In this document: in pieces, positions 1 through 64,000 of the stretch
How positions within the stretch are numbered: position 1 is the stretch's first letter
Layout of the letters: each line of letters begins with the position of its first letter
Assembly: GCF_005406125.1 (NCBI RefSeq)
Contig: NZ_BIXZ01000006.1
Span: forward strand, 62,001-126,000
Reading direction: 5' to 3'
DNA from: Haloarcula mannanilytica
Lineage (GTDB): Archaea > Halobacteriota > Halobacteria > Halobacteriales > Haloarculaceae
DNA: 64,000 nucleotides
Program-made: the position numbers and the translations under genes
The notes under the pieces: generated by a model
What the model saw: the letters and a program-made list of their open reading frames with translations, nothing else
Databases searched by the model: none
What the model was told of the DNA's origin: nothing

Positions 1-96
1 GATGTAGCCGTGCTGTCTCAATACCGTCGCCAGGTCGTCGGCCGACCCGGCTTCGACTGTCGTCCTTTCGCCGTTGATGGTGAGTTCGATGTCCAC
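1..96 (-). CDS. 2Fe-2S subunit of xanthine dehydrogenase/CO dehydrogenase type (N-terminus only)
   Basis: Only the first 32 codons are in the window; the gene runs off the left edge. The peptide begins MDIELTINGERTTVE and continues to a leucine-rich LATVLRQHGYI, the usual start of the small iron-sulfur subunit of molybdenum hydroxylases (beta-grasp ferredoxin fold that passes electrons from the Mo subunit to FAD). The start is a GTG preceded by GGAGG at 104-108, a good Shine-Dalgarno. The cysteine motifs lie outside the window, so the call rests on the N-terminal pattern and on the purine/ureide enzymes that follow. Confidence 0.55.
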   Translation of the reverse strand, partial: MDIELTINGERTTVEAGSADDLATVLRQHGYI

Positions 97-250
97 AGAG
101 ATACCTCCAGTATTCGGCATGCGGTACGAACACACGCCTGTTAGTGACCAACTGTGGAACAGCGTTGCATATATGTATGGTTCACAGGTTTCCGAAAGCG
201 GTGTTGGCACACAGTGTTATTGACCCGTGGGACACACTGGCTGGGAGACG

Positions 251-293
251 ACAGATGCCGCAACTGGACAGATGGCCGCAACTGCGACAGATG
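251..293. repeat. short near-tandem repeat, about 2.5 copies
   Basis: ACAGATG occurs at 251, 268 and 287, the first two copies followed by GCCGCAACTG-like sequence, so an approximately 18-bp unit is repeated in the 248-bp gap between the 2Fe-2S subunit and the carbamoylase gene. It lies upstream of the former and downstream of the latter. It could be a slippage product or a regulator array. No gene is evident in the gap. Confidence 0.4.
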
Positions 294-344
294 TGTGGCG
301 TGTGCCACATTTGTGGCTCGGTCACTGTCCCATTTTCCGGCCGC

Positions 345-1577
345 TCACTCGTTGGCCTTCTTTCGGACTGCGTTTAGCAGCACCTCAGTTCCCGTGACGA
401 TGTCGTCCCACTCGGTGAACTCGCTCTCTCGGTGGCTGATCCCGTCGACACTCGGAACGAAAATCATGCTCGTCGGAGCTATCTTGTTGAGGTAGTTCGC
501 GTCGTGGCCCGCACCGCTGACAAGCCGCGTGTACTCACAGCCGACCGTCTCGGCGGCCGCGACAACCGTGTCGATGCAGTCCTGGTCGAACGGGTCCGCA
601 TCGACTCGCATGATTTCCTCGATTTCGTACTCAAGTCCCTCGCGTTCGGCCGCATGGGCGACCTCCGCTCTGATCTGGTCGACGGCCGCGTCGACGACTG
701 CGTCGTCGTACGAGCGGAAATCGAGCGTGAACTCAACGCGTTCGGGGATGACGTTGATGGCGTTTGGCCACACGTCGACGCTCCCGACCGTGCCGACGAG
801 GTCCGTTCCCTCAGTCGCCGTGATACGCCTGACTGCACGGGTCACGTCCGCCGTGGCGACGAAGGCGTCGTGGCGCATGTCCATCGGCGTCGGGCCAGCG
901 TGGTTGGCCTGCCCCTCGAAGGTGACGTTCAGCCAGGAAAAGCCGAATACGCCCTCGACAGCGGCGACGGGGATGTCCTGCTGTTCGAGAAACGGCCCCT
1001 GCTCGACGTGCATCTCGAAGTAGCAGTGGATTTCGTCTGCTTCACAGGGGGTCTCACCCTTGTAGCCGATGCGTTCGAGTTCCTCGCCGAAGCGCTTGCC
1101 GTCCTTGTCTTCGCGCTCGTACGCGTAGTCGAGATCGAAGATATCACAGTAGACACCGCTACCGAGCATATCCGGCTGAAAGCGCACGCCTTCCTCGTTG
1201 CTCCAGGCGACGACCTCCAGCGGGCGTTCGGTCGTCACGTCGGCGTCGTTGAACGCCTCGATAACCTCCAGCGCGCCGAGGACGCCGATAACGCCGTCGT
1301 ATCGCCCGCCGTTGTACTGGCTGTCGATGTGTGACCCGAACAGGACCGGCGCGGCGTCGCCTTCAGTGCCGTCCCGTCGACCGAAGATGTTGCCCATCGT
1401 GTCGATGCGGACCTCCAGCCCGGCGTCGCGGAACCACTCGACGAGCGTGTCGCGGGCTTCCTTGTTCGCGTCGGAGAGACTCGGTCTGTTCACGCCGCCT
1501 CGTTCTGTCGCGCCGATCTCGTTGAACGCATCGAAGCGCCGTCTGAATCGCTCGCTGTCGAGACTGACGGATGGCAT
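345..1577 (-). CDS. M20-family Zn hydrolase: N-carbamoyl-L-amino-acid hydrolase / allantoate amidohydrolase type
   Basis: This 410-residue protein matches the hydantoinase/carbamoylase branch of M20 peptidases, cytosolic dinuclear-metal enzymes that hydrolyse N-carbamoyl amino acids, allantoate or ureidoglycolate. Visible metal-site motifs are GSHIDS (H83), the Asp in GGRYDG (about 94), WSNEEG (E128-E129), HVEQGP near 195 and GISHRES near the C-terminus. The dimerisation-domain motif ANHAGPTPMD is present. The reading frame is open far upstream, but family length and the conserved N-terminus (MPSVSLDSERF) place the start at 1577. There is no clear Shine-Dalgarno, consistent with a leaderless transcript. 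It is divergent from the D-aminoacylase-like gene. The exact substrate cannot be read from sequence; the neighbours point to ureides or hydantoin-derived carbamoyl compounds. Confidence 0.85.
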   Translation of the reverse strand: MPSVSLDSERFRRRFDAFNEIGATERGGVNRPSLSDANKEARDTLVEWFRDAGLEVRIDTMGNIFGRRDGTEGDAAPVLFGSHIDSQYNGGRYDGVIGVLGALEVIEAFNDADVTTERPLEVVAWSNEEGVRFQPDMLGSGVYCDIFDLDYAYEREDKDGKRFGEELERIGYKGETPCEADEIHCYFEMHVEQGPFLEQQDIPVAAVEGVFGFSWLNVTFEGQANHAGPTPMDMRHDAFVATADVTRAVRRITATEGTDLVGTVGSVDVWPNAINVIPERVEFTLDFRSYDDAVVDAAVDQIRAEVAHAAEREGLEYEIEEIMRVDADPFDQDCIDTVVAAAETVGCEYTRLVSGAGHDANYLNKIAPTSMIFVPSVDGISHRESEFTEWDDIVTGTEVLLNAVRKKANE

Positions 1578-1725
1578 TGGGTAGCTGTTCCGCGGTGGTG
1601 TCTTGAAGATTGTGTCGGGGGAGCGCCACACAGGCTGACAGACACGTGTGCCACGCGCTCGCCCGCCGTCACACACGGGTGAGACCACCGAAAAAGCCAA
1701 ACGACCGTTCCGCGAGTCGGCAGAC

Positions 1726-3441
1726 ATGACCGAGCCGAGTGCCGCGTCTATCGCGTTCCGAGATGCGCGGGTGCTGGACGGGAGCGGTCGCCCTCCGTTC
1801 ACTGCGAGCGTGCGTGTCGCCGACGGTCGAATCGACGCTATCAGCGACGCCCCGCTCGACGCCGACCGCGTCGTCGACCTCGACGGGTCGTATCTCGCGC
1901 CGGGGTTCATCGATATGCATGCCCATTCGGAGCTCCGACTGTTCGAACACCCCGGAGCTGCGGAGAAACTGACCCAGGGGATCACGACGGAAGTCCTCGG
2001 ACAGGACGGAGTGAGTGTCGCGCCGGTTCCGGCCACCCTCACAGACGAGTGGGAAGAGCGGGTCAAGTCCCTCGACGGCTCACTCGATGAAACTTGGCCG
2101 TGGCACACGGTTGATGGGTATCTTTCGGCGCTCGAAGCCGCTGCCCCGGCCGTCAACTGCGCGTACTACGCCCCACACGGCAACATCAGATCGATGCTGG
2201 CCGGGTTCGAGGACCGCCCGCTCAGTGAGGAACACGTCGTCGCAGCCGGGCCGGTCACCAGTCAGCGGCTCGCTAGCCCCGGACCAGGCAGCGAAAATCC
2301 ACCCGGGGAACTGGAAGCGCTCCGTCAGGAGCTCGAAGTCGCGCTGGAAGAGGGGGCCTTCGGCATGTCAAAGGGGATGATCTACCCGCCGAGTTCCTAC
2401 GCCCGCGACGACGAACTGGTGGCGCTCGCGGACACGCTCGCCAAGCGCGACTCGTTCATGGTTTCGCACGTCTGGAACGAGACGGACCGCGTGGTCGAAT
2501 CAATCGACCGGTATCTCGACATCTGTCGGCGCGGCGGCTGTCACGCCCACGTCTCACATCTCAAGGTCGGCGGCCAGCAGAACTGGGGGAATTCTGAAGC
2601 CGTGCTCGAACTGTTCGACGACGCCACCGAGCGGGGCCAGCGGGTCACCTTCGACCAGTACCCCTACACCGCAGGGTCGACGATGCTGACTGCACTACTG
2701 CCGCCGTGGGCGCGCCAGGGCGAGTCGGACGACATACTCGACCGGCTCCGCTCCGAAGACACCCGAGCGCGAATCGTCGACGACATCTCTCAACCGGGCG
2801 ACTGGGAGAACCTCGCATACGCCGCCGGGACGTGGGACAACATCCTCATTACTCGGACCGGGACCGGCCACTATCAGGGCGAGACAATCGAGGACATCGC
2901 CGCTGAGATGGACCGCGGCCCGGTCGACGCGATGTGTGAACTCCTCGTCGCGGAGGACCTGGACGTGACGATGGCCGACTTCGTGATGGCCGAGGAAGAC
3001 ATCGAGCGGTTCCTCGCGGACGACCGCGGAACCTTCTGTACGGACGGTATCTTCGGCGGGAAGCCCCACCCCCGGGCCATCGGGGCATTCGGCCGCATTC
3101 TCGAACGGTACGTCCGGGAGCGGGACGTGCTTTCGCCGGAGCTGATGTCGTACAAGGCCGCGGGCAATCCGGCTGATATCCTCGGTCTCAGGGACCGTGG
3201 CTACGTACGAGAGGGATATGTCGCGGATCTCGTCGCCTTCGACCTCGATTCGGTGTCGGCGAACGCGACCTACGAGGACCCGTTCCAGTACACTGATGGA
3301 ATGGCGTACGTGCTTGTCGGCGGTGACATCGCTGTCCGGGACGGCGAGCCGACGGGCGCTCGGAACGGTGCGGTGCTTCGTTCCTACGAGGAGTGGGGTG
3401 GTGCGACCCGTCCCGAACTCGACCGCGCTGCTGGCGACTGA
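1726..3441 (+). CDS. N-acyl-D-amino-acid deacylase family amidohydrolase
   Basis: This 571-residue member of the D-aminoacylase/dihydroorotase-like amidohydrolases cleaves acyl or related amide groups using bound zinc. H65 and H67 lie in FIDMHAHSE, further ligand candidates in HVSHLKVGG (about 279), and the late Asp region in FCTDGIFGG. The family usually shows GNCG at the position that supplies a metal-binding Cys; here it is GQDG (92-95), so the Cys is replaced by Asp. The ATG at 1726 gives the conserved family N-terminus; the longer in-frame extension is rejected. It lies head-to-head with the M20 hydrolase and tail-to-tail with a BMP-binding lipoprotein. Natural substrate is unknown; D-amino-acid, hydantoin or ureide derivatives are plausible in this context. 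Confidence 0.8.
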   Translation: MTEPSAASIAFRDARVLDGSGRPPFTASVRVADGRIDAISDAPLDADRVVDLDGSYLAPGFIDMHAHSELRLFEHPGAAEKLTQGITTEVLGQDGVSVAPVPATLTDEWEERVKSLDGSLDETWPWHTVDGYLSALEAAAPAVNCAYYAPHGNIRSMLAGFEDRPLSEEHVVAAGPVTSQRLASPGPGSENPPGELEALRQELEVALEEGAFGMSKGMIYPPSSYARDDELVALADTLAKRDSFMVSHVWNETDRVVESIDRYLDICRRGGCHAHVSHLKVGGQQNWGNSEAVLELFDDATERGQRVTFDQYPYTAGSTMLTALLPPWARQGESDDILDRLRSEDTRARIVDDISQPGDWENLAYAAGTWDNILITRTGTGHYQGETIEDIAAEMDRGPVDAMCELLVAEDLDVTMADFVMAEEDIERFLADDRGTFCTDGIFGGKPHPRAIGAFGRILERYVRERDVLSPELMSYKAAGNPADILGLRDRGYVREGYVADLVAFDLDSVSANATYEDPFQYTDGMAYVLVGGDIAVRDGEPTGARNGAVLRSYEEWGGATRPELDRAAGD

Positions 3442-3481
3442 CCGGTATCGGAACGGAAACTAACGGCAGGACTGGACCGCG

Positions 3482-4609
3482 CTATTCCGGCACTTCGGCG
3501 TCGACTGCGTCGACGAAACTGTTCATCTCCTGGAAGAGGAACTCGTCGCTCTCGCCCTCGAACTCGGACCCGGCCCAGACATCGAGTTCGCCGTTGACGA
3601 TCTCTTCTTCCGTCTCGGCGACGGTGTCTTTGACCTCTTGTGGGACCTCCGGCCCCCACTCGTCGAGCGCGGGGAGGTTCGTCTCCATACCGCCCCAGAA
3701 CGCATCGGATTCCCACGTTCCGTCCCGGACTGCGGAGATGGTCGGGTCGTAGACCTCTTCCCAGTTCCACACCGGGGAAATGAGGTAGTTGTCGCCACCG
3801 AACTCACCCATCGGTGCGTTGTAGCCGGAGGCCCACACGTCCGCCTCGTTGGCGGCTCTGACGGGCGCTGGCGAGTCTTGTTCCTGGGAAATAACGTCAC
3901 AGCCCTCGTCAATGAGCGAGTTGGCCGCTTGGCCTGAGGTCTGTGGATCGAACCACGCGTTGACCCACCGGATCTTGAACGTCGCGTCCGGGTTCACCGA
4001 CCGCGCGCCAAGCGCCATCGCGTTGATCGAGCGAATGACTTCGGGGATCGGGAACGCGGCGACGTAGCCGATGGTGTTGTTCTCGGTGACCATCCCGGCG
4101 GCCTGCCCGGCCAGATACCGGGGCTGATAGATCCGACCCATGTACCGCCCCATGTTCTCCCGGGTCCGGTAGCCGGTCGCGTGCTCGAAGTAGGTGTCCG
4201 GGTACTGTTCGGCGACGGTGTACATCGGGTCCTGATAGCCGAAGGTCGTCCCGAAGACGATGTCGGCGTCGCCCTGTGCGTACTGCTCGAAGACCCGTTC
4301 TGAGTCCTCAGGCGCGACCGCTTCCGTATACTCGGTCTCCAGCCAGTCGTACTTCTCGTCGACTGTCTTTCGCCCTTGGTCGTGTGCATGAGACCACCCG
4401 AGGTCACCGACCTCTGAGATGTACACCCAGGCGGCAGTCACCGAGTCCGCCCCGGAGCCGCCAGCGCCGCTGGTCGCGGTGCCGTCAGTCGTGTCGCTGC
4501 CGCTACTTTCACCGTCACCACCACTACAGCCGGCGAGTGCGGTTACCCCCGACGCCCCGAGGGCACCCAGTATCTCCCGTCGCGATATCGTTCGGTTCGT
4601 ATCCACCAT
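3482..4609 (-). CDS. BMP-family ABC transporter substrate-binding lipoprotein (copy 1)
   Basis: This 375-residue secreted lipoprotein has a Tat signal (SRREILGALG) and lipobox ending at the Cys of LAGCSGG, then a Thr/Ser/Gly-rich linker. The rest is a Med/BMP (basic membrane protein) periplasmic-binding fold, the class that delivers purine nucleosides or related compounds to NupNOPQ/YufNOPQ-type importers. It includes AAWVYISEVGDLGWSHAHDQG and WASGYNAPMGEFGG. It is strongly similar to the next gene over its full length, so it is a tandem duplicate. The matching ATPase and permeases are on the opposite strand from 6275. Confidence 0.9.
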   Translation of the reverse strand: MVDTNRTISRREILGALGASGVTALAGCSGGDGESSGSDTTDGTATSGAGGSGADSVTAAWVYISEVGDLGWSHAHDQGRKTVDEKYDWLETEYTEAVAPEDSERVFEQYAQGDADIVFGTTFGYQDPMYTVAEQYPDTYFEHATGYRTRENMGRYMGRIYQPRYLAGQAAGMVTENNTIGYVAAFPIPEVIRSINAMALGARSVNPDATFKIRWVNAWFDPQTSGQAANSLIDEGCDVISQEQDSPAPVRAANEADVWASGYNAPMGEFGGDNYLISPVWNWEEVYDPTISAVRDGTWESDAFWGGMETNLPALDEWGPEVPQEVKDTVAETEEEIVNGELDVWAGSEFEGESDEFLFQEMNSFVDAVDAEVPE

Positions 4610-4640
4610 TACTGAACTGGGTAGGAATAGCAGAAACTCC

Positions 4641-4648
4641 TACTTAAG
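4641..4648 (-). promoter_or_regulatory. TATA-like box of BMP lipoprotein copy 1
   Basis: On the minus strand CTTAAGTA lies 32-39 bp upstream of the start codon. The same spacing and a downstream GTTTCTGC block (4630-4637) recur before copy 2, so the promoter was duplicated with the gene. Confidence 0.5.
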
Positions 4649-4803
4649 AGATACCATCTTTGATCTTGCAGCGAACAAATATATTCGATTGGAACTGGTC
4701 GTATGTCTGGTTCTGAACGCTAGAAAACCACGAAAATCAGCACACAGTCCGAAAGGAACACCAATGCCACAGTGGCTGCGGAAGTTGGGTATCGGCGACA
4801 GGT

Positions 4804-5967
4804 TCAGCTCGGGACTTCCCCCTCAACAGCGTCGACGTAGCTACTCATCTCCTGGAAGAGGAACTCGTCGCTTTCCCCTTCGAACGCCGAACCGGTCCAG
4901 ATGTCCAGTTCCTCGTCAAGTATCGCCGACCGCGACTCCGAGACTGTGTCTTTCGCTTCCTGGGGCACTTCTGGTCCCCAGTCGTCCAGACTACAGATGC
5001 CGGATTCGAGCCCCTCCCAGTAGGCGTCGGACTCCCAGGTTCCGTCCCTGACGGATTCGACGGTCGGGCCGTAGAACTCCTCCCAGTGCCAGATCGGTGA
5101 GGTGAGATAGTTCTCGCCGGCGATATCACCCATCGGGGCGTCGTAGCCGGTGGCCCAGATTCCCGCATCGGAGGCGGCACGGAGCGCGGCGGGGGAGTCC
5201 TGGTGCTGTGCCATCACGTCCACGTCCTCGTCCAGTAGGGCGTTGGCCGCTTCGCTCTCGGTCGGCGGGTCGAACCAGGAGTTTGTCCACCTGACTTTCA
5301 GCGTTGCGCTGTCGTTGACAGATGCGGCCCCGAGTGCGTAGGCGTTGATGCCACGGATGACCTCCGGAATCGGGAACGCCGCCACGTATCCCAGCGTGTC
5401 CGTCTCCGTTACGGTTCCGGCGGCCTGTCCGGCCAGATACCGGGCCTGGTAAATCCGGCCCATGTACCGCCCCATGTTCTCCATTGTCAGGTACCCGGTG
5501 TTGTGTTCGAAGTAGGTGTCGGGGTACTGCTCTGCCACGGCCGCCATCGGGTCCTGATACTCGAACGTACAGCCGAAGATGATATCGGCGTCCCCTTGCG
5601 CGTACTGTTCGAACACCCGTTCGGAGTCAGCCGGCGCAACAGCCTCGGTGTACTCTGTCTCTAGCCAGTCGTACTGCTCTGCGACCGCCTCCCGACCCTC
5701 GTTGTGCGCCCATGACCAGCCGAGATCGCCGACTTCCGAGTTGTACACCCAGGCGGCCGTAACCGAGTCCATCCCGGACCCACCATCACTGCCGGTTGCA
5801 GTGCCATCGGTCGCGGTATCAGTGGTTGTGTCGGTTTCGGCGTCGCCGTCACCGCCGTCAGCGCCATTGCCGCCGTCACCGCTACACCCTGCTAATCCAG
5901 TAATTCCTGCCGCCCCAAGCGCCGTCAGTAACTGCCGTCTCGACGTACTGTGATTCTTGTCAACCAT
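4804..5967 (-). CDS. BMP-family ABC transporter substrate-binding lipoprotein (copy 2)
   Basis: This 387-residue paralogue of the preceding gene has a Tat lipoprotein signal (SRRQLLTALG, then LAGCSGDG), a longer Asp/Thr/Gly-rich linker and the BMP binding fold (AAWVYNSEVGDLGWSWAH, WATGYDAPMGDIAG). The two proteins share most of their length, including the DEFLFQEM region near the C-terminus. It is the copy nearest the divergent ABC operon and so the likely primary binding protein. Differences cluster in the linker and in the second half of the ligand fold, consistent with altered ligand range after duplication, but the ligand itself is not readable. Confidence 0.9.
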   Translation of the reverse strand: MVDKNHSTSRRQLLTALGAAGITGLAGCSGDGGNGADGGDGDAETDTTTDTATDGTATGSDGGSGMDSVTAAWVYNSEVGDLGWSWAHNEGREAVAEQYDWLETEYTEAVAPADSERVFEQYAQGDADIIFGCTFEYQDPMAAVAEQYPDTYFEHNTGYLTMENMGRYMGRIYQARYLAGQAAGTVTETDTLGYVAAFPIPEVIRGINAYALGAASVNDSATLKVRWTNSWFDPPTESEAANALLDEDVDVMAQHQDSPAALRAASDAGIWATGYDAPMGDIAGENYLTSPIWHWEEFYGPTVESVRDGTWESDAYWEGLESGICSLDDWGPEVPQEAKDTVSESRSAILDEELDIWTGSAFEGESDEFLFQEMSSYVDAVEGEVPS

Positions 5968-5998
5968 TAACTAACCGAGTAGCCATTGCAGAAACATT

Positions 5999-6006
5999 CA
6001 CTTAAA
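5999..6006 (-). promoter_or_regulatory. TATA-like box of BMP lipoprotein copy 2 in a divergent intergenic region
   Basis: On the minus strand TTTAAGTG is at the same distance from its start codon as the box of copy 1, and GTTTCTGC recurs at 5988-5995. The 307-bp gap 5968-6274 holds this promoter and, on the other strand, that of the ABC operon (an AT-rich ACAATTATG stretch near 6228-6236). I see no gene in it. Confidence 0.5.
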
Positions 6007-6274
6007 TTGTTCCGTTCACGCAGCTTTCACTATACTTTTGGCCAAATATGTGCCACAAAAGGCTCTCTATTCAACGGTATCTGCCCAGTAATCAAATCAT
6101 ATGTTCATACTACTGGTGACCACGACAGACGGAGTCTCCCATGACGATGACCACTGGCACACAACGACTGTCATTTGGCAAATGTCCGGTATATCCCGTC
6201 TGGACGGCGAATATCACTGCCTTTGGAAACAATTATGCCACTACATTGTTGATACCCGGCCAAGACCAGACAGC

Positions 6275-7939
6275 ATGTCCGAACACACCACGCTCAGGAT
6301 GGAGGGGATCTTGAAGGAGTTCCCTGGGGTCGTCGCCAACGACCACGTCGACCTCTCCGTCGAGCGCGGGGAAATCCACGGCCTCCTAGGCGAAAACGGC
6401 GCGGGAAAAAGTACGCTGATGAAGATTCTGTACGGGCTTTACTCACAGGACGCTGGAGATATCTATCTCGATGGCGAGCGACTCGACCTGGAGTCGCCAC
6501 AGGACGCCATCGCTGCCGGTATCGGGATGGTACACCAGCACTTCATGTTGATACCACGCCTCACAGTCGCCGAGAACGTCGTCCTCGGCGAGCGTGAACC
6601 GGCCACTGTGTTCCGCAGGGATGCGGAGGACAGTTGGCTCCCGGCAGCAGTCCGGAACAACAGTCTCGTCCAGTCACTCGCCGGGCAGTTCTCGTTAGGC
6701 CTCGATGTCCCAGAACAGCGGATTCAGGATCTTGCGGACGAGTACGGGTTCGACATCGACGTGAGCGCGAAGGTCTGGGAACTCGATGTCGGCCAGCAAC
6801 AGCGCGTCGAGATACTCAAGGCGCTGTACCGGGATGTCGACCTCCTGATTCTGGACGAACCGACGGCGGTTCTCACGCCGACCGAGGCCGAGCGGCTCTT
6901 TGACTCGCTCGAACGGCTGACCGATGAGGGACTCTCGATAATCTTCATCACCCACAAGCTCACCGAGGTCGACGCCATCGTCGACCGGGTGACGGTGCTC
7001 CGGGAGGGGCAAAACGTCGGCACTGCGGAGGTGTCGTCGGTCTCCCGGGCGGACCTCGCGGAGATGATGGTCGGCCGCGAAGTGCTGTTCGAGATAGACA
7101 GAGAGGCGGTTGACTTGGGTGATCCTGTCTTGCGCGCACGCGAGATCAGGGCATCTGACAACCGGGATATCGAAGCGCTTTCCGGGATCGATCTGACGGT
7201 TCGACAGGGTGAAATCGTCGGTATCGCGGGCGTGAGCGGTAACGGTCAGAAGGAACTCGCTGAGGTTATGGCCGGGATTCGGGACGTGACGGGCGGCAAG
7301 CTTGAGGTCAACGGCGCGGACATCACGGGCGCAAAACCGAAGACGTTCGTCGAGAACGGCGTCTCGTTCGTTCCCGAAGACCGGCTCCAGTACGGTTGTG
7401 CCGAGGACCTCTCGGTGATGCACAACGCCACGATGAAGGACTTCAGGAACGGGCGGTTCGGCGACCGGCCGTTCCTTGACTACGGGGAACTGCGTGACTA
7501 CGCCGAAACGCTGGTCGAGGAGTTCGATGTCCGCGGCGTCAGCGACGTGACCGAAACCAAAGCGGGCGACCTCTCGGGGGGGAACCTCCAGAAGCTCATC
7601 CTGGCGCGGGAGATCTACCGTGACCCGGAACTGCTCATTGCGAACCAACCGACCCGTGGCGTCGATGTCGGCGCAATCGAGTTTATCAGAGAGACGCTGC
7701 TCGAACAGCGGAAAGCGGGGACCGGTATCATTCTCATATCGGAGGATTTAGACGAGATATTCGATCTGAGCGACAGAATTCTCGTCGTCTACGAGGGCGA
7801 GTTCGTCTACGAGACGACACCGGCCGAGGCCGACCGGGAACGGATCGGTCTGGAGATGACCGGCGGTGGCGGCGACGACGGCGGTGAGACGGTCGCGTCG
7901 CCGCCTCAGTCGGGGATCACACAGGGGAGTGAGAGCTGA
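6275..7939 (+). CDS. nucleoside-type ABC importer, duplicated ATP-binding protein
   Basis: This 554-residue cytosolic ATPase has two ABC domains in one chain, as in the YufO/NupO and RbsA class. Domain 1 has Walker A GENGAGKST (from residue 39) and Walker B LLILDEPTAVLT. Domain 2 has a degenerate Walker A region (VSGNGQKE), a clear signature LSGGNLQK and IANQPTRGVDVGA. An insertion of about 30 residues follows the Q-loop of domain 1. The ATG at 6275 gives the family N-terminus; upstream in-frame codons are rejected. Its stop overlaps the permease start by one base, so the three genes are one operon. It powers uptake of the ligand bound by the BMP lipoproteins, probably nucleosides or nucleobase-like compounds. 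Confidence 0.9.
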   Translation: MSEHTTLRMEGILKEFPGVVANDHVDLSVERGEIHGLLGENGAGKSTLMKILYGLYSQDAGDIYLDGERLDLESPQDAIAAGIGMVHQHFMLIPRLTVAENVVLGEREPATVFRRDAEDSWLPAAVRNNSLVQSLAGQFSLGLDVPEQRIQDLADEYGFDIDVSAKVWELDVGQQQRVEILKALYRDVDLLILDEPTAVLTPTEAERLFDSLERLTDEGLSIIFITHKLTEVDAIVDRVTVLREGQNVGTAEVSSVSRADLAEMMVGREVLFEIDREAVDLGDPVLRAREIRASDNRDIEALSGIDLTVRQGEIVGIAGVSGNGQKELAEVMAGIRDVTGGKLEVNGADITGAKPKTFVENGVSFVPEDRLQYGCAEDLSVMHNATMKDFRNGRFGDRPFLDYGELRDYAETLVEEFDVRGVSDVTETKAGDLSGGNLQKLILAREIYRDPELLIANQPTRGVDVGAIEFIRETLLEQRKAGTGIILISEDLDEIFDLSDRILVVYEGEFVYETTPAEADRERIGLEMTGGGGDDGGETVASPPQSGITQGSES

Positions 7940-9039
7940 TGAACGTCGCGGTCAACGTCGACGCACGCGAGGACATTCCCGTCTGGCTGGCCTACGGGAC
8001 GCCCGTATTCACCGTGCTGGCCGCGCTGGCGGTGAGCGCAGTCGCACTGGTCGTCCTCGACGTGAATCCCGTCGCGGCGTACGCCACGATGTTCGTCGAG
8101 ACGCTGTTTACCGAGTTCGGCCTCACCGAGACACTGACGAAGGCGGTGCCGCTGATTCTCACCGGATTGGCGGTGTACCTCCCACTGAAGGCGGGGCTGT
8201 TCAACATCGGTGCCGAAGGGCAACTCGTCGCCGGCGCGCTCGCGGGGACTTGGATCGGACTCAACCTCTCGCTGCCGGGACTCGCACTGGTCCCCTTGAT
8301 GTTCGTCGCCGCAGCCGTGGCGGGTGGCATCTGGGCTGGCATCCCCGCCTATATGCGTGCGAAGTGGGATGTCAACGAGATTATCACGTCGCTCCTGTTG
8401 ACGTTCGTCGCGCTCGAAATCCAGAGCTATCTCCTTCGGGGACCGATGCAGGGCGGGACCGGGAACTTCCCGCAGTCCGAGCGGTTCTCCGAGGCCGCGA
8501 CGATTCCCGAACTGGTCAGTGGCGTTCACGCCGGCCTACTCGTCGCCGTCTGTATGGTCGTGGTGACCTACGTCCTGATGACGAGAACGCGACTCGGGTT
8601 CGAAATCACGTTCGTCGGGTCGAACGACGAGGCCGCCCGACAGGCGGGGATGAGCAAGTTCTACGTGTACCTCCTGGTGTTCGTCGTCGGGGGCGCGTTC
8701 GCGGCCATGGGGGGCATTAGCGAGATAGCCGGTGCCCAGGGTCGGTACCGTGCCGGGTTCGAACCCGGATACGGATTCACCGCCATCCCGATTGCGCTGC
8801 TCGGTCGCAACAGCGCGTTCAAGGTGCTGCTCGCGGGCCTGTTTTTCGCCGTGTTGTTTGTCGGCGGATCGAGCATGGAGGTGGCTTTCGGCGTGCCCGC
8901 GGCGCTGGTCGAGATCATCCAGGCGCTTGTCATCCTTTTCCTGATAACTGCGGAGTTCTTCAAGAGCTATCGCGTCGGTATCGATATCGACCGTGGGCCG
9001 ACGGAGGCCCCAGCCCAGCCACAGGGAGGTGACGACTGA
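7939..9039 (+). CDS. nucleoside-type ABC importer permease 1
   Basis: This 366-residue integral membrane protein has about nine to ten hydrophobic helices of the BPD_transp_2 family (branched amino acid/ribose/nucleoside permeases). Typical motifs are GLFNIGAEGQLVAGAL and RTRLGFEITFVGSNDEAAR, the cytoplasmic loop that contacts the ATPase. Start and stop overlap those of its neighbours by one base (TGATG), giving translational coupling. The C-terminus is a short acidic/Pro-Gln tail. It pairs with the next gene to form a heterodimeric channel. Confidence 0.9.
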   Translation: MNVAVNVDAREDIPVWLAYGTPVFTVLAALAVSAVALVVLDVNPVAAYATMFVETLFTEFGLTETLTKAVPLILTGLAVYLPLKAGLFNIGAEGQLVAGALAGTWIGLNLSLPGLALVPLMFVAAAVAGGIWAGIPAYMRAKWDVNEIITSLLLTFVALEIQSYLLRGPMQGGTGNFPQSERFSEAATIPELVSGVHAGLLVAVCMVVVTYVLMTRTRLGFEITFVGSNDEAARQAGMSKFYVYLLVFVVGGAFAAMGGISEIAGAQGRYRAGFEPGYGFTAIPIALLGRNSAFKVLLAGLFFAVLFVGGSSMEVAFGVPAALVEIIQALVILFLITAEFFKSYRVGIDIDRGPTEAPAQPQGGDD

Positions 9040-10031
9040 TGGTGAGCTTCATCGCCGGCCTGCTCGATGCGACCGTCCAGGCGGCGACAGTGCTCTTGCT
9101 CGCCGGGATGGGAGAACTCATCAGCGAGCGGGCGGGCGTTCTCAACCTCGGTGTCGAGGGGATGATGCTCGTCGGCGCACTCGGGGGGTTTATCACGACC
9201 GTCCTCACGGGGAGCCACTGGCTCGGGTTCGGCGTCGGCATCCTCCTCGGGATGGTGCTGGCGCTGGTGCATGCGTTCCTCTGTATCACGCTGAAGTCGA
9301 ACCAGGTCATCAGCGGCGTCATGCTGACGTTGCTGGGGACCGGACTCACGACGTTTTTCGGCTCCGGCTGGGTCGAGGAGTCAATCGACGGCTTCCCGCA
9401 GATGACGCTCCCGCTCGTCGGGCAGTACCTCGTGGATATCCCCGTCATCGGCGAGGCTTTCTTCCGGAGCACGGCGACGGACTACCTCGCGCTGGGCCTG
9501 CTGCTTGTGGTCTGGTACTTCCTGCACCACTCGAACCTCGGGCTGGAGATGATCGCCGTCGGCGAGGACCCCGAGATGGCGGACACGATGGGCGTGTCCG
9601 TGTTCAGGCTGCGGTATCTCGCGGTGCTCATCGGTGGCGGGTTCGCCGGTGCGGCCGGGGCACATCTCTCCCTTGCCTTCTCGCAGCTCTGGGTCCCCGG
9701 CATGACTGCGGGGCGGGGCTGGATTGCCGTTGCGCTGGTCATCTTCGCGCAGTGGCGGCCCCGTCGGATGCTGATCGGGGCGTACCTGTTCGGCCTGCTC
9801 GATGCGCTTCGCATCCGCTCGCAGTCCATCTCGCTGACGCTGGGTCCCGACGCGCCGCTCGCGGGCGTCGTCAACCCCGTCGTCGAGTTCCTCATGACGC
9901 CACAGATCATGGGGACGTACCCGTATCTGGCGACGATCCTCGTGCTGGCCTACGCCGTCATCCGGACCAAGAGCGACCAGCTCGCGGTCCCGTCGGCGCT
10001 ATTGCAGTCCTACAGCCGCGAGACGGACTAA
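9039..10031 (+). CDS. nucleoside-type ABC importer permease 2
   Basis: This 330-residue partner permease is of the same family, with the diagnostic GVLNLGVEGMMLVGAL motif near the N-terminus and HHSNLGLEMIAVGEDPEMAD as the coupling loop. It is predicted to span the membrane about eight to ten times. It is the last gene of the operon; a TATA box for the following oxidoreductase lies 55 bp after its stop. Confidence 0.9.
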   Translation: MVSFIAGLLDATVQAATVLLLAGMGELISERAGVLNLGVEGMMLVGALGGFITTVLTGSHWLGFGVGILLGMVLALVHAFLCITLKSNQVISGVMLTLLGTGLTTFFGSGWVEESIDGFPQMTLPLVGQYLVDIPVIGEAFFRSTATDYLALGLLLVVWYFLHHSNLGLEMIAVGEDPEMADTMGVSVFRLRYLAVLIGGGFAGAAGAHLSLAFSQLWVPGMTAGRGWIAVALVIFAQWRPRRMLIGAYLFGLLDALRIRSQSISLTLGPDAPLAGVVNPVVEFLMTPQIMGTYPYLATILVLAYAVIRTKSDQLAVPSALLQSYSRETD

Positions 10032-10085
10032 CCGTCGTCCCAAACGGCCGCCAATACCTCCCACAGACCGTGTGTGTGGCCAAAT

Positions 10086-10093
10086 CTATTTAT
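10086..10093 (+). promoter_or_regulatory. TATA box for the LLM oxidoreductase
   Basis: CTATTTAT centred about 31 bp before the ATG fits a haloarchaeal promoter with a very short or absent leader. Confidence 0.5.
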
Positions 10094-10120
10094 CGGCATT
10101 CGCTGAATCCCGCATGTCTC

Positions 10121-11155
10121 ATGAGCGCCAATCAGGTCTTCGAGAGAGGCGACCGTGTCGGTATCTACTTACAGGACAAACACTCGCTGGAAGCGAACGT
10201 CGACCTCGTGCAGTACGCGGAGCAGCAGGGTATCGACGAGATCTGGCAGGCCGAATCACGGCTCGCACGCGACGCCGTCTCCCCGCTCGGTGCGTACGCC
10301 GCCGTCACCGACGATATCAAACTCGGAACCGGCGTTATCAACAACTGGACGCGCAACGCGGCGCTGATCGCCCAGTCGATGAGCACGCTGGAGGAACTCG
10401 CCGGCCCGGACCGCATTATGTGTGGCATCGGAGCCTGGTGGGACCCGCTGGCTGAGAAGGTCGGTATCGACCGCAGCGGCGCGTTGCGGGCGATGCGCGA
10501 GTGTGTCGAAGTGACACAGGACCTGCTGGACATGGAGAACGTCACGTACGACGGGGAGTTCGTCCAGATGCGTGACGTGGAACTGGACGTGGTCCACGGT
10601 GACGACGGGCCCCGAACCGTCCCGGTGTACGTCGGCGGCACCGGGTTCAAGATGCTGGAACTCACCGGCCACTTCGCCGACGGCGCGCTGCTGAACTACC
10701 TCGTCAGTCCCGAGTACAACGAGAAGGCTCTCGACGCACTGGCGACCGGGGCGGAACGCGGCGACCGCTCGCTCGACGACATCGACCGCCCGCAACTGGT
10801 CGTCTGCTCGATGGACCACGACGAGGAACAGGCCCTGGACAACGCCCGCGAACTCATCACGCAGTATCTCGGGCAACAGCCCCACATCATGAAAGCCAGC
10901 GGCGTCAGTCAGGACCTCATCGACGAGGTCGGCGAGACCATCGGCGGGTGGCCGGCCGACAAGGACGATATCAAAGAGGGGATGCACCTCATTCCGGACG
11001 ACGTAGTTCACAAGCTCACGGCCAGCGGGACGCCCGAGCAGTGCCGCGAGAAGGTCCGTGAGTACGCGGAAACGGGCTGTCAGTGCCCGATTCTCTATCC
11101 GCTGGGCGACGACCGCGAACTGATGATCGACGAGTTCGCTGACGGCTATCTGTAG
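10121..11155 (+). CDS. LLM-class (luciferase-like) flavin/F420-dependent oxidoreductase
   Basis: This 344-residue TIM-barrel protein of the bacterial-luciferase-like superfamily, closest in style to methylenetetrahydromethanopterin-reductase-like enzymes, has VGIYLQDKHSLEANVDLVQYAE at the N-terminus (quoted in parts: VGIYLQDKH, LVQYAEQQG), LGTGVINNWTRNAA for the cofactor phosphate region and VYVGGTGFKMLELTG. The chosen ATG follows a TATA box; an extension in the same frame through the upstream permease is a shadow. It is probably cytosolic and F420- or FMN-dependent. Next to nucleobase transporters it could act on a heterocycle, by analogy with RutA, but that is inference. Confidence 0.8.
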   Translation: MSANQVFERGDRVGIYLQDKHSLEANVDLVQYAEQQGIDEIWQAESRLARDAVSPLGAYAAVTDDIKLGTGVINNWTRNAALIAQSMSTLEELAGPDRIMCGIGAWWDPLAEKVGIDRSGALRAMRECVEVTQDLLDMENVTYDGEFVQMRDVELDVVHGDDGPRTVPVYVGGTGFKMLELTGHFADGALLNYLVSPEYNEKALDALATGAERGDRSLDDIDRPQLVVCSMDHDEEQALDNARELITQYLGQQPHIMKASGVSQDLIDEVGETIGGWPADKDDIKEGMHLIPDDVVHKLTASGTPEQCREKVREYAETGCQCPILYPLGDDRELMIDEFADGYL

Positions 11156-11189
11156 TCGGGGGTCTCGCGCCGACACGAGAGGCAGCGCC

Positions 11190-11195
11190 TTTTTT
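11190..11195 (+). terminator. oligo-T transcription terminator
   Basis: A run of six T follows a GC-rich segment 35 bp after the oxidoreductase stop, the usual form of an intrinsic archaeal terminator. It overlaps the stop of the convergent permease gene. Confidence 0.45.
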
Positions 11196-12600
11196 AATCA
11201 TCGTCGACCGATGGTGCGCCCGCTCCCGCCTCAGTCACCTCGGGTTCCAGGCCGGCGGTATACTCAGTTGGTCCGGTTCCGACACTTCCACCGGGGAACA
11301 CGACGTTGAGGAGGAGGGCGGCCATCCCCCCAGTGACGAGCGCGGACCCGAACAGCGTCTGGACCTCGGACGGGAAGTTCTGGAGGATTTCCGGACGAAA
11401 GGCGACGCCGAGGCCCAGCGCCATCGACATGGCGAGGATAGTCGAGTTTCGGTGGTCGAGTTCGACGTTCTGCGTGATGAGCCGTGCGCCCGAGGAGAAT
11501 ATCATTGCGAATAGGATGAGTGCGCCGCCGCCAAGTACAGCGTCGGGCATCGCCGAGACGACTGCGCCGACCTTCGGGACGAACCCGAGGGCAAGTAGGA
11601 CGACGCCACCGATACCGGCGACGTACCGGCTAGCGACACCGGTGAAGTTCACGAGGCCGACGTTCTGCGAGAACGACGTGTTTGGGAGCGCGTTGAATAC
11701 CGCTCCGAAGACGCTCATCACGCCGTCGGCGACGAGGCCGCCGCGGATTTCCTCGCGGGTGGCATCCCGCCCGGTCGCGGACACCGTCCCCGAGATGTCC
11801 CCGATAGTCTCCATGCCGGTGATGATATAGAGGAAGGCCACGGTGACGACGGCGCTCGGCTCGAAGGCGAGGCCGTATTTGAGCGGGACCGGTACGGTGA
11901 TCCAGCCGGCCGACGCGACGGCCGAGAAGTCGACCACGCCCAGCGCGAGCGCGACGAGGTACCCGACGACGATGCCGACGAACACGCTGATGACGCGGAG
12001 GAACCCCTTAAAAAACTGGTTCAGACCCACCGTGACGACCAGGACGAGCCCCGCCAGTCCGAGATTGACGAACGAGCCGTACCCCTCCGCTGACGGCCCT
12101 GCCGAGGCCCCGGCGGCGTAGTTCATCCCTGTGGGGATGAGCGTTAGCCCGATGAGCATCACGACGATACCGGTGACCAACGGCGGGAAGAACTGGCGAA
12201 ACCGGTCGAACGAGACACCCATGAGAATCTCGACCGGTGCGGCCAGCAGTGACGCCCCGAAGACAGCGGCAATACCGAACTGGTTCCCAATCCCGATGAG
12301 CGGGCCGAGAAACGCGAAGCTAGTTCCCATGACTACCGGGAGCCGCGCCCCGACTGGGCCGACCGGGTACGCCTGGACGATGGTCGCGACACCGGCGACG
12401 ATGAGTGCCATCTGGACGAGAAACGTCGTCTCCCCTGTGACAGAGCCGACGGCTCCAGCGAGGATCAGCGGGGGCGCGACGTTACCCAGAAACATCGCGA
12501 GTACGTGCTGGATGCCGAGAGGAATCGCCTTCCCCAGTGGCGGTTTGTCTTCGATATCGTACAATACGACCGACTGTTGCTCCGCTTCTGGACCGCTCAT
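11194..12600 (-). CDS. NCS2 family xanthine/uracil permease
   Basis: This 468-residue nucleobase:cation symporter has about 14 predicted membrane helices. Family marks are the N-terminal GIQHVLAMFLGNVAPPLIL region (GIQHVLAMFLG), ITGMETIGDISG (the NAT substrate-site helix with its conserved Glu), NTSFSQNVGLV, and FVPKVGAVVSAMPDAVLGG. The presence of SQNVG favours xanthine/purine or uracil transport; which one is not certain. It transcribes away from threonine synthase and converges on the LLM gene. It fits the nucleobase salvage theme of this region. Confidence 0.9.
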   Translation of the reverse strand: MSGPEAEQQSVVLYDIEDKPPLGKAIPLGIQHVLAMFLGNVAPPLILAGAVGSVTGETTFLVQMALIVAGVATIVQAYPVGPVGARLPVVMGTSFAFLGPLIGIGNQFGIAAVFGASLLAAPVEILMGVSFDRFRQFFPPLVTGIVVMLIGLTLIPTGMNYAAGASAGPSAEGYGSFVNLGLAGLVLVVTVGLNQFFKGFLRVISVFVGIVVGYLVALALGVVDFSAVASAGWITVPVPLKYGLAFEPSAVVTVAFLYIITGMETIGDISGTVSATGRDATREEIRGGLVADGVMSVFGAVFNALPNTSFSQNVGLVNFTGVASRYVAGIGGVVLLALGFVPKVGAVVSAMPDAVLGGGALILFAMIFSSGARLITQNVELDHRNSTILAMSMALGLGVAFRPEILQNFPSEVQTLFGSALVTGGMAALLLNVVFPGGSVGTGPTEYTAGLEPEVTEAGAGAPSVDDD

Positions 12601-12784
12601 GAGCCGCTATCCCACCGCTTGTCTTTTCAATCCACCTACTGAAATCCTAATATCAACATATGTGTTTAATTTTGGCGACGGTACACACCAGTTTGTCTCA
12701 GTAATTTGCGCTCTTGTGGCTATCAAGATACCTGTTTAGAAACTACAGTCCTCCGGCTCGGAGGTATCTCGAAGTCCGGTCAGA

Positions 12785-12801
12785 AAGTCGGCACCCGACT
12801 T
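12785..12801 (-). terminator. hairpin downstream of threonine synthase
   Basis: AAGTCGG and CCGACTT form a perfect 7-bp stem with a 3-base loop, followed on the minus strand by a short T stretch. A second 6-bp hairpin (CCTCCG/CGGAGG) lies at 12750-12764. Together they probably end the thrC transcript; the remaining gap to 12601 carries the NCS2 promoter. Confidence 0.35.
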
Positions 12802-12836
12802 ATCAGTCCTCCGAAGGCCTCAGTTTCCCGAAGGCG

Positions 12837-14096
12837 TCAGTCGTCAGCCGCGGCTTCCTCGGCCGTGCCGTACAGGCCCTCGACTTCCGCGATCTCCGGA
12901 TCGATCCGGTCGACCCCACCGGTCGCCTTCTCGGCGCTTTTCGTGTCTTTCAGGCCGAAACCTGTGGATACGACGACGACGGTTTCGTCCTGTTCGATGA
13001 TACCGCGGTCGAGCGCCGTTTGGACGCCGGCGACGGGCGTCGCGCCCGCCGGTTCGGAGTAGATGCCCTCGGTGCTCCCGAGCAGTTTCTCAGCTGCCAG
13101 GATCTCCTCGTCGGAGACCAGCACGCTCGTCCCGCCGCTCTGTTCGAGCGCGCGGCAGGCCTTGACCGTGTTGCGCGGGCGGCCGACGGCGATGGAGTCG
13201 GCCAGTGTTTCGGCGATATCGTCGATGCTCTCGTGGTCGTGAAAGGCGTCGTGTATCGCAGACGCACCTTCGGCCTGGACACCGAGCATCTTGGGGTGGT
13301 CGTCGACGTAGCCCATCTCGTAGAACTCCTTGAACCCCTTCCAGGCCCCGGCGATCGTACAGCCGTCGCCCATCGAGAACACGACCCAGTCCGGGACGTG
13401 CCCGCGGGCGAGAGACTGGTCGGCGAGTTCGTGGCCGACAGTCCGCTTGCCCTCGACCTGGAACGGATTGATGGCCGCGTTGCGGTTGTACCAGCCGTAC
13501 TTCTCTGTCACCTCGACGCTGAGGTCGTAGGCTTCGTCGTAGCTGCCGTTGACAGCCAGCACGTCCGCACCGTAGACGAGCGGCTGGGCGAGCTTGCCCG
13601 TCGGAGCGTCACCGGGGACGAAGATACGACAGTCCATCCCACCGCGGGCGGCATACCCCGACAGCGACGCGGCAGCGTTGCCCGTCGAGGCGCAGGTGAT
13701 GATGTCGCGGCCGGCGTGTCTGGCTTTCGTGACCGCGATGGCGCTGGCGCGGTCCTTGAAACAGCCCGTCGGGTTCCGCCCGTCGTCTTTGACGAGCGTC
13801 TCGACGCCCAAGGCATCGCTGAGGTTCGGCGCGTCGAAGAGGTCCGTCCCGCCCTCGTTGAGCGTCACGATGTCGGCGTCCGCTGCGACCGGCAGGAACG
13901 CCTCGTACTTCCACTGGCTCGCTATTGGCCCACCGAGGTCGCCGTCGAACGCGTCGTCGATAGCGTCGTAGTCGTATGTCACTTCGAGAATCCCCTTCAC
14001 ACCCTCGTGTTCGGGGCAGGTGTAGATGACCTGGTTTGGGTCGTACTCCGCCCCACAGAGTGTACACTCGAGGGTTGTGACTTGCGTCATGCCCAT
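12837..14096 (-). CDS. thrC: threonine synthase (PLP-dependent)
   Basis: This 419-residue fold-type II PLP enzyme converts O-phosphohomoserine to threonine. A zinc-ribbon-like N-terminus (LECTLCG, then YTCPEHEG) is common in archaeal threonine synthases. The Schiff-base Lys lies in NPTGCFKDRA (about 118), and STGNAAASLS binds the phosphate of PLP. Two ATGs lie six bases apart (14096, 14090); GGAG sits 5 nt before the first and a TATA box 24-31 bp before it, so 14096 is chosen though the second remains possible. It appears to be a housekeeping gene inside the catabolic region; a related ammonia-lyase role is less likely given the motif set. Confidence 0.88.
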   Translation of the reverse strand: MGMTQVTTLECTLCGAEYDPNQVIYTCPEHEGVKGILEVTYDYDAIDDAFDGDLGGPIASQWKYEAFLPVAADADIVTLNEGGTDLFDAPNLSDALGVETLVKDDGRNPTGCFKDRASAIAVTKARHAGRDIITCASTGNAAASLSGYAARGGMDCRIFVPGDAPTGKLAQPLVYGADVLAVNGSYDEAYDLSVEVTEKYGWYNRNAAINPFQVEGKRTVGHELADQSLARGHVPDWVVFSMGDGCTIAGAWKGFKEFYEMGYVDDHPKMLGVQAEGASAIHDAFHDHESIDDIAETLADSIAVGRPRNTVKACRALEQSGGTSVLVSDEEILAAEKLLGSTEGIYSEPAGATPVAGVQTALDRGIIEQDETVVVVSTGFGLKDTKSAEKATGGVDRIDPEIAEVEGLYGTAEEAAADD

Positions 14097-14118
14097 ACTA
14101 TCTCCTGAATACAACCGG

Positions 14119-14127
14119 ATATAAAAC
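14119..14127 (-). promoter_or_regulatory. TATA box of thrC
   Basis: GTTTTATAT on the minus strand lies 23-31 bp upstream of the first thrC ATG, standard spacing for a haloarchaeal promoter. Confidence 0.55.
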
Positions 14128-14248
14128 CGTACTGTGGGTTCGGTCCGCTTGTGGTGGCGTTGATTCGGTGGCGTCGCCGCCACACTCCACACACTGCTCG
14201 CACACGCGACACATCGGCCTGTGGCGTCGCTAGCCCCGCGACTGGTCC

Positions 14249-15592
14249 CTACAGCGGCCGGTCCAGGAACTGTCCGCGACCGGCCCTCGACAGCACTTCG
14301 TGGTCCTCCGCAACGATTTCACCCCCGGCAATGACCGTGTCTACACGCGCGCTCCAGCGCTGTCCCTCGTACGGCGTCCAGCCACCGACGAACGTGTGGT
14401 CGGCGGCGGACACCTCGTACTCGCCCGCTCGGATGAGCATCACGTCCGCGTCCGTTCCGACCCGCAGTGACCCCTTCCGCGGGTACATACCGGCCTTCCG
14501 GGCAGGGGCCGCACAGACGAGTTCGTGGAGGCGTGGCCACGAAATCCGGCCCTCGTGGACCCCCTCGCTGGCGAGGAACTCGACCATCGTTTCGACACCC
14601 GGGAGGCCGGCGTAGGGCTCCCAGATATCTTCCCAGCCGGCTTTTCGGGTCTCACGGTACGTCGGGAAGTGGTCCGTGCCGATGAGGTCGATTGTCCCGT
14701 CTCGAACCGCCTCCCAGAGTCGCCCCCGCTCGGCGTCGGATTTGAGGCTGGGGTTGACTTTCAGGAATGGCCCCTTTTCAGCAACGTCGGCCTTCGAGAA
14801 GGCGAGATACTGCGGGCAGGTTTCGAGCGTGACGGGAACGTTCGCTCGTGATTTGAAACGGCCGCCCTCGCGTGCACCGCTCCCGCTTGAGATGTGGACA
14901 ACGTGCAGCGGACAGTCGGCGTACTCCGCGAAATAGCCCGCCCGGGAAATCGCGTCCAACTCAGCTTCGAGCGGGCGCGAGTCCATGTACGCGTTGGGTT
15001 CGTCGCCGTCGATAGTCGACCGGGCGTCGTCGAGAAGTCCCTGCGTCTCGCAGTGAACGCGAACCGTTCCCCCGGCATCGCCCGCGCGTCGCATGAGCCG
15101 TGCGATGGACGCATCGCTCGCTAGGTACGGATCGGCGGTGAACGTCTTGAAATCCGGCGTCCCGGCGTCTATGATGCCGGTCACGTCGATACTGGGATCC
15201 TGAATGTTACCCGCGACAAGGCCAAAATCGACGTGTGCGAGTGCCGAACACGTCTTCGCTTTCTTCCGCACTGCCTCGGGGGTTGTGACCGGCGTTTGCG
15301 TCGGTAACTCGATGACCGTCGTCACCCCACCAGCGACCGCACTTGCGGTCTGGGACGCGAAGTCTATGCCGTCCGGAAACAGGTCGTCGTCATGCATGTG
15401 CGTGTGTACGTCGATAGCGCCCGGGAGCGCGACCATGCCGTCGGCGTCGATGACGGTCTCCGGGTCAGTGGGGGTCGGGACCGACGATGCCGAACCAGCG
15501 GCATCTATCGTCCCGTCGGAAATCACAATCTCACCTTGCTGGACGCTCCCCGCTCTCACCACCCGTGCGTTTGTGATGTGAATATCTGTCAT
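14249..15592 (-). CDS. allantoinase/dihydropyrimidinase-like cyclic amidohydrolase
   Basis: This 447-residue cytosolic amidohydrolase opens cyclic amides (allantoin, hydantoins, dihydropyrimidines or dihydroorotate). It has H63/H65 in GAIDVHTHMH, the candidate carbamylated lysine K149 in PDFKTF, HCETQG, HVVHISSGSG, and the final metal Asp in LIGTDHFPTY. The FKTF lysine context resembles allantoinases more than dihydroorotases. The ATG at 15592 is preferred because the family N-terminus begins MTDIHITNARVV; the in-frame extension is unsupported. It is divergent from an SsnA-like aminohydrolase. Together with the M20 carbamoylase it would make a two-step cyclic-ureide pathway. Confidence 0.82.
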   Translation of the reverse strand: MTDIHITNARVVRAGSVQQGEIVISDGTIDAAGSASSVPTPTDPETVIDADGMVALPGAIDVHTHMHDDDLFPDGIDFASQTASAVAGGVTTVIELPTQTPVTTPEAVRKKAKTCSALAHVDFGLVAGNIQDPSIDVTGIIDAGTPDFKTFTADPYLASDASIARLMRRAGDAGGTVRVHCETQGLLDDARSTIDGDEPNAYMDSRPLEAELDAISRAGYFAEYADCPLHVVHISSGSGAREGGRFKSRANVPVTLETCPQYLAFSKADVAEKGPFLKVNPSLKSDAERGRLWEAVRDGTIDLIGTDHFPTYRETRKAGWEDIWEPYAGLPGVETMVEFLASEGVHEGRISWPRLHELVCAAPARKAGMYPRKGSLRVGTDADVMLIRAGEYEVSAADHTFVGGWTPYEGQRWSARVDTVIAGGEIVAEDHEVLSRAGRGQFLDRPL

Positions 15593-15734
15593 GCCAGTAC
15601 GGCCAGGGCGAACGACGAAAACAGTTGGTGTGTGACACGCCACATCTCCCAACAAACTGCTTGTGAACGGATGGCTGATACGGCTGTTCTGGGGCGGAGA
15701 CAGCTTTTAGTCGGCTGCCAGTATCCCCCAATCT

Positions 15735-17033
15735 GTGATACTGAACGCAGGGACGCTCATCACGATGGACGATGCGCGTACGGTCCGGTCGGAGGCACAC
15801 GTCGTTGTCGAAGACGGTGAAATCGTCGCCATCGAGGACGGGTACGCGTCGGGCGCAGATGTGGTCGATGCCACTGACGAAGTCGTTATCCCCGGGTTAG
15901 TGAACTGCCATACCCACATGTACGCGCTCCCGATTCGCGGCGCGCCGTTGGACACCTCTCCCGAGAGCTTCTATGAAGCACTCGTCGACATCTGGTGGAA
16001 CGTGGATGAAGCGTTTACCGAGCGTAACGCTCGGCTGTCTGCGCTGGGGTCCTGTGCCGAGATGCTGCAAAGCGGCGTCACCACGTTCTGTGACAACTAT
16101 TCGGGACCGAACACGCTGCCTGGCGGTCTCGACGCCGTTGCCGAGGGCGTCGCACAGACCCCGATCCGCGGGATGATCTCTTTCGAGACGACAGCCAGAC
16201 ACTCCGAGGCCCAGGCCAGAGACGGCATCGCGGAAAATCAGCGCTTCATCGACGAAGCAGAGGGCAGGTACGACACAGTCTCCGGCCACTACTGTCTCCA
16301 CACGCTGTTTACCAACACCGAAGATATCGTCGGGGAGTGTGTCGACCGGGCCACCGACGACGACCGACCGATACAGATCCATCTCGAAGAAGGGCTGGTC
16401 GACGTTCACGAATCCATCGCCGACTACGGGAAACGTCCGGTGCCAGCGCTCGAAGACATGGGCTTTTTCGACGCCGAGGTCATCGCCGCTCACTGCGTCC
16501 ACTCGACCGAGTCCGAAATCGAAATCCTGGCCGACAACGATGTCCGTGTCGCCCACAACCCCTATTCCAACATCAACAACGCCGTCGGAATCGCCGATGT
16601 GGAGACCATGCAGGCCCACGAGATGACAATCGGTCTCGGCGATGACGGCTGGGATCCCGACATGTTCGAGACGATGCGCTCAGCCGCTGGGATCCACAAA
16701 CTCAAACAACGCAACCCCAGTGGCTTCGATATGGCGACGGCCCTCGAATGGGCGACCATCGGTAGCGCGGCGGTGCTGGGGATGGACGATGCTGTCGGCA
16801 GTATCGAAGTCGGCAAACGCGGTGATTTCGTTACGTTGGATCTGGGACCCAATCCGGTGCTGTCCGGAAGCGCCCCGTATTACGTCGTCAGTGCCGCAAG
16901 CGGTGCGAACGTTACTCGGACAATAATCGACGGCGAGGCTGTGTATGACCAGCAGTCGGGCGTTGCCGGGGTTACCGACACAGATATGGCCGCTGTCGGC
17001 GATGCGAGCGCCGAACTCTGGGACCGGTTGTAG
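15735..17033 (+). CDS. SsnA/chlorohydrolase-type amidohydrolase (aminohydrolase)
   Basis: This 432-residue member of the TRZ/ATZ-guanine deaminase superfamily has H59 and H61 in GLVNCHTHMY, a His in IQIHLEEGLVD (about 216), AAHCVH (about 250), the conserved Asn in VAHNPYSN and the metal Asp in GLGDDGWDPDMFE. The latter motif and overall length resemble SsnA, which in bacteria clusters with selenium/molybdenum hydroxylases and purine catabolism. It begins with GTG. Likely reaction: deamination or dechlorination-type hydrolysis of a ring nitrogen compound; substrate unknown. The first gene in the window encodes a molybdenum-hydroxylase Fe-S subunit, which supports the purine link. Confidence 0.8.
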   Translation: MILNAGTLITMDDARTVRSEAHVVVEDGEIVAIEDGYASGADVVDATDEVVIPGLVNCHTHMYALPIRGAPLDTSPESFYEALVDIWWNVDEAFTERNARLSALGSCAEMLQSGVTTFCDNYSGPNTLPGGLDAVAEGVAQTPIRGMISFETTARHSEAQARDGIAENQRFIDEAEGRYDTVSGHYCLHTLFTNTEDIVGECVDRATDDDRPIQIHLEEGLVDVHESIADYGKRPVPALEDMGFFDAEVIAAHCVHSTESEIEILADNDVRVAHNPYSNINNAVGIADVETMQAHEMTIGLGDDGWDPDMFETMRSAAGIHKLKQRNPSGFDMATALEWATIGSAAVLGMDDAVGSIEVGKRGDFVTLDLGPNPVLSGSAPYYVVSAASGANVTRTIIDGEAVYDQQSGVAGVTDTDMAAVGDASAELWDRL

Positions 17034-17091
17034 GGCAGTGGGTGGACCGGGACCGTTCTCTTTCGGGCGTCAAAAAGGGCTTTCAAAATAA

Positions 17092-17179
17092 ACACCCTAA
17101 GTGTGTAAATCTTTTACAACAGCTGTCTTGGCGGGGTCGCCATTCACTTTGAATTTTATAACACCCTAAGTCTGTAAAA
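17092..17179. repeat. direct repeat pair ACACCCTAAGT(G/C)TGTAAA
   Basis: A 19-bp block occurs at 17092-17110 and again at 17161-17179 with one mismatch (ACACCCTAAGTGTGTAAAT and ACACCCTAAGTCTGTAAAA, ending differently by AT content). The copies are 69 bp start-to-start in the 306-bp gene-free stretch before the HTH protein gene. Imperfect dyad character (ACAC...GTGT) suggests operator sites or ends of a small mobile remnant. Confidence 0.6.
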
Positions 17180-17210
17180 TATTGGTCAATATTCTGAATT
17201 TACTGTCAGT

Positions 17211-17229
17211 GTGTACATTCTGTGTACAC
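17211..17229. promoter_or_regulatory. inverted repeat GTGTAC-n7-GTACAC
   Basis: A perfect 6-bp dyad with a 7-base spacer lies 110 bp upstream of the next start codon and 32 bp after the second direct repeat. It looks like a binding site for a dimeric regulator, perhaps the downstream HTH protein itself. Confidence 0.4.
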
Positions 17230-17339
17230 AGTATTCCGGCCGTAGCGAGGTTACTAACGGGAATTACTCGCTATCGTGTGGCTTCGCAAAAATTTCCTAT
17301 TCCAGTATGTAATAGTGGGTCTGTGTGCGTGAGTGACAT

Positions 17340-18266
17340 ATGGTAGTTAGTGACGCCTTTGAGACGTTCACGCAGGTACTCCAATGTGTTGAGTCAACCG
17401 AAACGGAGGTCAAGACGGTTTCAGTTCGAGGACAGACGACCGCAGAAAACGAGGAAATCAGCGCGGATCTGACGCTCGCCACGCCAGTGTTTGGCGGGGC
17501 GTCGCTGCACGATGACGTGTCCGTCGATGCTGAGGAGTTCGAGCTGACAAACGAGCGTATCGAGATTGACGTGACGGTCACTGTCCCAGTCGGAACTGAC
17601 ATCCCCACGCCGTCGACGGAGCAGGGAGACGCTTCAGACGAACTCGTAGAAACCCTCTCTGAGGCTGATTCCGTGCCGGCGTATAAGGACCCCAAGGCAC
17701 TCCAGGCTGCCTACGACGCATGTGACACGTTCCCCGAGATGACCGAAGCGCTCGACGCTGACGTGACCTCCGAAACTGTGCGCCGATACATGGTGGAGTA
17801 CGACATTCATGACCCGACCGAGACGACGCCACAGGCGGGTGGACTCAGCCTTGCTGATGTGTCGACCGATTCCGAGACCGACACTGACGCGTCCGCATCG
17901 ACTGACTCGGACCCGCCTGACGACCCGGCCGACGAGAACGGAGAGCCCGAGGAGTCGGACGGACTGGGGGCTCAGTCCGTCGCAGCCCTCCTCGCCGAAT
18001 CGGATTCCCAGGACAGCGAGGATAATCTGGTCGCAGACGGTCTGGGCGTCTCACAGGAACTGACCGTCTCCGAACTCGCGCGGACAGTTAACCGATCGAA
18101 CTCTCTCCATGAAGTGACTCAGCGGCTGGACCTGAGCCAGAGTCACGCCCGACGATTGCTGTCCGAACTGGACCTCCTCGACCTCGTAACTCATCGGCTG
18201 GCCGCCGATCAGATACGCGTCTCGAATACAGAAATCAAGCGCCGCATCACCGCTGCGAACCATTAA
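17340..18266 (+). CDS. unknown haloarchaeal protein with two HTH-like segments
   Basis: I do not recognise this 308-residue protein. Residues 1-90 are beta-rich and acidic. Residues 118-153 (DPKALQAAYDACDTFPEMTE and on) look like a helix-turn-helix that ends with RRYMVEYDIHD. A very acidic Ser/Thr/Asp linker spans about 165-210. Residues 242-285 (TVSELARTVNRSNSLHEVTQ then SQSHARRLLSELDLLDLV) look like a second HTH. It is probably a DNA-binding protein. Upstream lies a repeat-rich 306-bp region, and 90 bp downstream an unrelated zinc-ribbon protein begins. Confidence 0.7.
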   Translation: MVVSDAFETFTQVLQCVESTETEVKTVSVRGQTTAENEEISADLTLATPVFGGASLHDDVSVDAEEFELTNERIEIDVTVTVPVGTDIPTPSTEQGDASDELVETLSEADSVPAYKDPKALQAAYDACDTFPEMTEALDADVTSETVRRYMVEYDIHDPTETTPQAGGLSLADVSTDSETDTDASASTDSDPPDDPADENGEPEESDGLGAQSVAALLAESDSQDSEDNLVADGLGVSQELTVSELARTVNRSNSLHEVTQRLDLSQSHARRLLSELDLLDLVTHRLAADQIRVSNTEIKRRITAANH

Positions 18267-18356
18267 TTCGATCTCGTGCAACAGGGCACGGACTGCGGGC
18301 GATACCTTAATGATAAATAGAAAACATTAATGGGGCGTGGTTTAAACGTATGACAA

Positions 18357-19205
18357 ATGGGAACTATTCGTGTACGAGAATGGACGAAAGAACGGATAGA
18401 GCAGATACGGGACGCGGAGTCCCATTCCTCGCATGACTCCGTTATCAAGTCACTACTGAAAGACCGAAAGCTGGCCGAATACGCCGACGATGTCGTCGGG
18501 GACGCCCCTGAGACGATCACTGACTCTCGTGCGAACAGCGCCGACACGGCATTCGATGACCTGACCGTGCTTGGCGAACTGTCTGCTGTGGACAGCGGGG
18601 TGTTGTTTCTCTGGTGTCCCAACTGTGGAACCGAACTGGCACACCTGACTGTCGATACCCCACTCGGACTCTCGGTGTTCGAAACCGAATGCCAACGGTG
18701 TCTCACGCATCTCGACCGTCATGCTATCGTGGCTATCGAAATCGGGTATCCGCTCGAGCAGAAGCTGGTCGATGACTCTCTCCAGGACGACCTCAGGGAT
18801 TGTGTCGTCGACTACTGGGATCGGACACTCGACACGGCTACTCTCGGAGCGGCTGACGACGATCTAAACCCGGCACGTATCGTCTGGCAGTTTGACCAGT
18901 ACCGTCGGGAGTTCGCGTGGGAGTGGCCTGTAGATGTTCCTGTCGTCGGCTGTACCGCGGGAGCAACCTATCGTAACACTGCCACCGACGAGTACCTCGA
19001 AATTATCGAACCAGTCTCGGAGCACCGAAACGCGATGGATTCGTTCAAGATTCGGCGGTACTCCGGCGACCCCGAAACTGGGACAAGTGAAACGGACATT
19101 CTCGACCGCACTGCTATCACCGAACACATTGTTAATCGGCGACTTCTGATCGAGGCCCGTCCCGATTCGCCCTCACTCACCGAGTCCGAAGAACCGACAC
19201 CGTGA
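18357..19205 (+). CDS. unknown protein, RHH-like N-terminus and zinc ribbon
   Basis: This 282-residue protein is of unknown function. Its first 40 residues (MGTIRVREWTKERIEQIRDA, then HDSVIKSLL) resemble ribbon-helix-helix or similar short DNA-binding segments seen in haloarchaea. CPNC at 87-90 and CQRC at 112-115 form a single zinc-ribbon knuckle pair. The remainder is mixed alpha/beta with a Trp-rich patch near 180-200 (FAWEWPVDVPVVG). It starts at the ATG at 18357; an ATG 7 bp upstream is out of frame. Its pairing with the preceding HTH gene suggests a regulatory or nucleic-acid role. Confidence 0.65.
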   Translation: MGTIRVREWTKERIEQIRDAESHSSHDSVIKSLLKDRKLAEYADDVVGDAPETITDSRANSADTAFDDLTVLGELSAVDSGVLFLWCPNCGTELAHLTVDTPLGLSVFETECQRCLTHLDRHAIVAIEIGYPLEQKLVDDSLQDDLRDCVVDYWDRTLDTATLGAADDDLNPARIVWQFDQYRREFAWEWPVDVPVVGCTAGATYRNTATDEYLEIIEPVSEHRNAMDSFKIRRYSGDPETGTSETDILDRTAITEHIVNRRLLIEARPDSPSLTESEEPTP

Positions 19206-19578
19206 CTATCTCGGAGACTACCACAGCTTTCTCTGATTTCTGCTTCGCAATTCATACCGATCTATTGAAAGATATACACTCTCAGAATAGGCCAGAATAC
19301 AGTTAGATGGACAATAAAGAACTCAGATATATTTATATATTCTGCATCGGATGCTATAAGACAAATATAGGGAGAATCCATGCGGGAATTGCCATAGTAT
19401 GGGTGTAGAATTCGTATATTCGTTTGTCTCGACTGTCGGACGGGAACACCGAAGGCAGACAACGCTTTCTGAATCCAGACTCGTCGCATTCGGGTCGCGG
19501 CTCGTCTGACCCGGCCGTGACCGCGATTTCGGGCGGCTGAACAACAAGCGGCGCTGTTGACCGCTCGCCCGCCAGTAC
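19206..19578. other. gene-free convergent region, AT-rich core
   Basis: This 373-bp gap separates two convergent genes. It contains an AT-rich core near 19,310-19,380 (ATATATTTATATATTCTG) unlike the GC-rich surroundings, and short T/A tracts that could end transcripts from both sides. Open frames here have poor codon character. I see no RNA gene or insertion sequence. Confidence 0.4.
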
Positions 19579-21414
19579 TCACTCGACGAGGGACAACTTG
19601 CCGTCCGGCCCGACTTCACCGACTTCACCGGTGTGGTACCAGTCGTCTCGGAGTGTTTGTGAGCCAGTCTGGTCGTCATCGAGGAACCCACCGAGGACGG
19701 TCGGGCCACGGACCAGTAGCTCCCTGTTCTGGGAGACAGCGATTGCAACGCCCGGCATCGGCTCGCCGATTGCCCCCTCGACATAGGAGTCCGCCGGATT
19801 CAACGCGCCGACGCCGGTTGTTCCGACGGAGCCGTATAGCTCGGCTATCGGCACGCCCAATCCGCGGAAGAAGTACAGCAGATGGTCGTCGAGACGGCCC
19901 GTCCCTGAGAGGGCGTAGGTGAGATTCGACAGTCCGACCTCTCGCCGCAGCGGCTTGTACACGAGTCGGTCCGCGGCGCTGTATTTGAGCGGGGTCCCCC
20001 GTCCGTTGACGATTCCCTGTCCGTAGGAGGCAACCCGACCGCCGACCTTCCGTTTCATCCAGCCCATATCGCCGAGACGGTCCTGTATCGTGCCGTAGAG
20101 TTGCTGATACATCTTCGGGACGCCGACGAGCACGTCGGGTTCGATGGCTGCCAGTTGGTCGACGAACTCCTCGGCTCCGAGGTAGGCGACGGCACTTCCG
20201 GTCGCCCAGAGATAGTACGTCGAGACGCGCTGATAGATGTGTGCCAGTGGGAGCGAACAGGTCCCGGTCGCCCCGGGTCCGACGGGAAGCGCCTTGCGGA
20301 GGCTCTCTGCTGCCGCCAGGAGGTTTCGGTGTGTCAACGCGCAGCCGGCCTGCTCTGCGGGGGCGGCCACGTCGAACGCGACCGTCGCGACCTCGTTACC
20401 GTCCGCCTGGAGTCCGGGGAGCACTCGCGCCTCAGCGGTCGGTAAGGCATCGAAATCGAGCACGGTTTCGACGGTCATCGCCAGGCCCTCGGCCACGTCT
20501 CCCGCTGCCACGAGTCCGGTTGCGCCGGTCCGTTCGATTACCTGTGCCGCCCGGTCGTCGCTCGCAGACGGGTAGAGTGCGACCGGGACCAGCCCGGCGA
20601 AGTGACAGGCCAGATCGAGCACGGACCACTCGTACTGGGACTGCGCTCTGATTGCCACTCGATCTCCGGGGCGCAGTTCCGTTGAGAGGAGGCCACCCGC
20701 GACCGCCTTCGCCCGCTCCGCCATCTCTTTGAAACTCCGCTCGACGAAGCCGTCCTCACCCTGGACCAGCGCCGCGGTCCGGTCCCCGTGGTCTGACGCG
20801 ATGTCTTCGAACCAGGATGCTACTGACCCCTCCGGGACTGACAGCGAGCCGCCGTCGTAGATATCGCTGTCGAGGCGCACGCCGGCGTCCGCGCTCTGGC
20901 GGTCAACTGGAACGGGGTCTTCCGATGCCGTTCGGTCCTGATACAGTTGCCCGGGTTCGTACTCGTAGTCGTCGCTGACCTCCGTCTGGAAGTAGTCGGC
21001 GTAGTTCTGGTCCTCGTCGCCAGCGGCGATATGCGCATCGAGCCAGTCCCGGGCGACTGTCAGGACCTCCATCGTGACGTACTCCCCGTTCTCGTGTTTC
21101 TCGCGGAGTTCTCGCACCTTCCCGGCGAACTCCTCGTGCATTTCGCGGTGATTGTAGAAACAGTCGCTGCAGTCCATAGCGTAGCCGCAGTTCTGCATGA
21201 ACTCCTCCTCGTCACCGAAGTGATACTCGGTGTAGCGTTCGAGTTCGCGGAGGATATCGCCGACCTCTTCCTCGGAATGGCCCTCGTTCATCGCCGTGTG
21301 CAGGTCGTTCAGGAGTCCGAACAGGCGCTTGTGCTGCTCATCGAACCGGTCGATATTGGTGCTGTACCGCTCCTCGTCCCATTCGGCGAACTCCCCCGAC
21401 GAATTCGTTCCCAT
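19579..21414 (-). CDS. hemerythrin fused to truncated, degenerate acyl-CoA synthetase (AMP-binding) domain
   Basis: This 611-residue protein has two parts. Residues 9-145 are a bacteriohemerythrin with every diiron ligand in place: H28 (DEQH), H65 and E69 (EYHFGDEE), H89 and H93 (NHREMH), H128 and D133 (AHIAAGD). It also has extra Cys at 76, 82 and 85. After an acidic linker, residues about 195-611 align with long-chain acyl-CoA synthetases (SHGDRTAALV, GDRVAIRAQSQYEW, LTHRNLL, LPLAHIYQRV, VGVPKMYQQLY, ELYGSVGTTG). The Ser/Thr/Gly P-loop that should precede LTHRNLL is gone (TVAFDVAAPAEQAGCA), TGD is TGE, and the chain ends at KLSLVE, just where the mobile C-terminal domain should begin. The start at 21414 follows a TTCAAATACG box; an upstream ATG at 21453 is less likely. 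Oxygen- or NO-sensing by a lipid-binding pseudoenzyme is one hypothesis. Confidence 0.85.
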   Translation of the reverse strand: MGTNSSGEFAEWDEERYSTNIDRFDEQHKRLFGLLNDLHTAMNEGHSEEEVGDILRELERYTEYHFGDEEEFMQNCGYAMDCSDCFYNHREMHEEFAGKVRELREKHENGEYVTMEVLTVARDWLDAHIAAGDEDQNYADYFQTEVSDDYEYEPGQLYQDRTASEDPVPVDRQSADAGVRLDSDIYDGGSLSVPEGSVASWFEDIASDHGDRTAALVQGEDGFVERSFKEMAERAKAVAGGLLSTELRPGDRVAIRAQSQYEWSVLDLACHFAGLVPVALYPSASDDRAAQVIERTGATGLVAAGDVAEGLAMTVETVLDFDALPTAEARVLPGLQADGNEVATVAFDVAAPAEQAGCALTHRNLLAAAESLRKALPVGPGATGTCSLPLAHIYQRVSTYYLWATGSAVAYLGAEEFVDQLAAIEPDVLVGVPKMYQQLYGTIQDRLGDMGWMKRKVGGRVASYGQGIVNGRGTPLKYSAADRLVYKPLRREVGLSNLTYALSGTGRLDDHLLYFFRGLGVPIAELYGSVGTTGVGALNPADSYVEGAIGEPMPGVAIAVSQNRELLVRGPTVLGGFLDDDQTGSQTLRDDWYHTGEVGEVGPDGKLSLVE

Positions 21415-21515
21415 ACCTGGTCTGGTCACCCGTATTTGAAAAGCGACTCTCATGTTCTCACCGAATGAAAATGCGGTTTACTTTCCAAGTAGTTTCCAGT
21501 ATTACGACAGCCGGG

Positions 21516-21947
21516 ATGCGAGAATTAAGTGACGAGGCGGTTGTCGAGATCCTCACCGAGAACGGAATCGGCGTCCTGGCACTGTCCAGTCCGACGGGGA
21601 ACCCGTATCCGATCCCGGTCGCGTTCGGGTACGATCCGGCGTCGGACAGCCTCGCGTTTCACCTGTCAGAGAGCGACGGGAGTCGAAAACACCGGGCTCT
21701 GAGAGCGGACGCCAACGTCGGGTTCACCGTTTACGAAGAGACCGAGCCGCGATCTGTGTGGCGAAGCGTGATCGTTACTGGGACGTTGGTCGAGACGACT
21801 TACAGCGATGTTGAGCCGGCCCTCGCCTCGCTGGCTAGCAACACACAGTTCGCCCCCAACCCAGTCAGTTGGGACGACACATCGACGACGACACCCTACG
21901 AACTCCGAATCGATGACTGGAGCGGACGAGAGTTCCGAGTTGGATGA
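21516..21947 (+). CDS. pyridoxamine 5'-phosphate oxidase-like FMN-binding protein
   Basis: This 143-residue split-barrel protein of the PPOX/putative nitroimidazole-resistance style begins MRELSDEAVVEILTENGIGV, has GNPYPIPVAFGYD and FHLSESDGSRKHRALRADANV for flavin contacts (short segments quoted) and ends with WSGREFRVG. The ATG at 21516 lies about 35 bp after a TTTACTTT box. It is divergent from the hemerythrin-synthetase fusion across only about 100 bp, so the two may share control; both are redox-type proteins. Substrate unknown. Confidence 0.8.
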   Translation: MRELSDEAVVEILTENGIGVLALSSPTGNPYPIPVAFGYDPASDSLAFHLSESDGSRKHRALRADANVGFTVYEETEPRSVWRSVIVTGTLVETTYSDVEPALASLASNTQFAPNPVSWDDTSTTTPYELRIDDWSGREFRVG

Positions 21948-22134
21948 CGCCTGGCAGCGACTTGGGGCACCCTATCGGCCGCTGAAGCAGCCCTCAGTAC
22001 AGTATTCGCTGCCGGCGGCCCTCGTTCGGACAGTCGAAGTCACTGGAGACGCTCACATAGCAGTACGCGAGGGGCGAAAAGACGAGACTGAACTGGAAAC
22101 GCGAGCCGACCGACTGCTCCATGACGAATCTTAG
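21913..22134 (+). CDS. possible small protein overlapping the PPOX gene end
   Basis: An open frame of 73 residues starts inside the last 35 bases of the PPOX gene and ends at 22134. The peptide is charged (SSELDDAWQRLGAPYRPLKQ, EGRKDETELETRADRLL). Third-position GC is only moderate and I recognise no family, so it may be a real coupled small gene or a chance frame. The remaining 145 bp to the methyltransferase carry that gene's promoter. Confidence 0.3.
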   Translation: MTGADESSELDDAWQRLGAPYRPLKQPSVQYSLPAALVRTVEVTGDAHIAVREGRKDETELETRADRLLHDES

Positions 22135-22250
22135 GCTCCATTGGTGGAAGGTCCATCGGCCGTTGGATGGCGGGAGCGCGCACATTTGCGGAATCGTGGT
22201 CGACAGCTTCGAAACTGACACCTCTTCCTGCCGAGACGCACTTCGTGGTA

Positions 22251-22258
22251 CATTTATT
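22251..22258 (+). promoter_or_regulatory. TATA box of methyltransferase gene
   Basis: CATTTATT ends 22 bp before the ATG at 22280, as expected for a leaderless haloarchaeal transcript; it supports that start over earlier in-frame codons. Confidence 0.5.
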
Positions 22259-22279
22259 CTACAACGATGTACGGCGGGT

Positions 22280-22897
22280 ATGGACCCGGACGACGTTCGA
22301 GACGACTGGGCCTCCCGTTCCGGGAAGTTCTCGCCATCGTACTACGCCGAGATCGGGCCGAACGAGGTGAGCGAGACGCTGGTCAACGTGCTCGACCACT
22401 ACGTCCACGACGACGCCCGAATCATCGAACTGGGGTGTGGTTCCGGCCGCCATCTCGCACATTTACAGAACCACGGCTACGGGAACCTCACCGGTATCGA
22501 CATCAACGACGACGCCTTCGAGGTGATGGCCGACCACTACCCGCGGCTCTCGGATTCGGGAACCTTCCACGCCGGTGCCCTGGAGGACATCGTAACTGAA
22601 TTCCAGGACGACGCGTTCGATGTCGTCTACTCGGTCGAGACACTCCAGCATATCCACCCGGACGACGAGTGGGTGTTCGAGGAGATCGCCCGTATCGCCG
22701 GCGACCTGCTCGTCATCGCAGAAAACGAGGGCAACAGCCCCGAGCGCGGACGGGCTGATACGGAAGTGAGCTACGTCGACGACGACTTTCCGCTGTATCA
22801 CCGCAACTGGAAGCAGGTGTTCTCCGAACTCGGGTTCGCACAGCTTATCCGGGAACCCACGTCTCGGGACACCATACGCGTGTTCCGTTCGCCGTAG
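22280..22897 (+). CDS. class I SAM-dependent methyltransferase
   Basis: This 205-residue Rossmann-fold methyltransferase has the SAM motif I IIELGCGSGRHLAHL, acidic motif II end TGIDIND, motif IV FDVVYSVETLQHIHPD. There is no added domain. Substrate cannot be inferred; family members methylate small molecules. It lies alone between the small overlapping frame and a small zinc protein. Confidence 0.85.
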   Translation: MDPDDVRDDWASRSGKFSPSYYAEIGPNEVSETLVNVLDHYVHDDARIIELGCGSGRHLAHLQNHGYGNLTGIDINDDAFEVMADHYPRLSDSGTFHAGALEDIVTEFQDDAFDVVYSVETLQHIHPDDEWVFEEIARIAGDLLVIAENEGNSPERGRADTEVSYVDDDFPLYHRNWKQVFSELGFAQLIREPTSRDTIRVFRSP

Positions 22898-23017
22898 CCG
22901 CTCAGTTCGCTGCTGTCTCACGCCGCTCCCGTCGCTGTGTAGCCGCCATCTCTCTCATAATCGATACCCGTGCAGCAACTATTTGTGTCGTGGTATCATG
23001 GGTCAAGTTGGATCGCT

Positions 23018-23287
23018 ATGCAACTGTGCCAAAACTGTCAGGCGGCTATCGACGAGTACCTCTTGGACAAACAACTCGAACCCCTGCGGGAGCTCACAGT
23101 CGACGATTTCAACCTCTGTGCCGACTGTGTCACTGTCGTTGCGGACGCCTGCGTGAAGTGTGACGGCGCGGTGTACGTTCCACGCTCGAAATCTGCTGTC
23201 CCTGACTGCTGTCCGGCATGTCGGTCCGAGCACATAGACGAAACCGGGACCGACCCCGGCTGGCATCTCGACGCGATGTCGACCTGA
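23018..23287 (+). CDS. small four-CxxC zinc protein
   Basis: This 89-residue protein has four CxxC knuckles (CQNC, CADC, CVKC, CPAC), enough for two zinc ribbons, around a helical segment IDEYLLDKQLEPLRELT. Such small proteins are frequent in haloarchaea and mostly uncharacterised. The ATG at 23018 is preferred since the Cys-rich core starts directly after it; 16 extra in-frame codons upstream are possible but not needed. It probably binds nucleic acid or protein partners. Confidence 0.7.
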   Translation: MQLCQNCQAAIDEYLLDKQLEPLRELTVDDFNLCADCVTVVADACVKCDGAVYVPRSKSAVPDCCPACRSEHIDETGTDPGWHLDAMST

Positions 23288-23576
23288 TCTGGGTCATCCG
23301 CTCGGTGACCCTTGAGATTCGATCGCATGCATCACCGCGAGTGACGGCCCGAATTTTACCGTTGAAGCTACATATCTGGTGAGTAAATGGACTCCTGTTC
23401 GGAGAGCGCCAGTGAAACGGCACGTCTCGGGATAACTGTCTTCGATAGCGTTGGGACTACACACTGATTCGGTCAATTTCTAAACATCGAGAACCGTGAA
23501 AGAAGCCGTGTGTGTGCGTCACAGTGGCGATAGAAGCTTCATACTCCTCCAGCACGTACCATTGTTCTCTACTGGA

Positions 23577-24566
23577 ATGACACGCTCGACACGACATATT
23601 GGCTTGCTGTTTGCTGCGCTCGCACTCATCTGGGGACTCTCTTTTGTGGCGATCAAGACTGGTCTCGAAAGCGTTCCGCCCGTGTTGCTGGCGGCGGTCC
23701 GACACGACATCGCAGCGGTGGTCCTGCTGGGCTACGCCCTCTGGCAGGGCCGGGCGCTGCGCCCACAGACCCGCGATGACTGGTCGCTGATTTTCATTGG
23801 CGGCACTGTTCTCATCGGCGCACACTTCGCGCTGCTGTTTCTCGGCCAGCAGTACGTCCCGAGTTCCTTCGGCGCAATCTTGCTCAGTCTCACACCGGTG
23901 GTGACGCCGGCGTTTGCATCGACGCTGTTGCCGCGTTACACGGTCCGCCCCCACGAACTCATCGGCACCGTCTGTGGGTTCATCGGCGTGGTTATCATCG
24001 CAAACCCCACACCGGGAGCGATCGGCGGCCGACTGCTCGGTGTTGTCCTGCTCATCAGTTCGGCGGTGGCCTTTGCCGTCGGCGCAGTCCTGACCGAACG
24101 TTACACCAGTTCGCTTTCGCTCGTGAGCATCCAGACCTGGATGACGCTGCTCGGTGCCGCCATCCTGCACCTCATCAGCGCAGGGCTGCCATCGGAGCGA
24201 CTCGGAACTGTCTCGGTCGGTCTCGAACAGATCGCAGCAATCGCCTACCTTGGCATCGTCGCCAGCGCCATCGGGTTCCTGCTGTACTTCCGACTGGTCA
24301 GCACTGTCGGGGCGGCCGAAACCAGTTTAGTTTCGTACGTCGTTCCGGCGGTGACAGCTCTCAGCGGCTGGCTCCTGCTCGGTGAGACACTCAGTTCGGT
24401 CACTGTCGCCGGTTTTGCAGTCATCGTGGTCGGCTTTGCGTGGGTGAAAGCCGACGTGCTCCGGTCGCTCCGCCGCCGGCACACCGGCTCTCCGTCGCAC
24501 CGACCCTGTGGGCCACAGGACGATTGTGTCGTCGTCAGCGGGAACACGTACTGGACCCACGACTGA
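23577..24566 (+). CDS. DMT-superfamily (EamA) transporter
   Basis: This 329-residue membrane protein has ten predicted helices in two EamA repeats. It starts LLFAALALIWGLSFVAIKTG and carries the typical repeat-2 segment SYVVPAVTALSGWLLLGE. EamA proteins export or import metabolites such as amino acids or purines. A paralogue with the same opening (FVAIKTGL) is encoded at 56416. The start ATG 23577 is chosen because the upstream in-frame codons are not family-like. There is a charged, His/Ser-rich tail. Confidence 0.85.
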   Translation: MTRSTRHIGLLFAALALIWGLSFVAIKTGLESVPPVLLAAVRHDIAAVVLLGYALWQGRALRPQTRDDWSLIFIGGTVLIGAHFALLFLGQQYVPSSFGAILLSLTPVVTPAFASTLLPRYTVRPHELIGTVCGFIGVVIIANPTPGAIGGRLLGVVLLISSAVAFAVGAVLTERYTSSLSLVSIQTWMTLLGAAILHLISAGLPSERLGTVSVGLEQIAAIAYLGIVASAIGFLLYFRLVSTVGAAETSLVSYVVPAVTALSGWLLLGETLSSVTVAGFAVIVVGFAWVKADVLRSLRRRHTGSPSHRPCGPQDDCVVVSGNTYWTHD

Positions 24567-24682
24567 GGTCCTTGACGACAGTACTGGGTATTTCTCTGCT
24601 AAACGGACTCGTGGCTCAGTATATCATGAACGTTTGCGAGCATCTGTTTTGGGCCGCCTAACTTTCGAAAACGCTTTATCCA

Positions 24683-24698
24683 TTTAGGCTGGCCTAAA
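24683..24698. promoter_or_regulatory. DtxR/IdeR-like palindromic operator (iron locus, site 1)
   Basis: TTTAGGCTGGCCTAAA is a dyad with perfect 7-bp arms. It closely matches the iron-box of DtxR/IdeR repressors and the second site at 29871. A TATA-like GCTTTATCC ends just before it, and the first ATG is 4 bp after it, so bound repressor would cover the transcription start. A weaker half-similar stretch (GCCTAA at 24656-24661) lies upstream. Confidence 0.75.
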
Positions 24699-24702
24699 CA
24701 GT

Positions 24703-24777
24703 ATGATGGAAGAAACGGTCGACACTCTGGAACCGACACGCCGGCTGTCAGGGGCTATACCAGACGGAGTGTTGTGA
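24703..24777 (+). CDS. 24-residue leader ORF in front of the iron operon
   Basis: An ATGATG at 24703, where a leaderless start is expected after the TATA box and operator, opens a frame of 24 codons (MMEETVDTLEPTRRLSGAIP and four more). Its TGA (24775-24777) overlaps the GTG start of the flavoprotein by two bases. This geometry would couple translation of the operon to the leader. It may instead be merely the untranslated leader. Confidence 0.4.
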   Translation: MMEETVDTLEPTRRLSGAIPDGVL

Positions 24778-25769
24778 ACATGGCGACGGATGTGGGGGAC
24801 CGGTCGGAGACAGCCTTCGACCACGAGGTCGGTATCGTCGGCGGCGGCCCGGCCGGCTGTGCGGCGGGTGTATTTACGGCACGGGCTGATCTCGATACGG
24901 TCATCTACGACCGTGGTCGGTCGTCGCTCAAGCGATGTGCGTACCTCGAAAACTACCTCGGCTTTCCGGCCGGGATCGACATCGAGACGCTGTATGACCG
25001 TATTCAGGACCACGCCGAAACCGCCGGCTGTACTATCCGCTCCGATATGGTCGAATCGCTCGATAGGACTGCGGACGGAGAGGGGTTCGTCGTCGATACC
25101 CAGGAGCGAAGTGCGGTCACGACTCGTCGCGTCATCGCAGCGACCCGCTACGACGGCGAGTACATGCGCGGGCTGGACGACGACGCGGCGATGTTCGAGA
25201 CCTACGAGCACGACGGCGAGGAACGCGAAACTTTCGACAACGATTACGCCGACGCCGACGCCGACGGCACGACGCCGGTTTCTGGTCTCTACGTCGCGTC
25301 ACCGTCCGAGGCGGCGGACATGCAGGCCATCGTTGCCGCCGGTCGGGGCGCACGGGTCGCACGCCGGGTAATCGCGGATGCGAGAATCGACAACGGCTGG
25401 TGGGAGTCCGTGGCCGATGGCGTCGACTGGGTCCGCCGCGAGGCTGAACTCGACGACGAGTGGACCGAGCGAGAGACCTGGATCGAACATTTCAACGACC
25501 GGTACGCCGAGGACGCCCCCGTTGAGCCGGATTCGGACCGCTTCCAGCGGGTCCGCGAAGCGGCCATCGACGAGCGGCGGTCGTCGTACATTACGTCCGA
25601 GGAGATAGCCGAGCGGACCGAAACCGGGCAGGAAGTACTGACTGAGTACCTGGACCCGGCGGCGGTCGTTTCGGCGCTCGATGAAACCGCCGTTCTCGAT
25701 GCGATGGACGACGAGCGGATCCACGACTACGTCAACACAACTGACGACACAGCGGAGGGAGGTGAGTAA
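24774..25769 (+). CDS. FAD-dependent pyridine-nucleotide-disulfide-like flavoprotein in iron locus
   Basis: This 331-residue flavoprotein has the dinucleotide motif VGIVGGGPAGCAAGVFTAR and a thioredoxin-reductase-like FAD domain (YLENYLGFPAG, then a late GLYVASPSEAADMQAIVAAG). It lacks the CxxC redox pair and a separate NADPH domain. The C-terminal 120 residues are acidic and helical. The start is GTG 24774 or ATG 24780. Three bases separate it from the permease gene. It could reduce the imported iron complex or oxidise a siderophore-like ligand. A shorter relative is encoded at 36398. Confidence 0.8.
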   Translation: MNMATDVGDRSETAFDHEVGIVGGGPAGCAAGVFTARADLDTVIYDRGRSSLKRCAYLENYLGFPAGIDIETLYDRIQDHAETAGCTIRSDMVESLDRTADGEGFVVDTQERSAVTTRRVIAATRYDGEYMRGLDDDAAMFETYEHDGEERETFDNDYADADADGTTPVSGLYVASPSEAADMQAIVAAGRGARVARRVIADARIDNGWWESVADGVDWVRREAELDDEWTERETWIEHFNDRYAEDAPVEPDSDRFQRVREAAIDERRSSYITSEEIAERTETGQEVLTEYLDPAAVVSALDETAVLDAMDDERIHDYVNTTDDTAEGGE

Positions 25770-25771
25770 CG

Positions 25772-26947
25772 ATGGCAAGCAAGACTCCAAGCGCCACTGG
25801 TGCGTGGTCGCGAGCTCGAACGTGGCTCGGGCATATTGACGGGTCGCTGCTCGCGCTCTGTCTCGGGAGCCTCGTTGTCGTCTTCGCCGGTGGCCTCATT
25901 CAGGTGAGTTTCGGCGCGTTCTCGATGACGATCCTCGAAGCGTGGCAGGCCGTCTTCGACCCGGATATCCTGTTCGACCTCCAGGTCTGGCAGGTCCTCT
26001 TGCTCGGTGGCCAGATCAACCCGGACGTGCTGTTGAACCCGCTTGCCTGGGATTCGCTCATCGTCGATGCGTCGCTCCCGGAGATGAACAAGCGGAGTCT
26101 CATCGTCTGGAACATCCGGCTGCCGCGAGTCCTCGTCGGCGTGCTCGTCGGAATGAACCTCGCGGTCTCCGGGGCGATCTTCCAGGCGGTCACCCGGAAC
26201 GAACTCGCCAGCCCGTTCATCCTCGGCGTCTCCTCGGGCGCGGGACTGATGATCCTGCTCACGCTGGTCGTCTTCTCGGGGCTTTCGACGCTCCTGCCGC
26301 TGATCGCCTCCGCGGGCGGCGCAGTGGCGTTCCTCATCGTCTACGCGATCGCCTGGAAGAACGGCACCTCGCCGGTACGGCTGGTGTTAGCCGGCGTCAT
26401 CGTCAGTACTGTCTTTGGCTCCCTCCAGACGGCCATGTTCTTCTTCGCGGACGATATCGGCATCGTCCAGTCCGCTATCGCCTGGACGACTGGATCGCTG
26501 ACCGGGACTGACTGGGAGCAGGTGCGGATGGCACTCCCCTGGACGGTCGTGGCGATGGGGCTGTCGCTGTTTAGTTCTCGACAGTTGAACGTCCTCCTGC
26601 TCGGGGAGAACACTGCCAGGTCACTCGGGATGTCCGTCGAGAAGGTCCGGTTCGCGCTGTCGGGCGTGGCCGTGCTCGCGGCGTCTGCGAGCATCGCCGT
26701 GGCCGGTATCGTCGGCTTCATCGGCCTCATCGTCCCCCACATGGTCCGGAACATCGTCGGGAGCGACTATCGGAAACTCGTCGTCGGCTGTGTCTTCGCC
26801 GGCCCGGCGCTGATGGTCGGAGCGGATGTCGGCGCACGCCTGGCAATGAATCCGACGCAGATCCCGGTCGGTATCGTCACCGGACTGGTCGGCGGGCCGT
26901 ACTTCCTCTACCTGATGCGGAAACAGCAGGAAATGGGTGAAATATAA
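25772..26947 (+). CDS. FecCD-type iron-complex/cobalamin ABC permease
   Basis: This 391-residue permease has about ten helices. FecCD marks are RLPRVLVGVLVGMNLAVSG, NELASPFILGVSSGAG, LARSLGMSVEKVRF-type coupling loop (TARSLGMSVEKVR) and GIVGFIGLIVPHMVR. An insertion of about 35 residues between helix 1 and the RLPR motif (VWQVLLLGGQINPDVLLNP) is notable. It forms a homodimeric channel with the ATPase encoded next (stop and start overlap). Confidence 0.92.
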   Translation: MASKTPSATGAWSRARTWLGHIDGSLLALCLGSLVVVFAGGLIQVSFGAFSMTILEAWQAVFDPDILFDLQVWQVLLLGGQINPDVLLNPLAWDSLIVDASLPEMNKRSLIVWNIRLPRVLVGVLVGMNLAVSGAIFQAVTRNELASPFILGVSSGAGLMILLTLVVFSGLSTLLPLIASAGGAVAFLIVYAIAWKNGTSPVRLVLAGVIVSTVFGSLQTAMFFFADDIGIVQSAIAWTTGSLTGTDWEQVRMALPWTVVAMGLSLFSSRQLNVLLLGENTARSLGMSVEKVRFALSGVAVLAASASIAVAGIVGFIGLIVPHMVRNIVGSDYRKLVVGCVFAGPALMVGADVGARLAMNPTQIPVGIVTGLVGGPYFLYLMRKQQEMGEI

Positions 26948-27885
26948 TGTCACAGAACCACGCGAAGACGAACGGGACAGGTGCTGAGAATACTAACGGT
27001 GCCGTCGGGGAATCTCCGTCGAACCATTCCGAGGCGTCGCTGACGGGCGAGGACCTTGTCCTGACGTACCCGTCCAGCGACGGCCCGATAATCGACGGCG
27101 AGACGATCACCGCCGAGCCGGGTGCTGTGACCGCTCTGGTCGGTCCGAACGGGTCGGGCAAGAGCACGCTACTGAAGGGCCTCGCCAATCAGCTCACGCC
27201 GGAAGCGGGGTCCGTGCTGTTAGACGGGGAGGACATCCAGACGCTCGGTACCAAAGCAATCGCTCGGAAGCTCGGCCTGCTCTCACAGGAGAGCACATCG
27301 CCAAACAGCATCTCGGTTGAGGACTTGGTGTATCACGGGCGCTACCCGCACCGCGGGTTCTTCGAGAGCGTCACCGAGGAGGACGAAGCCGCCGTCGACC
27401 GGGCGATTGATCTGGCCGGCTGTGGCCACCTCCGTGACCGCGAAGTCGGCAGCCTCAGCGGCGGCCAGAAACAGCTCGCCTGGATCGCGATGGTCCTCGC
27501 ACAGGACACTGACGTACTCCTGCTCGACGAACCGACGACGTTCCTCGACCTCCACCACCAGCTTGAGGTGATGGAGATCATCGAGACGCTCCGCGACGAG
27601 AGCGATATCACCATCGTGGTCGTCCTCCACGACATCGAGCAGGCGGCCCGTCTCGCCGACCAGATGGTCGCGCTCAAAAGCGGCGCAATCCAGGCCCACG
27701 GCACACCCGAGGAAGTCGTGACCGAGCGACTCCTCGCTGATGTTTTCGAAATCGAGGCCGAGGTTTCGGCCACAGCACACGGGCCGCGCATAAACCCGAT
27801 CCGCGCACGTCACGACGGGGACGAACATGACGCCGACGATGACGGAACCGAAACTGACCGTACTGAGGAGGTCGTGGCCGAGTAG
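26947..27885 (+). CDS. FepC/FecE-type ABC ATPase
   Basis: This 312-residue ATPase has Walker A GPNGSGKST (about 65-73), Q-loop LSQEST, signature LSGGQKQ, Walker B LLLDEPTTFLDL and the switch His in VLHDIEQAAR. It is the energising subunit of the FecCD importer. About 30 acidic residues precede the ABC fold and an acidic His/Asp tail follows. It overlaps both neighbours by one base, indicating an operon. Confidence 0.92.
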   Translation: MSQNHAKTNGTGAENTNGAVGESPSNHSEASLTGEDLVLTYPSSDGPIIDGETITAEPGAVTALVGPNGSGKSTLLKGLANQLTPEAGSVLLDGEDIQTLGTKAIARKLGLLSQESTSPNSISVEDLVYHGRYPHRGFFESVTEEDEAAVDRAIDLAGCGHLRDREVGSLSGGQKQLAWIAMVLAQDTDVLLLDEPTTFLDLHHQLEVMEIIETLRDESDITIVVVLHDIEQAARLADQMVALKSGAIQAHGTPEEVVTERLLADVFEIEAEVSATAHGPRINPIRARHDGDEHDADDDGTETDRTEEVVAE

Positions 27886-29834
27886 TGGCTGCACAGGACG
27901 ACCACGAAACTGCGCTCGATGCCTACCGGGAACAGGTCTCTCGCCCATTGCTCCGTCTCTTTCGAGCGTACGCGACGGGCGAGGCCCTCTGGCTACTCCT
28001 CGGGCTGGCGACGAGTGTTCTCGCTTACGGGACCGTACTCGTCACCCCGCTCGTTCTCGGGACCACAATCGACGCTGTGTTCACCGGTGAGAGCGCCTAC
28101 ACGCTACCGCTTGTCCCCGACCCATGGCTGCCCGACACACAGTCCGGGCAGTTCTGGCTCTCGGCGGCGATTGTCGGGACCGCGCTGGGCGGGGGCGCGC
28201 TACTCCAGTGGGTTCGGGGCGTCTCGATGAACTACTTCGCTCACGGGGTGATGTACACCATCCGGACCGACGCCTACGAGAAGATGCAGCGCCTGGACAT
28301 GACCTTCTTCGACAACAAGGAGACCGGCGAGGTAATGTCCATTCTCAACAACGACACCTCGAACCTGGAGGTGCTGTTCGACAACGCCCTGGGCGACAGC
28401 GTCCGTATCGGCGTCATCGTCCTCGGGATTACCGGAGCGTTGCTGTACACGAACTGGCAGCTCGCGCTCGTGACCCTCGGCGTCGTGCCGTTGCTCGTGG
28501 GGTTTACCTGGTGGTTCATCAAGGTCATCGAACCCAAGTACACGCGCCACCGCTCGACGATAGGGGACCTCAACACCCGTATCGAGAACGGCCTGAGCGG
28601 CATCGAACTCGTCAAGACCACGAGCACGGAGGCCTACGAGAACGAGCGGGTCCGCGGTGTTTCACGGGATGTGTTCAACGCACAGATGGCCGTGTTGCGA
28701 CTGAGTTACTTCTACCGGCCGGGAATGGAGTTCATCACCGGGGCGGCGCTGCTGGCGACGTTCGTCATCGGCGGCCTGTGGGTGTTCTCGGGGCCGCCGC
28801 TGTTCTTTTCCGGCCAGCTTACCACCGGTGATTTCGTCGTGTTCATGCTGTTGACCCAGCGGTTGACGGGGCCGATGGCGCAACTGTCGGATATCGTCGA
28901 CTGGTACGAGAACGCCAAGGCCTCGGGCAAACGGATCTGTGGCCTCATGGACGTGCCAGTTCGCATCTCGGATGCGCCCAATCCCGTTTCGCTCGACGCT
29001 GTGACGGGCCGTATCGAATACGACGACGTTACGTTCGCCTACGAGACGGCGTCGGTCGAAAACGATGGGAAGGCCGACTACGACCCGGAGACTGGCGAGC
29101 CAGTGCTTGACGGTGTAGATATCACTGTCGCCCCGGGCGAAACGACCGCAATTGTCGGCCCGACAGGCGCGGGGAAATCGACGGTTGCGAAGCTGCTCCT
29201 CCGCCTCTACGACGTGACCGATGGTGCGGTTCGCGTCGACGGCCACGACGTGCGGGACATTCGCCTGGCGGACCTGCGCTCGTCCATCGGCTATGTCAGC
29301 CAGGATACGTTCCTGTTCGACGGCACGATTGCGGAGAACATCCGGTACGGCCAGTTCGACGCGCCGCGGGAGGACGTGGTGGAAGCAGCGAAAGCCGCCG
29401 AGGCACACGAATTCATCGAGGGGCTGGCTGAGGGATACGACACTCGCGTGGGCGAGCGCGGCGTGATGCTCTCCGGCGGCCAGCGCCAGCGCATCGCTAT
29501 CGCTCGAACAGTGCTGCAGGACCCCGAGATACTGCTGCTGGACGAGGCAACTTCCGCGGTGGACACGGAGACAGAGTACCTGATTCAGCGGTCGCTGGAT
29601 CGACTTGCGGCCGACCGGACGACGCTCGTCATCGCGCACCGCCTGTCGACGGTGAAAGATGCCGACCAGATTGTCGTCCTTGACGACGGTCGTGTCACCG
29701 AGCACGGTACGCACGAGGAACTGCTCTCGACTGACGGACTGTACGCGAACCTCTGGGGGGTTCAGGCCGGCGAAATCGACGCCCTGCCGGACGAGTTCAT
29801 TGCACGGACATCGGACTCAGCGTCTGATGTCTGA
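27885..29834 (+). CDS. exporter-fold ABC transporter (fused permease-ATPase half-transporter)
   Basis: This 649-residue protein has an N-terminal six-helix ABC exporter membrane domain (about 25-345; includes FFDNKETGEVMSILNNDTS) and a C-terminal ATPase with Walker A GPTGAGKST (about 425), signature LSGGQRQR (about 528), LLLDEATSA and IAHRLSTV. It starts with GTG overlapping the previous stop. It should work as a homodimer. In an iron operon it may export a chelator, or import it as the exporter-fold IrtAB and YbtPQ systems do. Confidence 0.88.
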   Translation: MAAQDDHETALDAYREQVSRPLLRLFRAYATGEALWLLLGLATSVLAYGTVLVTPLVLGTTIDAVFTGESAYTLPLVPDPWLPDTQSGQFWLSAAIVGTALGGGALLQWVRGVSMNYFAHGVMYTIRTDAYEKMQRLDMTFFDNKETGEVMSILNNDTSNLEVLFDNALGDSVRIGVIVLGITGALLYTNWQLALVTLGVVPLLVGFTWWFIKVIEPKYTRHRSTIGDLNTRIENGLSGIELVKTTSTEAYENERVRGVSRDVFNAQMAVLRLSYFYRPGMEFITGAALLATFVIGGLWVFSGPPLFFSGQLTTGDFVVFMLLTQRLTGPMAQLSDIVDWYENAKASGKRICGLMDVPVRISDAPNPVSLDAVTGRIEYDDVTFAYETASVENDGKADYDPETGEPVLDGVDITVAPGETTAIVGPTGAGKSTVAKLLLRLYDVTDGAVRVDGHDVRDIRLADLRSSIGYVSQDTFLFDGTIAENIRYGQFDAPREDVVEAAKAAEAHEFIEGLAEGYDTRVGERGVMLSGGQRQRIAIARTVLQDPEILLLDEATSAVDTETEYLIQRSLDRLAADRTTLVIAHRLSTVKDADQIVVLDDGRVTEHGTHEELLSTDGLYANLWGVQAGEIDALPDEFIARTSDSASDV

Positions 29835-29870
29835 CCTTCCCAGATACAGAACCGGAACATCTATATAATT

Positions 29871-29886
29871 TTTAGGCTAGCCTAAT
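29871..29886. promoter_or_regulatory. DtxR/IdeR-like palindromic operator (iron locus, site 2)
   Basis: TTAGGCTAGCCTAA (29872-29885) is a perfect 14-bp palindrome. It follows a TATA box (CTATATAA at 29861-29868) and ends 4 bp before the ATG of the first binding-protein gene, the same layout as site 1. One iron-dependent repressor should therefore control both transcription units. Confidence 0.8.
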
Positions 29887-29889
29887 TCT

Positions 29890-31089
29890 ATGGCAGACGA
29901 CGCCACTGAAACCGAGACGCCGACGCGCAGAGAGTACGTCAAATACGGTGGCACCGTCCTTGGCGCGGGCTTGCTGGCCGGCTGTACTGGCGACACAGAG
30001 GGCGAGACCGGCTCTACGACGACTGAAACGAAGACGGCCACCGTAGACGACTCCTACGCCGTCACGATGGCCCCGATGGGCGAGGTGTCTTTCGACGGGG
30101 TGCCCGAGGACGCGGTGATTTTCGACGATGTCTGGGCGGACCATCTGGTCGCGCTCGGACAGCAAGACCGCATCACTGCGCTGGGGCGGCCGGACGGCTA
30201 CTTCACGGGCTTTTATGACGAACTCCCCGGGGTTGAATTCGACACCAGCGGCCTCCAGGCGCTGTGGAGCGACGGCCTTCCGAAGGAACTGTTCTACGAA
30301 CTGGACGCCGACATCCACCATCTGGACCCCTGTCGCTGGCTCTCGTTCGACTCCGGCTGGTCCCAGGCGGATTTCGACGAGGTAGCGGACAACGTCGGCC
30401 CGTTCTTCGCGAACCGGTTCAGCCGTGCCCATAGCGACCCACCTGAGGGCCGCTGTCGGGACTCGTATCAGTTCTACACGCTGTGGGAACTGGCCGAGAC
30501 GTTCAGCCAGGTGTATCAGGTGGCGAACCGCGGCGCGAAGCTCCGGGCGGTCCGCGACGAGATGGTCGAGTCGATTACCGAGCAGTTGCCACCGGTATCT
30601 GAGCGCCCCACTGTCGCCCTCGTCGTCTACAATAGCGAGTCGGAGACGTTCGGCACCTACCAGATCAACGGGCCGGGCTTCGCGAAGGCTCATTACCGCC
30701 CGCTTGAGCCGACGGGGGCTTTCGCTGAGAGCGACAAGACGTACGCCAACTCCTACAGCGACGTTGACCTCGAAGAGATGCTGGAGGTCGACCCTGACGT
30801 AATCATCCACCACTGGGACATCGAACCCTCCGACCGGTTCGAGGCGCTGCTGGCGCTGGAAGACCACCCGGTCGGCAAGGAACTCACCGCTATCGACACC
30901 GACCGGGTGTACGTCGGCGGCACGCCGATGCAGGGGCCGATATTCAACCTCTTCCAGCTGGAGAACGCGGCCAAACAGATTTATCCCGAGGCGTTCGGTC
31001 AATTCCGCGGCGTCGGCAAAACGCCCGAAGACGAGCAGCTGTTCGACCGTCAGCGCGTGGCAGACATCATCAACGGGGTGGCCGAATGA
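29890..31089 (+). CDS. iron-type ABC substrate-binding lipoprotein 1
   Basis: This 399-residue protein has a Tat lipoprotein signal (TPTRREYVKYGG, lipobox ending in LLAGC) and a FecB/BtuF-type binding fold. The mature part starts with the family block VTMAPMGEVSFDGVPED and ends with EQLFDRQRVADIINGVAE. It is the first of four overlapping paralogues transcribed from the second iron-box promoter. It would hand its ligand to the FecCD permease. Ligand not known; an iron chelate is inferred from the operator and transporter class. Confidence 0.9.
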   Translation: MADDATETETPTRREYVKYGGTVLGAGLLAGCTGDTEGETGSTTTETKTATVDDSYAVTMAPMGEVSFDGVPEDAVIFDDVWADHLVALGQQDRITALGRPDGYFTGFYDELPGVEFDTSGLQALWSDGLPKELFYELDADIHHLDPCRWLSFDSGWSQADFDEVADNVGPFFANRFSRAHSDPPEGRCRDSYQFYTLWELAETFSQVYQVANRGAKLRAVRDEMVESITEQLPPVSERPTVALVVYNSESETFGTYQINGPGFAKAHYRPLEPTGAFAESDKTYANSYSDVDLEEMLEVDPDVIIHHWDIEPSDRFEALLALEDHPVGKELTAIDTDRVYVGGTPMQGPIFNLFQLENAAKQIYPEAFGQFRGVGKTPEDEQLFDRQRVADIINGVAE

Positions 31090-32327
31090 GCGACAACACG
31101 TCACCGACGCGCAGGGAGGTATTGCGGTACGGCGGGGCGGCCGGAGTGGTCGGCCTCCTCGCGGGATGTTCCGGCGGCGGGTCCGGGTCCGCGACTAATG
31201 CGGACACGCAAACAGCAGGCGATGGGGACGCTACCGATGGCACGGCGACCGACACGGACGCAGCTAGCGATACGTCGGCTGCGGAGTCGTACTCCGTGTC
31301 GATGTCGCCGATGGGGGAGGTGACGTTCGAATCGCCCCCCGAGACCGTCTTCACGCGGCTTACACACCACGCCGACATGGCGTTCGCCCTGGGTCGCGGG
31401 GACACCGTCACTGCGATGCACGCCCCGGACTACTACAGCGGCCTGTGGAACCAGTTCGTCGAACGGCTGCCGGACGTGTCGCTGGACTGGACCGGGCTGT
31501 ACTCCTCGTGGGAACCGAGCAAGGAGAAACTGTACGAACTGGACAACGATGTCCACCTCGCTGACCCGGCCTGGATAGCCGGACAGGAAAACTGGGACCG
31601 GGAGGACTTCGAGGAAATCGCTACCAACGTCTCGCCATGGTTCGGCAACTCGCTGAGTGACCGCCACGCCGAACCCGCTCCAGGCTGGCAGGAGGGGTAC
31701 CAGTACTACACTCTCTGGGAGCAGTTCGAACTCGTGGCCGAGGCGTTCCAGGAGCAGGCCCGGTACGAGGCGCTCGCGGCCATCCACGACGAGATGCGTT
31801 CGACCATCGATGCGAATTTGCCGCCAGAGTCGGAGCGTCCGTCGGCGGTGATGCTCGCCGCGGCTGATATCGAGGAAATCTACGCGTACACGCTGGACAA
31901 CCCCGGGTTCCTGACCGCACACACCCGTCCGTTCGGCGCTCGTGACGCCTTCGAGGGGTCGATTGAGACGAACACCGTGGTCGATTTCGAGGCGCTGCTT
32001 GAGGCGGACCCGGACGTAATCCTGTACCTCGGCGGGTTTGAGCCGAACACGAGTCTCCCGGGGCGTCGGGAGGCGTTCAAATCCGATCCAGTCGGCTCAG
32101 AAATCACGGCGGTACAGAACGACCGCTTCTACCCGCAGGGAGCGAGATATCAGGGACCGATTCTGCATCTCTTCCAGTTGGAGATGACTGCAAAGCAGCT
32201 GTACCCAGAGCAGTTCGGCGAGTGGCCGACCTACACCGAAGGTCCGTATCCCGAAATCCCTGCCGAGGAACAGCTCTTCGACCGCCAGCGAGTGGCAGAC
32301 ATCATCAACGGAGAATTCGAAGCATGA
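31086..32327 (+). CDS. iron-type ABC substrate-binding lipoprotein 2
   Basis: This 413-residue paralogue has signal SPTRREVLRYGG, lipobox Cys in LLAGCSGG, an acidic Thr/Asp linker, the block VSMSPMGEVTFESPPE and C-terminal EEQLFDRQRVADIINGEF. Its start overlaps the preceding stop by four bases (ATGA). Ligand-facing loops differ clearly from copy 1 (for example YLGGFEPNTSLPGRREAF), suggesting another ligand. Confidence 0.9.
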   Translation: MSDNTSPTRREVLRYGGAAGVVGLLAGCSGGGSGSATNADTQTAGDGDATDGTATDTDAASDTSAAESYSVSMSPMGEVTFESPPETVFTRLTHHADMAFALGRGDTVTAMHAPDYYSGLWNQFVERLPDVSLDWTGLYSSWEPSKEKLYELDNDVHLADPAWIAGQENWDREDFEEIATNVSPWFGNSLSDRHAEPAPGWQEGYQYYTLWEQFELVAEAFQEQARYEALAAIHDEMRSTIDANLPPESERPSAVMLAAADIEEIYAYTLDNPGFLTAHTRPFGARDAFEGSIETNTVVDFEALLEADPDVILYLGGFEPNTSLPGRREAFKSDPVGSEITAVQNDRFYPQGARYQGPILHLFQLEMTAKQLYPEQFGEWPTYTEGPYPEIPAEEQLFDRQRVADIINGEFEA

Positions 32328-33550
32328 GCGACAACGACAGGACAGCAGACGCGCGGACACGCAGAGCCTATCTAAAATACGGCGGTGCAGTCATCAGTGG
32401 TGGGTTGCTCGCCGGCTGTACCGGCGGTGCTGACTCACAGTCGACACCGGCAACGACGGACAGCGACACACCAACTGCCACTGACACACCCGATGCGACG
32501 CCGACACCGACTGAATCGGAGCCCTACACGGTCACAATGGAGCCGATGGGCGAGGTAACCTTCGAGTCAGTCCCGGAGCGGTGGATGGCCTACTTCAGCA
32601 CCTACGGGGACATGGCCATCGCGCTGGGACAACTCGACGGCCTTACGGGGCTAATCTACACCGAGAACTGGCCGCTGGCGTTTTTCGACGCCATCCCGGA
32701 TGTCGATGTATCGTTCGACGATATCCCACAACTGATGGGCGAAGGTGGCATCGATAAGGAAGCCTTCTACGAGATGGACAGTGATGTCCACCTGTTCGAC
32801 CCGAACTTCGTTCAGGTGCTTGATGACACCTGGACCGACGCGGACTTCACGGAAATCGAGACCAATATCGGTCCGATAATCGGGAACAGCATCCGGCGAC
32901 GGACCGACGACTGGCACGACTACCGGTACTACTCGCTGTACGAGGCGTTCGAACTAATCGCCGACGTGTTTCAGGAGCGCGAGCGGTACGAGGCCGTTGT
33001 CGACCTGCATAATTCGCTGCTATCGGAAATCGATGCAGGGCTCCCGCCCGAAGACGACCGGCCGACGGTCGGTCTGCTCTCGGTCAACTCCGACTTCGAG
33101 GGCGGGTCGTTCTACGCCTACCCCGTCCACGACGGGAACGGGCACAAGCAGTACCGCGACCTGGGGATGCGCGGCGCGTTCGACGATGTTATCGACGGGA
33201 GCTACGCCGAGTGGGACTACGAGCAACTCCTCGACGTGGACCCCGACATTCTGTTGTTCCAGTATGGCTTCTCGCACGTCTCGGCCGCGGAGTTCGAGGA
33301 TCGGATGGCGGCGATGCGCGAGGACCCCATCGGTCAGCAACTCTCGGCGGTACAGAACGACCGACTTTACCGCGGCGGGACCTCCTACCAGGGGCCGATA
33401 ATCAACCTCTTCCAGACGGAAATCGCCGCCAAACAGTTCTATCCGGAGGCATTCGGCGAGTGGCGCGGTCTCGGTGACATCCCGGCCGACGAACAGCTGG
33501 TCGACCGACAACGGCTAGCTGATATCATCAACGGGGTGTTCGACCAGTGA
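32324..33550 (+). CDS. iron-type ABC substrate-binding lipoprotein 3
   Basis: This 408-residue paralogue has signal ARTRRAYLKYGG, lipobox LLAGCTGG, a long Thr/Pro/Asp linker, VTMEPMGEVTFESVPERW and the C-terminal DEQLVDRQRLADIINGVF block. The start ATG at 32324 overlaps the previous stop (ATGA); the longer in-frame start inside the previous gene is rejected because the signal peptide would be buried. Confidence 0.9.
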   Translation: MSDNDRTADARTRRAYLKYGGAVISGGLLAGCTGGADSQSTPATTDSDTPTATDTPDATPTPTESEPYTVTMEPMGEVTFESVPERWMAYFSTYGDMAIALGQLDGLTGLIYTENWPLAFFDAIPDVDVSFDDIPQLMGEGGIDKEAFYEMDSDVHLFDPNFVQVLDDTWTDADFTEIETNIGPIIGNSIRRRTDDWHDYRYYSLYEAFELIADVFQERERYEAVVDLHNSLLSEIDAGLPPEDDRPTVGLLSVNSDFEGGSFYAYPVHDGNGHKQYRDLGMRGAFDDVIDGSYAEWDYEQLLDVDPDILLFQYGFSHVSAAEFEDRMAAMREDPIGQQLSAVQNDRLYRGGTSYQGPIINLFQTEIAAKQFYPEAFGEWRGLGDIPADEQLVDRQRLADIINGVFDQ

Positions 33551-34791
33551 GCGACGATACGCCGATTCGACGGGAGACGCCCACCCGACGGGAGACGCCC
33601 ACCCGACGGGAGACGATCAAATACGGCGGCGCAGTTCTCGGCGGAGGACTGCTGGCTGGCTGTTCCGGCGGGGGTGGCGACGCCGAGACCGCTACAGCAA
33701 CTGCGACTCCGTCTGAAACCGACGGTACTGACGCTGCCACATCGGAGAGCTACGAGGCGTGTATCGAACCCGTCGGCTGTCAGACCTTCGAGTCAGTCCC
33801 GGAGACGTACATCGTCAACAACGGCGAGTGGGCAGACATGGCATTTGCACTTGGCCAGCGCAACGGATTCCTGACGGCGGCGAACATGATTCCGGGCTTT
33901 CTCTTCGAGCCGTTCGGCCTTGATGTTCCGTCGGAATCTGAGACGACCTCGCTCTCGGCGACGAACTGGGACAAGGAGCGCTTCTACGAACTCGAACCGG
34001 ATGTCATCCTCATGGACCCGAACTACATGCATCGTACCGGGTGGGACGACTCCTGGGACAAGGCCGACACCGACGAGATTCGTGAGAACGTCGCCCCCTT
34101 CTTCGGAAACAATATTCTCCGCCGCAGGGAGTGGCACGACTACACGCTGTACTCGCTGTATGATGCCTTCGAACGACTGGCTGAACTGTTTCAAGAACGG
34201 GATCGTTACGAAGCCCTGGCGGCGGTCCACGAAAACGTACAGAACACTGTCCAGTCTCGCCTCCCATCGGAGGACGACCGGCCGGACATCGGACTGATTA
34301 ACAGTGCCTCGAACCCTGCCGAGGGAACGTTCTATCCAATGAACACCCAAGTCGAAGGCGTCGAAATGAAACCATACAGAGACCTCGGCATCGGCAGTGC
34401 GTTTCCTGACAATATGGTCGAAGCTGGCACCATAGATTACGAGCAACTCCTCGACGTGGACCCCGAGATACTCGTCGTCCACTGGGGAATCGGAACGACC
34501 GGTGACCAGGAAACGTTCTCTCCGACAGCGTTCCGCGAGCAGTACATTGAACCGATGCAGGCGGACTCGGTCGGGGCAGAACTCTCAGCGGTCCAAAACG
34601 GCAACGTGTACCCCGGGGCGTTTGGGTCCCAGGGGCCGCTGGTGAACCTGCTTCAGACGGAGATGGTCTCTCAGCAACTCTATCCGAATGAATTCGGTGC
34701 TTTCGAACCGCAGCAGTTCCCGGACGTTCCCGAAGAGAAGCAACTGTTCGACCGACAACGGGTTATCGACATTGTAGACGGCGATATTTGA
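33547..34791 (+). CDS. iron-type ABC substrate-binding lipoprotein 4, with triplicated twin-arginine motif
   Basis: This 414-residue paralogue is the most divergent: the family block reads CIEPVGCQTFESVPE, with two extra Cys. It starts with GTG overlapping the previous stop. The signal contains RRET three times (residues 8-23) before IKYGG and the lipobox Cys at 39. The C-terminus keeps EKQLFDRQRVIDIVDGDI. It ends the second iron-box operon. Confidence 0.88.
   Translation: MSDDTPIRRETPTRRETPTRRETIKYGGAVLGGGLLAGCSGGGGDAETATATATPSETDGTDAATSESYEACIEPVGCQTFESVPETYIVNNGEWADMAFALGQRNGFLTAANMIPGFLFEPFGLDVPSESETTSLSATNWDKERFYELEPDVILMDPNYMHRTGWDDSWDKADTDEIRENVAPFFGNNILRRREWHDYTLYSLYDAFERLAELFQERDRYEALAAVHENVQNTVQSRLPSEDDRPDIGLINSASNPAEGTFYPMNTQVEGVEMKPYRDLGIGSAFPDNMVEAGTIDYEQLLDVDPEILVVHWGIGTTGDQETFSPTAFREQYIEPMQADSVGAELSAVQNGNVYPGAFGSQGPLVNLLQTEMVSQQLYPNEFGAFEPQQFPDVPEEKQLFDRQRVIDIVDGDI
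33568..33615 (+). repeat. 18-bp tandem repeat encoding RRETPT
   Basis: CGACGGGAGACGCCCACC occurs twice in tandem (33568-33585, 33586-33603), followed by a 12-bp third partial copy. It stays in frame and multiplies the twin-arginine motif of the Tat signal. Confidence 0.9.
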
Positions 34792-34842
34792 CTCACCGAG
34801 GCCCCGTCGTTTGAAACAGATTCAGATATGAAGATTTGACAC

Positions 34843-34847
34843 TTTTT
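34843..34847 (+). terminator. oligo-T terminator of the binding-protein operon
   Basis: A TTTTT run occurs 52 bp after the last stop in an AT-rich gap. It is the first T-tract after the operon. Confidence 0.3.
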
Positions 34848-34940
34848 ACCCCATAACATAAACGAATATCTTACTACTGGAGATATTGATGGTAGTGTAT
34901 GTGGAATATAAGGGTATACTGGGTTGTTTGTCCAGAAGAA

Positions 34941-34948
34941 TTTTATAG
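34941..34948 (+). promoter_or_regulatory. TATA box of the mini zinc-ribbon gene
   Basis: TTTTATAG ends 22 bp before the ATG at 34970, canonical spacing for a leaderless transcript. Confidence 0.55.
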
Positions 34949-34969
34949 TACCATGTCATCTATTCACAC

Positions 34970-35107
34970 ATGTTAGTTCACGAAGGCAACACGCACTCAC
35001 ACGCCGCCGGCGCCGACCGATACTGCCGTCACTGCAACGATGTGGCGTTAGCGTACGACCCGACTACCGAACGGCCACGCTGTCGTTCCTGCGGGAAGTT
35101 AGGCTAG
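34970..35107 (+). CDS. 45-residue zinc-ribbon mini-protein
   Basis: A short frame encodes MLVHEGNTHSHAAGAD, then CRHC and CRSC knuckles 15 residues apart, ending GKLG. The two CxxC pairs and a well-placed TATA box make it a convincing small zinc protein. The N-terminus has three His. Its place directly after the iron operon may be chance; a nucleic-acid or protein-contact role is usual for such proteins. Confidence 0.65.
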   Translation: MLVHEGNTHSHAAGADRYCRHCNDVALAYDPTTERPRCRSCGKLG

Positions 35108-35242
35108 TCGTATTTTTCAGGCCTTCACTGTGCGGTACTGGATGATTAAAACACCTCTCATACCCGAACCGTCACATATCAGTCGAGAACTGTCCAGCGA
35201 GTTGTACCGTGGGTTGAGTGACTGCCGCCTGAGTCGGACCGG

Positions 35243-36283
35243 CTACAGCTTGACGAGGACCTTGATCGCTTCGCGCTCGTCCATCGCCTGATACCCCTCG
35301 GGGACGCCGTCGAGGTCAACGGTTTTCGTGAAAATCGGGGACGGGTCCAGCGTGCCCTGTAACACGTCAGCCAGCAGTTCGTCGGCGTAGGCGCGGACCG
35401 GTGCGACGCCGCCGCTGAGCGAGATGTTGTCGCCGAACAGCGAGAACATGTCGAGGCCCTGATCGTTGACGCCGTGGGGGACGCCAACGTAGCCGACGGT
35501 CCCGCCGGGCCGGCAAACGTCCGTCGCCGTGTCCATCGCCGAGGCTGCGCCGACACATTCGAGGACGTGATTCGCACCGCCGTCGGTCAAGTCTAGCGCG
35601 GCGTCGACGGCCTCCTGTCCGCGAGCCGACACGGTTTCAGTAGCGCCGAACGACGCCGCGAGTTCGAGGCGGTCCTCGTGGTGTCCCATCGCGATGATAC
35701 GTTCCGCGCCGAGGCGACGGGCCGCGAGTACGCCACACAGTCCGACGGCCCCATCACCGATTACGATGCAGGTGTCGCCCTCGTCGACGCCGGCGCTGAC
35801 CGCCGCGTGGTGGCCGGTTCCCATCACGTCCGTCAGTGGCAGAATGGCCTCTAGGGTGTCCTCGTCGTCGGCGTGGCGGTCGGGGACGCGGACGAGTGTT
35901 CCGTCGGCCTCCGTCGCCCGGACGTACTCGCCCTGGCCGCCGCCGTTGTCGCCGCCCCAGGAGTCGCCGTTTACGCAGGACGTGTGCAGTCCCTTGCGGC
36001 AGAACTCACACCGGCCACAGCTAATGACAAAGGGGGCGAACACTCGGTCACCGGGCTCGACTGAGCGAACGTCGTCGCCGACTTCTTCGACGATACCCAT
36101 CGGTTCGTGGCCGACACGGGACCCCTCCTCTCGGTCGCTCTGGCCGCGATAGAACCACAGGTCGGAGCCACAGACAGCGGTATGGGTTACCCGAACGATT
36201 GCGTCGGTAGGTGATTCGATCTCCGGTCGCGGGACCTCTTCGACGGTGATTTCGCCGGGACCGCGGTAAATGGCAGCGCGCAT
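35243..36283 (-). CDS. zinc-dependent alcohol dehydrogenase family protein
   Basis: This 346-residue MDR oxidoreductase has catalytic-zinc motif VCGSDLWFYRG, GHEPMG, a structural-zinc lobe with CGRCEFCRKGLHTSC, and coenzyme motif VIGDGAVGLCG. GDNGGGQGEYV and the zinc lobe resemble class III/threonine-dehydrogenase-like members. The ATG 36283 starts the family sequence MRAAIYRGPGE; a second ATG 39 bases upstream also has a TATA-like TTTTATAC before it. The gene is divergent from a flavoprotein gene. Substrate unknown. Confidence 0.85.
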   Translation of the reverse strand: MRAAIYRGPGEITVEEVPRPEIESPTDAIVRVTHTAVCGSDLWFYRGQSDREEGSRVGHEPMGIVEEVGDDVRSVEPGDRVFAPFVISCGRCEFCRKGLHTSCVNGDSWGGDNGGGQGEYVRATEADGTLVRVPDRHADDEDTLEAILPLTDVMGTGHHAAVSAGVDEGDTCIVIGDGAVGLCGVLAARRLGAERIIAMGHHEDRLELAASFGATETVSARGQEAVDAALDLTDGGANHVLECVGAASAMDTATDVCRPGGTVGYVGVPHGVNDQGLDMFSLFGDNISLSGGVAPVRAYADELLADVLQGTLDPSPIFTKTVDLDGVPEGYQAMDEREAIKVLVKL

Positions 36284-36397
36284 GGAGTTCGCTTTGGGAC
36301 GACGGTGGAAAATCGTTCTCATGCACTCTCAGCGTAGCGCCTTTGCAGGTTGTATAAAATGACAACAATTACCAGTGCCGAGACAGAATCCGGAGAC

Positions 36398-36976
36398 ATG
36401 ACGGACGTTATTATCGTCGGCGGCGGTCCCGCCGGCCTGAGCGCTGCACTGTTCGCACAGAAAAACGGGCTGGAAACGACGGTGTTTGACACCGACGGGA
36501 CCTGGATGCACAAAGCACATCTGTTCAACTACCTCGGTGTCGGATCACAGGACGGGTCCGCGTTCATGGAGACCGCCCGGACACAGGTCGACAGTTTCGA
36601 CGTTGACCGGAAGCAAGGAACGAAAGTAACCGACGTGGGGCAGACCGACGCCGGATTCGAGGTCACAACCGACGACGGGACACACGAGGCCGACTATCTC
36701 GTCCTCGCGACGGGGGCCAACCGGGACCTCGCTGACTCCCTGGGCTGTGACATGACCGATGAGGATGTCGTTGACGTGGACGTGACGATGGAGACGAGCG
36801 TCGACGATGCCTACGCGACGGGTGCGATGGTCCGAGCGGAGGAGTGGCAGGCCGTCATCTCGGCCGGCGACGGCGCGGCGGCGGCGCTGAATATTCTCAC
36901 GAAGGAGAAAGGGGAGCACTTCCACGACTTCGATACGCCCGCCGATGCGGATGCGCTGTTCGGCCCGTCGGAGTAA
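36398..36976 (+). CDS. short thioredoxin-reductase-like FAD protein
   Basis: This 192-residue protein carries VIIVGGGPAGLSAALFAQ, LFNYLGVG, LVLATGAN and the closing DAYATGAMVRAEEWQAVISA. It is the FAD half of a thioredoxin-reductase-like fold with no NADPH domain and no CxxC pair. It is related to the flavoprotein at 24774 by the shared N-Y-L-G block. It is probably an FAD-binding oxidoreductase needing a partner reductant. A TATAAAAT box lies at 36353-36360. Confidence 0.8.
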   Translation: MTDVIIVGGGPAGLSAALFAQKNGLETTVFDTDGTWMHKAHLFNYLGVGSQDGSAFMETARTQVDSFDVDRKQGTKVTDVGQTDAGFEVTTDDGTHEADYLVLATGANRDLADSLGCDMTDEDVVDVDVTMETSVDDAYATGAMVRAEEWQAVISAGDGAAAALNILTKEKGEHFHDFDTPADADALFGPSE

Positions 36977-37198
36977 GTCCTGAACTGTCCCGGGGGCGAC
37001 TCGTCCATTGCGAGCCCTCGAACATTGTTTTTACCCGCGTCGATTCACCAGTCGGAGACTAACGAGGACTCACAGCGCCGATCTCGGGACCCACCGTAGA
37101 TAAGCAGGTGTGTAATCCGCTGTGTCAGTTTCCTCGCCTTCTCGCTGTGGCTGTTTCGGCATCACAAGGCGACGGACCGAATTATCGACTGATTCACT

Positions 37199-37768
37199 AT
37201 GGTGTCGAAGGGCTTACTGCCTTCTGTGAAGGAGTTCGAGTTCACCATCAGGTTCACTGCGGGCACCGACCCGGTAATGGACCTGTTTCAGGAGTACCCG
37301 ACGCTACGACTCCGGAACGCGACCTGTACCGTCACCGGCGATGCAATGTGGCGAATCGACCACGTGGACGGTCCCGCTGACGCCATCTCGGCCTTTGACG
37401 ACGTGTTTCTCGATGATAGCCACTGCAACGAGTGCCTCGACGAGCACTGCTGTTCCGGGACGCGGGAATACCAGATTCTCGACCGCCGACCGACCGCCCG
37501 GACTGTCTACACCTACCATACAAAGACAGACCGGTGCTGTGCCGTCCCCGCTATCGTCACCGACCACATTGGCGACGGCGTCGTCTACGAATCGAACCGC
37601 ACTGGCGGCGAGTATCGATGGCGGGTGTTGTCACCGGTCGATACGTCTCTAGATGCGCTGTTTGACCAACTCGACTCATCGCTTAGGGACGGGCTAACGT
37701 TAAATATCGACCGCATGGGGAACGCCGAACTCTGGCGCGATAAAACGCAACCTGCGTTTCCGCACTGA
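37199..37768 (+). CDS. DmsR/bacterio-opsin-activator-like regulator lacking its HTH
   Basis: This 189-residue protein matches the N-terminal sensor part of haloarchaeal HTH_10 regulators: KEFEFTIRFTAG, then HCNECLDEHCCSGTREYQIL with clustered Cys, CCAVPAIVTDHIGDGVVYES, YRWRVLSPVD and LRDGLTLNIDRMGN. Those regulators normally continue with a C-terminal HTH of about 50 residues; here the frame stops after TQPAFPH. No clear HTH follows in any frame (one +1 frame continues with ELSDAF for 20 residues and stops). It looks truncated or an HTH-less sensor. Confidence 0.65.
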   Translation: MVSKGLLPSVKEFEFTIRFTAGTDPVMDLFQEYPTLRLRNATCTVTGDAMWRIDHVDGPADAISAFDDVFLDDSHCNECLDEHCCSGTREYQILDRRPTARTVYTYHTKTDRCCAVPAIVTDHIGDGVVYESNRTGGEYRWRVLSPVDTSLDALFDQLDSSLRDGLTLNIDRMGNAELWRDKTQPAFPH

Positions 37769-37856
37769 ACTTTCAGACGCTTTCAATGGCGTATACTGTG
37801 TATTAGAATGTAATGCGCCTGCTATTTAAACACCAGTTCGACAGCGCGTCGGGAAA

Positions 37857-38597
37857 TCAGTGGACCGACCGGTCGTCGCTCTCGTCGATGCCTTCGATCG
37901 GATCGGCGTTGCCGAAGGCTGGTTCGGGTCCGTCTCCGGCTGCGGCCCACTCGCAGGCGTTGGCGAGGACCTGCTGGATCTCCTCGTTGTGGTAGATCGG
38001 ATAGGTCTCGTGGCCCGGCCGAAAATAGAAGACCCGGCCTGCACCCCGGCGGTAGCAACAGCCCGACCGGAACACCTCGCCGCCCTCGAACCAGGAGTTG
38101 AACACGAGTGTGTCCGGCGCGGGAATGTCGAAGCGTTCCCCGTACATCTCAGTCGCCGGTAGTTCGATATACTCGTCGACACCGTCGGCGATGGGATGGC
38201 CAGGTTCGACTACCCACAGTCGCTCGGTCTCGGCGGCTTCACGCCACTTCAGACTGCAGGTCGTCCCCATCAATTCGCGGAAGATTTTCGAATAGTGGCC
38301 GGAGTGGAGGACGATGAGGCCCATCCCGTCGAGGACTCGCTCTTTCACTCGGGCGACGACTCCGTCGTCTACCTGGTCGTGGGCGGCATGGCCCCACCAG
38401 GTCAGCACGTCCGTCTTTGCCAGTACCTCCTCGGTCAGTCCGTGTTCTGGCTCCTGTAGCGTCGCGGTTCCCGTGTCGAACCCACGGTTTTCGAGCGCCG
38501 CGGCGATAGCGCCGTGAATCCCGTCGGGGTACAGATCCGCGACCGCCTCGTGTTCCTGTTCGTGGACGTTCTCGTTCCAAACCGTGACGTGTGTCAT
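37857..38597 (-). CDS. ThuA-domain protein (trehalose-utilisation type)
   Basis: This 246-residue class I glutamine-amidotransferase-like fold has [14 protein letters not shown] at the start, [28 protein letters not shown] and [22 protein letters not shown], all typical of ThuA. Bacterial ThuA acts in disaccharide (trehalose, maltitol) catabolism, but the catalytic role is not well defined. It converges with the DmsR-like gene. The longer in-frame extension upstream of 38597 is not family-like. Confidence 0.88.
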
Positions 38598-39255
38598 GGC
38601 ATGTGGTTTCCCTGTCGCCCGTAACGACGTTCGCCAAGCGGCAATCCGTGCGACCGGTGGCTGCCGTTCGCCATGGCCCTGCACTGAGAGGCCTCTGCGA
38701 TGTCCTATCGGAGATCGTGCCCTCCAACTCAGTGCCGGGTGTCTGGTTCGTAAACACCGCGCGCCAGTGCTGTCCCAGCGGGGGTATGAGTGGCTTGCGT
38801 CTGGCCCCCCATCCAGCCTGATTTCGAGCCACGTCCACAGGACTGTGAATACGGTCTTCAAACTGCCGAATACAGACGACTGTATCGGTCTCCTGTGGGA
38901 GTACACTCGAGTGAAATCGTGGCGTAAACCACCGCTATCCCGGATACACACGACTGTACCTCGTTGTGCTCGCTCAGTTGGCATATCCCCTGATTTTCAC
39001 GCTTACAGCGATTCTCGCTCCCGTTTCCGAGACATTCTGTGTAGATAATAATGTAAACAGTAGATAAGTATAAATACTGCCTGCCGGACGACGTGACTGA
39101 TGCACCCTACCAGAAACCACTGTATCGGAAGGTTTCGAGCGATAGAGCCGTGTCCCGAGGTGGTTCGGAAATGAGATATCGTAACCGCCTCCTGGGCCAC
39201 GTAGCTAGTGAACGTGCGAACTGTCCGAACGAACGGATATCGGGGGTGAAAACAT
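38598..39255. other. 658-bp intergenic region
   Basis: This region separates the divergent ThuA and lactate permease genes. Frames within it have poor codon character and no family signature. A TATA-like dyad AGTATAAATACT (39068-39079) about 180 bp upstream of the permease suggests its promoter with a leader. No RNA gene or insertion sequence is evident. Confidence 0.4.
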
Positions 39256-41034
39256 ATGTCTGAGCACACGCTGGTGCTCCTTGCACTGCTGCCGCTGGCG
39301 ACAATTGCGGTGCTGATGGTCGGACTGTACCAGCCCGCGACGCGGACGATGCCTATCGCGTGGGCAGTGGCGGCTGTCGCCGCCTTCGTCGGCTGGCAGA
39401 TGTCGCCACAGCTGATCGCCGCCGCGTCGATACGCGGTGCGCTGACGGCGACCAGAATCCTGGTCATCGTGTTCGGGGCGATACTCTTGCTGTACACGCT
39501 GAAACAGTCCGGCGCGTTCGAGGTCATCAATGCCGGGTTCTCCTCGATCAGCGACGACCGGCGCGTGCAGGTCATCCTGCTCGTCTTCCTCATGGGGTCG
39601 TTCATCGAGGGCGCAGCCGGCTTCGGGACGCCCGCGGCCATCGTCGGCCCGCTGCTGGTCGGCCTGGGCTTCCCGCCGTTAGCAGCGGTGGTCGTTGCAC
39701 TCACAGGGAACATTCTCGCAATCACCTTCGGTGCTGTCGGAACGCCGCTGATTATCGGACTGCGTGACGTAGTGTTCGCAGAGGGCACGGGCGCGGCACA
39801 GCAGGTGCTCCAGCAGGGCGGCTTCGAAAGCGTCGGCGCGTACGTCGCCCAGATCGGTGTGTGGGCGGCGATTATCCACGCCATCGTCGGTATCGCGATT
39901 CCTTTCATCGGGGTCGCCATGATGACCCGCTTCTTCGGCGAGGAGCGGTCGATCAAGCCCGCGCTCGAAGTCCTCCCGCTGTGCCTGTTCGCGTGGGCTT
40001 CCTTCGCAGTCCCCTACGTCGCCACCGCGTACTTCCTCGGCCCGACGTTCCCGGGCCTGCTGGGTGCGATGGTCGGGCTGCTCGTGGTCACGACCACGCT
40101 GCGCGCCGGCTACTTCCTCCCCGAGGAGGAGTGGGACTTCGGCCCCCAGGACCAGTGGCCGGACCACTGGATCGGCAGTATCGAACCCGGAGAGGGCGTC
40201 GGTACTACCACGGGTGGCAGCCGGGAGGGGACTGTCGCGGCTGACGGCGGCACGGCATCCTTCGCGGAGTCCCACTCGCAGGATATGTCGCTTGGCATGG
40301 CCTGGCTGCCGTACCTCCTCGTGGCCGCACTGCTCGTCGTGACCCGCGTCGTGAGTCCGATTCAGGAGTTCCTGTCGACGAACGGTGTTCTCCTGTGGAG
40401 CAACATCCTGGGGACGCCGTTCTCGGAAGGCGTCGAGCTGTTCTACCTCCCCGGGAGCCTCTTCGTTCTCGTCGCCGTTCTCACGTACGCACTGCATGGG
40501 ATGAACACCGATGAAATCAAAGCGTCTTGGAGTGAAGCGCTCCGGAACATTGCGCCGGCCGTTGTCGCGCTGTGGTTCGCGGTCGCGACGGTTATGATAA
40601 TGCAACGGACCGGCAGTGCCGTCGTGCTGGAGGCCGCGCCGATCAACTCCGGAATGCTCGGCCTGCTGTCGGAGATCACGGCGAGTGGGACCGGTCAGAT
40701 GTTCCCGTTCTTCTCGGGCTTCATCGGTGCGTTCGGCGCGTTCATCGCCGGATCGAACACAGTCAGTGACATCCTGTTCGGACTGTTCCAGTTCCAGGCT
40801 GCCCAGCAGATCGGTGCGCCGACCCAGATCGTCGTCGCCGCACAAGCAGTCGGCGGCGCAATCGGCAACCTGATCGCGATCCACAACGTGGTCGCCGCCC
40901 TCACAGTGGTCGGTCTCATCGGTGAGGAGGGCCGCGTCATCCGTCTGGAACTGATACCGGTGCTGTACTACGGTGTGTTCACAGGTATACTGACGCTCAT
41001 CCTGGCGTACGTCGTGGCACCGGGCGCGTTCTAA
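39256..41034 (+). CDS. lctP: L-lactate permease family transporter
   Basis: This 592-residue membrane protein has about 13-14 helices. The LctP signature [16 protein letters not shown] is present near residue 115. A hydrophilic loop of about 60 residues sits in the middle ([13 protein letters not shown]). The next gene, 23 bp downstream, is a large FAD/Fe-S hydroxy-acid dehydrogenase, so the pair should import and oxidise lactate or glycolate. Confidence 0.92.
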
Positions 41035-41057
41035 CTCGACTCACTCTCTTTCTACTC

Positions 41058-44000
41058 ATGGCATACGACTCCCGACCCCCCGAGCAGCGTACTCCGGCGA
41101 CAGACCCGAGCGCGAACTACGATTACCAAGGCGACAGCGGCCACCGACCAGACCTCGTAGCGGCCCTGGAGCGCCGCGTGGACGGCGATGTACGCTTCGA
41201 TACCTACACCCGAGAGCTGTTTGCGACCGACGCGAGCGCCTACGAGCAGCTCCCAATCGGTGTCGTCTCACCCGTTTCGACCGAGGACGTGGTCGCGGTG
41301 ATGACGTACTGCGCCGACGAGGGCATCCCTGTCCTTCCACGGGGCGGCGGGACCAGTCTCGCCGGACAGGCCGTCAACGAGGCGGTCGTCCTCGATTTCA
41401 AGCGACACATGGACGAGGCGCTGTCGGTCGACCCCGAGGCCCAACAGGCTCGCGCGCAGGCCGGTATCACCATCGCTCGGCTCAACGACCACCTCGAACC
41501 ACATGGGCTGAAGTTCGCGCCGGATCCTGCCTGGGGCGACAAGAGCGTCCTCGGCGGCGCAATCGGGAACAACACGACTGGCGCACACTCGCTGAAATAC
41601 GGCAAGACCGACGCCTACATCGAGGAGTGCGAGGTCGTACTCGCAGATGGGACCCACACGACCTTCGGCTGGGTCGACGTTGAGGACCTCGAAGCACGGG
41701 CGGCCGAGGCCGGCCCGGACGCCGACCTCGAAACGCGTATCTACGCCGAAGTCGCTCGCATTCTCGAAGAGGATGGCGCGGAAATCGACGCAAAATATCC
41801 GGACCTCAAACGCAACGTCTCGGGGTATAACCTGGATGAACTGGTCGACAGCGCCAGGGAGCGTGGTGCGGTCAATCTTGCCAGACTGCTCGCCGGGAGC
41901 GAGGGGACGCTGGCCGTCGTGACGGAAGCGACGGTCTCGCTCGAACCCGTTCCCAACGCTACAGCCGTCGCCATGCTGACCTACGACGACATCATCTCGG
42001 CGATGCGGGACGTGGCCCCCATTCTCGACCACGACCCTTCGGCCGTGGAGGTGATGGACGACGTGCTCTTGGATCTCGCCGCGGAGACCCCGGAATTCGC
42101 CGATGTCGTCGGTCTGCTCCCCGAAGAGACCGACTCGACGCTGCTCGTCGAGTTCTACGCCGACTCGGCCGACGATGGCGCACAGAAAGTCGCCGACCTG
42201 CTCGCCGACCGGCTTCCGGGCTACGACGCCAGAGAATCACCGAGCGACGGGGCAACAGCTGTCACCGACGCTCCGGTCCACGCCGTCGACGCGCTGGAAG
42301 CCTACGACGCGGACCGGCAGGCGAAGTTCTGGAAGATGCGCAAAGCCGGACTGCCGATTCTGCTGTCGCGGACCGGCGACGACAAGCACTGGCCGTTCGT
42401 CGAGGACACGGCCGTCCCGGCCGAGAACCTCCCGGAGTACGTTGCCGATATTCGGGAGCTGTTCGACGAGCACGACACCTTCGCGTCGTACTACGCTCAT
42501 GCCGGCCCCGGCGTCCTCCATATCAGGCCGCTGTTGAACCTGAAATCCGAGGCTGGTATCGAGACGATGGAAGCGATCTCGGACGCCATCACGGACCTCG
42601 TCGTCCAGTACGACGGGTCGGTGTCGGGGGAACACGGCGACGGTCGCGCCAGAACCCAGTGGAACCGCAAACTGTACGGCGACGACCTCTGGGAGACGTT
42701 CCGGGACCTGAAGTCGGCGTTTGACCCCGACTGGCGTCTGAATCCGGGCAACATCTGCGGCGACCACGATCCGGCCGAGAGCCTCCGATACGATCCGGAC
42801 TACGAGTTCGACGCGGGCTTCGAGCCGACGCTCGACTGGGACAACGAGAACGGGTTCCAGGGGATGGTCGAACTCTGTCACGGCTGTGCGGGCTGTACCG
42901 GCCACCAGGAGACCACCGGCGGCGTCATGTGTCCGACCTACCGCGCCGCCGAGGAGGAGATCACTAGCACGCGCGGCCGGGCCAACATGCTCCGGTCGGC
43001 GATGGACGGCGACCTTCCCGATGATCCCTTTGAGGAGGAATTTGTCACGGAAGTACTGGACCTCTGTATCGGCTGTAAGGGCTGCAAGAAGGACTGCCCG
43101 AGCGGCGTCGACATGGCCAAACTCAAAGCCGAGGTGGTCCACGAGCACCACCAGCGCGAAGGCATCTCGCTGCGGGACAAACTGTTCGCCAACGTCGAGA
43201 CGGTGCTCTCGGTCGGGAGCGCGTTCGCTCCGGTGTCGAATTGGCTGATGGACCTGCCGGGCTCGGGACTCCTCATGGAGAAGACGGTCGGCATCACGCG
43301 TGAGCGGACGTTACCGGCCTTTCACCGGAGGACGTTCCGGGACTGGTGGGCGGACCGCGGCGGGGCACAGGTCCCGGCAGCCGAAGCCGACCGGAAGGCG
43401 CTCGTGCTCGCCGACCCGTATACGAACTACAGCCACCCGGATGTCGGGAAAGCGGCCGTGCGGGTGCTGGAGGCGGCGGGCATTCACGTAGCAGTGCCCG
43501 ACGACGTGACCGACAGCGGACGGCCAGCGTACTCAAAGAGCATGCTGGACCACGCCCGCGAGACGGCCCAGGCGAACGTCAGCACGCTGACCCCGCGGAT
43601 CCGCGAGGGCTGGGACGTGGTCACCATCGAACCCTCCGATGCGGTCATGTATCAGGTCGACTACCGGGACCTGCTGTCGGGCGACGATGCCGAGATAGTT
43701 GCGGAGAACACGTACGGCGTCTGTGAGTACCTCGACACGTTCCGGCTGGGGGAGGCCATTGCCTTCGATGAACCGGGCGACTCGCTGGCGTATCACGGCC
43801 ACTGTCACCAGAAAGCGACGAAGAAGGACCACCACGCCGTCGGCGTCCTCAGACGGGCCGGGTACGATGTCGATCCGCTGGATTCGGGCTGTTGCGGGAT
43901 GGCCGGGAGCTTCGGCTATGAGGCCGAACACTACTCGATGAGTGCGGGTATCGCCGATCTCCTCTTTGGACAGATCGACGACTCGCCCGCCGAGCAGGTC

Positions 44001-44102
44001 GTCGCGCCCGGCGCGTCCTGCCGGTCCCAACTTGAGGATTTCGGGGACAGTGAGACGGAGCCGCCACATCCTATCGAGATGGTCGCGGCGGCACTCGATT
44101 AG
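41058..44102 (+). CDS. FAD-linked D-lactate/glycolate dehydrogenase fused to 4Fe-4S and CCG domains
   Basis: This 1014-residue protein has an FAD-binding PCMH domain (about 65-240, with PRGGGTSLAGQAV), a FAD-oxidase C-terminal domain (about 290-570, with SGEHGDGRARTQW), 4Fe-4S motifs (CHGCAGCTGHQ about 606, CIGCKGCKKDCPSG about 670) and cysteine-rich CCG domains (HGHCHQKATKK about 912, GCCGMAGSFGYE about 943). This is the Dld/GlcD plus GlpC-type fusion, a membrane-associated enzyme passing electrons to quinone. It forms an operon with the lactate permease. Confidence 0.92.
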   Translation: MAYDSRPPEQRTPATDPSANYDYQGDSGHRPDLVAALERRVDGDVRFDTYTRELFATDASAYEQLPIGVVSPVSTEDVVAVMTYCADEGIPVLPRGGGTSLAGQAVNEAVVLDFKRHMDEALSVDPEAQQARAQAGITIARLNDHLEPHGLKFAPDPAWGDKSVLGGAIGNNTTGAHSLKYGKTDAYIEECEVVLADGTHTTFGWVDVEDLEARAAEAGPDADLETRIYAEVARILEEDGAEIDAKYPDLKRNVSGYNLDELVDSARERGAVNLARLLAGSEGTLAVVTEATVSLEPVPNATAVAMLTYDDIISAMRDVAPILDHDPSAVEVMDDVLLDLAAETPEFADVVGLLPEETDSTLLVEFYADSADDGAQKVADLLADRLPGYDARESPSDGATAVTDAPVHAVDALEAYDADRQAKFWKMRKAGLPILLSRTGDDKHWPFVEDTAVPAENLPEYVADIRELFDEHDTFASYYAHAGPGVLHIRPLLNLKSEAGIETMEAISDAITDLVVQYDGSVSGEHGDGRARTQWNRKLYGDDLWETFRDLKSAFDPDWRLNPGNICGDHDPAESLRYDPDYEFDAGFEPTLDWDNENGFQGMVELCHGCAGCTGHQETTGGVMCPTYRAAEEEITSTRGRANMLRSAMDGDLPDDPFEEEFVTEVLDLCIGCKGCKKDCPSGVDMAKLKAEVVHEHHQREGISLRDKLFANVETVLSVGSAFAPVSNWLMDLPGSGLLMEKTVGITRERTLPAFHRRTFRDWWADRGGAQVPAAEADRKALVLADPYTNYSHPDVGKAAVRVLEAAGIHVAVPDDVTDSGRPAYSKSMLDHARETAQANVSTLTPRIREGWDVVTIEPSDAVMYQVDYRDLLSGDDAEIVAENTYGVCEYLDTFRLGEAIAFDEPGDSLAYHGHCHQKATKKDHHAVGVLRRAGYDVDPLDSGCCGMAGSFGYEAEHYSMSAGIADLLFGQIDDSPAEQVVAPGASCRSQLEDFGDSETEPPHPIEMVAAALD

Positions 44103-44132
44103 GACGGCGTGTCGGGTACCATCGGACTGTGG

Positions 44133-44579
44133 TCAGAACCCGATGCCGTCCCGCTGCCTTACTGTCACGCCGTGGCCCTCTACCGTCGACTGAAGCGCTT
44201 GCGTGAACGGTTCGGTGTCGAACTGCCCGTGGACTCTGACCGTGGTCGCGGCACCTGTCCGCGGCCGCGCTGTTATCTTTGGCCGACCGACACGACCGCC
44301 CGAGTGGATGTCGATTCCGTCGAGGGTATCGTACGGCTGCGTTTCGACCGCTTCGGCGGTTTCGATGGCCGCGGGCACGCCCTCCTCGACTACTCGTGAC
44401 GCGAACGCGGCGGCTCGCTGATCGGGGGACCCGAACACCAAGTCGACGGGCGTCAGGTAGTCGTATTCGACAAAGTAGGCCCGCTCCGTACAGAACAACA
44501 CGTCGAGCAGCCGGAGCGGGTACGACCCCCGCATCGTGTAATGCAGGTGGACGCGGAGTTCGTCGGTCACGAGAACCAC
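44133..44579 (-). CDS. unknown haloarchaeal protein downstream of Nramp-like gene
   Basis: This 148-residue protein is unrecognised. It is mixed alpha/beta (LRVHLHYTMRGSYPLRLLD, YFVEYDYLTPVD) with a Gly/Arg-rich segment near 95-110. Its start overlaps the end of the Nramp-like gene by 13 bp, so the genes are cotranscribed and the protein may be an accessory of that transporter. Confidence 0.65.
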   Translation of the reverse strand: MVLVTDELRVHLHYTMRGSYPLRLLDVLFCTERAYFVEYDYLTPVDLVFGSPDQRAAAFASRVVEEGVPAAIETAEAVETQPYDTLDGIDIHSGGRVGRPKITARPRTGAATTVRVHGQFDTEPFTQALQSTVEGHGVTVRQRDGIGF

Positions 44580-46321
44580 CCTTGTGCAGTGGCGGCCTCA
44601 GCGACCGTCCCGTCCGCCGCGACCTTCGCCCGTCCCACCCGATACATCGTATACGCCTGTACGAGCAGATAGATAGTCCAGAGGGCGTACCCGCCCGGTG
44701 CGCTGCCGAGCAGGGTGGTCCGGACGGCAAACGTCCCCAGTCCCAGCTGTGTCGCCAGCCCGGTTCCAATCAGGAGGACGCTGAAATAGCCGAAAAACGC
44801 CGCGGCGACCCACATCGCGGCGACGCGGCCCCAGCCTGGCATCGTATGCTCCGGGAGCCGGACCGCGTTGACGAGCTGGACGATGACGATGTACGGCCAC
44901 ATCAACAGGCCGGACATCGCTGCGCCGACAACCAGGAGTCCGAAGGGATCGTCTATCGATATCGGGAGGATGAGAATGAGAATGCCCCAGCCACAGAAGA
45001 CAGTCAGCAGTCCCCAGAACAGCCGCGGCAGGCTCCAGCCCGCGTCCCGACCGTATAGTTCGTAAATGATGTCGGAACTGTTTCGGACAAACGACTCGAT
45101 GATCGCGTATTCTGTCGTGAACAGAGCGAGAAACAGCGTGACGTAGATGACACTCGTTGCGAGCCCGCCGACGGAGGGCACGATTTCGATGAGCCACATG
45201 TCGACCGCGTCACTCGTCGCCCCCGGTGCTTGTGACACCGCGATGACGACCAGCATCGTCGTGACGAGGAGGAGGCCCAGCAGGAACGTTAACAGGTGTT
45301 CGAGCTGGGTGACGCGCCACCAGCCGCGCCACCGTTTGAGATTCTGCGTGTCCGGCGTGAACGCGAATCCGTCCTCGTGGACCGTCTCGGGGTCGTCACC
45401 AGCGAATGGGTTCTTGATCCGGCCTTGGTATCGACCCATGCCGTAGCCTTTCTCCCGTATCCAGAGGCTCTGTGAGAGGTTGAGGTATCCGCCCGCCCCG
45501 GCATAGGCCAGCGCCCCGACCAGGACGGCGATGGTTCCGACCGGCGAGTAGTCCCCGACTTCGGTCAGGCTCCCCGGGACGCCGACCAGCACGTCGACTG
45601 ACCCGATGAGAACGAACAGCAGTAGCGTGAACGCGATAGACAGCGCGACCAGAACGAGCTGCAGACTCTCGACGACATTGTACATCAGTGGTGTCACCTG
45701 GTAGGTAACCCAGATGAACACCATGAGCGCGATGCCGAACAGCCGCCAGCCCACTATCTCGACGCCGGCGAGGTCGTACGTGCCGAGTGCGAGCCCCTCG
45801 GCACCGATCTGTGCAGCACTCGCGGCCCACCCCGGCCAGCCGAGGCTGATGAATCCGCCGAGTAGCATGGCTAGCGGGAGGATCGGGTGGACCCGCTCGA
45901 AGGCACGAAAGACGCTCTCGCCGGTGGCCAGCGTCCACCGCTGTATCTCCGTGTTGACGATGAAATGGAGACAGACGGCCACGAGAAACAGCCAGTACAG
46001 CCCCCACCCGTAGCTGGCGACGAGATGGGGCCAGAACAGGGTCTCACCGCTGCCAAGTGAGGCCCCCAGCATGATCGCGCTGGGACCGACGACGTGGCGG
46101 AGCTTCGGGACCTTCGGCAGCGTGAGCTCCCTGAACCGCCCGCCCGATCCGGTGTCAGGGTAGTCGTCGGTTTCCGGTGCCGCTTCGAGATTGTCGTACG
46201 CGACCGGGGTGTAGGAGGATATCGGATAGCGCTGCTCCGCGAGGGAGGCGTACACCTCCGAAGTTTCCGACTCCGACTCGTCCGCTACGTCCGACTGGTC
46301 CATCGGCTTGTCCCCTGTCAT
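44567..46321 (-). CDS. divergent Nramp-like membrane transporter
   Basis: This 584-residue protein has about 11-12 helices in an Nramp/LeuT-like arrangement. A 75-residue acidic N-terminus precedes helix 1. The family's metal-binding DPGN of helix 1 and MPH of helix 6 are not seen: helix 1 reads GPSAIMLGASLGSGE and the later helix LFLALFTTEYAIIESF. Metal specificity is therefore doubtful. The ATG at 46321 lies 8 bp after the stop of the winged-helix gene; an alternative is 46303. Confidence 0.75.
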   Translation of the reverse strand: MTGDKPMDQSDVADESESETSEVYASLAEQRYPISSYTPVAYDNLEAAPETDDYPDTGSGGRFRELTLPKVPKLRHVVGPSAIMLGASLGSGETLFWPHLVASYGWGLYWLFLVAVCLHFIVNTEIQRWTLATGESVFRAFERVHPILPLAMLLGGFISLGWPGWAASAAQIGAEGLALGTYDLAGVEIVGWRLFGIALMVFIWVTYQVTPLMYNVVESLQLVLVALSIAFTLLLFVLIGSVDVLVGVPGSLTEVGDYSPVGTIAVLVGALAYAGAGGYLNLSQSLWIREKGYGMGRYQGRIKNPFAGDDPETVHEDGFAFTPDTQNLKRWRGWWRVTQLEHLLTFLLGLLLVTTMLVVIAVSQAPGATSDAVDMWLIEIVPSVGGLATSVIYVTLFLALFTTEYAIIESFVRNSSDIIYELYGRDAGWSLPRLFWGLLTVFCGWGILILILPISIDDPFGLLVVGAAMSGLLMWPYIVIVQLVNAVRLPEHTMPGWGRVAAMWVAAAFFGYFSVLLIGTGLATQLGLGTFAVRTTLLGSAPGGYALWTIYLLVQAYTMYRVGRAKVAADGTVAEAATAQGWFS

Positions 46322-46329
46322 CGGAGAAC

Positions 46330-46902
46330 TCACCCACCGACGTAGTGCCAGACGTGTTCGTGGTCGGCGGCGAGGTCGACCTGTGGGAGGTCTTCGAGCG
46401 CGGGTCCGATGGCTTCCCACCACTCGTCAGCAGTCTTGTAGCCCGCCGGATGCTCCTGAAACACCTCCGTAATGAGCTTTCCAGCATCGGTGTCGGGGTT
46501 TTCGCGGAGATAGTCGTACGCGGCCTTCAGCGCCGCGCGCCGGTCATCGAGTACTGCCCCCGTCCCCGGCAAGTCCGCGTCGGCGATGCTGTGTTCGACG
46601 GGCGGCTCCCGCTGCTGTTGCGGTCCTGTGTCGGAGCCGACGAGCTGGGAGAACGGAATCCACCAGACCCGACTCCGCGCGCCGACCTTCCGCGTTTCGA
46701 GCGCCCCTCGTTCCACCAGTGTTTCAAGCTTGTTGTGGGCCGTTTTCCGGGAACAGCCGAGCGCGTCCATCACGTCGGTTGCCGTCAACGGCTTCGCCTG
46801 GTCTGTGCGGTCTCGAAACACCGAGAGCACTCGCTCCGGTGTGAACTCTGCCGTGGACGGTGGTGAACTGTCAGCCTGCCCATCGTCCGCGGTGTTGCTC
46901 AT
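46330..46902 (-). CDS. winged-helix transcription regulator
   Basis: This 190-residue protein has a winged HTH at about 22-88 (TPERVLSVFRD, LTATDVMDALGCSRKTAHNK, then ALETRKVGARSRVWWIP). The C-terminal half is a helical domain with a His/Trp-rich end (DHEHVWHYVGG). It is the first gene of an operon with the Nramp-like transporter and probably regulates it. A TATA-like stretch lies upstream around 46,930. Confidence 0.75.
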   Translation of the reverse strand: MSNTADDGQADSSPPSTAEFTPERVLSVFRDRTDQAKPLTATDVMDALGCSRKTAHNKLETLVERGALETRKVGARSRVWWIPFSQLVGSDTGPQQQREPPVEHSIADADLPGTGAVLDDRRAALKAAYDYLRENPDTDAGKLITEVFQEHPAGYKTADEWWEAIGPALEDLPQVDLAADHEHVWHYVGG

Positions 46903-47018
46903 ACGTACCCCATTACAGTCGTATGTAATAGATTTTTCTGGAGTTTTCCACGTCGGATACTGCCGACCAGCGCTCGAAGCGTAACATCATATGGGACCAT
47001 TCTCGGCTCGTCTGGACC

Positions 47019-48353
47019 TCACTCGGCCGGTTCGGGGGCAGGAACGGACTGCTCGGTTTCGACGACCGCTCGCTCGGGTAACTCCGTATCGGGCGTCCGT
47101 CCGAGCGTCAGGAGGCGCTCTGTCAGTGTGAGTTCTTCCGGGCTAGGGCTAGGTTTCTGGGCCTCCTCGTAGTCGACGACGACCTGTCCGTCCTCGGCGG
47201 TAATCCGAACCGCACAGAGCTGGTAGGACGGATAGAACACCGGTGGGAGGAGCCCGATGATCCCGTCCCGGCGGTGGAGGCGCTTGAGCCAGGTCCCGCT
47301 GTTGACGATCAGGCCGCCCTCGACCCGCTTGACGCTTGGCCGGTGCGTGTGGCCGTAACAGAAGACGACCGCCTCCTCGTTCTCCTCGAACACCTCCTGT
47401 GCGGCGTCCCTGTACGGCGTTTCGGTGTCAACCGTGAGGTCAGTCTCGAAGACGCCAAAGCGGTTGATCGTCTTCTTGATGTCCCGCCGCAGGAGATACA
47501 GCGGAATTCCAACGAGCAATAGGACCCCGGCCAGGGACGCGTTCACCACGAGCAGGAACCAGACCGCGGCCCCGACCGTGCCGAACTGGCCCAGAAACGT
47601 CTCCGTGGTTTCGACCGGCGCGGACCAGACGCCGAGCAGGTTCAGCGCCGCCAGAATCGCCAGGATAGCGCTGACGTTAAAGAGCAACAGGAACGGGACC
47701 AGGGCGTACCGCAGCAGCGGGTTCATCTCCCGATAGAAGTACTTCGAGAGCATCCACACCGGCACCCGCTCGGTCGGCGTGACGGCCTGCACGTCTTTGA
47801 GCCAGTTGTACCGGCCACGGTCCGAAAGCTGACCCGCTCGACTCGTCACGAGCGTGTTGTAGTAGTAGCCAAGCGGCGTCACGTTGGTATCGCCCCAGTC
47901 CTCGATGCGGTTGTTGGGGTCCTGCTGATTGCCGTGTTCGAAGTGAATGGCGTGGTCCCCGACCGGGCGAGTGATCGACTTCGACTGGACAAGGTCCACG
48001 TTGTAGGCCGCGAACCGCTCGACGTACTCGTCATAGGCCGCGAGTTCGTGGTCGTGATTGCCCGGTACCAGCGTTATCGGGATGTTTTCGCCGGTCCGCT
48101 CTAACTGTTCGAATAGAGAGGGGTAGGTCGCTTCCAGCACGTCGAACTTCTCTAGTCCGGACACGCCGGTGAACTCCCAGAGACCGAACGCGTCGCCGTT
48201 GATGACTAACTCGGCGTCCTCGTCGGTGGTCTCCAACCGCGCCAAAAAATCCAGGAGTTCGTCGAGGAACTCCACCTCCTCCAGTTGCTCGTCACCGCCG
48301 ATGTGGAGGTCGCTTATCACGTAATAAACGCGGTCGTCGGCGGTGCCGTCCAT
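47019..48353 (-). CDS. calcineurin-like metallophosphoesterase with central membrane segments
   Basis: This 444-residue protein has the dimetal phosphoesterase motifs SDLHIGG (about 14-20), NGDAFG (52), PGNHDHE (98-103) and GHTHRP (about 333). Two or three hydrophobic helices around 225-300 (ALVPFLLLFNVSAILAIL, WFLLVVNASLAGVLLLVG) split the domain, anchoring it in the membrane. It resembles UDP-diacylglucosamine hydrolase-like and SbcD-like phosphoesterases in motif, but the substrate is unknown. Confidence 0.82.
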   Translation of the reverse strand: MDGTADDRVYYVISDLHIGGDEQLEEVEFLDELLDFLARLETTDEDAELVINGDAFGLWEFTGVSGLEKFDVLEATYPSLFEQLERTGENIPITLVPGNHDHELAAYDEYVERFAAYNVDLVQSKSITRPVGDHAIHFEHGNQQDPNNRIEDWGDTNVTPLGYYYNTLVTSRAGQLSDRGRYNWLKDVQAVTPTERVPVWMLSKYFYREMNPLLRYALVPFLLLFNVSAILAILAALNLLGVWSAPVETTETFLGQFGTVGAAVWFLLVVNASLAGVLLLVGIPLYLLRRDIKKTINRFGVFETDLTVDTETPYRDAAQEVFEENEEAVVFCYGHTHRPSVKRVEGGLIVNSGTWLKRLHRRDGIIGLLPPVFYPSYQLCAVRITAEDGQVVVDYEEAQKPSPSPEELTLTERLLTLGRTPDTELPERAVVETEQSVPAPEPAE

Positions 48354-48478
48354 TGGAATACGGGTTCTTGATCCATGGACAAAGGCGTTGCTTTCCGGGA
48401 ACTCACAGCGGGAGACCGTCAGACAACCGGGCGTCCCGCGGGCAGATGCGTGCCCCGCCGATATCGAGACCTGTCCGG

Positions 48479-49495
48479 TTACAGTTCCAACACGGCTCGG
48501 AATCGCGCCTCGTTGTCGATCATCCGCCCGTAGGCCGTCTCGACCTCTTCGAGCGGGTAGGTCTCTATTTCCGGCGTGATATCCCGGAGCGAACTGAACT
48601 CAAGCGTGTCCTGTGAGTCCCGTGCGTGTCCGGAGGCCCAGCCCTCGACGGCACCCCGGGTCTGGACGAGGTCCATGGCGGTCACTTCGACCGGTTCGCC
48701 GGGGACGCCGACGACCACGACGGAGCCGTCGACGCCGATCCCGCTAACGATGGAACTGATGGCGTCACTCGACGGCGCTGTCGCCAGCACCACGTCGGCC
48801 CCGCCGAGTTCCTGCAGCCGCTGGCCGGCATCCACTTCCGTCGCGTTGATGAAGTGGTCTGCCCCCAGTTCCGTCGCCAGTGACTCTTTCTCCGGTGTCC
48901 GAGAGATGGCGGCCGTCTCGAAGCCGGCCGCATGAGCGTATTGAATCCCGAGGTGGCCGAGTCCACCGACGCCCTGGACGGCGACCAGGTCACCCGCGTT
49001 CGCATCGCTGTTCCGGAGCGCGTTGAACGTCGTCACGCCCGCACAGAGCAGCGGTGCCGCTGCCGCCGCGTCAAGCGATTCCGGAATCTTCGCGAGCGCT
49101 TCCGACGGCGCGGTCATGTACTCGGCGTACCCACCGTCGTAGGTGAGTCCGGTGACTTCGCCGTTTTCACACTGCAGGAAATTCCCCTGTCGACACTGGT
49201 CACACGTCGAACAGTGGCCGCCGTGCCAGCCGACGCCGACCCTGTCACCAACGTCCCAGGCGTCGACACCGTCGCCGACGGCGTCCACGTGTCCCGCCAC
49301 CTCGTGGCCGGGAACCCGTGGATACGAGATGGCCGGGTTGGTCCCCTCTTTCGTGAACACGTCGCTGTGGCAGATCCCGCAGGCGTCGACCGAGACGCGG
49401 ACTTCGCCGTGGTCCGGTTCGGGCACGTCTCGTTCGACGACTTCGAAATCAGCACCTGGCTCAGGCACGACCGCTGCTTGCATTGTGTTCGGCAT
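48479..49495 (-). CDS. zinc-dependent alcohol dehydrogenase (ADH class I-like)
   Basis: This 338-residue MDR enzyme has catalytic-zinc motifs CGICHSD and GHEVAGHV, structural zinc CSTCDQCRQGNFLQC and NAD motif VQGVGGLGHLG. This motif set is typical of adh/AdhP-like ethanol or aldehyde dehydrogenases. Two ATGs are possible (49495 and 49483); the conserved sequence begins MQAAVVPEPG at the second. The gene follows the SMP-30 gene on the same strand. Confidence 0.88.
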   Translation of the reverse strand: MPNTMQAAVVPEPGADFEVVERDVPEPDHGEVRVSVDACGICHSDVFTKEGTNPAISYPRVPGHEVAGHVDAVGDGVDAWDVGDRVGVGWHGGHCSTCDQCRQGNFLQCENGEVTGLTYDGGYAEYMTAPSEALAKIPESLDAAAAAPLLCAGVTTFNALRNSDANAGDLVAVQGVGGLGHLGIQYAHAAGFETAAISRTPEKESLATELGADHFINATEVDAGQRLQELGGADVVLATAPSSDAISSIVSGIGVDGSVVVVGVPGEPVEVTAMDLVQTRGAVEGWASGHARDSQDTLEFSSLRDITPEIETYPLEEVETAYGRMIDNEARFRAVLEL

Positions 49496-49538
49496 AATTT
49501 TACGTTCGGCTCGACGCGGATAAGCGGCCAGTTAGCAG

Positions 49539-50456
49539 CTATCTGTACGGACCACGATTGCTGTATGTATCGTCGGTCGAGAGGCACTTCTTAGACCGCA
49601 ACTCAAGCAATATCCGACCGGAACTCCGGGACCCCGCTGCTACCAACGTCAGAAATCCGGAAGAGTGCGCCGGCCCCGTCACCCTGTCGCCGTCGGTGAG
49701 CGCCGTCGTCAGATACAGATCGGTGTACTCTGGGCCGCCGAACGTGACCGACGAGACCTTGCGTGCGGGCAGGTCGAGTTCGGTCACGGCTTCGCCGGTC
49801 GGTGCGTACCGAACGACCCTCCCACCGTTCCAGCGGGCCGACCAGATATGATCGTCCGCGTCGACAGTCATGCCGTCGGGGATTCCCTCTTCACCGGAGA
49901 GATCGATGAACGTGCGCTTGTTCGACACCGCGCCGGTCGCGCGGTCGTAGTCGAACGCGTATATCTGATGGGCTTCGGACTCGGTGAAGTAGAACGTCGC
50001 CAGATCGCTGGAAAAGCCCATGCCGTTCGGGATATCCACGTTCTCGATGACGAGCGAGACGGAGCCGTCGGTGTCGAGCCTGTACAGGTCACCGAGGTGG
50101 TCGTCGCCCGGCATCGTTCCGCAGAACACCCGCCCCTCCGGGTCGGCGATGACATCGTTGAACCGCGTGTCGGCATCGATTTCGGCAACGAGCCGCGTCG
50201 AATCGTCTCCGGGCACGAACCGTTCGACCCGCCGCTGGGTGAACAACAGGAACGCCCCGTCGGATTCGATGGTGTACCCGCCGATTGGGGCACCGTCCGT
50301 CTCGTATGCGACCGCGTACTCGTCGGCCACGGGATCGTACTCGAAGAGACGGCCGGCGGGGATGTCGACCCAGTAGAGACGTTCCTCGTCGGGGTGCCAC
50401 AGCGGGCCTTCGCCTGTGTGAGCGTGCGTGTCGGCGACGCGATCCGGATGTGTCAT
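49539..50456 (-). CDS. SMP-30/gluconolactonase family protein with frameshifted C-terminus
   Basis: This beta-propeller lactonase of about 285 residues hydrolyses sugar lactones. Motifs are GEGPLWHPDEERLYWVDI, RFNDVIADPEGR, NGMGFSSD and PDGMTVDADDHIWSARW. After GDRVTG the frame gives a non-family tail, whereas the next frame reads GAGALFRISDVGSSGVPEF and stops at 49603, exactly the family C-terminus. So one base has been lost or miscalled near 49680-49686. Whether the protein is functional is uncertain. Confidence 0.85.
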   Translation of the reverse strand: MTHPDRVADTHAHTGEGPLWHPDEERLYWVDIPAGRLFEYDPVADEYAVAYETDGAPIGGYTIESDGAFLLFTQRRVERFVPGDDSTRLVAEIDADTRFNDVIADPEGRVFCGTMPGDDHLGDLYRLDTDGSVSLVIENVDIPNGMGFSSDLATFYFTESEAHQIYAFDYDRATGAVSNKRTFIDLSGEEGIPDGMTVDADDHIWSARWNGGRVVRYAPTGEAVTELDLPARKVSSVTFGGPEYTDLYLTTALTDGDRVTGPAHSSGFLTLVAAGSRSSGRILLELRSKKCLSTDDTYSNRGPYR

Positions 50457-50533
50457 GGCGCGATGTTCGCAACTCAGTTCCTTGAGCGTACTGCTCCGAA
50501 CCTATGGCGGAATTTCCCGACGCCGGTGCTATT

Positions 50534-51358
50534 TCAGGACCGGAGTCGCTGGATGCGCTTCTCCGTCGGCGGATGGGTCGAGAACAGTTTCTCGAACAGC
50601 CCCTTGTCCGCGTTGAAGATACAGAGGGCGTTCATGCTGTCCTCCACTTTCGATTCCCGCCCCTCGGCACCGCGAGAAATCTTTTCGAGCGCGCGGGCCA
50701 GCGGTTCCCCGGTTCCGATGGCTCGGCGAGCGTCAGCGTCGGCGACGTACTCCCGATACCGAGAGATTGCCAGCACGAACACCATAACCAGCGCGTTCGC
50801 GAGCGAGGAGGCGACCATCGCCATAATCCAGGAACCCATGTTTCGCTCGCCGCCGAAAAGTACCGCGAAGTACGCGACGTAGCCGACGAGCATGCCGATG
50901 GACTGGCCGATGACCATCGTGATTACATCCCGGTTCTTGATGTGGGCCAGTTCGTGCGCGATGACGCCTTCCAGTTCGTCGTCGTCCAGTAGTTGCATCA
51001 GTTCGCTCGACACGACGACGACGCCAGCGCCTTTCCGCCCGACTGCGAAGGCGTTGGGAACGCCCATGTCCATCACCATCAGTCGCGGCTCCTCGATACC
51101 CATATCTCTGCAGAGCCGCCGGACCATCTGGTGGACGTAGCCAAAGCGATTGTCGTCCGGCATGTCCTCCGCGCCCCGGAGTGCCAACCACTTCCCGAGT
51201 TTGTACTGAATGGCCGGGACAACGAGAATCCCGACGAGGAGCACCGGGACCAGCGGCAGGCCCAGCAGCACCGACAGCGCCGTGCCGGCGAACACGTAGA
51301 ACGCGAACAGGATCGCACCGACGACAAGCATCCGAACCTGTAAGCCGAAGTCTGTCAT
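50534..51358 (-). CDS. htpX: HtpX-like membrane M48 metalloprotease
   Basis: This 274-residue protein has two N-terminal membrane helices, zinc motif HELAH in GVIAHELAHIKNRD, two further helices and the distal Glu in YREYVADADARR. It degrades misfolded membrane proteins. The start at 51358 is set by a TATA box 24-29 bp upstream; the longer frame is rejected. Confidence 0.9.
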   Translation of the reverse strand: MTDFGLQVRMLVVGAILFAFYVFAGTALSVLLGLPLVPVLLVGILVVPAIQYKLGKWLALRGAEDMPDDNRFGYVHQMVRRLCRDMGIEEPRLMVMDMGVPNAFAVGRKGAGVVVVSSELMQLLDDDELEGVIAHELAHIKNRDVITMVIGQSIGMLVGYVAYFAVLFGGERNMGSWIMAMVASSLANALVMVFVLAISRYREYVADADARRAIGTGEPLARALEKISRGAEGRESKVEDSMNALCIFNADKGLFEKLFSTHPPTEKRIQRLRS

Positions 51359-51381
51359 ACAGGGACAAGTCCGCCCGGCCG

Positions 51382-51387
51382 TATAAA
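51382..51387 (-). promoter_or_regulatory. TATA box of htpX
   Basis: TTTATA on the minus strand lies 24-29 bp upstream of the htpX start, as for a leaderless gene. Confidence 0.55.
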
Positions 51388-51586
51388 CCGTCTGGCCCAG
51401 GATTCCGCTCGTGTCACTGGATTTATCGGCGATTCGGCGTCGTTCGGAACGCGTAACGCCGCCAGCTATGCCTTTCGGCGATACGCCAGCCGTCACGCAG
51501 GCTCCGCAGCGAACTGATACACGGCGAGAATACCGCTGCATAGGGGAGCCGAAAACCTATGCACCTGGGTTCAAAAGAGCTCTCGC

Positions 51587-52183
51587 ATGGCTCTCCAACG
51601 TTCCGTCGGGCGGTTCCGACCGTACTCCGTCCCGGTCTGCCTGTTTGTCGTGGTCGCGGTCGCCGTCCTCCTTGTACCGCCACTGGTTCTGGGGGAAGCC
51701 AGCGGGCGCACGTACGCCCTGACCGCGGCCGTTCTCATCGTCGCAATCTCGTCGGTCCTCCCGTACGCCGTCGCCGTCGGCGTACTCACGGTCCCGTTTC
51801 TCTATGCCGGGGTCGGAAGCTACGCGGATCCGGGCGTTATTCCGGCCTCTGAAGAGTCGTTCTCGGTGATGGGGGCACTCCGACACATCGTCGCCGGGAT
51901 CTCGTACGTCGTCGCGGCCGCAGCGGTCGGCGCTGTCGGCATCGGTATCGATTTCGCGGCCTCAAGCGGCTCCACACCGCTTCCGAGGGTAGGTTTTCCC
52001 CCGTTTCTGGCCCTCGGAGGTGCAATCGTCGCTAGTGTCTTCGTCGCAGTCCAGCTCTGGCGGTACGACGGCGGATTCGGGGATTTGGACCACGGTTCGG
52101 TTCTCGGCACGGTTGCCCTCGGGGCACTCCTCGCTGTATCGCCTCTCGTTGCACTCTGGGTATTCGGGTCGTTCGGGTTCTAG
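51587..52183 (+). CDS. unknown membrane protein, five to six helices
   Basis: This 198-residue hydrophobic protein has a basic N-terminus (MALQRSVGRFRPY), about five to six membrane helices and an acidic extracellular loop (GSYADPGVIPASEE). It has no recognised family motif. It is divergent from htpX. Such proteins are common as conserved haloarchaeal unknowns. Confidence 0.75.
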   Translation: MALQRSVGRFRPYSVPVCLFVVVAVAVLLVPPLVLGEASGRTYALTAAVLIVAISSVLPYAVAVGVLTVPFLYAGVGSYADPGVIPASEESFSVMGALRHIVAGISYVVAAAAVGAVGIGIDFAASSGSTPLPRVGFPPFLALGGAIVASVFVAVQLWRYDGGFGDLDHGSVLGTVALGALLAVSPLVALWVFGSFGF

Positions 52184-52274
52184 AGGCTGTGTCGGTGACG
52201 TGTTCGCTCTCCGACAGGCGGCCCTTCCCACCGGCTTCCCAACGGCTTAAAGGCGCAAGCACTGGGGTCCGATA

Positions 52275-53114
52275 ATGACACAGCAACAGTCTCCGACAGC
52301 GGGTGGCCCGCGAGCGGACGGTATGCCGATGCTCGGTCTCGGAACGTGGCAGAACGACGACGCGGAACAGTGCGCTGAGAGCGTCCGGACGGCCCTTGAG
52401 GCCGGCTATCGACACATCGACACTGCACAGGCCTATGACAACGAAAGCGCCGTCGGCGACGGTATCGCCGCGGCCGACGTGGACCGCGACGATATCTTCC
52501 TGGCGACGAAGGTGTGGATCTCGAACCTCTCGCACGACGACGTGATCGAGACGACCGAGGAGAGCCTCGACAAACTCGGCGTCGAATCGCTTGACCTGCT
52601 GTACATCCACTGGGCGGCCGGCGAGTACGACCCCGAGGAGACGCTGCCGGCATTCGACGAACTCGTCGACCGCGGGTTGATCGACCGCGTCGGCGTCTCG
52701 AACTTCGAACCCCACCACGTCGAAACGGCGATGGACGTGCTCGACGCGCCGGTGTTCGCAAATCAGGTCGAGACGCATCCGTTCCTCCAGCAGTCGGAAC
52801 TCCGCGAGCACGCGGTGGAGCAGGACTACGAACTGGTCGCGTACTCCCCGCTGGCACGGGGCGAAGTCTTCGGGCACGATGTCATCGAAGCCATCGCTAA
52901 GGACCACGGCGTGAGCGAAGCCCAGGTCAGCCTCGCGTGGCTCCGCGAGAAGGGCGTGACGGCCATCCCGAAGGCCACGAGCGAGACCCACATCAGGGAC
53001 AACCTGGCGAGCCTCGACCTGTCGCTGACCGACGCCGAAATCGACCGTATCGACGGTATCGAGACGGTCGACCGGCGGATCAATCCGGACTGGTCGCCGG
53101 CCGCCTGGGACTGA
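52275..53114 (+). CDS. aldo/keto reductase
   Basis: This 279-residue TIM-barrel NADP oxidoreductase has catalytic Asp/Tyr in YRHIDTAQAYDNE, Lys in LATKVWISN, His in YIHWAAG and cofactor motif AIPKATSETHI. It resembles the 2,5-diketo-gluconate reductase-like group. Substrate unknown. Confidence 0.92.
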   Translation: MTQQQSPTAGGPRADGMPMLGLGTWQNDDAEQCAESVRTALEAGYRHIDTAQAYDNESAVGDGIAAADVDRDDIFLATKVWISNLSHDDVIETTEESLDKLGVESLDLLYIHWAAGEYDPEETLPAFDELVDRGLIDRVGVSNFEPHHVETAMDVLDAPVFANQVETHPFLQQSELREHAVEQDYELVAYSPLARGEVFGHDVIEAIAKDHGVSEAQVSLAWLREKGVTAIPKATSETHIRDNLASLDLSLTDAEIDRIDGIETVDRRINPDWSPAAWD

Positions 53115-53119
53115 TCGTA

Positions 53120-53190
53120 ATTAGTGTAGATTATTTCCGGATAGCGCCGCCCCCAGGGGTCGGCGTGTACCGGTAAATCGCTACACTAAT
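53120..53190. repeat. inverted repeat ATTAGTGTAG / CTACACTAAT
   Basis: Perfect 10-bp arms at 53120-53129 and 53181-53190 flank 51 bp. It sits just after the aldo/keto reductase and upstream of an AT-rich promoter region of the PAS gene. It may be a transcription signal or the ends of a tiny mobile remnant. Confidence 0.5.
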
Positions 53191-53345
53191 CACTATGAGA
53201 CGGGCGTTCGCTCGCCTTCTTCTATCTATCGTGGGCTGTGATGAACGGAGGTAATATATCGTGATAGATTATATCTAATAGTTCTATTTAATATTGATAA
53301 CTCGGCGTATAGGTTTTTACTCACACAGCCTTTCTCAGCCGTATA

Positions 53346-55454
53346 GTGCCTGTGAGAGATTCGGATTTGACAGTCGTCCACATCGGCTCCGCTACGGACC
53401 TCATTCACCAGGCAGTCACGGCAGCATCGGAGATCGGCAGTCCGGACTGTTTGGTTTCCGTCGACGCCGACCAGTTGGAACTCTCCTCTCTGGACCGCGC
53501 TGCTATCCGCGTTATCGTCTTCGAAGTGGATCCTGAATCTGATCTCGACCGGCTAAACGAACTTCTGGCGGCCTATCCCGAGGTCCCGGTCCTCGCAATC
53601 GTTCCAGAAGCTGCTGCGGTGGACACTGCAATTGCAGCCGGTGTGGCGGACGTGTTCATCCGGCGGGACGGCATCAACGAGGCGACGCTCCTCGCCCGGC
53701 GTATCGAGGCAGTGGCAGCCACACGGACGCGAGATCTGAGATTGGGTGAGTCGACCGAGCGGCTCATCGACACCATCGATGACCTGTTCTACGTGATCGA
53801 CATGGATGGCACCCTCGTTCGCTGGAACGACACCTTCCGTGATCTGACCGGGTACGAGGACAGCGAACTGGCGGAGATGCATGCATTTGACTTCTTTACC
53901 GGGACTGACAAGGACCAGATCGCGGAGGCAATCGCGAAGATTTCGGAACATGGCTCTGGGTTCGTCGAAGCAGCGCTCGTCTCAAAAGACGGAACCTCGA
54001 CGCCGATTGAGTATACAGGAACCCTGATAACCGACACGGACGGGTCCCCAGAGGGGATTGTCGGTATCGGGCGCGATGTGGCCGACCGTCGGGAACGCGA
54101 AGACCGGCTGGTCCGACTCCGCCAGTCCGTCGAAACGATCACCGACAACGCACCGGTAACACTGTTCGAGGTTGACCCAGACGGGACTGTTTCGAGCGTT
54201 CGCGGTAAAACGCTCGCCCGGGCTCTGGACCAGCCGACCGTTCAGGGTCTGTCTCTCGACGAGTGCTTCGGTGACCAGCCCGAGGTGCAGGGCGATATCG
54301 AGGCCGCCCTCACTGGTGACCCGAACCGCAGGCTCGTCGACATCGGTACGTCGACGCTGGAGCTGTGGCTCCAACCGCTGCTGGAAGAAACGGGTACCGT
54401 CAACCGGGTTATCGGCCTGGTGCTTGACGTGACTGCCAGAGAGGAGCGTGCGAAGATGCTTGACCAGATCCAGGCCAACGCGGGAGAGGTCATTTGGATG
54501 TCCACCCCCGGCAAGGAGGCGATGGACTTCATCAGCGACTCCTACGCGGACATCTGGGGGCGACCGCCGGACACACTCCGTGAGGACGCCATGTCGTTCG
54601 TCGAAGCCATCCATCCCGACGACCGCGACAGGGTCGAGGCAGCACTCACCGAACAGCGCACCGACCCGGACGCCTACGAGGAAACGTACCGCGTCGTCCA
54701 CCCGGACGGGACAGTCCGATGGGTCCACGACCAGGCCGCCGGCGTTTACGAGGACGGCGAACTCACGCGCATCGTCGGTATCGCGACTGACATTACCGTT
54801 CGAAAGCGACGCGAGCAGGAACTCGAACTGAAGAACCGCGCCATCGAGACCGCACCGGTCGGCATCGCGATTCACACCGCGGACGAACCCACCCACCAGA
54901 TAACGTACGTCAACGAGGCGTTCGAGTCGATAACTGGCTACGACCGCGACGAGCTTACAGGTCGCTCGATTGGGCTGCTCGCTGGTGAAGACACCTACTC
55001 AGGCCGTATCGAGGCGGTTGTGGACGCACTCGAAACGGGTGCTCATCTCTCCACAGTCGCTATCTTCTACCGGGCGAACGGGACGCCCTTCTGGGGACGC
55101 GTCGACATTGCCCCGGTTGTCGGAACCGACGGCGACGTGACGCATGTTGTTAGCTTCCTGCAGGACGTAACCGAGTCCAAAGAGCACGAACAGGAGATCG
55201 AGCGTCACCTGACGGAGTTCAGCGAGGTGCTGGCTGAGGATCTCGGCATCCCGCTGGAGACGGCACAGACTCATCTGGACACCGCTCTTGAAAGCGGATC
55301 ACACGAGGACATACAGCAGGCGGAGCAGTCGGTCAACCGCGTGCTGTCGCTGGTCGAGGACCTCACAACGGTCCACTCGTTCTCGGTCAAATCACGGCGT
55401 GTCTCGGAAGCAATACGTGACAAAGAACCCACAAACACCGAGCAAAATGAGTAA
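53346..55454 (+). CDS. multi-PAS sensor protein without kinase domain
   Basis: This 702-residue protein (GTG start) has a receiver-like alpha/beta domain (1-130) without the usual phospho-Asp context, then four PAS domains (about 138-255, 260-375, 376-490, 497-620). PAS1 has VRWNDTFRDLTGYEDSEL and PAS3 shows PDGTVRWVHDQ. PAS4 is LOV-like in outline (YVNEAFESITGYDRDEL) but lacks the flavin-adduct Cys (GRSIGLLAG). The end (622-690) is a helix pair like HisKA but with no phosphorylatable His; no ATPase domain follows. It is probably a sensory adaptor working with another kinase or with the next gene. Confidence 0.8.
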   Translation: MPVRDSDLTVVHIGSATDLIHQAVTAASEIGSPDCLVSVDADQLELSSLDRAAIRVIVFEVDPESDLDRLNELLAAYPEVPVLAIVPEAAAVDTAIAAGVADVFIRRDGINEATLLARRIEAVAATRTRDLRLGESTERLIDTIDDLFYVIDMDGTLVRWNDTFRDLTGYEDSELAEMHAFDFFTGTDKDQIAEAIAKISEHGSGFVEAALVSKDGTSTPIEYTGTLITDTDGSPEGIVGIGRDVADRREREDRLVRLRQSVETITDNAPVTLFEVDPDGTVSSVRGKTLARALDQPTVQGLSLDECFGDQPEVQGDIEAALTGDPNRRLVDIGTSTLELWLQPLLEETGTVNRVIGLVLDVTAREERAKMLDQIQANAGEVIWMSTPGKEAMDFISDSYADIWGRPPDTLREDAMSFVEAIHPDDRDRVEAALTEQRTDPDAYEETYRVVHPDGTVRWVHDQAAGVYEDGELTRIVGIATDITVRKRREQELELKNRAIETAPVGIAIHTADEPTHQITYVNEAFESITGYDRDELTGRSIGLLAGEDTYSGRIEAVVDALETGAHLSTVAIFYRANGTPFWGRVDIAPVVGTDGDVTHVVSFLQDVTESKEHEQEIERHLTEFSEVLAEDLGIPLETAQTHLDTALESGSHEDIQQAEQSVNRVLSLVEDLTTVHSFSVKSRRVSEAIRDKEPTNTEQNE

Positions 55455-55511
55455 TGCAACGGACTGTCTGCTCCGGTGGTCTGTCAGGCCGGTGATCGGT
55501 GACTAACTCCG

Positions 55512-56273
55512 ATGGGACTGCCCGCATCAACAGTCGTCATCTGCGAAGACAACAAAACCCGGTCCGACCTCTATACGCTCTGGCTGGAGACATACGAGGT
55601 TGAACAGGCACTGACGGAAAAACAGGCCGTTGCGGCATTCGATGGGGACACAGCTGTTCTCATTATCGGCCACTCGTTTAGCGACGGTGAAACCGATACA
55701 GTAATCGAACAGTGTGAGTCACAGGCACCACGGTGTCGTATCCTCGGGATTCGGGAGCAATCTGGGGCGCTTCCGGTGTCAAAATATGACACCGAGCTGT
55801 CGCGGCCAGTCTTCGAAGCGGATCTCACCGAGTGTGTCAAGGGGTTAGTCTGTCGTGCGAATTATCAGCTCTTACTCGAACACTACTACCGGACCACGGT
55901 CGCGATGTCATCGTTCGAGTGGCAAGCGGACGACGAGCCAGTGGACGATGATCGGTATAACCGACTTCGACAGCGTGCTAAGCGTCTGCAAAACGGATTG
56001 AGTCAACTCCGCACACGTATGGCTGACGAGGATGTCCGGGCTGTCGTTCGTGACATCACAGTCGATGAAATCACGGGGGTCGATAGCAAGGAGTCGTTCA
56101 AGAACAAGTACCGACCTGACGGCTGTTCACGGTGTGGGCAAGACTGGAGTGAGCCGACAGACGGCGACGCGTCCGCCACGCAACTGGGCGCATACGTCTG
56201 GCGATGCGTCAACTGTGGTCACGTGCAAATGCATACGGACCCCAGCCATCGACATATCGGGTCATACCGGTGA
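55512..56273 (+). CDS. receiver-like protein with HalX-type and zinc-ribbon domains
   Basis: This 253-residue protein has a receiver-like fold at 1-115 with an acidic pair ED at 12-13 but no Asp at the phosphorylation position (AVLIIGHSF), and SRPV in place of the usual KPF. Residues 145-185 are a coiled helical segment like HalX (LRQRAKRLQNGLSQLRTRM). Residues 205-235 hold CSRCG and CVNCG, a zinc ribbon. It follows the PAS gene by 57 bp, so the two probably work together. Confidence 0.75.
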   Translation: MGLPASTVVICEDNKTRSDLYTLWLETYEVEQALTEKQAVAAFDGDTAVLIIGHSFSDGETDTVIEQCESQAPRCRILGIREQSGALPVSKYDTELSRPVFEADLTECVKGLVCRANYQLLLEHYYRTTVAMSSFEWQADDEPVDDDRYNRLRQRAKRLQNGLSQLRTRMADEDVRAVVRDITVDEITGVDSKESFKNKYRPDGCSRCGQDWSEPTDGDASATQLGAYVWRCVNCGHVQMHTDPSHRHIGSYR

Positions 56274-56415
56274 GGGTCGCCAGGGTGTAGCTAACTGGGA
56301 CCTGCTGGCACCCGGTCCATGACACTACATCTCCCACAGCCCTCTTCACATTTCGACCCCTTGAACACACAATGAGACAACTTCGCTTTCGGGGGTGGTC
56401 ACGCTGACCTGGCCG

Positions 56416-57414
56416 ATGCTGCGGTCCACGGCCAGGGATCGCCCTTCAATTCCGGCCCGCTACCGTGACAGCGCGCTGTTCGTTCTGCTCGCCGTGTTGT
56501 TCGGTGGGTCCTTCGTCGCTATCAAGACCGGGCTCCGCGAGCTGCCGCCGGTGCTGTTTGCGGGTCTCCGGTTCGATCTGGCGGCGGTGACGCTACTCGG
56601 GTATATCGCCCTCACCCGGCCCCGGTCGACGTGGCTGCCGCGGACCCGCGGGGATGTCGTCGGTATTGGGATGGCGGCGCTGTTCCTCATCGCGCTCAAC
56701 AACGGGCTGTTGTTCCTGGGCCAGGGCGCGACGACCCCCGCAGCGGCGTCCGTGATGTACGGCTTGAACCCGATACTCGCACCCGTGTTCGCCTGGTGGC
56801 TGCTCGGCGAGCGCCTCTCCTGGCTGGGTGCGCTGGGTATCGGTATCGCCCTGAGCGGCGTTATCCTCATCGTGCAACCGTCGCCATCGACGTTTACCGA
56901 CGCCAGCGCCGTCGGACAGCTCCTCGTTCTCGGCGCCGCAGCGGCGGTGGCACTGGGCAGTGTGCTCCTCCAGCGTGTCGGCCCCGACATGGACAGCACG
57001 CCGCTCACTGCGTGGGCGATGGCCGTCGGCGCGGTCCTCCTCCACGCTGCCAGCCTGCTGGTCGGAGAGCCACCCACGGCCGTAATCGGCATCGGCCCTG
57101 AAACCATTGCGAGCATCGTGGCCGTGGGCATCCCCTCGACGGCGGTCGCGTACGCCATCTACTTCGGCCTCATCAAGCGCATCGGGCCGGTCCGTGCGAA
57201 CCTGGTCGCCTACGTCGTCCCGATCTTCGCCGCGCTCATGGGCTGGGTCCTGCTCGGCTCAGCGGTGTCGCTGTGGACGCTGGTCGGGTTCCTGGTCGTC
57301 GTTGCGGGCTTTGTGCTCATCGAGCGGGAAACGCTCCGTGCGGAACTGCGGCGGCTCTACCGCCGGATCGGTGCCACGTCGTCGTCGTCTCAGACGCCGC
57401 CGTGTGACGATTGA
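56416..57414 (+). CDS. DMT-superfamily (EamA) transporter
   Basis: This approximately 332-residue protein has ten helices in two EamA repeats, opening with ALFVLLAVLFGGSFVAIKTG and containing VAYVVPIFAALMGWVLLG. It is a paralogue of the transporter at 23577. The start is uncertain: ATG 56416 or the in-frame GTG at 56395. Metabolite export or import; substrate unknown. Confidence 0.88.
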   Translation: MLRSTARDRPSIPARYRDSALFVLLAVLFGGSFVAIKTGLRELPPVLFAGLRFDLAAVTLLGYIALTRPRSTWLPRTRGDVVGIGMAALFLIALNNGLLFLGQGATTPAAASVMYGLNPILAPVFAWWLLGERLSWLGALGIGIALSGVILIVQPSPSTFTDASAVGQLLVLGAAAAVALGSVLLQRVGPDMDSTPLTAWAMAVGAVLLHAASLLVGEPPTAVIGIGPETIASIVAVGIPSTAVAYAIYFGLIKRIGPVRANLVAYVVPIFAALMGWVLLGSAVSLWTLVGFLVVVAGFVLIERETLRAELRRLYRRIGATSSSSQTPPCDD

Positions 57415-57500
57415 GGCTCTCTTAGACACCCTCAATCCGCGGAACTTCGAAATACGCCCCTATCCGAGTGCAAATACGCATCCGGCGAAAAGAGAGATCG

Positions 57501-58424
57501 ATGACTGATAGGGACCACGCGAACGCCGGGTATCGGCGGCTGTTCGAGGGGGACGGGCTCTCGTTTGGACTCGGCTTTCCACTTACGGGCGAGAAGGAGT
57601 CGACACCCGATGTCGACGCGGAACTCCAGCTGGCGAGCCACGCCGAGTCGGTCGGCTTCGACGGGCTGTGGGCGCGGGATGTCCCAACGTACTGGCCGCG
57701 GTTCGGGGACGCCGGCGGGGCCTTCGACCCGTGGTCGCTCCTGTCGCATGTCGCCGCCCACACGGAGTCGGTCGCGCTCGGCACCGCGAGCATCGTCCTC
57801 CCGCTGCGCCATCCGATCCACGTAGCGAAGTCGGCCGCGACCGTCGACCGGCTCTCCGACGGGCGTCTCGTCTTGGGGGTGGCGTCCGGTGACCGCGATC
57901 CCGAGTATCCGGCCTTCGGTGTCGACCCCGATACTCGCGGCCAACTGGTCCGCGAGAGCGTCAAGGCGCTTCGCACGCTCTGGCGCGAGGACTACCCGAC
58001 TATCGAGGGGGCGTGGGGTCGCCTGGACGGCGAACTGGATGTCCTCCCCAAACCGACCACCGAGACGCTCCCGCTCTTTCCGACCGGGAACGCCAGACAG
58101 TCCACAGAGTGGATTGCCGAGAACGGCGATGGCTGGATTTTCTACCATCTCCCCGAGTCGACGCTGGAGTCGTACCTCGAAACGTGGCGGGGGCACACGT
58201 CCGACAAGCCGTTCACGATTGCCGTTCAGGTCGAATTCGCCGATGACCCAACGGCAGAACCCGAACCGCTCCATCTCGGCTATCGGGCCGGCGTCGAGTG
58301 GTTCCGGGAGTACTTCCGTCGGCTCGACGACTACGGCCTGGATCACGTCATCATCGGCCTTCGCGCCGCGGAGCCAGAGACGGCGATGACGACGTTCGCA
58401 GACGAAATCGTCGACGAGTTGTGA
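57501..58424 (+). CDS. LLM-class (luciferase-like) oxidoreductase
   Basis: This 307-residue TIM-barrel flavin or F420 oxidoreductase has the N-terminal LSFGLGFPLTGEKES, LASHAESVGFDGLWARDV, ALGTASIVLPLRHPIHVAK and DRLSDGRLVLGVASGDRDPEY (quoted in parts). ATG 57501 begins MTDRDHANAG; earlier in-frame codons are not needed. It is a distinct subfamily from the LLM gene at 10121. Confidence 0.82.
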   Translation: MTDRDHANAGYRRLFEGDGLSFGLGFPLTGEKESTPDVDAELQLASHAESVGFDGLWARDVPTYWPRFGDAGGAFDPWSLLSHVAAHTESVALGTASIVLPLRHPIHVAKSAATVDRLSDGRLVLGVASGDRDPEYPAFGVDPDTRGQLVRESVKALRTLWREDYPTIEGAWGRLDGELDVLPKPTTETLPLFPTGNARQSTEWIAENGDGWIFYHLPESTLESYLETWRGHTSDKPFTIAVQVEFADDPTAEPEPLHLGYRAGVEWFREYFRRLDDYGLDHVIIGLRAAEPETAMTTFADEIVDEL

Positions 58425-58483
58425 CGGTCGGAGGAAGATGTTCGCGGGCACGGCTTTCGGTGAGACTGCCGTAGCCGGTACCA

Positions 58484-58789
58484 ATGACCGACCGGCAGGC
58501 GCAACTCCGCACGCTGGCTGGGGAGCTTACGGACTATGACCCGATTACCGACGCGTTTCTCGCCAAGAGCTTCACGGACCAGTTGCTTATTGTCGATGTC
58601 CGCGACGGCGAACCGCTCCCGGCCGATGTCATCGACCGGCTCGCTGACCACGACTTGCATCCGGCCGACAGCGTGTACGGCGACGACGGCGGGAGTCCAT
58701 CCGCTGTCGGCGACGTTGGCAACGCGACGCGTCACCACTTCGTCGACGTGCAAACTCGCGGCTCACACCGCTCGTACGTTGTCGAGTGA
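58484..58789 (+). CDS. unknown acidic protein of 101 residues
   Basis: This small soluble haloarchaeal protein has no recognised family (MTDRQAQLRTLAGELTDYDP to SHRSYVVE). It is acidic with good codon character. It follows the LLM oxidoreductase by 59 bp and converges on a cupin gene. Confidence 0.65.
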   Translation: MTDRQAQLRTLAGELTDYDPITDAFLAKSFTDQLLIVDVRDGEPLPADVIDRLADHDLHPADSVYGDDGGSPSAVGDVGNATRHHFVDVQTRGSHRSYVVE

Positions 58790-58810
58790 GACCGGCACAC
58801 ACCCCGGCTC

Positions 58811-59182
58811 TCAGGGGTCAAATTCGCCCCGCTTGAGCCCCTTCCGGACGGGGTCGTGTTCCGCGTCGGTCGGTGGTGGAGCGGTCACCAGTAGCGCTTC
58901 CAGCCGACTGTCTGCATCCGCTTTGACACCGCGATCAGTGTCGGCCTCGACAACCACTACGTCGCCGGGTTCGACCGTCCGTTCCGTCTCCCCGTCACGG
59001 ACGACACCGGTCCCGGACTGGACGTGTATCGCCACGTCGCTCCCGGGCGCGTGTACCGGGATGAACTGTCCGGGTTCGAAGTAGCCACAGACGACTTTCA
59101 TCCGGTCGCTGCGGAACACTTCGACGGCCGAGAACTGGTCATCGTCGTAGCTTCGGGCGGTGTCGAAATCTGTCGCCGTCAT
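58811..59182 (-). CDS. cupin-domain protein
   Basis: This 123-residue single-domain cupin has GYFEPGQFIPVHAPGSDVAI as motif 1 (only one clear His, PVHAPGSD) and VEPGDVVVVEADTDRGVKA as motif 2, with RVRDGE-like turns (VRDGETERTV). Metal ligands are partly missing, so it may be a binding rather than catalytic cupin. It converges with the acidic unknown protein and is divergent from the oxidase subunit. Confidence 0.8.
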   Translation of the reverse strand: MTATDFDTARSYDDDQFSAVEVFRSDRMKVVCGYFEPGQFIPVHAPGSDVAIHVQSGTGVVRDGETERTVEPGDVVVVEADTDRGVKADADSRLEALLVTAPPPTDAEHDPVRKGLKRGEFDP

Positions 59183-59391
59183 CGCGCTCCCCCCTCGCTA
59201 CCGCAGGCAAGTACAGTCGTGGACGTGGCATCGAGACCGGTCGATACAGTCTGAACCGATCCCCGGCGGTCGGGCGAGCGCGCTCCCCGTCGGTTTCGCT
59301 GCTGTCGTATCATGCGTACAACTCCGCCCGCACTACCGAAAGTATCGGTCCCGAACCGCTTCGTCCGAGAGTGCTCCCGGTCCCCTGCGTG

Positions 59392-59400
59392 TATATAAAA
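59392..59400 (+). promoter_or_regulatory. TATA box upstream of cytochrome oxidase subunit I
   Basis: TATATAAAA lies 58-66 bp before the ATG; a second candidate CTATAAAG sits at 59441-59448. The former would give a leader of about 35 nt. Confidence 0.45.
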
Positions 59401-59457
59401 CCCATCCGAACATCTTCCCGACAAAAATCACGGATAGTGCCTATAAAGACCCTCTAA

Positions 59458-61200
59458 ATGGTGTCTGTCAGTGCATTGGCGACGACAGTACTGATGGCGG
59501 TACTGCTCGTCGGTATCACGGGGGCAATCGCACGTATCGAAGACTGGCGGTCGTACACGACAGCGATCGGTGGCGGTCACGCCACCCACGAGCGGACGCA
59601 CTCGGAGAAACCGAGCGGGGTTCTCCGGTGGCTGACGACGGTCGACCACAAGGACATCGGTATCCTCTATGGTGTTTTCGCCGTCGTCGCGTTCGCCTGG
59701 GGTGGTATCGCCGTCGTCCTGATGCGGTTCGAACTGATGTTTCCCGCGGAGGACTTCCTCAGCGCCAACGCCTACAACGGGCTGCTGACGACCCACGGCA
59801 TCACGATGCTGTTCCTGTTCGGAACGCCGATACTGGCGGCGTTCTCGAACTACCTGATTCCGCTGCTCATCGGGGCCGACGACATGGCCTTCCCGCGAAT
59901 CAACGCCATCGCGTTCTGGCTGTTGCCGCCGGCCGCGCTGCTCATCTGGGGCGGCGTCCTCGGTGGGCCGTTCCTCGAAAACATCGAACCGGCACAGACC
60001 GCCTGGACGATGTACACGCCGCTGTCCATCGAGCAGCAAAACCCCGGCGTTGACCTGATGCTGCTCGGCCTCCACCTCTCGGGCGTCGCGGCGACGATGG
60101 GGGCGATCAACTTCATCGCGACCATCTTCACGGAACGGAGCGAGGACGTGACGTGGGCGACTCTCGACATCTTCTCCTGGACCGTGCTGGTCCAGTCCGC
60201 ACAGATCCTGTTTGCCTTCCCGCTGCTGGGCAGTGCGCTCGTGATGCTCCTACTTGACCGGAACCTCGGAACGACGTTTTTCACGCTCGATGGTGGCGGC
60301 CCGCTGCTATGGCAACACCTGTTCTGGTTCTTCGGCCACCCAGAGGTGTACATCCTCGTCCTGCCGCCAATGGGGCTTATCAGCTACATCCTGCCGAAGT
60401 TCTGCGGCCGGAAGCTGTTCGGCTTCAAGTTCGTCGTCTACTCGACGCTGGCGCTCGGGGTCCTCTCCTTTGGCGTCTGGGCACATCACATGTTCGCAAC
60501 GGGGATGGACCCCCGATTGCGGGCCTCGTTCATGGCCATCTCTATCGCTATCGCCATCCCGAGCGCGGTGAAGACGTTCAACTGGATGGCGACGATGTGG
60601 AACGGCGCGTTGCGGACGACTGCACCGTTCCTCTTCTGTGTGGGGTTCGTCGGGAACTTCATCATCGGCGGCGTCACCGGCGTTTTCGAGGCCGCTATCC
60701 CCGTTGACCTCATTCTCCACGATACCTATCACGTCGTCGCCCACTTCCACTACGTCATCATGGGCGGCATCGCCTTCGCCGTTTTCGCGGGTATCTACTA
60801 CTGGTTCCCGCTGTACACCGGTCGATGGTATCAGCGATCGCTGGCGAAGTGGCACTTCTGGCTGTCACTGGTCGGGACCAACGTCACGTTCTTCCCGATG
60901 GTGCTGCTCGGCTACGCCGGGATGCCCCGGCGCTACGCCACCTATGACCTGACCGCCGGCCCGATTGACCTGTTTACCATCCTGCACCAGCTAGCGACAG
61001 TCGGCGTCGTCCTGCTTGTCATCGGTCAACTAATCTTCGTCTGGAACCTCGTGACCTCGTGGCTGGAGGGGCCGCTGGTCACTGACGGCGACCCCTGGGA
61101 CCTGGCGGAGACGGAGCAGTTCCCGCGGGAGTTCGCGTGGTTCGAGCGTGAGCGACTGCCGGCGCTGGCCGACGGTGGCGAAGAACCGACCGGGGACTGA
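59458..61200 (+). CDS. coxA: heme-copper cytochrome oxidase subunit I (A-type)
   Basis: This 580-residue membrane protein has about 13 helices. The catalytic HPEVY motif (in FWFFGHPEVYIL) provides the CuB His, the cross-linked Tyr and the helix VI Glu of type A1 enzymes. VWAHHMFATGM supplies the two CuB His, and HVVAHFHYVIMG the heme His pair. A helix and loop of about 45 residues precede the usual start (TTVDHKDIGILYG). No subunit II or III is adjacent; after the gene a toxin-antitoxin pair begins. Confidence 0.93.
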   Translation: MVSVSALATTVLMAVLLVGITGAIARIEDWRSYTTAIGGGHATHERTHSEKPSGVLRWLTTVDHKDIGILYGVFAVVAFAWGGIAVVLMRFELMFPAEDFLSANAYNGLLTTHGITMLFLFGTPILAAFSNYLIPLLIGADDMAFPRINAIAFWLLPPAALLIWGGVLGGPFLENIEPAQTAWTMYTPLSIEQQNPGVDLMLLGLHLSGVAATMGAINFIATIFTERSEDVTWATLDIFSWTVLVQSAQILFAFPLLGSALVMLLLDRNLGTTFFTLDGGGPLLWQHLFWFFGHPEVYILVLPPMGLISYILPKFCGRKLFGFKFVVYSTLALGVLSFGVWAHHMFATGMDPRLRASFMAISIAIAIPSAVKTFNWMATMWNGALRTTAPFLFCVGFVGNFIIGGVTGVFEAAIPVDLILHDTYHVVAHFHYVIMGGIAFAVFAGIYYWFPLYTGRWYQRSLAKWHFWLSLVGTNVTFFPMVLLGYAGMPRRYATYDLTAGPIDLFTILHQLATVGVVLLVIGQLIFVWNLVTSWLEGPLVTDGDPWDLAETEQFPREFAWFERERLPALADGGEEPTGD

Positions 61201-61423
61201 TATCCGAGTCAGTCCGGCTTCTCGTCCGCGGTCGCCTTTCTTCGTGGTTTCAGGGTCTCATCTAGGGTGAATGGAACCGTTGTCACGCCCGATTTGAACC
61301 GGTCAGTATCAAGCAATGAGTGGGCGTGAGAAGTGGCCGGACTGGAAGACTGAACATGGGCGGGAAATATACTATAACTACGGGAATATTTTTACTCTTT
61401 CCCGTACTATTAGTGAATATATC

Positions 61424-61690
61424 ATGTCCAAGACGACGGACGAACGAGGCCGGATCTACCTCCCGAAGGATGTCCGCGAACGGTTCGGTGACCAGTATCG
61501 TATCGTCGAACTCCCGAGCCACGTCGCACTCTTCCCGGTTGACGAGGATCCGCTAGAGGGCCTCCGAGCGGCCGTTGGTGATGCCTTTACCGAGACAGAG
61601 GCCGACGAGTTGAAAACTGAGGCGCGGAAGGCAATCACACGAGAGGTTCAAGAGGAAGCGAACGGTCGGTCACACGATGGCGAGGCGTAA
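61424..61690 (+). CDS. vapB: AbrB/SpoVT-type antitoxin (VapB-like)
   Basis: This 88-residue protein has the swapped-hairpin DNA-binding opening MSKTTDERGRIYLPKDVRER and a helical tail that should bind the toxin. The start at 61424 drops an AT-rich in-frame extension that contains the promoter. The PIN toxin starts 4 bp after its stop. It represses the pair's own transcription. Confidence 0.85.
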   Translation: MSKTTDERGRIYLPKDVRERFGDQYRIVELPSHVALFPVDEDPLEGLRAAVGDAFTETEADELKTEARKAITREVQEEANGRSHDGEA

Positions 61691-61693
61691 GCC

Positions 61694-62095
61694 GTGTACG
61701 TTGAAACTGACTTTCTCACCGCACTGTTGAAGGACGACGACTGGCTTCAGGACGCCGCAATCCGCGCGCTCGAAGAGCACGATGACATACATACCTCGAT
61801 ACTCGCCTACGCCGAGGTTCTGGTGTTGTTCTACGACCGTGAGGCGGCCGAGTACGAAATCGATGCGCCGCGGGCAATTACCAACCTGCTCGAACTGGTT
61901 CCAATCGTGCCGGAAGAGCACGAGGACGCGGTTCTGGCCGCTGCAGCGTTCCTCGACGAGTACGACCTCACCCCGTTCGATGCACTCCACGCTGGACTGG
62001 TCACAACCGGCGAAGAGCGAGTTCTTTCGACTGAGCAGGACTACGACACTGTCGGCCTCGACCGCACATCGTTGGATCCTGCACCCTCAGAGTGA
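61694..62095 (+). CDS. vapC: PIN-domain toxin (VapC-like ribonuclease)
   Basis: This 133-residue PIN nuclease has acidic residues D6 (VETDF), E41 (AYAEVL), D96 (PFDALHA) and D116 (STEQDYD) in family positions. GTG start at 61694. It is probably an RNA endonuclease held inactive by the preceding antitoxin. Confidence 0.88.
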   Translation: MYVETDFLTALLKDDDWLQDAAIRALEEHDDIHTSILAYAEVLVLFYDREAAEYEIDAPRAITNLLELVPIVPEEHEDAVLAAAAFLDEYDLTPFDALHAGLVTTGEERVLSTEQDYDTVGLDRTSLDPAPSE

Positions 62096-62108
62096 AGATG
62101 GTGAACTA

Positions 62109-62184
62109 CCTCGGGGTCAAGTGGTTCGAGACGCGAAGCGTCTCGTCATCACGGGAGATCTTTGCTCTCCCGAACGACCCGAGG
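62109..62184 (+). ncRNA. compact multi-hairpin element after vapC (possible RNA or IS end remnant)
   Basis: CCTCGGG(G)TC and GACCCGAGG pair as a 9-bp outer stem (62109-62118 with 62176-62184, one bulged G). Inside are CGAGACGC-GAA-GCGTCTCG (62127-62145, 8-bp stem) and GGGAGA-n7-TCTCCC (62153-62171). The total is 76 nt, tRNA-sized, but there is no T-loop or 7-base anticodon loop. The style recalls ends of IS200/IS605-type elements and their guide RNAs in haloarchaea. No transposase is present. Confidence 0.4.
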
Positions 62185-62293
62185 CACTCAGCCTGCTCCG
62201 CCTGTAGACCGATTGAACGGCTTGTTCAACCGACACTGCTTGAAACCAATAGCCTGTGACGAGTTGTTTGACACCCTGTCTCCATCTGCTACC

Positions 62294-62896
62294 TTACTCC
62301 GAGATGTCCGGATACGACTGGCGACCGCCCTGTGACTTTCTGGCGACCAGCTGGGCGGTGGCTGCGGTCGTTCCATCCCTCGTTGTGGTCCGCTCGTCGT
62401 AGTGTAACACTGTTAGCCCGAGTCCGGCCCTGAGCAGTTCGTTCGAGGTGAATCGGTACCGGTCGCCGGAGGGGCCGCCGTCCACCTCGTCAGTCGTTCG
62501 GAGGTGGTGCTGGACGAACAGACAGCCGCCGTCGGCCAGCGCTTCGATGATGTCGGGCAGGCGGTCCACGGCGCGATAGAAGCTAATCGTAATAACGTCG
62601 TACGCCGACGAGGGGTACGCGAACGATTCGAGGTCCGCCTGAATCCAGTCGATGTCGTCTTCGACGCCCGCTTCCCGCGCATTTTTCCGAGCGATGCGAA
62701 GTCCCTCGCGCGACTGGTCGACCGCGTCGACGCGGTACCCGGCCGCTGCGACCGGGAGCGCGTTCCGACCGGTCCCGGTCGCAATATCGAGTGCCCGGCC
62801 CGCCGGGAAGGTCGGCAGGTATCGCTCTAGCACCGGATGTGGGTCCGGGTGTTGTGGGTACGTGCCCGTTCGGTAGCGCTCGTCCCAGGTCGTCAT
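62294..62896 (-). CDS. class I SAM-dependent methyltransferase
   Basis: This 200-residue methyltransferase has the N-terminal MTTWDERYRTGTYP of the TehB/thiopurine-methyltransferase-like group, motif I ALDIATGTGRNALPVA, DAVDQSREGL and VITISFYRAVDRL. Start 62896 is preferred over upstream in-frame codons by family fit. Substrate unknown. It is divergent from the next gene. Confidence 0.88.
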   Translation of the reverse strand: MTTWDERYRTGTYPQHPDPHPVLERYLPTFPAGRALDIATGTGRNALPVAAAGYRVDAVDQSREGLRIARKNAREAGVEDDIDWIQADLESFAYPSSAYDVITISFYRAVDRLPDIIEALADGGCLFVQHHLRTTDEVDGGPSGDRYRFTSNELLRAGLGLTVLHYDERTTTRDGTTAATAQLVARKSQGGRQSYPDISE

Positions 62897-63021
62897 GGCT
62901 TGGCTAATTGCCGGCCGGGGCAAGAACCCTGTGCCGACAGCCCTGCCTTGACCTGCTCGCATTGCCGACTCCCCGGTGGCGGGCGGAGAGGGTTGAAGAG
63001 AGTTGGACCGCAACACAGCGT

Positions 63022-63405
63022 ATGGACGTGTTCGTGTACGGGACGCTCACCGAGCACACCACGGCGAAAGCGGTGCTCGACGAATACGAGTACCGCTGTT
63101 CGGCGGAACTCGTGGGACTGCATCGGATTGACGGCCGGTATCCGACGCTCGGCCCCGGCGGGACGACTGCGGGTCGGATACTGGAAACGCCGGACATCGA
63201 GTCGCTCGACGAATACGAGGGCGTCGACCGTGGCCTGTACTATCGACAGTCGATTCCACGGGCGGACGCGAGTGACACGGTCGCCTGCTACATCGGTGAC
63301 CCTGATGCGGTAAACGCACCCACCGATTGGCCCGGCGATGGCTCGTTCCAGCGACGAGTCGAGCGCTTCTGTTCGCAGAACGATGTCGTCGTTCGGACGA
63401 CGTAG
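63022..63405 (+). CDS. gamma-glutamylcyclotransferase-like protein (AIG2/GGCT)
   Basis: This 127-residue protein begins DVFVYGTLTEHTTAKAVL, the GGCT active-pocket motif YGTL, and has the expected acidic LDEYEGVDRGLYYR. The family acts on gamma-glutamyl amines or peptides; haloarchaea use gamma-glutamylcysteine, so that is a plausible substrate class. Start 63022 fits the family; earlier in-frame codons do not. Confidence 0.85.
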   Translation: MDVFVYGTLTEHTTAKAVLDEYEYRCSAELVGLHRIDGRYPTLGPGGTTAGRILETPDIESLDEYEGVDRGLYYRQSIPRADASDTVACYIGDPDAVNAPTDWPGDGSFQRRVERFCSQNDVVVRTT

Positions 63406-63545
63406 TGGGGTGTTAGGTGGTGCCTGCTCGCAGTTTTGCAAATCGGCTCCTGTAGCAACGGACTCGGAGTTGCTGCCCGTTTCCGAACGCGCCGATCTCA
63501 ACTGACTTATCCGTGCATTTGCGTACTGCACACGAACGACTTGCT

Positions 63546-64000
63546 ATGGCTCGTCAAAACGGTGTGACCAGGCGGCGGGTACTGATCGGTCTTGGTAGCG
63601 GTCTCGCCCTGCTCGGTGGCGGTGGGCTCTACGTATACTGGTCCTTACAGGGTGATTCCGGTGGGTACACTGCGCCGGAGTCACAGCCGGTCGTCACCAC
63701 GCGGGGACGCCTCGACACAGCCGAAGGGCCGGCCTTCGAGACCGAGGGGGCGTGGTCGTTCGACGACGCGTCGGAAGTGTTCCTGTTCGTCCACGGTTTC
63801 AGTACCGACACCGAGACGGCACGCGACAACGCCTATACGGCCCAGGTGGCGCTCGAAGGGACACGGCCCGCGCCGGTTATCGCGTACAGTTGGGACTCCA
63901 CCGTCGAGTGGGAGCAGGCGAAAGCCAACGCCGAGGAAAACAGTACCCACCTCGCCCAGTGGCTGCTCGAGTGGGCCGAAACCGACGGGCGGCCCGTCCA
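63546..64000 (+). CDS. Tat-exported alpha/beta hydrolase (N-terminal part)
   Basis: The gene runs off the right edge; 151 codons are visible. A Tat signal (TRRRVLIGLGSGLALL) precedes a membrane or cleavage segment. The mature part has VFLFVHGFSTDTETARDNAY and VIAYSWDSTVEWEQAK, the oxyanion-region HG and the YSWDS block of DUF-type extracellular lipase-like hydrolases. The catalytic Ser, Asp and His lie beyond the window. Confidence 0.75.
   Translation, partial: MARQNGVTRRRVLIGLGSGLALLGGGGLYVYWSLQGDSGGYTAPESQPVVTTRGRLDTAEGPAFETEGAWSFDDASEVFLFVHGFSTDTETARDNAYTAQVALEGTRPAPVIAYSWDSTVEWEQAKANAEENSTHLAQWLLEWAETDGRPV

Follow-up and report, generated by a model that had tools for sequence, protein, structure and literature searches.

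A hemerythrin fused to a lidless, degenerate acyl-CoA synthetase domain is conserved in Haloarculaceae and shares its promoter region with a PPOX flavoprotein gene

Single-domain bacteriohemerythrins such as McHr of Methylococcus (PDB 4XPX) and bhr of Methylomonas denitrificans (PMC12607906) are four-helix diiron proteins with a common ligand set, and those of methanotrophs are induced at low oxygen and during denitrification (PMC12607906). Hemerythrin also serves as one module of longer proteins, as in DcrH of Desulfovibrio (PDB 2AVK) and in MCP fusions (PMC4919030). A 2016 survey listed long sequences carrying hemerythrin and AMP-binding domains in Euryarchaeota, assigned there to Methanococci, and did not describe a loss of catalysis (PMC4919030). 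The Haloarcula mannanilytica protein analysed here has the diiron domain and ligand set of the bacteriohemerythrins but adds a pseudo acyl-CoA synthetase and a Cys-x5-Cys-x2-Cys loop; in contrast to DcrH and the MCP fusions, its second module is a dead ANL enzyme and not a receptor or cyclase. That module shares the fold and gate motif of the ANL acyl-CoA synthetases (PF00501) and is about 38–42% identical over the N-domain to intact haloarchaeal enzymes (L053, L024, L025, L026 and L054), but lacks their P-loop, hinge Lys/Arg and C-terminal lid.

The divergently transcribed neighbour resembles PPOX/Nim-like split barrels (NimA, 1W3O; Mll6688, 2HQ9; Rv1155, 1W9A/4QVB) in predicted fold and, weakly, in sequence; it differs from them in being dedicated to the fusion locus, and its cofactor binding is predicted from the model. 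Flavodiiron NO/O2 reductases also combine a flavin with a diiron site, a likeness by analogy only, as there is no sequence relation and two separate proteins are involved here. Regulators of haloarchaeal denitrification are largely unknown according to published work (PMC11218638); the denitrification (NarO) regulon of Haloferax, with the motif CGAA-N4-TTCG (PMC5746218, PMC10062603), overlaps in its kinds of target (multicopper oxidase, blue copper and haem genes) with the dyad described below, which differs in sequence and spacing. The literature on pseudoenzyme acyl-CoA synthetases and hemerythrin–synthetase fusions gave no account of this protein, nor was a description found of its lost catalysis, its PPOX partner or the operator; subscription papers, including the original NarO paper, lay outside this scope and may describe the operator. 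What is new here is the dedicated PPOX partner and the shared operator pattern.

Within the window, by which we mean the whole 64,000-nucleotide stretch analysed, the fusion is a single open reading frame (Table 1). Pfam assigns Hemerythrin to residues 20–133 (E 2.7e-12; PF01814, 47.7 bits against a cut-off of 25.3) and then AMP-binding to residues 202–577 (E 4.1e-38); the 131.6 bits for PF00501 identify an N-terminal AMP-binding fold, and the NCBIfam bacteriohemerythrin model NF033749 scores 110.6 bits against a cut-off of 84. An alternative in-frame ATG at 21453, adjoining the operator, would give 624 residues; we prefer the start at 21414 because it is the one kept in all fusion orthologues. 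An AlphaFold model, built on a shallow alignment of 12 orthologues, has high confidence for the synthetase domain and low confidence for the hemerythrin part, and a Foldseek search of the synthetase domain model against the PDB matched ANL N-domains (E about 1e-23). An earlier interpretation made from the DNA letters (the sequence-only reading) had called this ORF and both domains, as the profiles confirm, and had proposed the structure prediction, according to which the second domain folds as an ANL N-terminal domain.

Table 1. Coordinates of the fusion locus and of related operator sites (window positions unless a contig or locus is named).
Feature	Coordinates	Strand	Evidence or remark
Fusion gene: bacteriohemerythrin plus lidless pseudo acyl-CoA synthetase, 611 aa	19579..21414	-	ORF (start codon 21414, stop 19579-19581); profile matches; orthologues with same start and end
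Hemerythrin domain, aa 9-145, seven diiron ligands	20980..21390	-	Profiles, orthologue alignment; dN/dS 0.029 within Haloarcula
Cys76-x5-Cys82-x2-Cys85 loop, inserted between iron ligands E69 and H89	21160..21189	-	Alignment
Variable linker, aa 146-188	20851..20979	-	Low confidence in structure model
Pseudo acyl-CoA synthetase N-domain, aa 189-611, ANL N-terminal fold	19582..20850	-	Profile, AlphaFold/Foldseek; dN/dS 0.114
Degenerate P-loop (A3) FDVAAPAEQAG, replacing YTSGTTGxPKG	20344..20376	-	Alignment
Retained gate/acyl-tunnel motif (A4) LPLAHIYQR	20227..20253	-	Alignment
A5 motif LYGSVGT (intact enzymes: YGxTE; Glu lost in Haloarcula)	19819..19839	-	Alignment
A7 motif WYHTGE (intact enzymes: TGD); protein ends 14 residues on, at the hinge	19624..19641	-	Alignment
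TATA-like TTTTCAAATA	21433..21442	-	28 to 19 bp upstream of start codon; read from sequence
Candidate operator TTTTCATTCGGTGAGAAC, consensus TTYYCA-N5-YGRGAAC	21454..21471	-	57 bp upstream of fusion start codon; shared divergent promoter
Divergent PPOX/Nim-like flavin split-barrel protein, 143 aa (start refined)	21516..21947	+	Profile, neighbourhood comparison, model
Dyad sites, own genome (G000)	C4:179944-182232, C1:277596, C1:921600, C1:1081128, C2:392550		
Dyad sites elsewhere	L110, L111, L113, L114, L115; other genera L119-L147		

The damage to the synthetase domain centres on the nucleotide site. YTSGTTGxPKG is invariant in 20 intact relatives and is replaced by FDVAAPAEQAG in the window protein, and the first Thr, the Ser and the Lys of the P-loop (T348, S349 and K356) are gone in all 19 fusion representatives compared with these relatives. 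The window protein also lacks the A5 sequence YGxTE, the A7 sequence TGD, and the hinge and lid with its catalytic Lys. Early-branching fusions still carry a GTxxHPRG remnant, the A5 Glu (as TEL) and the TGD Asp; the loss of the latter two residues came after that of the P-loop and was confined to some lineages. The loss of the P-loop noted in the sequence-only reading is thus upheld; its TGE for TGD holds in Haloarcula but not family-wide, several early-branching members having kept TGD. The Gln of LPLAHxYQR was considered as a further sign of degeneration from Glu and rejected, because Gln stands at this place in the closest intact relatives too (HVYQR or HVFQR). All fusion members stop within a few residues of the hinge that leads to the lid in intact enzymes, so that the protein does end where a lid should start, as had been claimed. 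No lid remnant or homology was found downstream of the gene in any frame, which rules out a lid that became a separate adjacent gene or was masked by a frameshift or stop codon.

The gate region lines the acyl entrance in active long-chain synthetases. Over 117 columns that are invariant in seven intact haloarchaeal enzymes, retention in the fusions was highest in the gate motif (91% for LPLAHxYQR and the residues around it) and lowest in the P-loop (33%), the remaining columns standing at 69%. Thus, loss was focused on nucleotide binding while the acyl-entrance region was kept. Other positions, such as L402 and G431, are near-invariant in the fusions only, and the gate motif is eroding in some members of a Haloarcula subclade without the PPOX gene. 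This pattern of retention in a dead domain fits a ligand- or partner-binding role, and the retained gate motif is compatible with acyl binding, as far as can be judged from alignments.

Among 392 genomes of the order, 28 have the same fusion, ending at the same hinge; all are Haloarculaceae, spread over six genera at 45–91% protein identity, a conservation not expected of a chance fusion. The lost P-loop, the truncation and the fusion itself hold throughout 30 non-redundant orthologues. Named species of Haloarcula, Halorientalis, Halosimplex and Salinibaculum carry it; none was found outside Haloarculaceae in 295 genomes sampled across the phylum. A quick tree groups the fused synthetase domains in a single clade (SH-aLRT 99) that excludes the intact relatives, and hemerythrin is fused in every genome that carries this clade. 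Read most simply, these sequences point to a single fusion and truncation that preceded the split of the genera, with the protein kept ever since. For 14 Haloarcula orthologues the Nei-Gojobori dN/dS was 0.029 in the hemerythrin domain against 0.114 in the synthetase domain; both values are well below 1, so both domains are under purifying selection. Mean identity is 75% for hemerythrin and 48% for the synthetase domain. The diiron domain joined to a synthetase pseudoenzyme is therefore conserved and not decayed, and both family-wide checks suggested by the sequence-only reading gave the same answer: the orthologues are without an intact P-loop or C-terminal domain, and no genome with this synthetase clade has the two domains apart.

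All seven diiron ligands noted at the outset (H28, H65, E69, H89, H93, H128 and D133) are indeed present in the window protein. The first six are kept in 30 of 30 non-redundant orthologues, and D133 is Asp in 27 and Asn in three early-branching members. The cysteine loop between the ligands is likewise invariant (30/30 fusion proteins); a redox or metal-binding role for it would be a guess. Several genomes of the family also contain stand-alone hemerythrins (L027, L029, L030, L031, L043 and L044) that are about 70% identical to the hemerythrin domain of the fusion and have the same Cys loop and operator, and no such 70%-identical protein that might act as an extra partner was found in the H. 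mannanilytica genome.

The PPOX protein matches PF12900 (65.1 against a cut-off of 27), and its model is a split barrel with Foldseek matches to 2FG9, 1W3O and 2HQ9, predicted to be close to Nim-like and to FAD-, FMN- and F420-binding split-barrel proteins. In Haloarcula the two genes are divergent and about 100 bp apart. PPOX is the sole neighbour of the fusion conserved across genera; no other gene, including any of lipid metabolism, is conserved beside it. Orthologues (E below 1e-25) occur in 22 of 392 genomes, always directly beside the fusion and nowhere else, which turns the divergent flavoprotein of the sequence-only reading into a conserved partner. The six fusion genomes of this sample that have no PPOX gene are G363 and one Haloarcula subclade (G002, G010, G014, G018 and G025). 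Because PPOX is absent from this subclade (loci L018, L020, L022 and L023) and from G407, which keep the fusion, it is not strictly required.

When the intergenic sequences are aligned, a dyad, TTTTCA-N5-TGRGAAC, proves common to all genera. In its consensus form TTYYCA-N5-YGRGAAC, with as many as two mismatches at some loci, it is placed 55–59 bp upstream of codon 1 of hemerythrin at nearly all fusion loci; only L082, one of two copies in G407, departs from this. We infer from the TATA-like element that the fusion promoter is leaderless. The published NarO motif CGAA-N4-TTCG is absent from the 101-bp fusion–PPOX intergenic sequence and was rejected as the operator. Counted per strand, so that a perfect dyad counts twice, the dyad has 15 matches in the H. 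mannanilytica genome against one for a reversed control, and 169 against nine in 37 family genomes. It also lies upstream of stand-alone hemerythrins, and further genes start about 59 bp from it: those for a multicopper oxidase (with a divergent HTH_20 regulator), an Htur_1727/TIGR04347 pseudo-SAM operon, AhbAB siroheme decarboxylase, a DmsR-like HTH_10 regulator, DoxX, a HAMP-MCP transducer, FeoA, NosL and blue-copper proteins. Some sites (L112 and L116–L118) have no obvious target, and no lipid-metabolism gene was recognised among the targets looked at. By its gene content the set resembles a regulon concerned with oxygen limitation, denitrification, ferrous iron and anaerobic haem, and makes a candidate for a second haloarchaeal low-oxygen regulon beside that of CGAA-N4-TTCG; this regulatory context speaks for low-oxygen/denitrification physiology more strongly than for lipid sensing. 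Of the genomes with the fusion, 27 of 30 have NirK, as do 20 of 36 without it; this comparison is uncorrected for phylogeny and, with the 14 core Haloarcula left out, falls short of significance (p = 0.12). At one site (L110:6085–7320) the TIGR04347 pseudo-radical-SAM protein, a relative of NirJ1/AhbC, lies behind the Htur_1727 gene under the same operator and is apparently another pseudoenzyme in the regulon.

The explanation that we favour, at about even confidence for the whole, is a conserved two-gene Haloarculaceae module in which an O2/NO-binding diiron protein is induced at low oxygen and the dead synthetase is a binding module. Loss of the nucleotide site and lid would date back, as a one-time event, to the ancestor of the family, the synthetase N-domain persisting from then on as a non-adenylating domain. 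From a common promoter region with one dyad-symmetric operator pattern, the fusion and its dedicated PPOX gene would be switched on when oxygen falls or nitrite/NO rises. The diiron site would bind O2 or NO, and the flavoprotein, where present, may supply or sense reducing equivalents for it, making the pair a putative two-protein analogue of a flavodiiron protein. The synthetase domain with its kept gate would act as a binding module for an acyl ligand or a protein or membrane partner, and not as a catalyst. Weighing against this account are the NirK comparison, the missing PPOX gene and eroding gate in one subclade together with the frameshifted copies of G018, the operator sites that lack an obvious target, the Asn at D133 in three members and the weakly modelled hemerythrin part.

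The sequence-only reading saw a gas- or redox-sensing domain joined to a fatty-acyl- or acyl-CoA-binding pseudoenzyme, possibly signalling lipid state. Worked out further, the protein would be an O2/NO sensor whose hemerythrin reports gas to that pseudoenzyme, which would regulate lipid or beta-oxidation enzymes, for example by pairing with an active synthetase. The high retention of the gate despite loss of the ATP site, the residues conserved thereabouts only in the fusions (L402 and G431, for example) and a synthetase fold modelled as intact with high confidence all agree with such a sensor, yet no lipid-metabolism gene is a conserved neighbour or was recognised among the operator targets looked at, and the membrane lipids of haloarchaea are isoprenoid; we regard it as rather unlikely. 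We are equally sceptical of the view that the synthetase domain has no ligand and serves an O2-storage or O2-delivery hemerythrin purely as a structural appendage, giving it a scaffold or oligomerisation domain that is stable, soluble and acidic. The far better conservation of hemerythrin in identity and dN/dS and the gate erosion in one subclade would be natural for an appendage, but the gate is retained above the domain average, new residues have become invariant, and stand-alone hemerythrins under the same operator manage without one.

A residual enzyme, with the lidless domain performing a partial reaction (binding or hydrolysis of a nucleotide or acyl-adenylate) in early-branching lineages that have TGD and the A5 Glu, is improbable: the motifs surviving there, including the GTxxHPRG remnant, are offset by the loss of T348, S349 and K356 in 19/19 representatives, by the absence of hinge and lid in all, and by the loss of A5 and A7 as well in derived lineages. 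A decayed gene or an assembly artefact, for which two near-identical, frameshifted copies in one genome (G018) might speak, has next to no probability and is ruled out for the family by independent assemblies of 28 genomes in six genera, which agree in this architecture, and by the dN/dS values; the fusion is a real conserved module. Within the favoured two-gene module, a bolder version has PPOX donating electrons to a hemerythrin diiron site tethered to the dead synthetase as an acyl-ligand-gated docking domain. This would be an O2/NO-handling system new to archaea, and the low-oxygen/NO operator in control of it, TTYYCA-N5-YGRGAAC, would be a hitherto undescribed one marking out a second denitrification regulon of haloarchaea next to that of CGAA-N4-TTCG; we think the whole distinctly doubtful in that full form.

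Hemerythrin fusions are usually read as gas sensors, and here the fused synthetase appears to have lost catalysis once and then been kept under selection, which makes it a clear-cut natural example of an ANL pseudoenzyme within a fusion. Through the dedicated flavoprotein and the shared operator, its physiology can be tested directly in Haloarcula, which is genetically tractable; the operator in addition suggests that haloarchaea have a second regulon for denitrification, iron and haem.

Two genomes carry more than one fusion gene. G407 has two diverged full-length copies (L082 and L087), with the operator at L087 only; the near-identical G018 copies (L021 and L028) are each frameshifted at a different place, and this genome is also without NirK and without the PPOX partner. 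Downstream of PPOX, positions 22028–22131 of the window hold the remnant of a SHOCT-type membrane gene broken by a frameshift; in other Haloarcula the gene is intact (95 aa), lies downstream of PPOX and has its own operator site.
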